From assembly GCA_017941235.1 (NCBI GenBank), contig JAGAWU010000035.1, forward strand, positions 1-32,579: a DNA stretch of 32,579 nucleotides. Direction: 5' to 3'. The position numbers and the translations under genes are program-made. Source of the stretch: Bacilli bacterium. GTDB lineage: Bacteria > Bacillota_I > Bacilli_A > RF39 > UBA660. The notes below the pieces were generated by a model, which was not told the origin of the DNA, searched no databases, and worked only from the letters and a program-made list of their open reading frames with translations. Shown here piece after piece: positions 1 through 32,579 of the stretch (the first letter of the stretch is position 1; every line of letters begins with the position of its first letter).

Positions 1-158
1 AACCGCTGAAAGCATCTAAGCGGGAAGCCTCCTTTGAGATGAATTTTCCCATATTTTATATAGTAAGATCCCTCAGAGACGATGAGGTTGATAGGCTGGA
101 GATGGAAGAATGGCGACATTTTGAGTTGACCAGTACTAATAGATCGAGGATTTAATCC
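1..158 (+). rRNA. rrl: 23S ribosomal RNA, 3' end (partial)
   Basis: The first bases match the conserved 3' part of domain VI of bacterial 23S rRNA: the stretch reading gctgaaagcatctaagcggg near position 5, the gaggttgataggctggagat region near 85, and the agtactaatagatcgaggat end near 132-151. The gene enters from outside the window, so only about 158 bases of its 3' end are present. The exact 3' end is inferred from homology. The 66 bases between this end and the 5S gene contain no tRNA. Confidence 0.95.
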
Positions 159-223
159 AATTAATATAATTTGATGAAACACAGTATCTTAGTTTTCAGA
201 GAATTATTTTCTCTAATAAATTT

Positions 224-331
224 TTCTTGGTAATAATAGAGAAGAGGGTACACCTGTTCCCATCCCGAACACAGAAGTTAAGCTCTTCATCGCCGACAAT
301 AGTGTATGCGAAGATAGGACATTGCCAAGAA
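224..331 (+). rRNA. rrf: 5S ribosomal RNA
   Basis: The core cccatcccgaacacagaagt (260-279) is the universal 5S loop B/C signature, followed by ttaagctcttc. The ends ttcttgg (224-230) and ccaagaa (325-331) pair as helix I. The resulting RNA is about 108 nt, shorter than the usual 115-120 nt and close to the sizes known from Mollicutes. It is the last gene of an rRNA operon in the order 23S-5S. Confidence 0.95.
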
Positions 332-341
332 TTTTTTTTTT
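325..341 (+). terminator. T-run directly after 5S helix I
   Basis: The 3' strand of the 5S terminal helix (325-331) is followed at once by ten T residues (332-341). Helix I plus the U-tract would form an intrinsic terminator, so the mature 5S stem seems to double as the terminator hairpin. No separate hairpin is visible downstream. Confidence 0.6.
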
Positions 342-398
342 GTTTATTTTTAAAATTTACAGCTGAAAATAAAAATATGTAAATAATGCTTTTTTAAG

Positions 399-427
399 TT
401 GTTAAACATTTTTTTTTTGGCTATAAT
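399..427 (+). promoter_or_regulatory. Sigma-A-type promoter of the tsaE operon
   Basis: TTGTTA (399-404) and TATAAT (422-427) are separated by 17 bases. The start codon follows 18 bases after the -10 box. Confidence 0.8.
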
Positions 428-444
428 AATAGTGGTGATAAAAT

Positions 445-897
445 ATGAATTACAAAATTACATCTTATAGTGAAGATGATACAATTGAATTAGCTCAAAA
501 TCTTGAGTCAGAAAAATTTAAAAATATGGTTATATGTCTAGATGGAGATTTAGGAAGTGGGAAAACTGTTTTTACCAAAGGATTTGCTGAAGCTTTAGAG
601 GTAAAGGAAAGTGTTACTTCACCTACCTTTAATATAATAAAAGAATATACTTCAGGTGAAATGCCATTATATCATATGGATGTATATAGACTTGATGGTA
701 AGGTTGATGATTTAGGATTAGAAGAATACTATAAAAAAGGTGGTATTTGTATTATTGAATGGTCTGAATCTATTGAAGATTATTTACCTTCTCAAAGACT
801 TGACATTAAGTTTAAAATAATAGGTGAAGAAAAAAGAATAATTAGTATTTATCCACATGGTAAAAAATATGAAGAATTATGTGAGGCATCTTTATGA
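445..897 (+). CDS. tsaE: tRNA t6A biosynthesis ATPase TsaE
   Basis: TsaE is the P-loop ATPase that works with TsaB and TsaD to put threonylcarbamoyl on A37 of ANN-decoding tRNAs in the cytoplasm. The 150-residue protein has the Walker A motif GDLGSGKT at residues 34-41, the family segment SPTFNIIKEY and the block YHMDVYRL, all typical of TsaE; the length is normal. The start is set by GGTGAT (434-439) five bases upstream of ATG. It is the first gene of a four-gene operon and its TGA stop overlaps the tsaB start by 4 bases, which suggests translational coupling and shows that TGA is a stop codon here. Confidence 0.95.
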   Translation: MNYKITSYSEDDTIELAQNLESEKFKNMVICLDGDLGSGKTVFTKGFAEALEVKESVTSPTFNIIKEYTSGEMPLYHMDVYRLDGKVDDLGLEEYYKKGGICIIEWSESIEDYLPSQRLDIKFKIIGEEKRIISIYPHGKKYEELCEASL

Positions 898-1526
898 GAT
901 ATCTATACATTGATACATCTTCTAGTTTTTTATATTCAGGAATTGTTGAAAATGATAAACTTGTTGCCACAGTAACTGAGCAAATGGATAATGATTTATC
1001 TAGAATAACCTTAAAAAAAATTTCTGAAATGTTTGAAGAAGCAAAACTAAAACCTAATGATATAGATAAAATTATAGTAGTAAATGGACCAGGATCTTTT
1101 ACAGGAATTAGAGTAGGCATTACTATAGCAAAGACATATGCTTGGGGATTAAATAAGGATATTACAACAATAACAAGCTTAGAAGCTATGGCTACTTCAG
1201 TTGATACAGATAAAATTAAAGTTCCTTTAATAGATGCAAGAAGAAATTATGTTTATGCTAGCATTTTTGATGGAGATAAAGAAATATTAAAAGGTTCCCA
1301 TATATTTCTAGATGATTTAAAAGAAAAAATAAAAGAAATAGGAAAAGAAGCATGTATTATAACTAACGATGAAATAGAATTAGATTATGAGACTAACTCT
1401 TATACACCTAACATATTAAAAATAGTTGAAAACTACAAAGATAGAGAAAAAATTAATCCACATATGGTAAACCCTGACTACTTAAAATTAACAGAAGCTG
1501 AGGAAAAAAATAAAAAAAATGATTGA
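894..1526 (+). CDS. tsaB: tRNA t6A biosynthesis scaffold protein TsaB
   Basis: TsaB is the catalytically inactive ASKHA-fold partner that dimerises with TsaD in t6A synthesis. The 210-residue protein begins with the family pattern YIDTSSS and carries GPGSFTGIRVG near residues 66-76, the TsaB hallmark. It lacks the metal-binding HxxxH of TsaD, as expected. The start ATG overlaps the end of tsaE and the TGA stop lies inside the start of rimI (8-base overlap), so the genes are tightly coupled. Confidence 0.93.
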   Translation: MRYLYIDTSSSFLYSGIVENDKLVATVTEQMDNDLSRITLKKISEMFEEAKLKPNDIDKIIVVNGPGSFTGIRVGITIAKTYAWGLNKDITTITSLEAMATSVDTDKIKVPLIDARRNYVYASIFDGDKEILKGSHIFLDDLKEKIKEIGKEACIITNDEIELDYETNSYTPNILKIVENYKDREKINPHMVNPDYLKLTEAEEKNKKND

Positions 1527-1908
1527 AAAAGTTGAAAAAATTGAAAATAATAAGATTTTATCCCCAGAAATTGTGGAAAAAGAGCTGAAAAGTAACCCTT
1601 TTGGCAATTTTCTTGTGTATAAAAAAGATAATATTATAATTGGATACTTATATTATAGCCTAATTTATGATAGAATAGAAATCAATCAAATTGAAGTTTT
1701 AAAAGAAGAAAGAAGAAAAAAAATAGGGAGTAATCTTTTACAATACTTAATTGATAATAATAAAAACAATATAACCCTAGAAGTTAAAATTGATAATTAT
1801 CCAGCAATAAATTTATACAAAAAATATGGTTTTAAAGAGGTTGCAATAAGAAAAGGATATTATGAAGGTATAGATGGTATATTGATGGAGAGAAAGATAG
1901 GTGATTAA
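1519..1908 (+). CDS. rimI: RimI-like GNAT N-acetyltransferase
   Basis: This is a GNAT-fold acetyltransferase of 129 residues, short for RimI (about 145-150). The acetyl-CoA motif A reads ERRKKIGSNLL near residues 68-78, a variant of R/QxxGxG/A. The C-terminal part has NLYKKYGF and YYEGIDGILMER, which correspond to the RimI pattern YGF...YY...DAxxM. RimI acetylates the N terminus of ribosomal protein S18, and its gene is commonly embedded between tsaB and tsaD as here. Substrate assignment rests on context; it could act on other proteins. Confidence 0.85.
   Translation: MIEKVEKIENNKILSPEIVEKELKSNPFGNFLVYKKDNIIIGYLYYSLIYDRIEINQIEVLKEERRKKIGSNLLQYLIDNNKNNITLEVKIDNYPAINLYKKYGFKEVAIRKGYYEGIDGILMERKIGD
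1900..1905 (+). promoter_or_regulatory. Ribosome-binding site that decides the tsaD start
   Basis: GGTGAT sits four bases before ATG 1910. An in-frame GTG at 1901 lies inside this site and is therefore very unlikely to be the real start. Confidence 0.75.
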
Positions 1909-1909
1909 T

Positions 1910-2914
1910 ATGAAAGACACTTATATATTAGGAATAGAGAGTAGTTGTGATGAAACTAGCTGCTCAATAATTAAAAACGGAACTGAAGAAATATCAACAA
2001 TTATTTCTAGTCAGATTGATATCCATAAAGACTATGGTGGAGTAGTTCCAGAAATAGCAAGTAGAAATCACGTAAAAAATATAACATTTGTTATTGAAGA
2101 ATGTATAAAAGAAGCAAATATGACATTCGATGATATAGATGCAATAGCTGTAACTTATGGTCCAGGATTAATTGGTTCTCTACTAGTTGGAGTAGAGGCA
2201 GCTAAAACGTTATCATTTATATATAACAAACCACTAATACCAGTTCATCACATAGCAGGACATATTTATGCCAATAGCTTAGTTTCAGAATTAAAATTCC
2301 CACTTTTAGCACTTGTAGTAAGTGGTGGTCATACTGAATTAATAAAGATGGATAAGCATTATAGTTTTGAAAAACTAGGTGGAACACTAGATGATGCAGT
2401 TGGTGAATGTTATGATAAAGTTGCTAGAGTTTTAGATTTAGAATATCCAGGTGGACCTAAAGTTGATAAACTAGCACATATTGGAAAAAATACATATAAA
2501 CTTCCAGTACCATTAAAAGATGATTCCTATAATTTTTCCTTTAGTGGATTAAAAAGTGCAGTTATTAATTTAGTTCATAATGAAGAACAAAGAGGAAATG
2601 AAATTAGAAAAGAAGATTTAGCATGTTCTTTTCAAACAGTAGCAGTATCTGAAATTGTTAATAAAACAAGAAAAGCAATTCAAAATAATAATATTAAGAA
2701 TTTAATAGTTGCAGGTGGTGTAGCAGCAAATCAAGGTTTAAGAGAAGAAATAGATAAGCTTTGCAAAGAACTAAATGTTGAACTTTCATTTCCACCAATG
2801 AAATATTGTACTGATAATGCAGCAATGATAGCAGCAGCAGGTTATTATGCAATGAAAGATGGAAGAAAAGCTGATCTACTATTAAATAGTAAATCAACTG
2901 ATAAACTTATATAA
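1910..2914 (+). CDS. tsaD: tRNA N6-adenosine threonylcarbamoyltransferase TsaD
   Basis: TsaD is the catalytic subunit that transfers the threonylcarbamoyl group from TC-AMP to A37 of tRNA. The 334-residue protein shows the full signature set: GIESSCDET near residue 8, metal-binding HIAGH (residues 114-118), SGGHTEL (138-144), GTLDDAVGECYDKVAR, SFSGLKSA, VAGGVAANQ and the C-terminal CTDNAAMIA that supplies the metal-binding Asp. The ATG at 1910 is chosen over an in-frame GTG at 1901 because the GGTGAT site covers the GTG. It is the last gene of the tsaE-tsaB-rimI-tsaD operon and a terminator follows. Confidence 0.97.
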   Translation: MKDTYILGIESSCDETSCSIIKNGTEEISTIISSQIDIHKDYGGVVPEIASRNHVKNITFVIEECIKEANMTFDDIDAIAVTYGPGLIGSLLVGVEAAKTLSFIYNKPLIPVHHIAGHIYANSLVSELKFPLLALVVSGGHTELIKMDKHYSFEKLGGTLDDAVGECYDKVARVLDLEYPGGPKVDKLAHIGKNTYKLPVPLKDDSYNFSFSGLKSAVINLVHNEEQRGNEIRKEDLACSFQTVAVSEIVNKTRKAIQNNNIKNLIVAGGVAANQGLREEIDKLCKELNVELSFPPMKYCTDNAAMIAAAGYYAMKDGRKADLLLNSKSTDKLI

Positions 2915-2921
2915 AAAACTT

Positions 2922-2951
2922 AAGATTTTACATTGTGAAAATCTTTTTTTT
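2922..2951 (+). terminator. Intrinsic terminator after tsaD
   Basis: The arms AAGATTTT (2922-2929) and AAAATCTT (2938-2945) pair perfectly around an 8-base loop, and T residues run to 2951. Confidence 0.85.
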
Positions 2952-2979
2952 ATTAATTATATCTTTAAAAAGAAAGGTA

Positions 2980-2988
2980 TGATATAAT
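2980..2988 (+). promoter_or_regulatory. Extended -10 promoter for the alcohol dehydrogenase gene
   Basis: TGATATAAT has a perfect -10 (2983-2988) with TG one base upstream. No good -35 box is visible. A strong AGGAGGT site follows just before the gene start at 3015. Confidence 0.65.
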
Positions 2989-3014
2989 TATTAGAGAATA
3001 AAAGGAGGTAAAAA

Positions 3015-4169
3015 ATGGGAAATAGAATTATACTAAACCCCACTTCATACTTTGGTCGTGGTTCTAGAAAAGACATAATTGAAGAACTAAAAGAAAAAAA
3101 ACTAGATAAAGCATTTGTTGTTACAGATAAACCTTTAATAGAAGCAGGTGTAACAAAATTAGTAACAGATGTACTTGATAATGCAAATTTTAGTTATGAA
3201 ATTTTTGATAATATTAAACCAAATCCTACAGTAGAAAATGTTCAAGAAGGAATTGATAGATGTAGAGAAAGTGAAACAGATGTAATTATAGCAGTAGGTG
3301 GTGGAAGCGTAATCGATACTGCTAAAGCAATAAGCGTTGTTATGAGAAATCCTGAACATTATGATATAGTATCACTTGATGGAGTAGGGAAAACAAGAAA
3401 CCAAGGTATGCCAATAATTGCTGTACCAACAACTTCAGGAACAGCAGCAGAAGTTACAATTAATTATGTAATTACAGATACAAAAAATTTAAAAAAGATG
3501 GTTTGTGTAGATCCACATGATATACCAATTGTATCAATAATAGATCAAGATTTAATGGAAAAAATGCCTAAAAGTTTGGCAGCTTCAACTGGAATGGATG
3601 CACTAACACATGCAATGGAAGGATACACTACAAGAGCAGCATGGCTAATACCAGATATGTTTCATTTAAATGCAATGGCATTGATATTTAAAAATCTTGA
3701 TAAAGCAGTTAATCAAAAAGATAGAAAAGCAATCGATAATATAGGTTATGGACAATATATAGCTGGTATGGGATTTTCAAATGTAGGACTTGGGATTGTT
3801 CATTCAATGGCTCATTCATTAGGAGCATATTATGATACACCACATGGCCTAGCAAATGCATTACTACTTCCTCATGTTTTAAGATTTAATGGTAAAATTT
3901 GCCCTGAATTATTTAGAAATATGGGACGAGCAATAGGGTTGAGTATGGAAAACTTATCAGATGAAGAAGCTGTTAATAAAGTAGCAGATGCAGTAAAAAA
4001 TTTAGCTATTAAAGTAGGAATACCACAAACATTAAAAGAAATAGGAATAAGAAAGGAAGATCTTCCAAAACTTGCACATCAAGCATTGAATGATGTATGC
4101 ACAGGTGGAAATCCAAGAAAAGTTACAGAAAGTGATATACTTTCTTTATATGAAAAAGCTTACGAATAA
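3015..4169 (+). CDS. fucO: Iron-containing alcohol dehydrogenase, FucO (lactaldehyde reductase)-like
   Basis: This is a group III NAD-dependent, iron-dependent alcohol dehydrogenase of 384 residues. The nucleotide-binding GGGSVIDTAKA near residue 95 and the iron-ligand segments GMDALTHAMEGY (Asp and His), HSMAH and DTPHGLANA are all present. Long stretches resemble E. coli lactaldehyde:propanediol oxidoreductase FucO from memory, including EVTINYVITD, CVDPHDIP, GQYIAGMGFSNVGLG and DVCTGGNPR. FucO reduces L-lactaldehyde to 1,2-propanediol during fucose or rhamnose breakdown. No sugar-catabolic genes are in the window, so the physiological substrate is open; general aldehyde reduction in fermentation is equally possible. 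Confidence 0.9.
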   Translation: MGNRIILNPTSYFGRGSRKDIIEELKEKKLDKAFVVTDKPLIEAGVTKLVTDVLDNANFSYEIFDNIKPNPTVENVQEGIDRCRESETDVIIAVGGGSVIDTAKAISVVMRNPEHYDIVSLDGVGKTRNQGMPIIAVPTTSGTAAEVTINYVITDTKNLKKMVCVDPHDIPIVSIIDQDLMEKMPKSLAASTGMDALTHAMEGYTTRAAWLIPDMFHLNAMALIFKNLDKAVNQKDRKAIDNIGYGQYIAGMGFSNVGLGIVHSMAHSLGAYYDTPHGLANALLLPHVLRFNGKICPELFRNMGRAIGLSMENLSDEEAVNKVADAVKNLAIKVGIPQTLKEIGIRKEDLPKLAHQALNDVCTGGNPRKVTESDILSLYEKAYE

Positions 4170-4193
4170 TAATTATATAAGAGGTGTTGTTTT

Positions 4194-5357
4194 ATGCTAA
4201 GAACAAAAGTAGGATATAGTATAAATGAGGATAGTTTTACAGCTGGAGAAATGGCAACAAAAAATGCCTTAATAGGAAACAGCTCAAAAATAGGATTCTT
4301 ATTTACATCATGTAAATCAAATGTTAAAGAAGTAGTTAAAGGTGTAAAGAATTTGACAGATACTCCTATAATAGGATGTACATCTTCAGGAGCAGTGATA
4401 GTACCTGATGGAATAGTAGCAAGTGAAAATGGTTATGCAGCAATGATGACTTTAGCTGATGTAAATTTGACAGTAGGTTTAGCTTCACATGAAGCAGGGA
4501 AAAATGCTAGACAGATAGGAAGAAAAGTTGCTTTAGAAGCAGTAAAAAATGCAGGAACTACAGTAGCTCCGAATTATTTCTATATGATAGCTTCTCCAAA
4601 AGAAGAAGAAGAATACTTAATGGGAATACAAGACGTAATAGGAAGAGTACCATTCTTTGGAGGAAGTGCAGCAGATGATTCTGTTCAAGGAAAATGGAAA
4701 ATAATTTGTAATGATAAAGTTTTTTCAGATGGAGTAGCAGTAGCGTTCTTTTATACTACTAGTGATATAGTAACTGAATATACTGGCTCTTATCATGATA
4801 CTTCAAACAAAGGAATTATTACTGAAGTAAATGAAGATAGAACTTTAGTAACAATAGATGGGGAAAAATCCCTTGAAAAATACAGCACTTGGGTACAAAA
4901 AACTCCAGAAGAATTAAGAGGAACTAATTTACTAGTTTCATCTATACTAAAACCTTTAGGTATAAAAGACCAAATTGGAAATCTAACACTAATACGTCAC
5001 CCAATGATTGGTAATACTAATAATACAATGAATTTAGGTAATAAAGTTGTAGATGGAACAGCTGTTATACAAATGGAAACCACAGTTGAAGAACTAATTA
5101 ATTCAACAGGTGAAACTTTGAAAAAAGTAAGAAAAAAACTACTAACAGAACCATCGGGTTATATTCTAATACATTCAGGTGGAAGAAAACTAGGTATTGG
5201 AAACAGACTAGAAGAAGTGCATAAACAATTAGTAAAAGAGTCAAAAGGAATACCATTTATTGTAGTGTTCACATTCGGAGAATATGGTTATAGTGAAAAT
5301 TCATCAAATTCTTGTGGTGGATTAATGCTATCATTTACAGGATTTGGAAAAGAATAA
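4194..5357 (+). CDS. Stand-alone FIST domain protein
   Basis: The 387-residue protein spans FIST N and C domains and nothing else. Diagnostic stretches are TPIIGCTSSGAV, the central IQDVIGRVPFFGGSAADD followed by KVFSDGVAVAFF, and a C-terminal TFGEYG...GGLMLSFTGFG. FIST domains are predicted small-ligand sensors, usually fused to signalling modules; here there is no kinase, cyclase or receiver part, and no transmembrane segment, so it is a cytoplasmic single-module protein. A GAGGTG site precedes ATG 4194. It begins 24 bases after the FucO-like gene with no terminator between, so the two are probably co-transcribed. Ligand and output are unknown. Confidence 0.85.
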   Translation: MLRTKVGYSINEDSFTAGEMATKNALIGNSSKIGFLFTSCKSNVKEVVKGVKNLTDTPIIGCTSSGAVIVPDGIVASENGYAAMMTLADVNLTVGLASHEAGKNARQIGRKVALEAVKNAGTTVAPNYFYMIASPKEEEEYLMGIQDVIGRVPFFGGSAADDSVQGKWKIICNDKVFSDGVAVAFFYTTSDIVTEYTGSYHDTSNKGIITEVNEDRTLVTIDGEKSLEKYSTWVQKTPEELRGTNLLVSSILKPLGIKDQIGNLTLIRHPMIGNTNNTMNLGNKVVDGTAVIQMETTVEELINSTGETLKKVRKKLLTEPSGYILIHSGGRKLGIGNRLEEVHKQLVKESKGIPFIVVFTFGEYGYSENSSNSCGGLMLSFTGFGKE

Positions 5358-5361
5358 ATTT

Positions 5362-5393
5362 AAGGGATAATCAATTTGTTTATCCTTTTTTTT
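5362..5393 (+). terminator. Intrinsic terminator after the FIST gene
   Basis: AAGGGATAA (5362-5370) pairs with TTATCCTTT (5380-5388), allowing one G-U pair, around a 9-base loop, and the T-run extends to 5393. Its last two T residues are the first two bases of the next promoter's -35 box. Confidence 0.85.
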
Positions 5394-5420
5394 GACCACA
5401 AATATATTTTAGTATATAAT
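5392..5420 (+). promoter_or_regulatory. Sigma-A promoter for the GT4/Alg14/Alg13 operon
   Basis: TTGACC (5392-5397), a 17-base spacer and TATAAT (5415-5420) form a near-consensus promoter. The -35 box begins within the T-run of the preceding terminator. Confidence 0.85.
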
Positions 5421-5459
5421 TAAAAAAGAAAGATATTCTACAAAAGGGATGATTAAATA

Positions 5460-6608
5460 ATGAAAAAAGTAACAATTTTATCTCTTCATTTAGGTTTTGG
5501 TGGAATAGAAAGATCAGTTGCATCACTTGCAAATATGTTAAAAGATTATTATGAAGTCGAAATAATGTCAGTATATAAATTATATGATAAACCAAAATTC
5601 TTTATAGACGAGAAAGTAAAAATTAAATATTTATTGCCAAATCTAAAACCAAATAGAAAAGAATTTAATGATGCAGTAAAAGAAGTAAATATATCTGGAA
5701 TCTTTAAAGAAGGAATTAAATCAGTAAAAATATTGCAAAAAAGAAAAAATGAAACTATTAAATTTATAGAAAAATGTGATAGTGATATAATTATTTCAAC
5801 TAGAGATATTTTTAATGAGTGGCTAGGAGGAGTAAAGAAGGATAATGTTCTAAAAATAGGTTGGGAACATAATCATCATCATGGTAATAAGAGTTATGCA
5901 AAAAGAATAATTAAATCATGTAAAAACTTAGATTATTTAGTACTAGTATCAAAATCATTAAAAGAGTTTTACGAAAACAAGATGAGAAATAAAAAATGTA
6001 AATGTATTTATATACCAAATGTAATAGAAAATATTCCAAAAGCCTCATCTAACTTAACAGAAAAAAGAATAATATCAGTAGGAAGACTATCTGAAGAAAA
6101 AGGATATATGGACTTATTAAAAATGTATAAACATATAAAGAAGGAGTATCCAAGTTGGAAACTAGATATAATAGGTTCGGGAGAAGAAGAAGAATTCTTA
6201 AAACAATATATACATGCAAATAATTTAGAGTCACATGTAACATTACATGGATTTAGAGAAAGAGATTATATATTTGATTTACTTAGCAAATCCTCTATAT
6301 ATTTAATGACTTCATATACAGAATCATTTGGTATTGTATTAATTGAAGCCATGAGTATGGGATTACCATGTATAGCATTTTCTTCTGCAGAAGGAGCAAA
6401 TGAAATCATAGAAAGTGGTTATAATGGATATATAATAAAAAATAGAAGTATGCAAGCATATGAACAAAAAATAAGAGATTTAATAGATGATTCTGAAACA
6501 AGAAAAAAAATAGGTATAAATGCAAAAAAAAGTGTAGAAAAATATAAATCTGAAGTAGTAGTTAATGATTGGCTAGAGTTATTAGAAAAAAGTAAGACAA
6601 GGAAGTGA
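5460..6608 (+). CDS. GT4-family glycosyltransferase
   Basis: The 382-residue protein has the GT-B fold of family GT4 retaining transferases. The N-terminal domain opens with LSLHLGFGGIERSV (donor-side glycine loop). The C-terminal domain has SVGRLSEEKGY near residue 206 and the EX7E motif ESFGIVLIE (Glu288 to Glu296), which binds the nucleotide sugar. No transmembrane segment is evident, so it should act on the cytoplasmic face, probably on an undecaprenyl-linked acceptor. It heads an operon with a split Alg14/Alg13-type transferase and its TGA stop lies just before the next start. Sugar specificity cannot be read from the sequence. Confidence 0.88.
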   Translation: MKKVTILSLHLGFGGIERSVASLANMLKDYYEVEIMSVYKLYDKPKFFIDEKVKIKYLLPNLKPNRKEFNDAVKEVNISGIFKEGIKSVKILQKRKNETIKFIEKCDSDIIISTRDIFNEWLGGVKKDNVLKIGWEHNHHHGNKSYAKRIIKSCKNLDYLVLVSKSLKEFYENKMRNKKCKCIYIPNVIENIPKASSNLTEKRIISVGRLSEEKGYMDLLKMYKHIKKEYPSWKLDIIGSGEEEEFLKQYIHANNLESHVTLHGFRERDYIFDLLSKSSIYLMTSYTESFGIVLIEAMSMGLPCIAFSSAEGANEIIESGYNGYIIKNRSMQAYEQKIRDLIDDSETRKKIGINAKKSVEKYKSEVVVNDWLELLEKSKTRK

Positions 6609-6613
6609 TAGTT

Positions 6614-7087
6614 ATGAAAAAAAGAGTATTATTCATTTCAAGTACTGGAGGACACTTAACTGAGTTAATGAAACTAAGTGACTGCTTTGACAAATATAAT
6701 TATTATATAGTCACAGAAAAAACAAAATCAAATCTAAATTTGAAAGATAAGTACAAGGGAAAAGTAAGTTACTTAGTATATGGAACAAAAGATCATCCAT
6801 TTTCATATATATTTAAATTATTATTTAATTGTTTAAAATCAATATATTTATATTTTAAAATTCATCCTGATTATATAATAACTACAGGTACACATACTGC
6901 AGGACCGATTTGTTACTTTTCTAAATTATTTGGAACTAGAGTAATATATATTGAAACATTTGCTAATATAAATACAAAAACTATCACAGGAAAATTAATA
7001 TATCCGATAGCAGATCAATTTATTGTTCAATGGGAAAGTATGCTAGAGTTATATCCAAAAGCTAAGTTTGGAGGTTGGATTTTCTAA
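6614..7087 (+). CDS. Alg14-like (PssD/CpsF-type) glycosyltransferase subunit
   Basis: This 157-residue protein corresponds to the acceptor-binding half of the split UDP-sugar transferase Alg13/Alg14. It opens with KKRVLFISSTGGHLTEL (glycine loop GGHL at residues 12-15) and has TTGTHTAGP near residue 90, the family's second signature. It lacks the N-terminal membrane anchor of eukaryotic Alg14. ATG 6614 is chosen because AGGAAGTGAT lies just upstream, while an in-frame GTG at 6605 falls inside that site. The gene ends in a TAATG overlap with the Alg13-like partner, so both subunits should be made together. Role: a sugar-addition step in envelope polysaccharide synthesis. Confidence 0.85.
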   Translation: MKKRVLFISSTGGHLTELMKLSDCFDKYNYYIVTEKTKSNLNLKDKYKGKVSYLVYGTKDHPFSYIFKLLFNCLKSIYLYFKIHPDYIITTGTHTAGPICYFSKLFGTRVIYIETFANINTKTITGKLIYPIADQFIVQWESMLELYPKAKFGGWIF

Positions 7088-7656
7088 TGATTTTAGTAAC
7101 ACTAGGAACACAAGATAAAAGCTTTAGAAGACTTTTGAAGGCGATTGAAAAAGAAATTAATAATAAAAATATAAAAGAAAAAGTAGTAGTACAAGCAGGA
7201 TATACAAAATATAAGTCTGATAATATGGAAATATTTGATTATTGCAGCAGTGAAGAGCTAGATAAATTAATGAAAGATGCTAAATTAATTATTACACATG
7301 GTGGAGTTGGAAGTATTTTAGGAGCATTAAAATATGATAAACCTGTAATAGCAGCAGCGAGACTTTCAAAATACAAAGAACATAATAATGATCATCAAAA
7401 ACAAATAATAAATGAATTTGTAAAAGAAGGATATATAATAGAATTAGAAGATTTTTCAAAACTAAATGAAAAATTAAAAGAAGCAAAAAAATTTATACCC
7501 AAAAAGTATAAATCAAATAATAAAAAATTTGTATCTAATATAACAAAGTATATAGAAAAAGATAATCATACAAGTTGGTATAATAAATTCAGATATTTCT
7601 GGAATATATTATTTATTTTAATATTAGCATTAATAATTTACTTAATTGTGAAATAA
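7087..7656 (+). CDS. Alg13-like (PssE-type) glycosyltransferase subunit with C-terminal membrane anchor
   Basis: This 189-residue protein is the donor-binding half of the split transferase. It begins MILVTLGTQD, contains VVVQAGYTKY, and has the UDP-sugar binding motif ITHGGVGS (HGGVGS at residues 71-76) followed by DKPVIAAARLSKYKEHNNDHQ-type residues near 85-104. Residues about 170-188 are a hydrophobic single transmembrane helix. ATG 7087 overlaps the Alg14 stop by one base and is served by GGAGG at 7070-7074; a TTG further upstream at 7075 is rejected. The anchor sits on this subunit, the reverse of eukaryotes, where Alg14 carries the membrane segment. Confidence 0.87.
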   Translation: MILVTLGTQDKSFRRLLKAIEKEINNKNIKEKVVVQAGYTKYKSDNMEIFDYCSSEELDKLMKDAKLIITHGGVGSILGALKYDKPVIAAARLSKYKEHNNDHQKQIINEFVKEGYIIELEDFSKLNEKLKEAKKFIPKKYKSNNKKFVSNITKYIEKDNHTSWYNKFRYFWNILFILILALIIYLIVK

Positions 7657-7657
7657 A

Positions 7658-7688
7658 AAAGATTTAGATAAAAGTTCTAAATCTTTTT
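7658..7688. terminator. Bidirectional terminator between convergent genes
   Basis: AAAGATTTAG (7658-7667) and CTAAATCTTT (7677-7686) form a perfect 10-bp stem with a 9-base loop, T residues on the right and A residues on the left, so it can stop transcription from both strands. Confidence 0.85.
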
Positions 7689-8799
7689 ATTCTTTAATAA
7701 ATTTACTTCTATATTTTCTTAACGTTTTAAATCTATCAAATCCAACATAATCTCTCGAAATACAACTAGCAAGTTTAAAATCAGGAATAGTACCTACTTG
7801 TGAAATGAATTTTTCATACTTAGATACAACTGATTTTTTATTTCTATTTATTTTATATTGATCATAAAGCTCTAGTGCTATCAAAAATGAATAGACGTAC
7901 ATAAAAGGATTTTCATCATTATAAATATTTATCCATTCTAGTAAATCTTTAGAATTAAAAATACCAGTAATATTATATAAGTCATACTTATTAGCCATAG
8001 TCTTAAAATCTCTTATTGAATTTAATTTATACATAGGATAACTAAATTCCACATTAAGTATATATGCTCTTTGAATACTAGAAGTAATTAGTTCAGAAAA
8101 TAAATTTTTAGAATCTTCAGGATATATTTTCTCCTCTAAAAGAAAATCAATGAATAATAATTCATAAAAAATTGATTCTACTTCATCTAATATAGAATTT
8201 GGAAGCATATATGAACTAGATATTTTAGATGAAAATAGATGACCAGCTTCGTGAGCTAAATCGCTTGCCTTAGCTATATCAGGATGGTCATGTATAATCG
8301 CAAATGATTCTTTAGTATTAGGAATAACTAATAAAGCGGAAGAAATACTATTAGAAAACTGGACATGGGACTTGTCATTTAAAAATAAACTTTTGTAAAT
8401 ATTATAATGATTCATTCCAAGTTTAGATTTTATCATATCTCCAACAAGTTCAACAGCTTCACTATCTGTTAAATTCAATTCATCAAAAGAATAAGAATTC
8501 TTCCTAGAAACTAATTTTGATAAAAGTAAACATAGTTTATTTCTTACTATTATATGCTCATCATTATAATCATCATAAGTTACAAAATCTTTAAAATCAC
8601 TTAGCAAACTCTCTTTAGACATTTCATCACGTATTTCATCATCACTATGAACAAAATTGTCTAGAACAGAATCATACATAGTAATTAAATTAAGTATATC
8701 TTCTGCTTCATCATCAGTTAAATCAGTAGAATAAACTAGAGATTCTAATTTTTCTTTTTTACTACGTAATTCTTGTAAATTAAATCCGTATTTCTCCAT
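7687..8799 (-). CDS. Small M3-like zinc metallopeptidase
   Basis: The 370-residue protein contains the zincin motif HEAGH at residues 183-187, preceded by DLA and followed about 20 residues later by LDEVESIFYELLF. This resembles the HExxH...EVxSxxxE arrangement of M3 oligoendopeptidase F, in which the downstream Glu is the third zinc ligand (here Glu206 or Glu208). M3 enzymes are usually about 600 residues, so this is a reduced or highly divergent member. There is no signal peptide or membrane helix; it should be a cytoplasmic oligopeptidase. The start is supported by GGGGGAT upstream and by an extended -10 promoter at 8821-8829. The substrate is unknown. Confidence 0.72.
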   Translation of the reverse strand: MEKYGFNLQELRSKKEKLESLVYSTDLTDDEAEDILNLITMYDSVLDNFVHSDDEIRDEMSKESLLSDFKDFVTYDDYNDEHIIVRNKLCLLLSKLVSRKNSYSFDELNLTDSEAVELVGDMIKSKLGMNHYNIYKSLFLNDKSHVQFSNSISSALLVIPNTKESFAIIHDHPDIAKASDLAHEAGHLFSSKISSSYMLPNSILDEVESIFYELLFIDFLLEEKIYPEDSKNLFSELITSSIQRAYILNVEFSYPMYKLNSIRDFKTMANKYDLYNITGIFNSKDLLEWINIYNDENPFMYVYSFLIALELYDQYKINRNKKSVVSKYEKFISQVGTIPDFKLASCISRDYVGFDRFKTLRKYRSKFIKE

Positions 8800-8820
8800 A
8801 CTAATCCCCCATTAGGTGCT

Positions 8821-8829
8821 ATTATACCA
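8821..8829 (-). promoter_or_regulatory. Extended -10 promoter for the M3-like peptidase
   Basis: Read on the minus strand the sequence is TGGTATAAT, an extended -10 element 22 bases before the start codon. No clear -35 box is seen. Confidence 0.65.
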
Positions 8830-8837
8830 CAAAATGT

Positions 8838-8866
8838 TTGTGAATAGAATTATTTAGATATATAAT
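8838..8866 (+). promoter_or_regulatory. Promoter for the phosphodiester glycosidase gene
   Basis: TTGTGA (8838-8843), a 17-base spacer and TATAAT (8861-8866). It is divergent from the peptidase promoter within an 86-base intergenic region. Confidence 0.75.
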
Positions 8867-8885
8867 TAATAATAAAGGTGAAAAT

Positions 8886-9857
8886 ATGAAGAGAAAAGTA
8901 AGAAAAATATTATTATTTATATTTTTATTCATTATAGTATTAACCATATTTCTTTTATATGGACCAATAAGCTATTTTAGAGATACATTAATAACAACAG
9001 CTATGACCACTAAATCACATCAATTTATAGCAACATTTCTTTATAGTAATAAAACTATAGAAAAAGTTATGAGCGAGAACAAGGTTATAGAAACAAAAAC
9101 GGAAAAAGAAGAAAGGAAAAACTCTGAAAATTATGATAAGGAAATATTAGATAGAAAGAATAACGAACTATATAAACTAATAGAAATAAAAGAAAAGACA
9201 TTTTCTGGTTATTTAGTTGCAATATATGATCCAAAAAGAGTAAGTATTGCCACATCTAAATACTTAGGAAAAAAGGGTGAGTATATAACTACTGTATCAA
9301 AAGATAATAATGCAAAAGTAATGATAAATGCTAGTGGATTTTATGATCCAGACTGGAATAGTAATGGAGCAATACCACATGGTATTGTAGTAAAAAATAA
9401 AAAAATTGTAAGTGAATTTGAAAAGGCAAATGTAGGTGGTGGATTAGTAGGCTTTGACGAAAATGATAATTTAATTATGGGAAATTACACTAAAGAAGAA
9501 GTAAAAAGTTTAAAAATTAGAGATGCAGTTGAGTTCGGACCATTTTTAATTAGAAATGGAGAAAAATCTATCATTAAAGGAAACGGTGGATGGGGTATAG
9601 CGCCACGTACAGTAATAGGTCAAAGGAAAGATAAAATAGTATTATTCTTAATAATTGATGGAAGAACCACAAAAAGTCTTGGAGCTGATATGAATGACTT
9701 AATTAAAATAATGTCAAGATATAAAGCATATAATGCGGCAAATATGGATGGAGGAAGTTCAACTGAACTCGTGATAAACAACAAAGTAATAAATACACCA
9801 GTAGCTGGTGAAAAAAACGGATTACGAAAGTTACCAACATTTTGGATGGTTAAGTAA
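8886..9857 (+). CDS. Membrane-anchored phosphodiester glycosidase (NAGPA domain) protein
   Basis: The 323-residue protein has an N-terminal transmembrane or signal-anchor helix (about residues 7-27) after a basic start, then a linker rich in Lys and Glu, then a NAGPA-type (phosphodiester glycosidase) domain from about residue 115 to the end. Visible motifs are MINASGFYDPDW, VEFGPFLIRNG, GGWGIAPRTVIG, LIIDGRT and NAANMDGGSSTEL, all typical of the family. The human member uncovers mannose-6-phosphate by cleaving GlcNAc-phosphodiesters; bacterial members act outside the cell on exopolysaccharide or wall-phosphodiester glycans. Neighbouring glycosyltransferases at 5460-7656 fit an envelope glycan role, but this gene has its own promoter. 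Confidence 0.87.
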   Translation: MKRKVRKILLFIFLFIIVLTIFLLYGPISYFRDTLITTAMTTKSHQFIATFLYSNKTIEKVMSENKVIETKTEKEERKNSENYDKEILDRKNNELYKLIEIKEKTFSGYLVAIYDPKRVSIATSKYLGKKGEYITTVSKDNNAKVMINASGFYDPDWNSNGAIPHGIVVKNKKIVSEFEKANVGGGLVGFDENDNLIMGNYTKEEVKSLKIRDAVEFGPFLIRNGEKSIIKGNGGWGIAPRTVIGQRKDKIVLFLIIDGRTTKSLGADMNDLIKIMSRYKAYNAANMDGGSSTELVINNKVINTPVAGEKNGLRKLPTFWMVK

Positions 9858-9884
9858 AATCTATGAATTATAATTAAGTTTTTC

Positions 9885-9913
9885 TTGTAGAAAATAACGT
9901 TTTAAGATATAAT
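9885..9913 (+). promoter_or_regulatory. Promoter of the trigger factor gene
   Basis: TTGTAG (9885-9890), a 17-base spacer, and TATAAT (9908-9913). Confidence 0.75.
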
Positions 9914-9934
9914 AAGTTGTGTTGGAGGGATAGT

Positions 9935-11206
9935 ATGTCAAAAAAAGAAGAAAAAAAGACAAACGTACATGAAATAGAAATTAAATTTGAAAAAGATGAA
10001 TGGACAAAAGCTCAAGATGAAGCTTGGAAAAATGTTCAAAAAAAAGTAAACATGGATGGTTTTAGAAAAGGAAAAGTACCAAGAAATGTTTATGAGAAAA
10101 AGTATGGTAAAGGTGAAATACTTATTGAAGCTGCTAATAGCTTAGTTGATCCTGCTTATCATAGAGCTATGGAAGAAAGCAAATTAATTCCAGCTGTTAC
10201 ACCATCTGTTGATATAAAAGAAATGGATGAAGAGAAAGTTACTTTTGCATTTAAAATCATTACAAAACCAGAAGTTAAAATTAAAAAATATAAAGGATTA
10301 AATATTAAACCTGAAAAAATAGAAGTAACAAAAGAAGAAATTGACCACCAAATTGGACATATTTTAGAAGAATATACAGAATTAGTTACAAAAGAAGGAA
10401 AAGTTGAAAACGGAGATATCGCTATAATTGATTTTGAAGGATTTAAAGATGGAGTAGCTTTTGATGGTGGAAAAGGAGAAAATTATTCACTTGAAATAGG
10501 AAGCAATACATTTATCCCAGGTTTTGAAGAACAAGTAATCGGAATGAAACCTGAAGAAGAAAAAGAAATTAAAGTAGTATTCCCAGAAGATTATGGCGTA
10601 GAAACTTTAAAAGGAGCTCCAGCTGTATTTAAAGTAAAACTTCATGAAATCAAAGAAAAGAAAGCTCGTGAATTTGATGAAGAATTCTTTGAAGATCTTG
10701 CTATGGAAGGTGTAGATTCAAAAGAAAAATTAGAAAAAGAAGTAGAAAAAGAAATCAAAGCTCAAAAAGAAATGGACAATGAGAATAAATACGTTGACAA
10801 ATTACTTGAAGAAATAGCTAAAAATGTAGAAGTTGATATTCCTCAAGAAATGGTTGATGAAGAATCAGATAGATTATTAAAGAACTTTGAACAACAAATG
10901 GCTATGCAAGGTATTAGCTTAGATATCTATTATAAATTCACAGGATCAAGTGAAAAAGATTTAAGAGAACAATTAGATAAAGAAGCTTATAACAATGTAC
11001 TTTACAGATTAATGCTTGAAGAGATAATGAATCTTGAAAAAGTAGAAGTATCTGAAAAAGAAGCAGAAAAAGAAGCAGAAGAATTATCTAAAAAATACAA
11101 AATGGAAAAAGAAGAATTCTTAAAACAACTTGGTGGAATTGAAATGATTCAATATGATCTTGAAATGAGAAAAGTAGTTGAATTATTAAAAGAAGCTAAT
11201 AAATAA
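9935..11206 (+). CDS. tig: Trigger factor, ribosome-associated chaperone and prolyl isomerase
   Basis: Trigger factor binds ribosomal protein L23 at the exit tunnel and shields nascent chains. The 424-residue protein has the ribosome-binding signature GFRKGKVP at residues 42-49, an FKBP-type PPIase domain at about 155-240 (GDIAIIDFEG...FIPGFEEQVIGM...FPEDYG) and a helical C-terminal chaperone arm rich in Glu and Lys. The length is normal. ATG 9935 is used because GGAGGGAT precedes it; an in-frame TTG at 9917 lies upstream of that site and is rejected. The gene is a single-gene unit with its own promoter and terminator. Confidence 0.96.
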   Translation: MSKKEEKKTNVHEIEIKFEKDEWTKAQDEAWKNVQKKVNMDGFRKGKVPRNVYEKKYGKGEILIEAANSLVDPAYHRAMEESKLIPAVTPSVDIKEMDEEKVTFAFKIITKPEVKIKKYKGLNIKPEKIEVTKEEIDHQIGHILEEYTELVTKEGKVENGDIAIIDFEGFKDGVAFDGGKGENYSLEIGSNTFIPGFEEQVIGMKPEEEKEIKVVFPEDYGVETLKGAPAVFKVKLHEIKEKKAREFDEEFFEDLAMEGVDSKEKLEKEVEKEIKAQKEMDNENKYVDKLLEEIAKNVEVDIPQEMVDEESDRLLKNFEQQMAMQGISLDIYYKFTGSSEKDLREQLDKEAYNNVLYRLMLEEIMNLEKVEVSEKEAEKEAEELSKKYKMEKEEFLKQLGGIEMIQYDLEMRKVVELLKEANK

Positions 11207-11216
11207 TTAAGATTTC

Positions 11217-11244
11217 AAGCAGTGTAAAAATAGCACTGTTTTTT
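11217..11244 (+). terminator. Intrinsic terminator after tig
   Basis: AAGCAGTG (11217-11224) pairs with CACTGTTT (11234-11241), with one G-U pair, around a 9-base loop; T residues continue to 11244. Confidence 0.8.
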
Positions 11245-11265
11245 CTTTTTATAATAATATCTATA

Positions 11266-11274
11266 TGCTATAAT
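11266..11274 (+). promoter_or_regulatory. Extended -10 promoter for the thioredoxin-like gene
   Basis: TGCTATAAT is a perfect extended -10 (TATAAT at 11269-11274), 20 bases before the start codon; no good -35 is seen. Confidence 0.65.
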
Positions 11275-11294
11275 ATAAAGTAGGATGTGAAGTT

Positions 11295-11966
11295 ATGAAA
11301 AAGAAAATTTTAATAGTATCAATACTAGTAGTAGCCTTAGTTGGTATAATTACGACTATTTATATAATAAGAGATAGTAAAAAAAATTGTAATACACAAG
11401 CTAACAGATTTAAAGTATTATATGAAAAATATAATAATAAAGAAATAACTCATAATGACAATAAATATAAATTACAAGAATTAAAAATAGATAAAGAAAA
11501 TCCTATGGTAGAAATAAGTAAAGAAAATATATATAGTAAATTATCAGAAAAAACATCAATTCTTTTCTTTGGTTCCCCAAAAGATTATACTTCTAGAGAA
11601 ATGATAAAAGTATTATTAGAAATATCAGAGTATAATAATTGTGAAACAATATACTATTATGATATTGATAAGCTAAATAAAGAATATCAAAATGGAGAAA
11701 ATACAGATTTATATAGTAAGATAACTGATAAATTAGGAGAAAAACTAAATAATACTTTTGAAAATACTAATAACAAAAAAATAGAAAATGGGACAATAGT
11801 TTTCTCAAAAGATGGTGAAATTAAAACAGTTATTGAAGGTATTTCAGAGAATTATAAATATGGAAAAAGTATAAGTAATAAAGAAAAATCAAATTTAAAA
11901 AGTAAAATTAATAGTGGTTTTAACGAAATAAGTGGCGGTGTTTGTGAAGTAAGACAGCAATGTTAA
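11295..11966 (+). CDS. Membrane-anchored thioredoxin-fold protein lacking the CxxC motif
   Basis: The 223-residue protein has a basic start and a transmembrane helix at about residues 4-25, so the rest probably lies outside the membrane. Residues about 86-165 follow the thioredoxin-like pattern SILFFG...R...VLLEIS...TIYYYDI...GTIVFSKDGE. In relatives the FG is followed by xPxCxxCR; here it reads SPKDYTSR, so both active-site cysteines are replaced (Asp97, Ser100) and the usual cis-Pro before TIVF is Gly. The last residues are GGVCEVRQQC, which put two cysteines (217 and 223) at the extreme C terminus. It precedes a metal-permease gene, but a terminator and separate promoter lie between. Function unknown. 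Confidence 0.6.
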   Translation: MKKKILIVSILVVALVGIITTIYIIRDSKKNCNTQANRFKVLYEKYNNKEITHNDNKYKLQELKIDKENPMVEISKENIYSKLSEKTSILFFGSPKDYTSREMIKVLLEISEYNNCETIYYYDIDKLNKEYQNGENTDLYSKITDKLGEKLNNTFENTNNKKIENGTIVFSKDGEIKTVIEGISENYKYGKSISNKEKSNLKSKINSGFNEISGGVCEVRQQC

Positions 11967-11967
11967 A

Positions 11968-11993
11968 AGAGTAGTTAATACTACTTTTTTTTT
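11968..11993 (+). terminator. Intrinsic terminator
   Basis: AGTAGT (11970-11975) and ACTACT (11980-11985) pair around TAAT, extended by a G-U and an A-T pair, followed by eight T residues to 11993. Confidence 0.75.
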
Positions 11994-12004
11994 AATTAAA
12001 AATA

Positions 12005-12013
12005 TGATATACT
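12005..12013 (+). promoter_or_regulatory. Extended -10 promoter for the permease gene
   Basis: TGATATACT resembles an extended -10 (TATACT at 12008-12013), 28 bases before the start codon. It begins 12 bases after the upstream T-run. Confidence 0.55.
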
Positions 12014-12041
12014 ACAAAAGACTATTTAAAGAGGTGAAAGT

Positions 12042-12890
12042 ATGTTAGATATTATATTAGACACACTAATTGATGGTTTAAAACTTATACCATTTTTATT
12101 TGTAGCATTCTTAATTATAGAAGCAATAGAACATAAATTAAGTAAAAAGAATAAAAATGTTATTTCAAAAGCTGGAAAGTTTGGACCTTTAGCAGGAGGA
12201 GTATTAGGAGCTCTACCACAATGTGGATTCTCAGTAATGGCAACTAACCTTTATGCAACTAGAATAATTACTCTAGGAACATTAATATCTATATACTTAT
12301 CAACAAGTGATGAAATGTTACCAATAATGCTAAGTCATAAAACAGCAACATCACTAATAATAAAAGTAATATTAACTAAAGTAGTTATTGGTATTATTTA
12401 TGGTTTCATAATAGATTTTATATTAAGAAAAAAAGTAGTTAAAAAAGAAACAAAAAAATTTGATATGTGTAATGAAGAACATTGTGATTGCAGTCATGGT
12501 ATTTTAAAATCATCAATCAAACATACTCTAACTACAACATTATTTATTTTAGCAACCACACTTATATTAAATACTTTGATGGAAGTTTTTGGAGAAAACT
12601 TACTCTCAAAAATATTATTAAAAAACACTGTTTTTGGATCTTTTATAACATCATTAATAAGTTTAATACCTAATTGTGGAAGTAGTGTAGTAGTTACAGA
12701 ATTATATTTAAAAAACGCTATAACATATGGCTCTATGATAGGAGGACTACTAACTGGTAGTGGAGTAGGATTATTAATATTATTTAGAGTCAATAAAAAT
12801 ATAAAAGAAAATATCAATATAGTTACACTAGTATATTTTTTAGGAGCTATTACTGGTATATTAATAGATTTGTTTCTAATGTTAAAATAA
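12042..12890 (+). CDS. Polytopic metal permease, ArsP_2 / putative 10TM heavy-metal exporter family
   Basis: The 282-residue membrane protein has about eight hydrophobic helices in two halves. Each half carries a matching signature: GALPQCGFSVMATNLY (Cys61) and SLIPNCGSSVVVTELY (Cys212), an internal repeat of P-x-C-G-x-S-V. The following segments ITLGTLISIYLSTSDEMLP and ITYGSMIGGLLTGSGVG are also typical of the family annotated as putative arsenic/manganese transporters. The loop between the halves is Cys/His rich (Cys143, His147, Cys148, Cys150, His152), which suggests a metal-binding site in the cytoplasm. GAGGTGA precedes the start. Metal specificity cannot be told from the sequence. Confidence 0.75.
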   Translation: MLDIILDTLIDGLKLIPFLFVAFLIIEAIEHKLSKKNKNVISKAGKFGPLAGGVLGALPQCGFSVMATNLYATRIITLGTLISIYLSTSDEMLPIMLSHKTATSLIIKVILTKVVIGIIYGFIIDFILRKKVVKKETKKFDMCNEEHCDCSHGILKSSIKHTLTTTLFILATTLILNTLMEVFGENLLSKILLKNTVFGSFITSLISLIPNCGSSVVVTELYLKNAITYGSMIGGLLTGSGVGLLILFRVNKNIKENINIVTLVYFLGAITGILIDLFLMLK

Positions 12891-12908
12891 TGTCGTAATT
12901 TGTAATAT

Positions 12909-12936
12909 GAAAGAAATTAATTTCTTTCTTTTTTTT
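12909..12936 (+). terminator. Intrinsic terminator after the permease gene
   Basis: A perfect 20-base palindrome (12909-12928; stem GAAAGAAA/TTTCTTTC, loop TTAA) is followed by eight T residues. The last T is also the first base of the next promoter's TG element. Confidence 0.85.
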
Positions 12937-12944
12937 GTTATACT
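12936..12944 (+). promoter_or_regulatory. Extended -10 promoter predicting a leaderless transcript
   Basis: TGTTATACT (-10 TATACT at 12939-12944) ends six bases before ATG 12951. The usual start of transcription about 7 bases after the -10 would be the A of the start codon itself. No ribosome-binding site is present between. Confidence 0.55.
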
Positions 12945-12950
12945 TTAAAT

Positions 12951-14105
12951 ATGAAAAGAAAAAAATTAGAGATGATAATACCAATTATTATATTAATAGC
13001 CCTTATAATAAAGAGTACACACGAATTATATGGAATAGAAAATATCCTTTATCCAGTAAGAAATAATTTATATAATAAAAAAGAGAAAGAACCAAAGAAT
13101 AAAAAGATAGAAATAGAAAAGCTAAAATATGAGCAAGTAGAAAAAGATAAAGAATACACATTTTATATAGAAAATAAAAATGATTATAAAATTATGTATA
13201 ATATATATTTAAGAAAATATGATGAATTAATAAAATTAGATAATTATGAGAATAAGTTAACAAGTTTAAAACAAATAAACTATGTTATTAATGAAAATAA
13301 AGGAAATCTTTATAGCACACAAAAAAATAATTATATAATTTATCAAGGAATACTAAGTGAAAAAGAAAAGAAAAAATTTTCACTAAAAATATCATTAGAT
13401 CAAACTAATAGTGAAGATTATATTCATTTAAAAATAACGTATGATACTATAAAACTAAATACAAATTTAAAAGAACATTTAATTCAAAAATCAAGTAACA
13501 ATAAAAGATACTTTATAGATACAGATGAAAGCTATGAACCATTTAAAGATAAAGAAGAGTATTATTATATAGGGCAAAACCCCAATAATTATATATATTT
13601 TAATTGTAAAAATAGTAGTCTTGAAAGTTGTGAACTATGGAGAATACTTGGTATAAAAAAAGTATTATTAAGTGACTTAAATAATCATTATAGAATTAAA
13701 TTAGTAAGAGAAAGCTTATCAGATAATAAGGAAAAGTATGAAAAAAAAGATTATAATATAAATACAAACATGATAGAAAAAATAGTAAATAAACAAAATA
13801 ATAAATACTATGAAACATATTATTCTTTTATAAGTGAAGATGATTATAAAGATAGCTATAAAAAAGGATATAATAAAATATGTTCTAAAAATTTAATTAA
13901 TTGTAGCACAAATAGTTATTTATCAAAATATGAAGAATGGTTAAATAAGGATGATGATAAGTACAAATATATAAGTGAAAATGGAAATATGATAATAACA
14001 GAAAATAATAGTTATAATTACTACAGACCTACAGTTTATTTAAAAAATAATATAAATTTACTAGGAGGTAATGGTAGTAAAGAAATGCCATATTTTTTTG
14101 AGTAA
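12951..14105 (+). CDS. Exported protein of unknown function with an ELWRI-type domain
   Basis: The 384-residue protein begins with basic residues and a hydrophobic helix (about 8-21), so it is exported or membrane-anchored. The middle (about 50-165) looks like a beta-rich domain; the C-terminal half has YYYIGQNPNNYIYFNC, then ELWRILGI and RIKLVRES, and ends RPTVYLKNNINLLGGNGSKEMPYFFE. From memory, such NPNNY...ELWRI...RPxVYLK modules recur in secreted proteins of uncultured gut Firmicutes, without known function. Composition is extremely rich in Lys, Asn and Tyr. Three Cys (in FNC, ESC, ICS...NCS segments) might form disulfides. It has no ribosome-binding site and a promoter abutting the start (leaderless). 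No catalytic motif is recognised. Confidence 0.7.
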   Translation: MKRKKLEMIIPIIILIALIIKSTHELYGIENILYPVRNNLYNKKEKEPKNKKIEIEKLKYEQVEKDKEYTFYIENKNDYKIMYNIYLRKYDELIKLDNYENKLTSLKQINYVINENKGNLYSTQKNNYIIYQGILSEKEKKKFSLKISLDQTNSEDYIHLKITYDTIKLNTNLKEHLIQKSSNNKRYFIDTDESYEPFKDKEEYYYIGQNPNNYIYFNCKNSSLESCELWRILGIKKVLLSDLNNHYRIKLVRESLSDNKEKYEKKDYNINTNMIEKIVNKQNNKYYETYYSFISEDDYKDSYKKGYNKICSKNLINCSTNSYLSKYEEWLNKDDDKYKYISENGNMIITENNSYNYYRPTVYLKNNINLLGGNGSKEMPYFFE

Positions 14106-14108
14106 AAG

Positions 14109-14137
14109 TTGACTAACATACATTTGTATGATATATT
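14109..14137 (+). promoter_or_regulatory. Promoter of recX
   Basis: TTGACT (14109-14114), a 17-base spacer and TATATT (14132-14137). The spacer is almost entirely occupied by a palindrome (14117-14130). Confidence 0.8.
14117..14130. promoter_or_regulatory. Palindromic operator candidate inside the recX promoter
   Basis: CATACA-TT-TGTATG is a perfect dyad with 6-base arms lying exactly between the -35 and -10 boxes, a position where a bound repressor would block RNA polymerase. It has the same 14-base length as the Gram-positive LexA (SOS) box and shares eight of its twelve defined positions as I recall it (CGAACRNRYGTTCG), but not the GAAC core. LexA control is thus a hypothesis. Confidence 0.55.
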
Positions 14138-14157
14138 TTTTTTGATTAGGTGATAGT

Positions 14158-14892
14158 ATGAAAATAGAAAAATTTAAAAAATTAAAAGATGGTGTATATG
14201 AATTAAAACTTGATAATGAAAATATTATTTTTACATATGAAGAAGTAATATTAAAGTTTGAATTATTAATTAATAGAGAAATAGATAATAAAAAATTAAA
14301 AGAAATAGAAAAACTAAATGATTATTATAAATGCTATTATACTGCTATAAAAAGTATTAAGAAAAAAAGCTATAGTAGAAAAGAATTATTTAAAAAATTA
14401 AAAGATGAATTTGAAGAATACCTAGTAAATGAAGTATTAGATAATATAGAGAAATTAGGATATATAGATGATAAATCTTTTGCTAATAGTTATATTAATA
14501 GACAAATAACAACTACTAATCACGGACCAATTAGAATAGTAAGAGATCTTGAAGATAAAGGAATAGATAAAAAAATAATTGAAGAAGAAATGAATGCATA
14601 TACTGATGATATTGAAAAAGAAAAAATAAAAAAATTAGTAACAAAAGGAATAAATTCTAATCATACTAAAGGTAATAATTTTATATTAAGAAAACTAAAA
14701 AATGATTTAGTTTACCAAGGATTCAATATAGAATTAGTTGAAAGTGAGTTATCAAAAATAAAACTTGAAGATGATAGTGATATTAGAGAAAAAGAATATA
14801 ATAAAATTAAGAATAAACTATCAAGAAAATATAGTGGAAAAGAATTAGAATATAAAATAAAGGAAAAAATGGCACAAAAAGGATTTTATTAA
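14158..14892 (+). CDS. recX: Regulatory protein RecX
   Basis: RecX modulates RecA filaments during recombination and the SOS response. The 244-residue protein has three consecutive three-helix RecX repeats: the first near residues 58-105 with SYSRKELFKKL and the block LDNIEKLGYIDDKSFANSYI, the second with HGPIRIVRDLEDKGIDKKIIEEEM, and the third with ILRKLKNDLVYQGFNIELVES. A final Lys-rich helical segment ends KMAQKGFY. Length and start (GGTGAT three bases before ATG) are normal. It is a single-gene unit whose promoter contains a palindromic operator candidate, which fits DNA-damage regulation. recA is not in the window. Confidence 0.88.
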   Translation: MKIEKFKKLKDGVYELKLDNENIIFTYEEVILKFELLINREIDNKKLKEIEKLNDYYKCYYTAIKSIKKKSYSRKELFKKLKDEFEEYLVNEVLDNIEKLGYIDDKSFANSYINRQITTTNHGPIRIVRDLEDKGIDKKIIEEEMNAYTDDIEKEKIKKLVTKGINSNHTKGNNFILRKLKNDLVYQGFNIELVESELSKIKLEDDSDIREKEYNKIKNKLSRKYSGKELEYKIKEKMAQKGFY

Positions 14893-14894
14893 AA

Positions 14895-14917
14895 AAAACA
14901 GGATTAATTCCTGTTTT
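14895..14917. terminator. Bidirectional terminator between recX and the PrsA-like gene
   Basis: AAAACAGGA (14895-14903) and TCCTGTTTT (14909-14917) form a 9-bp stem with a TTAAT loop. A residues on the left and T residues on the right make it usable on both strands. It overlaps the stop codon of the minus-strand gene by two bases. Confidence 0.85.
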
Positions 14918-15920
14918 AATTATTTTCTGTATCTTCATCGATTAAAGAATTCATATATTTATCATATAATCTCTTAATACTAGAGTCACTAAATTTTAAA
15001 CCTTTACTTTCTCTAAAATCTCTTAATCTTCTATAATAAGCGGACTTACTAGAATCACTAGATATTTTTTCCTCAGCTAAAGTTTTTCTTATTTCATCTT
15101 CCATTTCTTTTTGAGACTTTTTATCTTTTTCATCAACTTTTAAGATAATCTCATAACCATATTTAGTTTTTACTGGTTCAGAAGTATATTTACCTTTTTT
15201 AAGTCCAGCAGCAGCAGTAACAAAATCATCATCTAGATTATCATCTTTATTAAAATAACCTAAATCTCCACCTTTTTTAGAAGTAGCTTTATCATCACTA
15301 TATTTTTTAGCAAGTTTACTAAAATCTTCACCATCATCAAGTTTTTTAATAATATCTTTAGCTTTATCTAAAGCTTCTTTTTCTTTTTCTTCTTTTACAT
15401 CCTCACTATCATCATCATTAGTATTAGGTTTAATTAAAATATGACTAGCTTTAACATCACCAATAACTTTATTTTCATAATAGTCTTTAACTTCATCTTC
15501 AGTAACTACATCTTTAGCAACATAATCTTTAATAGCAAGATCTCTTTTATAATCTAGTGAAATTATTTCTCTTAGTTCCTCTTCTGAATCAACATTATAT
15601 AATTGTTTAATTACAGATAAGAAAATAGAATCATTATTACCATATGTACTTTTAATTTGCTCAATTTGTTTATCGACTGAATCTCTTTCAGCATCATCTG
15701 TTTTATATGTTGTATCAAGCAATTGATGATCAATATCATTTATTAAAGTTTCAACTGCATATTTCTTCTTCATTGTTTTATATAAATCATCAGCTGTAAC
15801 TTTATAACCATCTACTTTAGCAACTAATTTTTCTCCATTTTTTAATTTAGTAGAACCACACCCTGTTAACAAACTTACAATAGCAAGAGTAGTAATACCA
15901 TAAACTGCACCTTTTTTCAT
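14916..15920 (-). CDS. prsA: PrsA-like foldase lipoprotein, parvulin-type peptidyl-prolyl isomerase
   Basis: PrsA folds exported proteins on the outer face of the membrane. The 334-residue protein starts with a lipoprotein signal peptide ending in the lipobox LLTGC (Cys21). A helical N-terminal domain follows, then a parvulin rotamase domain at about residues 157-260 (KASHILIKP...FSKLAKKYSDD...KGGDLGYF...VKTKYGYEIILKVDE), and a charged C-terminal helix. The ATG at 15920 is chosen because AGGAGGAAAGAT lies directly upstream; twelve further in-frame residues upstream would run through that site and spoil the signal peptide. It has its own promoter (15947-15976) and shares a terminator with recX. 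Confidence 0.9.
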   Translation of the reverse strand: MKKGAVYGITTLAIVSLLTGCGSTKLKNGEKLVAKVDGYKVTADDLYKTMKKKYAVETLINDIDHQLLDTTYKTDDAERDSVDKQIEQIKSTYGNNDSIFLSVIKQLYNVDSEEELREIISLDYKRDLAIKDYVAKDVVTEDEVKDYYENKVIGDVKASHILIKPNTNDDDSEDVKEEKEKEALDKAKDIIKKLDDGEDFSKLAKKYSDDKATSKKGGDLGYFNKDDNLDDDFVTAAAGLKKGKYTSEPVKTKYGYEIILKVDEKDKKSQKEMEDEIRKTLAEEKISSDSSKSAYYRRLRDFRESKGLKFSDSSIKRLYDKYMNSLIDEDTENN

Positions 15921-15946
15921 ATCTTTCCTCCTATGTATGCATAAAT

Positions 15947-15976
15947 ATAATATCACATAAATAATAATAATTTCAA
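15947..15976 (-). promoter_or_regulatory. Promoter of the PrsA-like gene
   Basis: On the minus strand TTGAAA (15971-15976) and TATTAT (15947-15952) are spaced by 18 bases, about 27 bases before the start codon. Confidence 0.55.
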
Positions 15977-15980
15977 GATT

Positions 15981-16012
15981 TTAGGTAAGTTTAATCACAT
16001 ATTTCGACCTAA
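15981..16012. repeat. Inverted repeat upstream of the microprotein genes
   Basis: TTAGGT (15981-15986) and ACCTAA (16007-16012) are perfect inverted copies 20 bases apart, just before a possible -10 region (cataaaata, 16016-16024) that could be TAAAAT of sigma-A type or CATANNNTA of the sporulation sigma-K type. Its function, as operator or RNA hairpin, is unknown. Confidence 0.35.
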
Positions 16013-16054
16013 TGCCATAAAATATTGTGAATACCAAAAAAAGGAGGAAAAGAT

Positions 16055-16135
16055 ATGTGTAACAATATTTCATCATCCGCAATAATATTAGTACTATTTA
16101 TTTTATTAATTATTATATTAGGTGTATACATTTAA
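16055..16135 (+). CDS. Tiny single-helix membrane protein, YjcZ-like (26 aa)
   Basis: A 26-residue reading frame starts at ATG 16055 after a strong GGAGG site (aaaggaggaaaagat). The product is a short polar head MCNNISSS followed by one hydrophobic helix AIILVLFILLIIILGVYI that runs to the last residue. The FxLIVVLFILLIIVG-like core resembles the tiny transmembrane YjcZ/sporulation family of Bacillus. The strong ribosome-binding site, the tandem second gene and the terminator behind them support a real gene. Too short for most gene finders. Whether the organism sporulates cannot be told. Confidence 0.7.
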   Translation: MCNNISSSAIILVLFILLIIILGVYI

Positions 16136-16148
16136 AGGAGGTGTTATA

Positions 16149-16280
16149 ATGTCTTGCCAAGATAATAATGTACCATGTGGAAATAACAATAGAGGTGGAA
16201 ATGGATTTGTATTTATCGTAGTCTTATATATATTACTTGCAATCATATTAGGATGTACAAATAATAATAGATATTATTAA
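16149..16280 (+). CDS. Tiny single-helix membrane protein, YjcZ-like (43 aa)
   Basis: A 43-residue reading frame starts at ATG 16149 preceded by AGGAGGTG (16137-16144), close to the ideal Shine-Dalgarno sequence. The product has a polar Asn/Gly-rich head with two Cys (MSCQDNNVPCGNNNRGG), a hydrophobic helix (FVFIVVLYILLAIILGC) and a short tail TNNNRYY. The helix core is similar to that of the upstream microprotein, suggesting paralogues. The gene begins 13 bases after the first and ends at a terminator whose stem includes its stop codon, so both form a dedicated two-gene transcript. Cys residues might form disulfides or bind metal. Confidence 0.75.
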   Translation: MSCQDNNVPCGNNNRGGNGFVFIVVLYILLAIILGCTNNNRYY

Positions 16281-16305
16281 GAGTATTGAATAAATACTCT
16301 TTTTT
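16279..16305 (+). terminator. Intrinsic terminator after the microprotein genes
   Basis: AAGAGTATT (16279-16287) and AATACTCTT (16293-16301) form a perfect 9-bp stem with a 5-base loop, followed by T residues to 16305. Confidence 0.85.
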
Positions 16306-16331
16306 CGTGAAATAATAAAATAGGTGATAAT

Positions 16332-16832
16332 ATGTATTATTACATCAATACTTTTTATATTTATAGTTTATTTGGATATATATATGAATTACTCTTAGGA
16401 ATAATAACAAAAGGGAAAATTATTAATAATTTATTATTTGAACCAATTAAACCAATTTATGGTATAGGAACATTATTTGTATTATTTTTAGAAAAAAAGA
16501 TATTGAAAAATAAAGATATAAAAAAAGAATACAAAATACTAATATTTATAGTAACAGTATTTGTATCTTTAACACTATTTGAATATTTAACAGGAGTAAC
16601 ATGTCATAAATTTTTAGGAAAAAACTTATGGAATTACAAACATAAACATTTTCATATAGGAAAATATATATGTTTAGAAGTTAGCATATTATGGACTGTA
16701 CTTTCCGTTATATACACATACTATCTAAAGGAAAGAATGAATAAAATAATAAAAAAAATACCAGTATGGTTTAGTAATACTATGATAATAATTACTATAA
16801 CTGATATTTTAGTTTCTTTAATTATTAAGTAA
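16332..16832 (+). CDS. CmpB-type membrane protein (putative ABC transporter permease family, DUF1113)
   Basis: The 166-residue protein has about four to five hydrophobic helices. The family pattern shows as YSLFGYIYELL near the start, FEYLTGV in the middle and the signature LWNYKHKHFHIGKYICLEVS, matching the G..LWDYS....GRICL motif of the CmpB/DUF1113 membrane family. The word ABC in the family name is historical; no transport activity is shown. GGTGAT precedes ATG by three bases. Its last 15 bases overlap the 3' end of the HIT gene on the other strand, with no terminator between. Confidence 0.75.
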   Translation: MYYYINTFYIYSLFGYIYELLLGIITKGKIINNLLFEPIKPIYGIGTLFVLFLEKKILKNKDIKKEYKILIFIVTVFVSLTLFEYLTGVTCHKFLGKNLWNYKHKHFHIGKYICLEVSILWTVLSVIYTYYLKERMNKIIKKIPVWFSNTMIIITITDILVSLIIK

Positions 16833-17198
16833 ATTAAATATTTCTTCTACTTCTTTCTTTTCTTTTAAAGGATTATCTTTATTATATTTAGGGATTAAAT
16901 GGATATGATAATGTTTAACATCTTGACCTAAAAAGTTATTTTGAGTAATAGTTAAACCATCTATATTTAGTTTTTCTTTTAATAAAGGATATAAACTATT
17001 TTGAATAACATTTAAAGCATTATTAATTAAACTATTATTAATATCTAAAACAGTTACAACATGCTCCTTAGGTATAACAAGTAAATGTCCATTACTTACA
17101 GGATTGATATCCATAAATACAAATAAATTATCATCCTCATATATCTTAAAAGAAGGAATATCTCCTTTAATTATTTTACAAAATAAACAATCTTTCAT
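16818..17198 (-). CDS. hit: HIT family protein (histidine triad nucleotide hydrolase)
   Basis: HIT proteins hydrolyse or transfer nucleotidyl groups, typically from AMP-linked substrates. The 126-residue protein begins with the zinc-binding pattern CLFCKI (Cys4, Cys7), followed by PSFKIYEDD, GHLLVIPKEH and the catalytic triad HYHIHLIP. The length is normal for the HinT-like branch. The start is served by AAGGAG, which overlaps the stop codon of the upstream gene at 17209-17211; the 10-base gap makes an operon with that gene likely. Confidence 0.93.
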   Translation of the reverse strand: MKDCLFCKIIKGDIPSFKIYEDDNLFVFMDINPVSNGHLLVIPKEHVVTVLDINNSLINNALNVIQNSLYPLLKEKLNIDGLTITQNNFLGQDVKHYHIHLIPKYNKDNPLKEKKEVEEIFNLLNN

Positions 17199-17208
17199 AA
17201 TTATCTCC

Positions 17209-17961
17209 TTAATTTAAAAATTTAACATCAATAGAATACTTCTCTAAAGTTTTCTTATCATTATTAACGATAGAAGTACCAATATCAAGTGTTTCAACAT
17301 TTATTATATCAGATTTAAACTTAACAGACATAGTATTAGTTAAGTTTTTTTGATCATTTAAAGTTAAATTATAATACTTAGGATTAAAACCTATTTTATT
17401 TATATAATTATTTATATTAGTAATTTCATTATTTATACTTATTGAATCAAATAATATATTATCTTCTAAGTTTATAGTATAAATAGGAATATTATATTTA
17501 TTATCAAGTAATCTTTTATATATTAATTCAGAGCACTCATTTAATTTAGTATCAAAAGAAATAGTAATGTTTTGATACTCAGAACTTTTATTTTTTTTCT
17601 TTAATTCTTCATTTAATATTTTTTCATAATAATTAAACAAAGTTTTACCCTCTAGATAATCAGTTTTATAGCTTGAGTATATCTTTTTAGTCTTATATGA
17701 AATATTAAAATATAAGTTTTTATTGTTCTTATTAACAACTTTTGCAAAATAAGTACCATTTTTATTATAAGTTTTTAAAATTTTAACATCATCATATATA
17801 TCAGAATAATTATCTTTCAAATAAAGATCAAATTTTTTGTTTAACTTTTCTTCCTTAAAATAGTCAGATTTCGTCTTAATAACAATAAGACCAAAACAAA
17901 GAATAATAACAAAGAAAAACATAATCATTTGAACAAACATTTTTTTTTCTTTATCTTTCAT
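17209..17961 (-). CDS. Membrane-anchored or secreted protein of unknown function
   Basis: The 250-residue protein has a basic start and a hydrophobic helix at about residues 8-26, then an all-polar exposed domain rich in Lys, Asn, Tyr and Leu. A repeat-free stretch DDVKILKTYNKNGTYFAKVVNKNNKNLYF suggests beta-strands of a PepSY-like or similar small extracellular fold, but this is uncertain. One Cys is visible (NECSEL). GGTGAT (minus strand, 17965-17970) lies three bases before ATG. It is transcribed with the HIT gene. I do not recognise the family. Confidence 0.7.
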   Translation of the reverse strand: MKDKEKKMFVQMIMFFFVIILCFGLIVIKTKSDYFKEEKLNKKFDLYLKDNYSDIYDDVKILKTYNKNGTYFAKVVNKNNKNLYFNISYKTKKIYSSYKTDYLEGKTLFNYYEKILNEELKKKNKSSEYQNITISFDTKLNECSELIYKRLLDNKYNIPIYTINLEDNILFDSISINNEITNINNYINKIGFNPKYYNLTLNDQKNLTNTMSVKFKSDIINVETLDIGTSIVNNDKKTLEKYSIDVKFLN

Positions 17962-18036
17962 ATAATCACCACAATAATATTTTAACTAAGAGAAAAGAAA
18001 AATTCAATAAATGTAATAAATAAAGTTGAAATTTTA

Positions 18037-18065
18037 TTGTATACAAAATAAAAATATGTTATTAT
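18037..18065 (+). promoter_or_regulatory. Promoter with a palindrome over the -35 box
   Basis: TTGTAT (18037-18042) and TATTAT (18060-18065) are 17 bases apart. The -35 lies in the palindrome TTGTATACAA (18037-18046), which could be an operator for the following gene. Confidence 0.5.
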
Positions 18066-18089
18066 AAAAATAATAGGAGTGTGACTATA

Positions 18090-19334
18090 ATGGAGAACAT
18101 AAAATTTACTGAAGGGTTAGTAAGACAATCTGGATATGAAGATAGTAAATGTAAATTTACAAAATTAGAAGATGGCAAAGCTTTATATTTAGTTGAAGAT
18201 ATTGAAATAGGAAATGATATGTATGTAGTAACTCCTAATGTTTCAGAAGCTATAAAAAGAGCTGAAAGAAATACAATTGGAATAATTAATAGTAAAGGTA
18301 ATATAGAAGTACCTACAGTTAATTCCGATGTTGTTTTAATAAACAATGAGTATATTGCTGTTGGTACAAAAAAACAAAAAGAAACTAATTCAGAAGATAT
18401 TAAAAAGATAAAAGAAAAAATAGAAAGAGACTTACCAGGTGAAATAGATTTTATAATAGTAGATGAAAAAAATGAATATGATATATATAAAATCGAAAAT
18501 GAAAAACTAAACCTTATATTTGAAAATGCTAGTATAGTATTAGAAAATGGAGAAAGCTTATTTGTTCATAATGACAATAAAGATGATAACTTGGTAACAT
18601 TATATGAAAAAGAAAAACTAAATAAAAATACAATTGATGAACAAAAACCTCAAATGCCAGTTGAAAATTTTGCAAAAGTAAATGAAAGAATGGTAGACAG
18701 TATAGAGATAAGTGATATGGAAGCCCAAAAAGAAGGAGCACCTGAATTAAAAGAAGAAACAGAAGAAGAGACATTAGATAAAGAAGAAGTAAAATCTGAT
18801 TATTTCACATTCTCCGATTTAAATAATGAAACTTCTAGTTTTAATCAACCGGAAGATAGAATGGAAAATAATGAAGGAACAAAAGAAGTAGAACTAGAAA
18901 TACCAGATTATGATGATAGATTAGAAATTGAAAATCAGATGGCTGATATTACCTCATTAATAAATGCAGGAAGAGACAGAGTAAAAGAACTATCAACAGA
19001 AAAAGAAAGTTATAAAAAAGAAGTAGATGATTTAAAATCAAGAATTAGAGAGTTAGAAAACGAAAATAGAATAGTTAATGATACTGTATTAAAACAAAGA
19101 GGAATAATTGATGAATTAAATAGCGTTAAATCAAAATTAACAGAAAAAAGTCAAAGATTAATAAATGAGAATAAAAAATTATCAGCTGAAAATTATGAAT
19201 TAAATTCTGAAAATGAGAGTTTAAAGAAAAATGTAATTTCACTAGAAAATACAATGAAAGATGTATATGGTGCTGTATATGATGCATTCTCAGATATAAG
19301 AGAACCTGAAAAAGAATATAGAAAAGTTGCTTAA
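18090..19334 (+). CDS. Orphan cytoplasmic coiled-coil protein
   Basis: The 414-residue protein has no signal peptide or membrane helix. Its first 150 residues or so alternate short hydrophobic strands with turns (ALYLVEDIEIGNDMYVVTP, IGIINSKGNIEVPT, IDFIIVDEKNEYDIYKI), suggesting a beta-rich domain. Residues about 190-280 are an acidic Glu-rich linker, and about 280-400 form a long heptad coiled coil (ITSLINAGRDRVKELSTEKE...LENENRIVND...LKKNVISLENTM). ATG 18090 is chosen because AGGAG at 18075-18079 is ten bases away; a GTG at 18081 is too close. The stem of the terminator includes its stop. I recognise no family; a scaffold or division-related role is only a guess. Confidence 0.7.
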   Translation: MENIKFTEGLVRQSGYEDSKCKFTKLEDGKALYLVEDIEIGNDMYVVTPNVSEAIKRAERNTIGIINSKGNIEVPTVNSDVVLINNEYIAVGTKKQKETNSEDIKKIKEKIERDLPGEIDFIIVDEKNEYDIYKIENEKLNLIFENASIVLENGESLFVHNDNKDDNLVTLYEKEKLNKNTIDEQKPQMPVENFAKVNERMVDSIEISDMEAQKEGAPELKEETEEETLDKEEVKSDYFTFSDLNNETSSFNQPEDRMENNEGTKEVELEIPDYDDRLEIENQMADITSLINAGRDRVKELSTEKESYKKEVDDLKSRIRELENENRIVNDTVLKQRGIIDELNSVKSKLTEKSQRLINENKKLSAENYELNSENESLKKNVISLENTMKDVYGAVYDAFSDIREPEKEYRKVA

Positions 19335-19359
19335 CCAATTAGTTAAGCTCTTTTTTTTT
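19329..19359 (+). terminator. Intrinsic terminator
   Basis: GCTTAAC (19329-19335) and GTTAAGC (19342-19348) pair around CAATTA, followed by TC and nine T residues. Confidence 0.85.
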
Positions 19360-19420
19360 CAATATAAATATGATAAAATAAAGCTGGAATTTTGAAAAAT
19401 AATAGTTATATAAATCATTT

Positions 19421-19444
19421 AATAATAATTATTATTCATATAAT
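19421..19444 (+). promoter_or_regulatory. sufS promoter region with palindrome
   Basis: AATAATAATTATTATT (19421-19436) is a 16-base palindrome directly before TATAAT (19439-19444). No good -35 is visible. The palindrome could be a regulator site, but simple AT sequence gives such palindromes easily. Confidence 0.4.
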
Positions 19445-19469
19445 ATTTAATAGATAGAGAGGTGACAAA

Positions 19470-20666
19470 ATGAATAGAGAAGATTTTCCAATGTTAAGTA
19501 TGGATACAATATATTTTGATAATGGAGCAACTTCATTAAAACCTTACTCAGTAATAAAGAAGATGGAGGAGTACTACACAAAATACACATCTAATATACA
19601 TCGAGGAGATTATGATGCAGCACAAAGAACAAATCATGAATACGATGAAACGAGAATAGTAGTAAAAGATTTTATAAATGCAGAAGATAAAGATGAAATA
19701 GTTTTTACTAAAGGAAGTACTGAATCCCTAAATTTAGTTGCATTTGGTTTCCTAAAAAAAGTATTAAAACCAGGAGATGAAATATTAGTAAATAAAGGTG
19801 AGCATGCAAGTAATTTACTTCCATATTTAGTATTACAAAAAGAAATAGGAATAAAGGTAAAATACATACCACTTTCTGAAGATTATGAAGTAACAATAGA
19901 AAATGTATTAAATAGTATTACAGAAAAAACAAAAGTAATAGCTATAGCGCATATAAGTAATGTAATTGGCGATGTTAGACCGATTACTGAAATAGGAAAA
20001 ATATGCAAAGAAAGAAATATATACTATATTGTTGATGAATCACAAGCAGTTGGTCACACAAAAGTAGATGCTAGTCGTGATAACATTTCATTTCTAGCAT
20101 TCTCAGGACATAAGATGTTAGGACCTACAGGTATTGGAGTATTATATGGAAAAAAAGAATTATTAGAAAAAACAGATCCATTACTATATGGTGGAGGAAT
20201 GAATCAATACTTTGAAGAGGATGGCTCATATGAATTAAAAAGTGTACCAACAAAATTTGAAGGAGGAACACCACCTATAGCTGAAGTATTAGGATTAAAA
20301 GAAGCAATCAATTATTTAAATAAAGTTGGAATTGATAATATTCATAACCATGAACTTGAATTAAAAAAATACTTGATACAAGAATTAGAAAAGATCGATA
20401 ATATTATCTTATATAATAAGAATAGTAATAGTGGAATAGTAGTGTTTAATATTGACAAAGTATTTAGTCAAGATACCTCAATATATTTAAATCATTATAA
20501 AATAGCAATACGAGCAGGTAATCACTGTGCTAAAATGTTAAAAGATGAAATGAATATTAGAAACACATGTAGAATAAGTCTTCACCTTTATAATACAAAA
20601 GAAGAAATAGATAAGTTAATAGAAGTACTTAAAAGAAGTGAAGATATATTTAAAATAGTACTATAA
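19470..20666 (+). CDS. sufS: Cysteine desulfurase SufS
   Basis: SufS removes sulfur from L-cysteine and hands it as persulfide to SufU for Fe-S cluster assembly. The 398-residue PLP enzyme starts with YFDNGATSLKP, has the cofactor-binding DESQAVGHTKVD region, the PLP lysine Lys215 in FSGHKMLGPTGIGVLYG, and the active-site cysteine Cys353 in RAGNHCAK, all typical of group II (SufS) desulfurases. GAGGTGA precedes the start. It lies 9 bases before sufU. Unlike the usual sufCDSUB operon, SufB, C and D are not in the window. Confidence 0.95.
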   Translation: MNREDFPMLSMDTIYFDNGATSLKPYSVIKKMEEYYTKYTSNIHRGDYDAAQRTNHEYDETRIVVKDFINAEDKDEIVFTKGSTESLNLVAFGFLKKVLKPGDEILVNKGEHASNLLPYLVLQKEIGIKVKYIPLSEDYEVTIENVLNSITEKTKVIAIAHISNVIGDVRPITEIGKICKERNIYYIVDESQAVGHTKVDASRDNISFLAFSGHKMLGPTGIGVLYGKKELLEKTDPLLYGGGMNQYFEEDGSYELKSVPTKFEGGTPPIAEVLGLKEAINYLNKVGIDNIHNHELELKKYLIQELEKIDNIILYNKNSNSGIVVFNIDKVFSQDTSIYLNHYKIAIRAGNHCAKMLKDEMNIRNTCRISLHLYNTKEEIDKLIEVLKRSEDIFKIVL

Positions 20667-20675
20667 GGAGAATAT

Positions 20676-21116
20676 ATGAACGCATTAGAAGATAGAGAAG
20701 TAAGAAGAGAAATAATATTAGATAATTATCAAAATCCTATTAATAGAGGACTTACAAATGATGTACATTATATTAAAGAAAATACTAATAATGAATCATG
20801 CATAGATAATTTAGATATAGAAATAAAAGTAGTAGATGGAATACTTGAAGATATAAGATTTGATGGAGAAGCATGTGCTATATCCACAAGTGCTACATCT
20901 ATAATGATAAAAATGCTACTTGGTAAATCAGTAAATGAAGCAAGAAAAATTTTACAAAACTATGATAATATGATAGAAGAAAAAGAATATGATAAAGATA
21001 TTCTTGGCGAATTAGTAGTATATGATGAAATATATAAGCAACCTAATAGAAAGAAGTGTGCACTACTACCTAGGGATGCAATTGTAAAAATGCTAAATAG
21101 ATTAGATGAAGTGTAA
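20676..21116 (+). CDS. sufU: SufU zinc-dependent sulfurtransferase
   Basis: SufU is the sulfur acceptor and relay of SufS in Gram-positives, with a zinc atom held by three Cys and one Asp. The 146-residue protein has all four: Cys42 and Asp44 in ESCIDNLD, Cys67 in GEACAIS and Cys128 in RKKCALLP, at nearly the positions known in B. subtilis SufU (41, 43, 66, 128). The region around ICSxTSATSIM is normal. AAGGAG precedes the start. A terminator after it ends the two-gene unit. Confidence 0.93.
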   Translation: MNALEDREVRREIILDNYQNPINRGLTNDVHYIKENTNNESCIDNLDIEIKVVDGILEDIRFDGEACAISTSATSIMIKMLLGKSVNEARKILQNYDNMIEEKEYDKDILGELVVYDEIYKQPNRKKCALLPRDAIVKMLNRLDEV

Positions 21117-21151
21117 TTTTGCAAATTGAATGAAAAATTAATAGTAAATAT

Positions 21152-21182
21152 ACAGATTTCCATATAGGAAATCTGTTTTTTT
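21152..21182 (+). terminator. Intrinsic terminator after sufU
   Basis: ACAGATTTCC (21152-21161) and GGAAATCTGT (21167-21176) form a perfect 10-bp stem with loop ATATA, followed by T residues to 21182. Confidence 0.9.
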
Positions 21183-21219
21183 GTCTAAAAAAAAGGATCA
21201 AATATACAAATTTAATCTT

Positions 21220-21247
21220 TTGACACATAACAGAAAAAAAGTAAAAT
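21220..21247 (+). promoter_or_regulatory. Promoter of the ssb gene
   Basis: Consensus TTGACA (21220-21225) with TAAAAT (21242-21247) at 16 bases spacing, followed by AAGGAGGG just before the start. Confidence 0.75.
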
Positions 21248-21272
21248 ACATACGCAAGAAAGGAGGGAGAAT

Positions 21273-21608
21273 ATGCTTAATCAAGTAGTACTTGTTGGAA
21301 GACTAGTAAAAGATATAGAAGTAAGAACAGGAGAAAACGATGTAAAGTATTCATTTATAACACTAGCGATACCTAGAAGTTATAAAAATCATGATGGAAT
21401 ATATGAAACTGACTTTATTGAATGTGTACTTTGGAATAATATTGCTAGTAATACAGCTGAGTATTGTAAAAAAGGAGATATTATTGGAATAAAAGGAAGA
21501 ATTGAGTCAAGAATCAAAGAAGAGAATAATATTAATAAAACAATAATACAAGTTGTAGCAGAAAAAGTAACTTTTCTATCAAGCAAAAAAGAAGAAGAAA
21601 ATAATTAA
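21273..21608 (+). CDS. ssb: Short single-stranded DNA-binding protein without acidic tail
   Basis: The 111-residue protein is a single OB-fold: NQVVLVGRLVKDIEVR at the start, FITLAIPRSY, TDFIECVLWNNIASNTAEYCKKGDIIGIKGRIESR and QVVAEKVTFL at the end, all standard SSB blocks. It stops at KKEEENN soon after the OB-fold; the long linker and the DDDIPF-type acidic tip that recruits partners to the main SSB are missing. It therefore resembles a secondary SSB (SsbB-like, of the natural-transformation type) rather than the replication SSB. It is not next to rpsF/rpsR, which flank the main ssb in Firmicutes. Confidence 0.85.
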   Translation: MLNQVVLVGRLVKDIEVRTGENDVKYSFITLAIPRSYKNHDGIYETDFIECVLWNNIASNTAEYCKKGDIIGIKGRIESRIKEENNINKTIIQVVAEKVTFLSSKKEEENN

Positions 21609-21651
21609 TTTACAAAGAGTTAACTTTAAACAAATAAAAACTTAGAATATC

Positions 21652-21657
21652 TATAAT
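21652..21657 (+). promoter_or_regulatory. -10 element for the XRE regulator gene
   Basis: TATAAT lies 32 bases before the start codon; no convincing -35 is visible. No terminator separates ssb from this gene, so read-through is also possible. Confidence 0.4.
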
Positions 21658-21689
21658 TATCTTGAAAATACTAATTTTGAGGTGGTTTA

Positions 21690-22043
21690 ATGATATTAGG
21701 TAAACGTATTAAAGAACAGCGTAAATTAATGGGCTTAACTCAAAAGGAGTTAGGAGAAATAATTAATGTCACAAAAGTTAGTATTTGTTGTTATGAAAAA
21801 GGAACAAGAACACCTACTCTTGAAACCCTAAAAGTTCTTGCTGAAACATTTAATGTTGATGTTAATTATTTATTAGGAAATGATTCATATCAAATTGCAG
21901 AAGAAAATAGTAAATATGGTACATTCTTTTCAAAAGAAGAAATAGTATTTATTAAAGAATTAAGAAAAAATAGAATATTACATGAAAGATTGATTGATAA
22001 TCCAAAAAGATTTGTAGAACTAATTAACAAGAAAGTAAAATAA
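21690..22043 (+). CDS. XRE-family helix-turn-helix regulator
   Basis: The 117-residue protein has an N-terminal XRE/Cro-C1 DNA-binding domain (residues about 3-62): LGKRIKEQRKLMGLTQKELGEI, then the recognition part VTKVSICCYEKGTRTPTLETL, and VDVNYLLG. The C-terminal 50 residues (YQIAEENSKYGTFFSKEEIVFIKELRKN...FVELINKKVK) are helical and charged. GAGGTGG precedes the start. Its target is unknown; it lies between ssb and the adhesin-sortase operon and might control either. Confidence 0.88.
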   Translation: MILGKRIKEQRKLMGLTQKELGEIINVTKVSICCYEKGTRTPTLETLKVLAETFNVDVNYLLGNDSYQIAEENSKYGTFFSKEEIVFIKELRKNRILHERLIDNPKRFVELINKKVK

Positions 22044-22068
22044 GCTAACCAAGCTTATTTTTTTTTTA
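22038..22068 (+). terminator. Intrinsic terminator after the XRE gene
   Basis: AAATAAGCT (22038-22046) and AGCTTATTT (22052-22060) pair around AACCA; T residues run to 22068. The stem contains the stop codon. Confidence 0.85.
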
Positions 22069-22116
22069 CACTTTTAAACAAAAATAATAAAAAAAACTTT
22101 AAAAAAAATAAATATG

Positions 22117-22130
22117 TGTTATACTATAAT
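22117..22130 (+). promoter_or_regulatory. Promoter of the adhesin-sortase operon
   Basis: TGTTATACT (extended -10, 22117-22125) overlaps TATAAT (22125-22130). No -35 is visible. The first is identical to the extended -10 at 12936-12944. Confidence 0.55.
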
Positions 22131-22157
22131 TAAATAATAAAGATAGGAGATAATATT

Positions 22158-23444
22158 ATGAATAATGAAAAGAAAAATAAAAACAAAACAAAAAATAATG
22201 CTTATTCAACTATGATATTAGGATTTTTCTTATGCTTCTTCATGGTAGGTGTATATATAGTAACTAATAATATTAGTAAAAGTTATGCATTACCAGTAGA
22301 TATAGATGCATATGATATTAATAAGATTACAACTAGTACAAAAATGATAGCAAAAAACAAGCAAACAGGTGAAGTAGAATATATACCATATAATGATCAA
22401 TATGATTCAAATACATATGATCCTTATTTCTATACACCAGGAGAAGGATTTTTTACAATAGGAGAAAAATTTACTGGTACAGTTCCAGTTGATGAACAAA
22501 GTGGATTAACATACGATTTTGATATGTTTTGTTTAGAAGCAGTTAAAGGAGTTCCAAAAACAGGTGTAAGTTATGAAAGAAATGAATCATCTGATTCCTT
22601 AATTGATGAAGGAATTGTTTATATAATAAATGAAGCATATAAAAATATCGAACTAAAAAACAATGAGTTAACTTTATCAATGGAAGATTATTATAATGCT
22701 CAAATAGCTATTTGGCTTTATCAAGAATTAAGCAAAGAACAAAGCGAACAATTTAAACAAGAAACATGTTTGGCAACTGATACAGCATGTGAAGATAGAA
22801 ATATAACTATGCAACAATTAGCTAACACATGGAATACAATTAGTGCAAATCATTCAGCAGGAGCTGCAAGTACTATTTGGAATTATATAGTAAATGCAAA
22901 AAATGCAAAAGTATCAACAGCAGAAAATGCAATCAAAGTTACTTCAGGTGATATCGAATTAAAACTAACTGAAGATAATAACTATTATGAAACTGGATTA
23001 ATTGAAGTTGAAGTAACTACTGCAGTTAATACACAATTTAATGGATTTAACTTTGTATTAAATGATCAAGAAACAGCTGCTACAGTAGTAGATGAAAATG
23101 GTGAGACAATAACTGATTATTCAACATTAGCTAATAGAAAATTCAAAATTAGAGTCCCAGCATCATCAGTAAAAGAGGGAACTACTACAACAATTACTGG
23201 TGACTTCTCTGGTAGATTTGTTAAATCAAGTTATTTAGCATATAAAGTACCAAATGATAATAACTATCAAGTAGCATTACTTGCTGCATCTACTACAAGT
23301 ACACAAACAGTTCCATTAAAATTAGAAATAACTGTTCCAGATACTGGAGTAGATTATTCACAATATATATATATTATTGGTGCAATGGTATTAGTAATAG
23401 GACTTACTGTAATATATGTTAATACAAAAGCAAAAGAAATCTAA
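22158..23444 (+). CDS. Thioester-domain surface adhesin with VPDTG sorting signal
   Basis: The 428-residue protein has a basic start and a hydrophobic export segment (about 17-36). A thioester domain (about 90-255) is inferred from Cys125 in MFCLEA and Gln182 in NAQIAIWLYQE, which match the Cys and Gln of the Gram-positive TED family (usual form TQxAIW). These two residues form an internal thioester that can bind host amines covalently. Two more cysteines (204, 211) may form a disulfide. A beta-rich domain (about 260-385) follows, then the sorting signal VPDTG (393-397), a transmembrane helix (about 402-421) and a short Lys-containing tail. It is followed directly by a sortase gene. Compared with pili adhesins it is short, a single-domain capture protein. 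Confidence 0.8.
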   Translation: MNNEKKNKNKTKNNAYSTMILGFFLCFFMVGVYIVTNNISKSYALPVDIDAYDINKITTSTKMIAKNKQTGEVEYIPYNDQYDSNTYDPYFYTPGEGFFTIGEKFTGTVPVDEQSGLTYDFDMFCLEAVKGVPKTGVSYERNESSDSLIDEGIVYIINEAYKNIELKNNELTLSMEDYYNAQIAIWLYQELSKEQSEQFKQETCLATDTACEDRNITMQQLANTWNTISANHSAGAASTIWNYIVNAKNAKVSTAENAIKVTSGDIELKLTEDNNYYETGLIEVEVTTAVNTQFNGFNFVLNDQETAATVVDENGETITDYSTLANRKFKIRVPASSVKEGTTTTITGDFSGRFVKSSYLAYKVPNDNNYQVALLAASTTSTQTVPLKLEITVPDTGVDYSQYIYIIGAMVLVIGLTVIYVNTKAKEI

Positions 23445-24093
23445 AAAAGAAAATAAAAGCAAATTAAAAAGGAGTCAAATATTATTAATTGGCTCCTTAC
23501 TTGTATTTGCAGGGGTAATAACTCTATCATATGGAAGATTACAAGTATTAAGAGAATTAATATATGAAAGTGTTAGGTTAGCTCTTTCAGTAGAGGATAC
23601 TAAAAAAGAAGATAATATATCAAATGGATTAGATACACCTGAAAATGTAAATCAAGGTGTGGAAGGAAAACAAGAATATAAACCAAAAATTAATTATAAT
23701 TACATAGGTTACTTAGAAATACCTAAAATCAGATTAAAAAGAGGTTTTGTTGATCCTTCATCAAGATATAATAATATTCAATATAATGTAACTATATCAG
23801 ATAAAAGTAACATGCCAGATGTTGACTATGGAAATTTTATTTTATATGCTCACTCAGGTGATGCATACATATCATTCTTCGCATATTTATATAAACTAAA
23901 TATAGGTGATTATGCATATGTAACATATAATGGTGAGAAATATAGTTATGAATTAGTAAAAGTAGAAAATGTACCTAAAGTAGGTACATTAGAGATACAA
24001 AGACCTAATAAAAATACAAAGGAACTTACTCTTATTACATGTACAAAAGATAGCGATAGTGAACAAACAGTATATTATTTTGATATAAGATAA
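23416..24093 (+). CDS. Sortase transpeptidase, probable partner of the adhesin
   Basis: The 225-residue protein has a Lys-rich start and a membrane helix (about 21-37), then the sortase domain (about 94-224) with YIGYLEIPKIRL, the catalytic His146 in LYAHSGDAYISFF and the catalytic Cys209 in TLITCTKDSDS. Sortases cleave the sorting signal and link the protein to the wall. The usual third residue, an Arg about 8 to 13 positions after Cys, is absent: Gln217 stands at +8, and the only Arg is the last residue (225, +16). The class is not clear (B- or D-like). The start ATG overlaps the adhesin gene by 29 bases without a ribosome-binding site, so it is likely translationally coupled. The start is therefore uncertain. 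Confidence 0.82.
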   Translation: MLIQKQKKSKKENKSKLKRSQILLIGSLLVFAGVITLSYGRLQVLRELIYESVRLALSVEDTKKEDNISNGLDTPENVNQGVEGKQEYKPKINYNYIGYLEIPKIRLKRGFVDPSSRYNNIQYNVTISDKSNMPDVDYGNFILYAHSGDAYISFFAYLYKLNIGDYAYVTYNGEKYSYELVKVENVPKVGTLEIQRPNKNTKELTLITCTKDSDSEQTVYYFDIR

Positions 24094-24105
24094 GAGAGGT
24101 GGTAA

Positions 24106-24687
24106 ATGATGAATATAGATTTAACTTTATTCCAAAAATTAAAGCTAATATTTAAATATTTCTTTTCATCATTTATGCCAATAGAATTATTAATAATAGT
24201 ACTATGTGTATTTCTATTTCTATTCTTTAATTTAAAAAGAAATAAAACTATAGTAAATATCTTTATACCAATAATTATATTATTATTTGTAGCATTCATG
24301 GCTATGGGATTTCATGAATATACAAAAAGTGCATTTGAAGAAGTAATAAAATTAATTATGCACTACTATTACTTTCCTTCAATGACATTTTATTTCGTAA
24401 TCATAATATTTACAACTATATATTTAATAAGAACAGTATATACTGAAAAAGTATCAAAAAAATTTAAAATATTTAACTATTCATTTAGTTTTATATTATT
24501 CTCGTTATTTGTAGGATTATTTAGTTATGTAATATCAAATCATATTGGTCTATCAATAGATTATAGTATTTATAAAGATCAATATATATTATCATTTATT
24601 CAAATTAGTAACTTAGTATTTGTACTATGGTTATTCATAATAGGGATAATAAAACTATATAATTATTTTAAGAAAAAATATGATTAG
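24106..24687 (+). CDS. Polytopic membrane protein of unknown function in the sortase operon
   Basis: The 193-residue protein has about five to six hydrophobic helices (near 24-42, 47-67, 88-107, 123-145, 160-182), short polar loops and a basic tail KKKYD. GAGGTGG precedes tandem ATG codons at 24106 and 24109, 12 bases after the sortase stop, with no terminator in between, so it belongs to the adhesin operon. No family motif is recognised. It may assist export, folding or anchoring of the adhesin, but this rests on position only. The gene ends in TAG next to a terminator. Confidence 0.7.
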   Translation: MMNIDLTLFQKLKLIFKYFFSSFMPIELLIIVLCVFLFLFFNLKRNKTIVNIFIPIIILLFVAFMAMGFHEYTKSAFEEVIKLIMHYYYFPSMTFYFVIIIFTTIYLIRTVYTEKVSKKFKIFNYSFSFILFSLFVGLFSYVISNHIGLSIDYSIYKDQYILSFIQISNLVFVLWLFIIGIIKLYNYFKKKYD

Positions 24688-24712
24688 ACTCTAACTAGAG
24701 TCTTTTATTTTT
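24686..24712 (+). terminator. Intrinsic terminator after the adhesin operon
   Basis: AGACTCT (24686-24692) and AGAGTCT (24697-24703) pair around AACT, followed by a T-rich tract. Confidence 0.8.
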
Positions 24713-25520
24713 GTAAAAACATAGCAACATATTCATCAAGCGTAATATTATTTTGATGAATGTATTTTGCTATTTCTTTACCAACGTATCTATAATGCCA
24801 AGATTCATAACTATATCCAGTAATATTTTCTTTATTTTTGGGATATCTCTCTATAAAACCATATTTATAAGAATTCTTTTTCATCCACAAATAACTTCTG
24901 CTTTTCTCGAATAATTGATAATTAATAACACCATCATCTATATCTACACATAAACCTGTTTGATGTTCAGAAAAGCCTGGTCTAGCAGAATAAGCATCAG
25001 CTTCTTCTTTTCCATCAATTTTGACATATTTATCATATAAATCCTTTTGATAATCATAACTCCTATAACTAGACATAATTCTTATTTTATAGCCATCTTT
25101 AATAGCGTCAGTATACATTTTTTTTAATGAAATAGCTGCTTCTTTAACTAAATACATATTATCTCTTGAGTAACTTCTATCGAGTAGTATTAAGTCATTA
25201 GGAACATAATTACTAGGAAGATAAGTATATTTATTAACTAAAATATAGTTTTTGTTCAAAAATTTTGAAACAGTAGTATTAGTATAAAAAGGTTTATCAA
25301 GACCGATATTAACCTGAATAACAATATCTTCATATGAATAATCAGTATGAGAATGATAATAGCTAATATAACGTTTATTATACTTTTTATTATAGTATTT
25401 AAGTTTAGATACTTCTTTAATAAAAGAATCTTCATATGTAATTTGCTTATCTTTTTTTAAACAACCGGAAATTATTAATAAACATATAGTAATAATTAAA
25501 ACTATTAATATTTTTTTCAT
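24705..25520 (-). CDS. vanY: VanY-type D-alanyl-D-alanine carboxypeptidase, lipoprotein
   Basis: The 271-residue protein has a lipoprotein signal peptide with lipobox LIISGC, so it is lipid-anchored outside the membrane. The VanY domain occupies the C-terminal half: SSYRSYDYQKDLYDKY, the zinc-binding ARPGFSEHQTGLCVDIDDG and ESWHYRYVG, the SxHxxGxxxD...WH metal motif of this peptidase family. It removes the terminal D-Ala from peptidoglycan stem peptides. ATG 25520 is preferred because GAGGTGA precedes it; the GTG at 25526 lies inside that site. It is about 60 bases downstream of a paralogue on the same strand, and a terminator lies between them. Confidence 0.88.
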   Translation of the reverse strand: MKKILIVLIITICLLIISGCLKKDKQITYEDSFIKEVSKLKYYNKKYNKRYISYYHSHTDYSYEDIVIQVNIGLDKPFYTNTTVSKFLNKNYILVNKYTYLPSNYVPNDLILLDRSYSRDNMYLVKEAAISLKKMYTDAIKDGYKIRIMSSYRSYDYQKDLYDKYVKIDGKEEADAYSARPGFSEHQTGLCVDIDDGVINYQLFEKSRSYLWMKKNSYKYGFIERYPKNKENITGYSYESWHYRYVGKEIAKYIHQNNITLDEYVAMFLQK

Positions 25521-25566
25521 ATTCACCTCTAATTAAATAAATTAAAAAAAGTAAATATTTATACAT

Positions 25567-25594
25567 AAAAAAAAGAAATATTTATCATTTCTTT
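25567..25594 (-). terminator. Minus-strand terminator between the two VanY genes
   Basis: AAAGAAAT (25572-25579) and ATTTCTTT (25587-25594) form an 8-bp stem; on the minus strand a run of T residues (25567-25574 as A on the plus strand) follows. Confidence 0.7.
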
Positions 25595-26541
25595 CCTTCT
25601 ATAAATCTAGCATAGTATTCCTCAAAAGAAATATTATTATCATGAATATACTTTGCTATTTCCTCTCCAACATATCTATAATGCCAAGATTCATATTTAT
25701 AACCAGTTTCATTTGTTTTATCTTTAGGAAACCTTAGTATAAAACCATATTTATATGCATTCTTTTGCATCCAATTAAACTCATTAGTTTTTTCGAAAGA
25801 AGTATAAGGTATCTCACCATCATATACATCTAAACATAAACCAGATTGATGTTCTGAAAAACCAGCTCTAGCAGAATAAGTATCTGCAGCATCTTTACCA
25901 TCTTGTTTCTCATATTTATTATAAAGATTAACTTGATATTCATAGCTTCTATAACTAGACATAGCAATAATATGTAATTTTTCTTTTAATGCATCCTCAG
26001 CCATATTTTCAAAAGCTTTTCTTGCTTCATCTACTAATTTCATACCACCAATAGAGTATTTACTATTAATTGTTTGTAAATTATTAGGAACATAATCGCT
26101 TGGTAATGAATGATATTTATTAACAAGAAGATATGTTGTATTAAGATATTCTGTTTCTTTTGTATTAGTATAATAAGGTTGATCAATTCCCATATTCACA
26201 TTTAAAATAATCTGTTCATTATCTAAATCTTTATTATTATTTTTATATTCTATATATCTATCTAAATAATCCATTTTAAAGAAATCAACTTTTTGATTGA
26301 TATTACCAAGCAGTTTTAATTTTTCTGAATTTTTATCCTTATTTAAATCTTTTGTTTGATCTTTCTTTTTCTTTTCAACAACAACAGTTGGCACTTTCTT
26401 CTTTTTATTAGATGTAAAACTATTAATTCCTTTTATAACAAAATGAATAGTGAAAACTATTAGAAAAATGACAACAAAATTACATATTAAAAAAATAGCA
26501 AAATTTTTCTTTTTAATTTTTAATTTCCTTTTTACAGCCAT
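25585..26541 (-). CDS. vanY: VanY-type D-alanyl-D-alanine carboxypeptidase, membrane-anchored
   Basis: The 318-residue protein has a Lys-rich start and a transmembrane anchor (about residues 13-34), a Lys-rich linker (about 38-70) and a C-terminal VanY domain with SSYRSYEYQVNLYNKY, the zinc-binding ARAGFSEHQSGLCLDVYDG and ESWHYRYVG. The sequence closely follows the lipoprotein paralogue encoded downstream (identical SSYRSY, SEHQ, ESWHYRYVG blocks and matching spacing), so the two arose by duplication. The anchors differ: helix here, lipid there. The gene has its own minus promoter at 26567-26595 and ends at a terminator. Confidence 0.9.
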   Translation of the reverse strand: MAVKRKLKIKKKNFAIFLICNFVVIFLIVFTIHFVIKGINSFTSNKKKKVPTVVVEKKKKDQTKDLNKDKNSEKLKLLGNINQKVDFFKMDYLDRYIEYKNNNKDLDNEQIILNVNMGIDQPYYTNTKETEYLNTTYLLVNKYHSLPSDYVPNNLQTINSKYSIGGMKLVDEARKAFENMAEDALKEKLHIIAMSSYRSYEYQVNLYNKYEKQDGKDAADTYSARAGFSEHQSGLCLDVYDGEIPYTSFEKTNEFNWMQKNAYKYGFILRFPKDKTNETGYKYESWHYRYVGEEIAKYIHDNNISFEEYYARFIEGKK

Positions 26542-26566
26542 ATAATCATCTCTTATCTTTATATAT

Positions 26567-26595
26567 ATAATAACATATTAAAAAACAATTAACAA
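26567..26595 (-). promoter_or_regulatory. Promoter of the membrane-anchored VanY gene
   Basis: On the minus strand TTGTTA (26590-26595) and TATTAT (26567-26572) are 17 bases apart, with TG one base before the -10. Confidence 0.6.
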
Positions 26596-26610
26596 ATAAC
26601 TTTACATATG

Positions 26611-26619
26611 TGCTATAAT
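26611..26619 (+). promoter_or_regulatory. Extended -10 promoter of the VanW gene
   Basis: TGCTATAAT (TATAAT at 26614-26619) lies 22 bases before the start. The 100-base region between divergent VanY and VanW genes thus carries both promoters, and the small palindrome ACATATGT (26604-26611) between them. Confidence 0.65.
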
Positions 26620-26641
26620 AATTTTAGTGAGTTGAAAGAAA

Positions 26642-27892
26642 ATGAGAGTAAAGAATAATAAGGTAAGTCGAATAAGTTTACTTGGTATAGTTGCTATTAT
26701 TATAACAACTTTTATTTTAGTGCTTTCAAGTAGTATAGTCTTTGTCACAAAAAGAGTAAATAGTTATAAAAATAGGACATATAAGAATACTTATTTAGGA
26801 CAATATGATATTAGTGAATTAAAATATGAAAACCTAAAAGAAAAAATAAAAAGTATAACAAGTGATTATTTAAATTCAAAGGTAATACTTATATATGGAG
26901 ATAATAAAATAGAAACAACTTATGAAAAGTTAGGATTTAAATTAGATTCAGAAAAGATGTATAATAATATAATTAAAAGTAAAAATAAAATGAGTTATTT
27001 TGAAAAAATTAAATATGCTTTAAAGACAGGAAAAAAGAGTTATAAATTAGAATCTAGTTATGATGAAAACACATTAAATACTTATATAACAGATATAAAG
27101 AATAATTATGATCGTGGTAAAACAGAGGAAAAGTTTGAAATAGATGAAGAAAGAAATGTAAGATATATTGAAGGAAAAAGTGCTCTCTCTTTAGATATAG
27201 AAAAGTCAAAAGAACAACTTCTAAAAGACTTAAAAGGCAAAGAAATTAAAGATGAGATAAAATTAGTATATAGTGAAGATAAAGTAGAAAACCATGAATC
27301 TTATAAATCGATTGATACTAAAGTTTCTTCATTTACTACAGAGTTTAATCCTTATATTTCAAGAGGAACAAATTTAAGAACAGGACTAGCTTATATAGAT
27401 GGTGCAATAGTTGAACCAGGTGAAGTTTTCTCTTTCTATAAATATGCCGGTCCTTATAATAAAAGAGGTTATGTATTTTACTATGAGTTTGTAGGGAATG
27501 GAGTTTGTCAAATAGCAACAACTACTTATAATGCTGCACTTTTGGGTGGACTTGAGATAGTAGAAAGATATCAACATGCAGAAATGGTACCTTATGTTAA
27601 AGGTGGCCTTGATGCAACAGTAGCAAGTTATGCAAGCGGATGGTATGTAGATATGAAATTTAAAAATACATATAAGTATCCGATATATATTTCAGCTTAT
27701 GCTACAGGAGGAGTTGCACACGTAGATTTCTGGTCAAATAGTAATGCAAAAGAAGGAAAAACATACCAAACAGAATCAGTTAAAGTAAGCGTTTTAGGAT
27801 ATAAAAGCTATTTACATGTATATGATTCTAATGGACAAGAAATAGAAAAAAGATTCTTAGCTAATTCTTGGTATAGAGAAAAGAAAAATTAA
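26642..27892 (+). CDS. vanW: VanW family cell-wall protein
   Basis: The 416-residue protein has an N-terminal transmembrane anchor (about 12-34), a peptidoglycan-binding-like domain (about 45-210) with YLGQYDIS, and a C-terminal VanW domain (about 225-375) with the conserved segments RGTNLRTGLAYIDG, VEPGEVFSFYKYAGPY, NGVCQIATTTYNAALLGGLEIVER and GGLDATVASYASGWYVDMKFKN. VanW is associated with glycopeptide resistance clusters and cell-wall turnover, but its biochemical function is unknown. The ribosome-binding site is weak (GAAAGAAA). It is divergent from two VanY genes, so a small cell-wall modification locus is likely; it is not vancomycin resistance by itself, as vanHAX genes are absent. 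Confidence 0.9.
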   Translation: MRVKNNKVSRISLLGIVAIIITTFILVLSSSIVFVTKRVNSYKNRTYKNTYLGQYDISELKYENLKEKIKSITSDYLNSKVILIYGDNKIETTYEKLGFKLDSEKMYNNIIKSKNKMSYFEKIKYALKTGKKSYKLESSYDENTLNTYITDIKNNYDRGKTEEKFEIDEERNVRYIEGKSALSLDIEKSKEQLLKDLKGKEIKDEIKLVYSEDKVENHESYKSIDTKVSSFTTEFNPYISRGTNLRTGLAYIDGAIVEPGEVFSFYKYAGPYNKRGYVFYYEFVGNGVCQIATTTYNAALLGGLEIVERYQHAEMVPYVKGGLDATVASYASGWYVDMKFKNTYKYPIYISAYATGGVAHVDFWSNSNAKEGKTYQTESVKVSVLGYKSYLHVYDSNGQEIEKRFLANSWYREKKN

Positions 27893-27911
27893 AAGGAGTA
27901 ATCCTTTTTTT
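27891..27911 (+). terminator. Intrinsic terminator after the VanW gene
   Basis: AAAAGGA (27891-27897) and TCCTTTT (27902-27908) pair around GTAA, followed by T residues to 27911. Confidence 0.8.
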
Positions 27912-27913
27912 GT

Positions 27914-27942
27914 TTTACATAGCTATTTATACATGATAAAAT
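27914..27942 (+). promoter_or_regulatory. Promoter of the glycosyltransferase operon
   Basis: TTTACA (27914-27919) and TAAAAT (27937-27942) are 17 bases apart, with TG one base before the -10. It starts three bases after the preceding terminator. Confidence 0.75.
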
Positions 27943-27962
27943 ATAAATAAAAGGTGATACTT

Positions 27963-29054
27963 ATGAAAGAAAAGAGAAAACTACTTTTTACAGCAAATAC
28001 ATTATGTATAGGTGGAATAGAAAACGCATTAGTAAATTTACTTAATTATATTGACTATAACAAATATAGTGTGGACTTAGTTTTAGAAAAAAAAGAAGGA
28101 GAGTTTTTAAATAAAATAAATAAAAATGTAAATGTAAAAGAATTAAAGGTAAGTACAAATAAAATAGTAGTTATAAGGAAAATAGTAAATCTAACAAGAA
28201 AACTATTATTTAAAATTAAATATAAAAACAAATATGATTTTAGCTGTTGTTACGCAACTTACTCACTAAGTGGAAATATTTTAGCAAGAATAGCTTCTAA
28301 AAACTCTTCAATATATATACATAGTAACTATAGTGATCTATATAAAAAGGAAGAATATTTAAAATTTTTTAACGACAGAAGTATAAAAGAATTTAAAAAT
28401 ATATTATTTGTATCAAATGAGTCAAGAAATGATTTTATAAATTACTATAAAGAATTAGAAAAAAGAACTAAAGTATTTAATAATTTTATAAATATAAATG
28501 AGATAATAACAAAATCTGAAGAAAAAATAGATTTAAAGAAAGAAAAAGATAAAGTACAATTTGTATTTATTGGAAGACTAGATGATTCATCAAAGAAATT
28601 ATCTAGAGCTATAAATTTAGTAAAAGAAATAGATAATATTAATCTTTGGATAATAGGAGATGGTCCTGATAAAGAAAAATATAAAGATTTGGTAAAAGAT
28701 TATAATATAGAAAATAGAGTAGTATTTGCAGGAAGAAAAAACAATCCATATCCTTACTTAAAAGAAGCAGACTACTTAATATTAACATCTGATTATGAAG
28801 GGTTTCCTGTTACATATTTAGAAGCACTAGTATTAAATAAAAAAATTATTACAACAATTAATACTTCTGATGAAAATATTAATATGAAGGATTATGCAAG
28901 TATTATTTCAAAAGACAATAAAAAAATGGTTGAAGAAGTAAAAAATATATTAAAAGAAAAACAAAAAATAAGAAAAGTAGATCTATTAAAAATACAAGAA
29001 AAAAGAATAAAAGAATTAGAAAGAGTATTTAATGGAGATGATATAAATGCCTAA
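27963..29054 (+). CDS. GT4-family glycosyltransferase
   Basis: The 363-residue protein has a GT-B fold. The N-terminal domain begins with LLFTANTLCIGGIENALVNLL (donor-side glycine loop) and the C-terminal domain has FVFIGRLDDSSKK, WIIGDGPD and the EX7E motif EGFPVTYLE, matching family GT4. It lacks a membrane helix and should act in the cytoplasm. ATG 27963 is chosen because GGTGAT (27953-27958) is four bases away and an in-frame GTG at 27954 falls inside it. It is the first of an operon of four glycosyltransferases. The sugar and acceptor are not identifiable. Confidence 0.87.
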   Translation: MKEKRKLLFTANTLCIGGIENALVNLLNYIDYNKYSVDLVLEKKEGEFLNKINKNVNVKELKVSTNKIVVIRKIVNLTRKLLFKIKYKNKYDFSCCYATYSLSGNILARIASKNSSIYIHSNYSDLYKKEEYLKFFNDRSIKEFKNILFVSNESRNDFINYYKELEKRTKVFNNFININEIITKSEEKIDLKKEKDKVQFVFIGRLDDSSKKLSRAINLVKEIDNINLWIIGDGPDKEKYKDLVKDYNIENRVVFAGRKNNPYPYLKEADYLILTSDYEGFPVTYLEALVLNKKIITTINTSDENINMKDYASIISKDNKKMVEEVKNILKEKQKIRKVDLLKIQEKRIKELERVFNGDDINA

Positions 29055-29967
29055 ATTTAGTATTATAGTTCCGGTATATAATGTAGAAAAATACATAAAG
29101 AAATGTTTAGATAGTATATTTAATCAAACTTTTAAGGATTTTGAAGTAATTGTAGTAAATGATGGTACAAAAGATAAAAGTATGGATATTGTAAAAAAAT
29201 ATGATGTAAAAGTTATAAATCAAGAGAACAAAGGATTAAGTGAAGCCCGAAATAAAGGCGCTAGTTGTGCAAAAGGTGAATATATAGTTTTTATTGATAG
29301 TGATGATTTTATAGAAAAAGAACTTTTAGAAAGAATAAATGATTCATTAAAAAATAAACCAGATGTTGTAAGATTTCAAATACAAGATTTTAAAGATAAC
29401 ATAGTAACAAATAAGTATAATGAAGAATCATTTGAAGGTTTAAATGGACCAGAGGCATTTAAAAATATTTGTAAGTATCACTATATAGAAAATGCTTGGG
29501 CTTATGCAATAAAAAGAAGTTATTATTTAAAAGAAAAGTTTAAATTTAAAAAAGGTACTTACCACGAAGATTTTGGGCTAACACCATTAATAATCATAAA
29601 AGCAAAAAATGTAAACTCGATAGATTATTTAGGATACAATTATGTACAAAGAGAAGGAAGCATAATGAACAGTAAAGATTATGAAAAAACAAAAAAGAAA
29701 GTAGAAGATTTTTATAATCATTATAAATATCTAATTAGTGAAGGAAATAAATTAAAAACAGATACAACATATTTCAAAAGTTTTATATCGAATTGTTTAA
29801 TTTTAAAAATTACTGAACTAGAAAAAGAAGACTATAAAATATATAAAAGAAAATTAAAGAAAGAAAAAGTATTTGACAATATTTTAAGTGATACACTAAG
29901 TAGAAAAATAAAAAAGGTGTTAGTAGAAATATCACCAAAACTTTATTACAAAATAATGAAAGGATAG
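29047..29967 (+). CDS. GT2-family glycosyltransferase (first of two similar copies)
   Basis: The 306-residue protein is a GT-A inverting transferase: FSIIVPVYNVEKYIKKCLDSIFNQTFKDFE at the start, VVNDGTKDKS, ENKGLSEARN and the metal-binding FIDSDDFIEKE. The middle has an acceptor part with WAYAIKRSYY and HEDFG. It resembles glycosyltransferases that add sugars to capsule, teichoic acid or glycoprotein chains. Its start overlaps the preceding gene by 8 bases. GGAGATGAT precedes it. It is similar to the gene at 30948 but not identical. Confidence 0.87.
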   Translation: MPKFSIIVPVYNVEKYIKKCLDSIFNQTFKDFEVIVVNDGTKDKSMDIVKKYDVKVINQENKGLSEARNKGASCAKGEYIVFIDSDDFIEKELLERINDSLKNKPDVVRFQIQDFKDNIVTNKYNEESFEGLNGPEAFKNICKYHYIENAWAYAIKRSYYLKEKFKFKKGTYHEDFGLTPLIIIKAKNVNSIDYLGYNYVQREGSIMNSKDYEKTKKKVEDFYNHYKYLISEGNKLKTDTTYFKSFISNCLILKITELEKEDYKIYKRKLKKEKVFDNILSDTLSRKIKKVLVEISPKLYYKIMKG

Positions 29968-29971
29968 TATT

Positions 29972-30946
29972 ATGATGAAAGAAGTTAAAAATAAAAAAGA
30001 AAAAATATCTATAATAGTTCCTTGTTATAATGAAGAAGAAATGATTCCTATTTTCTATGAAGAAATAAAAAAAATAATAGAAAAAATGAATACATTAGAT
30101 TTTGAAATACTATTTATTGATGATGGAAGCAAAGATAAGACACTTAATGTAATAAAAGAAATAGTGAAAAAAGATAATAGAATAAGATTTATTTCATTCT
30201 CAAGAAATTTTGGAAAAGAAGCTGGAATGTTTGCTGGACTAGAAAATGCTACAGGTGATTTTGTAGGGGTAATGGATGTTGACCTCCAAGATCCACCAGA
30301 AATGTTAATAGAAATGTATAACACATTAAAAAATGAGGATTATGATTGTGTAGCACTTCATTCACCAGAACATAAAGGATACTCATTTTTTAGAAAATTA
30401 TTTACAAATATGTTTTATAAATTAATTGCTAAGATTTCATCAACTGAGCAGATACCAGGAGCTAGAGATTTTAGATTAATGAAAAGAAAAATGGTTGATG
30501 CAATAATTTCTATGAAAGAATATAACAGATATTCAAAAGGAATATTCTCTTTTGTTGGATTTAAAACAAAATGGATAAAATATGAAGCCCCAGAAAGAAG
30601 AGCAGGTACAACCAAATGGAGTTTTTGGAAACTATTTAAATACGCTTTAGAAGGAATCTTAGGTTTTTCAACAACACCACTTGTTATATCTGCATTTATT
30701 GGAATGATATTTTGCTTAATAGCACTAGTTGCAATAATAATAATAATAATAGTGAAAACCTTAGTATGGGGTGATCCAGTAGGTGGTTGGCCATCTCTTG
30801 CTTGCATAATAATATTTACAAGTGGTACTCAATTATTATTTTTAGGAGTAATTGGAATGTATTTATCTAAAACATATTTAGAAGTAAAAGAAAGACCAAT
30901 TTATATTATCAGAGAAACAGAAGAAGATATTAAGAAGGAAAATTAA
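29972..30946 (+). CDS. GtrB/DPM1-like polyprenyl-phosphate glycosyltransferase
   Basis: The 324-residue protein has a GT2 domain (about 10-225) with ISIIVPCYNEEEM, FIDDGSKDKT, SRNFGKEAGMFAGLENA and DVDLQDPPE, and then two transmembrane helices (about 238-262 and 275-300). This GtrB/ArnC-like plan loads a sugar onto undecaprenyl phosphate on the inner side, so that after flipping it can be transferred outside to a wall polymer. It lies within the glycosyltransferase operon, four bases after its neighbour. A flippase and a GT-C enzyme, the usual partners, are not in the window. The start is the first of two possible ATGs (29972, 29975). Confidence 0.88.
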   Translation: MMKEVKNKKEKISIIVPCYNEEEMIPIFYEEIKKIIEKMNTLDFEILFIDDGSKDKTLNVIKEIVKKDNRIRFISFSRNFGKEAGMFAGLENATGDFVGVMDVDLQDPPEMLIEMYNTLKNEDYDCVALHSPEHKGYSFFRKLFTNMFYKLIAKISSTEQIPGARDFRLMKRKMVDAIISMKEYNRYSKGIFSFVGFKTKWIKYEAPERRAGTTKWSFWKLFKYALEGILGFSTTPLVISAFIGMIFCLIALVAIIIIIIVKTLVWGDPVGGWPSLACIIIFTSGTQLLFLGVIGMYLSKTYLEVKERPIYIIRETEEDIKKEN

Positions 30947-30947
30947 T

Positions 30948-31910
30948 ATGAAGAAAACAGACATAAGTATAATTGTTCCAATATATAATGCAGAAAAGTA
31001 TTTAAAAAAGTGTATTGATTCTCTAGTTAATCAAACTAAGAAAGAAATAGAAATAATACTAATTAATGATGGATCAACTGATTCTAGTGAAAGAATAATT
31101 AAAGAGTACAAAGATGAAAGAATAAAATATTTTAAAAATAAAAATCAAGGAATAGGTAAAACAAGAAATTTTGGAATAGAGAAAGCAACGGGGAAATATT
31201 TATTATTTGTTGATAGCGATGATTACCTCGATAAAAATGCATGTGAAAAACTATATAATAAAATAGAAAATGATAGTTTGGATTTGCTAGTGTATGACTT
31301 TTATAGAGAATTTGATAATGGTAAAAAAGAAGAAGAAAAACTACAAAAATTTGATATTTCAAATTTAAAAGAAAATCCCAAATTGCTTTTAAATATAAAC
31401 TTATCACCATGGAATAAATTATATAAAACAGAAGTAATAAAAGGGAATAATACTAAGTTTGTTGAAAATTTGAAATATGAAGATGCACCATTTGTTGTAG
31501 AAGCAATAATAAATTCAAAAAGAATAGGAAAACTAGATGAAAGTTTATATTATTATATGATTCATAGCAATAGTGAAACAACAATTAGGGATAAAAGAAT
31601 TTTTGATATTTTAGAAATAGTAGATATTATAAGAAAAAAAGTAAAAAAACTAAAATCAGATAGTATAAATGAAGTTTTAGATACATTAACGATATCAATT
31701 CTAATGAATTATAATATACAACAAAGAATGCAGAAAAATAAAAAAGTTGGAATGGAATTTATTGACAAAAGTTTTGAATATTTACAAAGAAACATTCCAA
31801 GTTACAAAAATAATGTTTATTTTAAAGATAGGAATATGTTAAAATCTATAATAGAAAAGAATAAGCAAATAAGTAAGTTGTATTGTAGAATGTATAGAGT
31901 AAAAAAATAA
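30948..31910 (+). CDS. GT2-family glycosyltransferase (second copy)
   Basis: The 320-residue protein begins ISIIVPIYNAEKYLKKCIDSLVNQTKKEIE and has LINDGSTDSS, KNQGIGKTRNFG and the metal-binding FVDSDDYLDKN, the usual GT-A pattern. It lies one base behind the GtrB-like gene. The acceptor part contains SPWNKLYK and YEDAPF, which match the WAYAIKRSYY and HEDFG positions of the 29047 gene. The C-terminal third is charged. Specific sugar and acceptor are unknown. Confidence 0.87.
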   Translation: MKKTDISIIVPIYNAEKYLKKCIDSLVNQTKKEIEIILINDGSTDSSERIIKEYKDERIKYFKNKNQGIGKTRNFGIEKATGKYLLFVDSDDYLDKNACEKLYNKIENDSLDLLVYDFYREFDNGKKEEEKLQKFDISNLKENPKLLLNINLSPWNKLYKTEVIKGNNTKFVENLKYEDAPFVVEAIINSKRIGKLDESLYYYMIHSNSETTIRDKRIFDILEIVDIIRKKVKKLKSDSINEVLDTLTISILMNYNIQQRMQKNKKVGMEFIDKSFEYLQRNIPSYKNNVYFKDRNMLKSIIEKNKQISKLYCRMYRVKK

Positions 31911-31935
31911 GAGTAAAAAATGGAGGTATATAATT

Positions 31936-32579
31936 ATGAACTTTAAAAAAGTATATTTAATTTATATTATAATAGGAGCACTTTGTTTAATTATACCTTC
32001 AGTAAAAGCAGAAGAAATATACAATGAAAACAATAAACTATCAGTAGTCAAAATAGGTAATGATTATTATCTTCTTAATAAAGAGGGAAAATTTATAACT
32101 GGATGGTATGAAGAAAAAGGAAATAAATATTATTTTGATGAGGAAACAGGAAAAAGAGTAAGTGGATTTAAAGATATTGAAAGAAAAACCTATTTCTTCA
32201 GTAGAGTAGAACCAAATAAAATGAGAACTGGAGAATTTTCTATAGATGGATTCGAATACAAATTTAATGAAGATGGAACAATGTATACAGGAATCTATGA
32301 TAATGGAGAATATAAAGTATACTATGGAGAAGATGGAAAAAAAGGTTCCGGTTTTAAAGAATATAAAGAGAACACCTATTTCTTCAGTAGAGTAGAACCA
32401 AATAAAATGAGAACTGGAACATTCAGTATAGACGGATCAGTATATCATTTTGATGCAGACGGAAATATGTATACAGGATTATATGAAGAAAAAGGTAGTA
32501 AGTATTATTTTGATGAAAAAACAGGACAAAGAGTAAGTGGATTTAAAGATATAGAAGGAGAAAAATCTTTCTTTAGTAG
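31936..32579 (+). CDS. Secreted cell-wall-repeat protein (partial, open at window end)
   Basis: A reading frame starts at ATG 31936 behind GGAGGT and stays open for 214 codons to the window end. It begins with a signal peptide (MNFKKVYLIYIIIGALCLIIPSVKA, cut before EE) and continues with glucan/choline-binding-like repeats: GWYEEKGNKYYFDEETGKRVSGF, YFFSRVEPNKMRTG, FSIDGFEYKFNEDGTMYTG and similar. A unit of 62 residues is repeated (two full copies and the start of a third). Such CW-type repeats bind wall polysaccharides or alpha-glucans and occur in surface hydrolases and transferases; the catalytic domain, if any, lies beyond the window. It is the last gene of the glycosyltransferase operon, 25 bases after its neighbour. 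Confidence 0.85.
   Translation, partial: MNFKKVYLIYIIIGALCLIIPSVKAEEIYNENNKLSVVKIGNDYYLLNKEGKFITGWYEEKGNKYYFDEETGKRVSGFKDIERKTYFFSRVEPNKMRTGEFSIDGFEYKFNEDGTMYTGIYDNGEYKVYYGEDGKKGSGFKEYKENTYFFSRVEPNKMRTGTFSIDGSVYHFDADGNMYTGLYEEKGSKYYFDEKTGQRVSGFKDIEGEKSFFS
32188..32418 (+). repeat. Exact 45-base direct repeat within the wall-repeat gene
   Basis: The 45 bases at 32188-32232 recur exactly at 32374-32418, 186 bases (62 codons) apart; they encode TYFFSRVEPNKMRTG. Bases between the copies have diverged. Exact identity suggests recent duplication or gene conversion. Confidence 0.85.

Follow-up and report, generated by a model that had tools for sequence, protein, structure and literature searches.

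Organization of the locus

The window, i.e. the whole stretch of 32,579 nucleotides that was analysed, corresponds to one complete contig (G000:C12) of a draft genome of 1.56 Mb in 57 contigs. Three genes, coding for a predicted surface adhesin, a sortase and a polytopic membrane protein, follow each other on its forward strand (Table 1) and are the only ones found between an upstream HTH gene and an intrinsic-terminator-like hairpin; a gene for a backbone pilin is absent from this interval. Since the hairpin lies just past the third stop codon and is the sole terminator-like site of its strand in the window, no terminator separates the three genes. Their co-directional arrangement and the 29-nucleotide overlap of the adhesin and sortase frames, both described in an earlier note on this DNA, are seen directly in the coordinates of the reading frames. 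The promoter-like site upstream is weak evidence for a transcription start, as the count of such matches in the window is no higher than in shuffled sequences.

Table 1. Features of the three-gene unit. Positions are those of the window; residue counts are given for sequences drawn from the best 80 of 258 relatives (n/80) or for the window plus these 80 (n/81).
Feature	Positions	Strand	Description
Promoter-like site	22098-22125	+	TTTAAA, 16 nt, TATACT, with TG before the -10 (extended -10); consensus match only
Shine-Dalgarno sequence	22145-22149	+	AGGAG, 5' of the adhesin gene
Adhesin ORF	22158-23444	+	428 aa; predicted signal peptide (S-Y-A44), single class II thioester domain (about residues 48-394), sorting signal, TM helix, basic tail
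Cys125 codon	22530-22532	+	FCLE motif; predicted thioester Cys; 80/80
Gln182 codon	22701-22703	+	AQIAIW, the TQxxPhiW motif; 80/80
Gln371 codon	23268-23270	+	Predicted bond-forming Gln, start of the last long strand; 80/80
Sorting signal	23334-23348	+	VPDTG, residues 393-397; Thr396 80/80, Pro 76/80
Sortase ORF	23416-24093	+	225 aa; N-terminal TM helix, His146, Thr208-Cys209
Arg196 codon	24001-24003	+	13 residues before Cys209; possible Arg substitute; 81/81
Gln217 codon	24064-24066	+	Cys+8, canonical catalytic Arg position; Gln 81/81
Membrane protein ORF	24106-24687	+	193 aa; five-helix sortase partner, family not previously described
Intrinsic-terminator-like site	24686-24703	+	Hairpin and T run closing the operon; sole site of this kind on the + strand

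The module adjoins two tandem genes for VanY-type D,D-carboxypeptidases (minus strand) and a VanW gene (24705-27892). Most species of order RF39 are predicted to retain a peptidoglycan wall (PMC10868615), and the presence of these genes is in keeping with such a wall.

Conservation and distribution of the module

Relatives were collected by scanning an alignment of the sortase over one genome per GTDB species, which yielded 258 relatives, and the best 80 of these were used. Their record titles describe uncultured Bacilli and Firmicutes related to these, for the most part from gut and rumen, including Candidatus Faecimonas. Among these best 80 of 258, the membrane-protein gene lay 3' of the sortase gene in 80 of 80 loci and the adhesin gene 5' of it in all 79 loci with a long enough contig, the species being related to one another so that these counts do not represent independent events. 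The adhesin and sortase frames overlapped in each of the 79 uncut loci (by 1 to 83 nt, measured on the longest frame). Recurrence of overlap and gene order in 80 other species, all from a single family of uncultured gut Bacilli, indicates that neither is due to chance. The earlier note had suggested a search for co-occurrence and had reckoned with relatives carrying the adhesin but never the other two genes; the opposite was found, i.e. a conserved three-gene module.

The distribution of individual components was also considered. Of 145 genomes (144 genera) sampled from the bacterial family, 20 had a recognisable adhesin and 51 the membrane protein, a difference explained by a second paralogous group of the membrane protein, a longer form also found beside a sortase. 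The membrane protein was confined to its own bacterial family among the 395 genomes of the class that were scanned. None of the tested queries matched plasmids, phages or viral contigs, and there is thus no sign of a mobile element. Extra tandem adhesin copies, giving two or three adhesins per sortase, were observed 5' of the module at five loci (L187, L193, L195, L198 and L201).

Thioester-domain adhesin

Modelling assigns the adhesin to the thioester-domain (TED) proteins with a class II (slipknot) fold. The Pfam TED score of the window protein lies just above the cut-off (22.8 versus 22 bits), and 17 of 20 relatives match this family, the best with an E-value of 2.2e-12. An AlphaFold (AF2) model with a mean pLDDT of 75.6 retrieved class II TEDs as its top fold matches in Foldseek (EfmTIE86, 1.1e-10; BaTIE, 1.4e-9), and structure comparison over residues 48-394 gave Z scores of 14.4 for BaTIE and 13.2 for EfmTIE86, versus only 9.5 for the class I domain of Cpa. 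The prediction of a thioester-domain adhesin was thereby supported. Cys125, its predicted thioester residue, is invariant and lies in a sequence that fits the [YFL]C-Phi-hydrophilic motif.

The bond partner first proposed, Gln182, is probably not the right one. It is invariant, as is Trp186 (80/80, drawn from the best 80 of 258), but it belongs to the TQxxPhiW motif, whose Thr position is Ala in the window and Thr in 52 of the 80 sequences. The bond in solved TEDs is formed by a Gln outside this motif, which in class II is carried by one strand of a long hairpin at the C-terminal end (PMC6194298). The model displays such a hairpin, with two strands of about 20 residues (343-363 and 373-392), and Gln371 stands just before the second. 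Owing to this position and to its invariance, Gln371 is likely to be the partner of Cys125, far more so than Gln182, which would then be an accessory residue.

According to the model, one TED makes up the entire mature ectodomain and is followed directly by the sorting signal. An isopeptide stalk was considered and rejected, as the class II sandwich accounts for region 250-392 and a conserved Lys-Asn pair was not observed. This bears on the idea of a vestigial or minimal sortase-assembled pilus, in which the adhesin would be polymerised or carried on a fibre rather than attached to the wall. SpaA stalk domains occur in 5 of 20 relatives, and the closest known module is the FCT locus of group A streptococci, with its TED protein Cpa, a dedicated sortase, a membrane chaperone and VPPTG/QVPTG signals (PMC7900414). 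Lack of a stalk in the window adhesin and of a backbone pilin gene in the operon makes this idea very improbable. By analogy with the biology of other TEDs, attachment to a host or matrix is plausible; an amine-bearing target could just as well belong to another microbe.

A sortase with glutamine in place of the catalytic arginine

The second protein matches the Pfam sortase family (PF04203) with 58.6 bits for a cut-off of 26.6. The Cys of its TLxTC motif is present, and His146, Thr208 and Cys209 are invariant in 81 of 81 sequences (window plus best 80 of 258). It stayed below the NCBIfam cut-offs of class C (49.2/160), D (28/165), E (30.1/160) and F (12.3/166). The most unusual feature of the module, which had been missed in the earlier note, is the loss of the sortase catalytic Arg. 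A His-Cys-Arg triad has been described as common to all sortases (PMC13257024), and in Streptococcus pyogenes SrtA the Arg follows the Cys at the same distance of eight residues (Cys208/Arg216; PMC9520033). Here, this position is always occupied by Gln, and no Arg was found anywhere from Cys+5 to Cys+13 in 80 of 80 relatives (best 80 of 258). A gap-free alignment of near relatives places Gln in the Arg column (L253, CMKNNKNRLVLRAK, versus L004, CRHNTNKQIVLIAE), and the class C sortases used as controls, from the same bacterial family and from other families of the class, keep the Arg within CTPYxxN[ST]HRLLVRG. No paper on natural Arg-less sortases was found in the literature searched.

In S. 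pyogenes SrtA, the Arg contacts the P4 and P3 carbonyls of the substrate and the preceding Thr serves the oxyanion site; substitution R216A abolishes activity, and an engineered LMVGG-specific SrtA with Ser instead of Arg remains active (PMC9520033). The effect of R216A means that loss of the Arg could reflect an impaired enzyme. The Gln-type sortase might accordingly be degenerate, weakly active or purely substrate-holding, the adhesin being anchored by another sortase of the genome, where Arg-bearing class B-like sortases do occur; the lost residue is, moreover, essential in the sortases tested (PMC9520033, PMC13257024). Against this, Cys, His, Thr and the fold are strictly conserved in 81 species (window plus best 80 of 258), all 79 uncut loci (best 80 of 258) retain the frame overlap with the substrate gene, and five separate Gln-type paralogues are all intact in a single genome. 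This alternative therefore appears unlikely.

Another basic residue may also have taken over the role of the Arg. Arg196 is invariant and without counterpart in canonical class C sortases. A basic residue at Cys-12 or Cys-13 was present in 115 of 117 Gln-type sortases versus 8 of the 17 Arg-type sortases counted, a difference whose nominal p-value is unreliable because the sequences are related; when position -12 alone is counted, the Arg-type number is 3, of which two are misfiled Gln-type sequences. These numbers could be taken in favour of an ordinary transpeptidase in which Arg196, or Lys/Arg108-109, replaces the Arg with unchanged substrate logic, the third protein being an unrelated passenger. 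Such an enzyme would not be expected to show a shift in signal type together with the Arg/Gln residue, as is described below, and a gene located 3' of the sortase in 80 of 80 loci (best 80 of 258) does not behave as a passenger. This possibility is regarded as doubtful, albeit less so than degeneration of the enzyme.

Other sortases without the Arg were encountered. At L243, L244 and L245, which look like pilus loci, class B-like sortases with the pattern TLSTCYNN..K[LMV]V[LV]HxKL have ordinary class C sortases as neighbours, and the sortase on contig C5 of the genome under study (CTRFGGSKDVIIKI) likewise has no Arg. From these sequences, the Arg may have been lost more than once in this bacterial family.

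Sorting signals

Sequence comparison indicates that the sorting signal tracks the type of sortase, Gln-type enzymes being associated with V/A/S/T-P-x-T and Arg-type enzymes with LPxT. Among 80 module signals (drawn from the best 80 of 258 relatives), position P4 was V in 45, A in 13, S in 9, T in 8, L in 2, I in 2 and P in 1, and the last position (P1') was G in 51, A in 16, S in 12 and N in 1. Leu at P4 was thus found in 2 of 80 Gln-type modules versus 7 of 8 hand-read Arg-type or class D neighbours. Within the family, Arg-type sortases adjoin LPxTGG proteins or near variants (LPKTS, LPNTE, MPDTY), and Gln-type sortases mostly adjoin VPxT-x proteins, including VPNTE, VPDTE and VPDTR in the genome under study. 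A P4 shift accompanying loss of the Arg fits the role proposed for this residue, mainly the reading of the substrate backbone at P4 and P3 (PMC9520033). It is quite conceivable, at a level of confidence slightly short of even, that these proteins form a natural class of active Arg-free sortases, in which Gln217, perhaps with Arg196, would read V/A/S/T-P-x-T-x and a five-helix membrane protein would be a dedicated cofactor.

The departure of VPDTG from LPxTG had been taken to suggest a private substrate-enzyme pair, a claim that our data weaken. Pneumococcal RrgC, which is handled by ordinary sortases, carries VPDTG as well (PMC5640630). Furthermore, the genome under study has eight sortases, five of them Gln-type, and six TED proteins with similar signals, the tails of the other five being VPNTE, VPDTE, VPDTR, VPNTA and IPDTG. 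A Gln-type sortase gene comes immediately after four of the TED genes, and the other two, on contigs C55 (VPNTA) and C26 (IPDTG), have no adjoining sortase. Cross-use is therefore possible and a strictly private pair is not established. Two tandem TED proteins of about 350 aa without a neighbouring sortase were also seen in another genome (L088, G067:C18, 5725-8141).

A five-helix membrane protein family

The third protein, described beforehand as an unrecognised polytopic membrane protein, remains so: it had no match in Pfam or NCBIfam and none in Foldseek at an E-value below 1 (best PDB match, 1.1). A second look at its fold matches produced Z scores of up to 8.0, which are within the range common for helical bundles. 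Its AlphaFold model (pLDDT 89.8, pTM 0.85) has five long helices in the membrane and an amphipathic one at the N terminus, with an N-out/C-in topology predicted from the positive-inside distribution of loop charges. Among the residues that are invariant in the relatives, the predicted topology would place most (Ser21, Ser22, Tyr87, Phe90, Pro91 and Tyr156) on the outer side, the face on which the sortase acts.

The protein adjoins a sortase, before or after it, in all 31 places inspected. Sortases beside the examined copies are Gln-type or Gln-like, one (L097) having His at this position. The members of the second paralogous group have an extra C-terminal part, cytoplasmic by predicted topology, and are usually located behind another surface protein. 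One such longer partner (369 aa) accompanies a Gln-type sortase in the genome under study, with no adjacent adhesin (L089, G000:C39, 4446-6263). The order is reversed at L106 (G073, 1630-3239), where a VPNTG surface protein is followed first by the five-helix protein and then by the sortase. Three TED-sortase pairs of the genome under study lack the third gene, which is thus not generally required. On the basis of these sequences, the third protein is considered a new membrane family tied to Gln-type sortases, the missing family and fold matches being no proof of a new fold. Gene position and analogy with SipA/LepA (PMC7900414) point to a possible scaffold or chaperone role; no paper on a sortase accessory protein of the SafA kind was found in the literature searched.

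Proposed mechanism and significance

The genes, their order and conservation, the residue loss and the signal-type correlation, all read from the sequences, would be accounted for together if the operon produced one covalently anchored and covalently binding surface protein, an explanation that we hold to be reasonably probable as a whole. The signal peptide would export the adhesin, which would fold as a class II TED with a Cys125-Gln371 thioester able to react with an amine on a presumed target. The C-terminal helix would keep the protein in the membrane until the co-translated sortase acts, presumably cutting after Thr396 (VPDT|G) and joining the adhesin to the cell envelope. This enzyme keeps the Cys/His pair and Thr208 of the oxyanion site, with Gln217 standing for the catalytic Arg, and Gln217, possibly with Arg196 in the loop before strand 7, would hold the V/A/S/T-P-D/N-T-x signal in place of LPxTG. 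The five-helix protein may be an outer-face membrane scaffold keeping sortase and substrate together, as SipA/LepA might in streptococcal FCT pilus loci.

A large natural family with Gln at this position, otherwise intact and matched to a different P4, makes the substrate-reading role of the Arg directly testable. Through the module, a device for covalent attachment is also predicted in uncultured gut Bacilli, and a new family of membrane proteins tied to sortases is defined.

Comparison with known systems

The module is made of known kinds of parts, but their combination is new and strictly conserved, and its sortase breaks a rule stated as universal. With BaTIE, EfmTIE86 and SaTIE (PMC6194298), the window adhesin shares a predicted head and beta-sandwich fold over the whole ectodomain, the [YFL]C motif, a TQxxPhiW-like motif, a late Gln on a long hairpin (predicted in the window protein) and a C-terminal sorting signal. 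It differs from them by the absence of an isopeptide stalk, by 12-14% identity in the fold search, by a Cys-to-Gln spacing of 246 residues versus 195 in BaTIE, and by its dedicated, overlapping sortase gene and membrane partner. The TIE adhesin of pLS20 from Bacillus subtilis is likewise a class II TED adhesin but, unlike that of the window, has neither a sorting signal nor a sortase gene (PMC8092201).

As for the sortase, class A-F enzymes with the His-Cys-Arg triad (e.g. S. pyogenes SrtA, PMC9520033) have in common with it the sortase domain, the His, the TLxTC motif and the Cys+8 spacing. The window sortase is set apart by Gln for Arg in 81 of 81 sequences (window plus best 80 of 258), by its V/A/S/T-P-D/N-T-G/A/S signals and by scores that reach no NCBIfam class cut-off. 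The S. pyogenes FCT pilus operon (Cpa, SrtC2, SipA/LepA; PMC7900414) also unites in one operon a TED adhesin, a dedicated sortase, an extra membrane protein and LPxTG-like signals (VPPTG and QVPTG in FCT). However, the window unit lacks a pilin backbone, its sortase has no Arg, gene order and overlap differ, and the third protein, with five predicted TM helices and no Pfam or NCBIfam match, has no signal-peptidase-I homology of the SipA/LepA kind.
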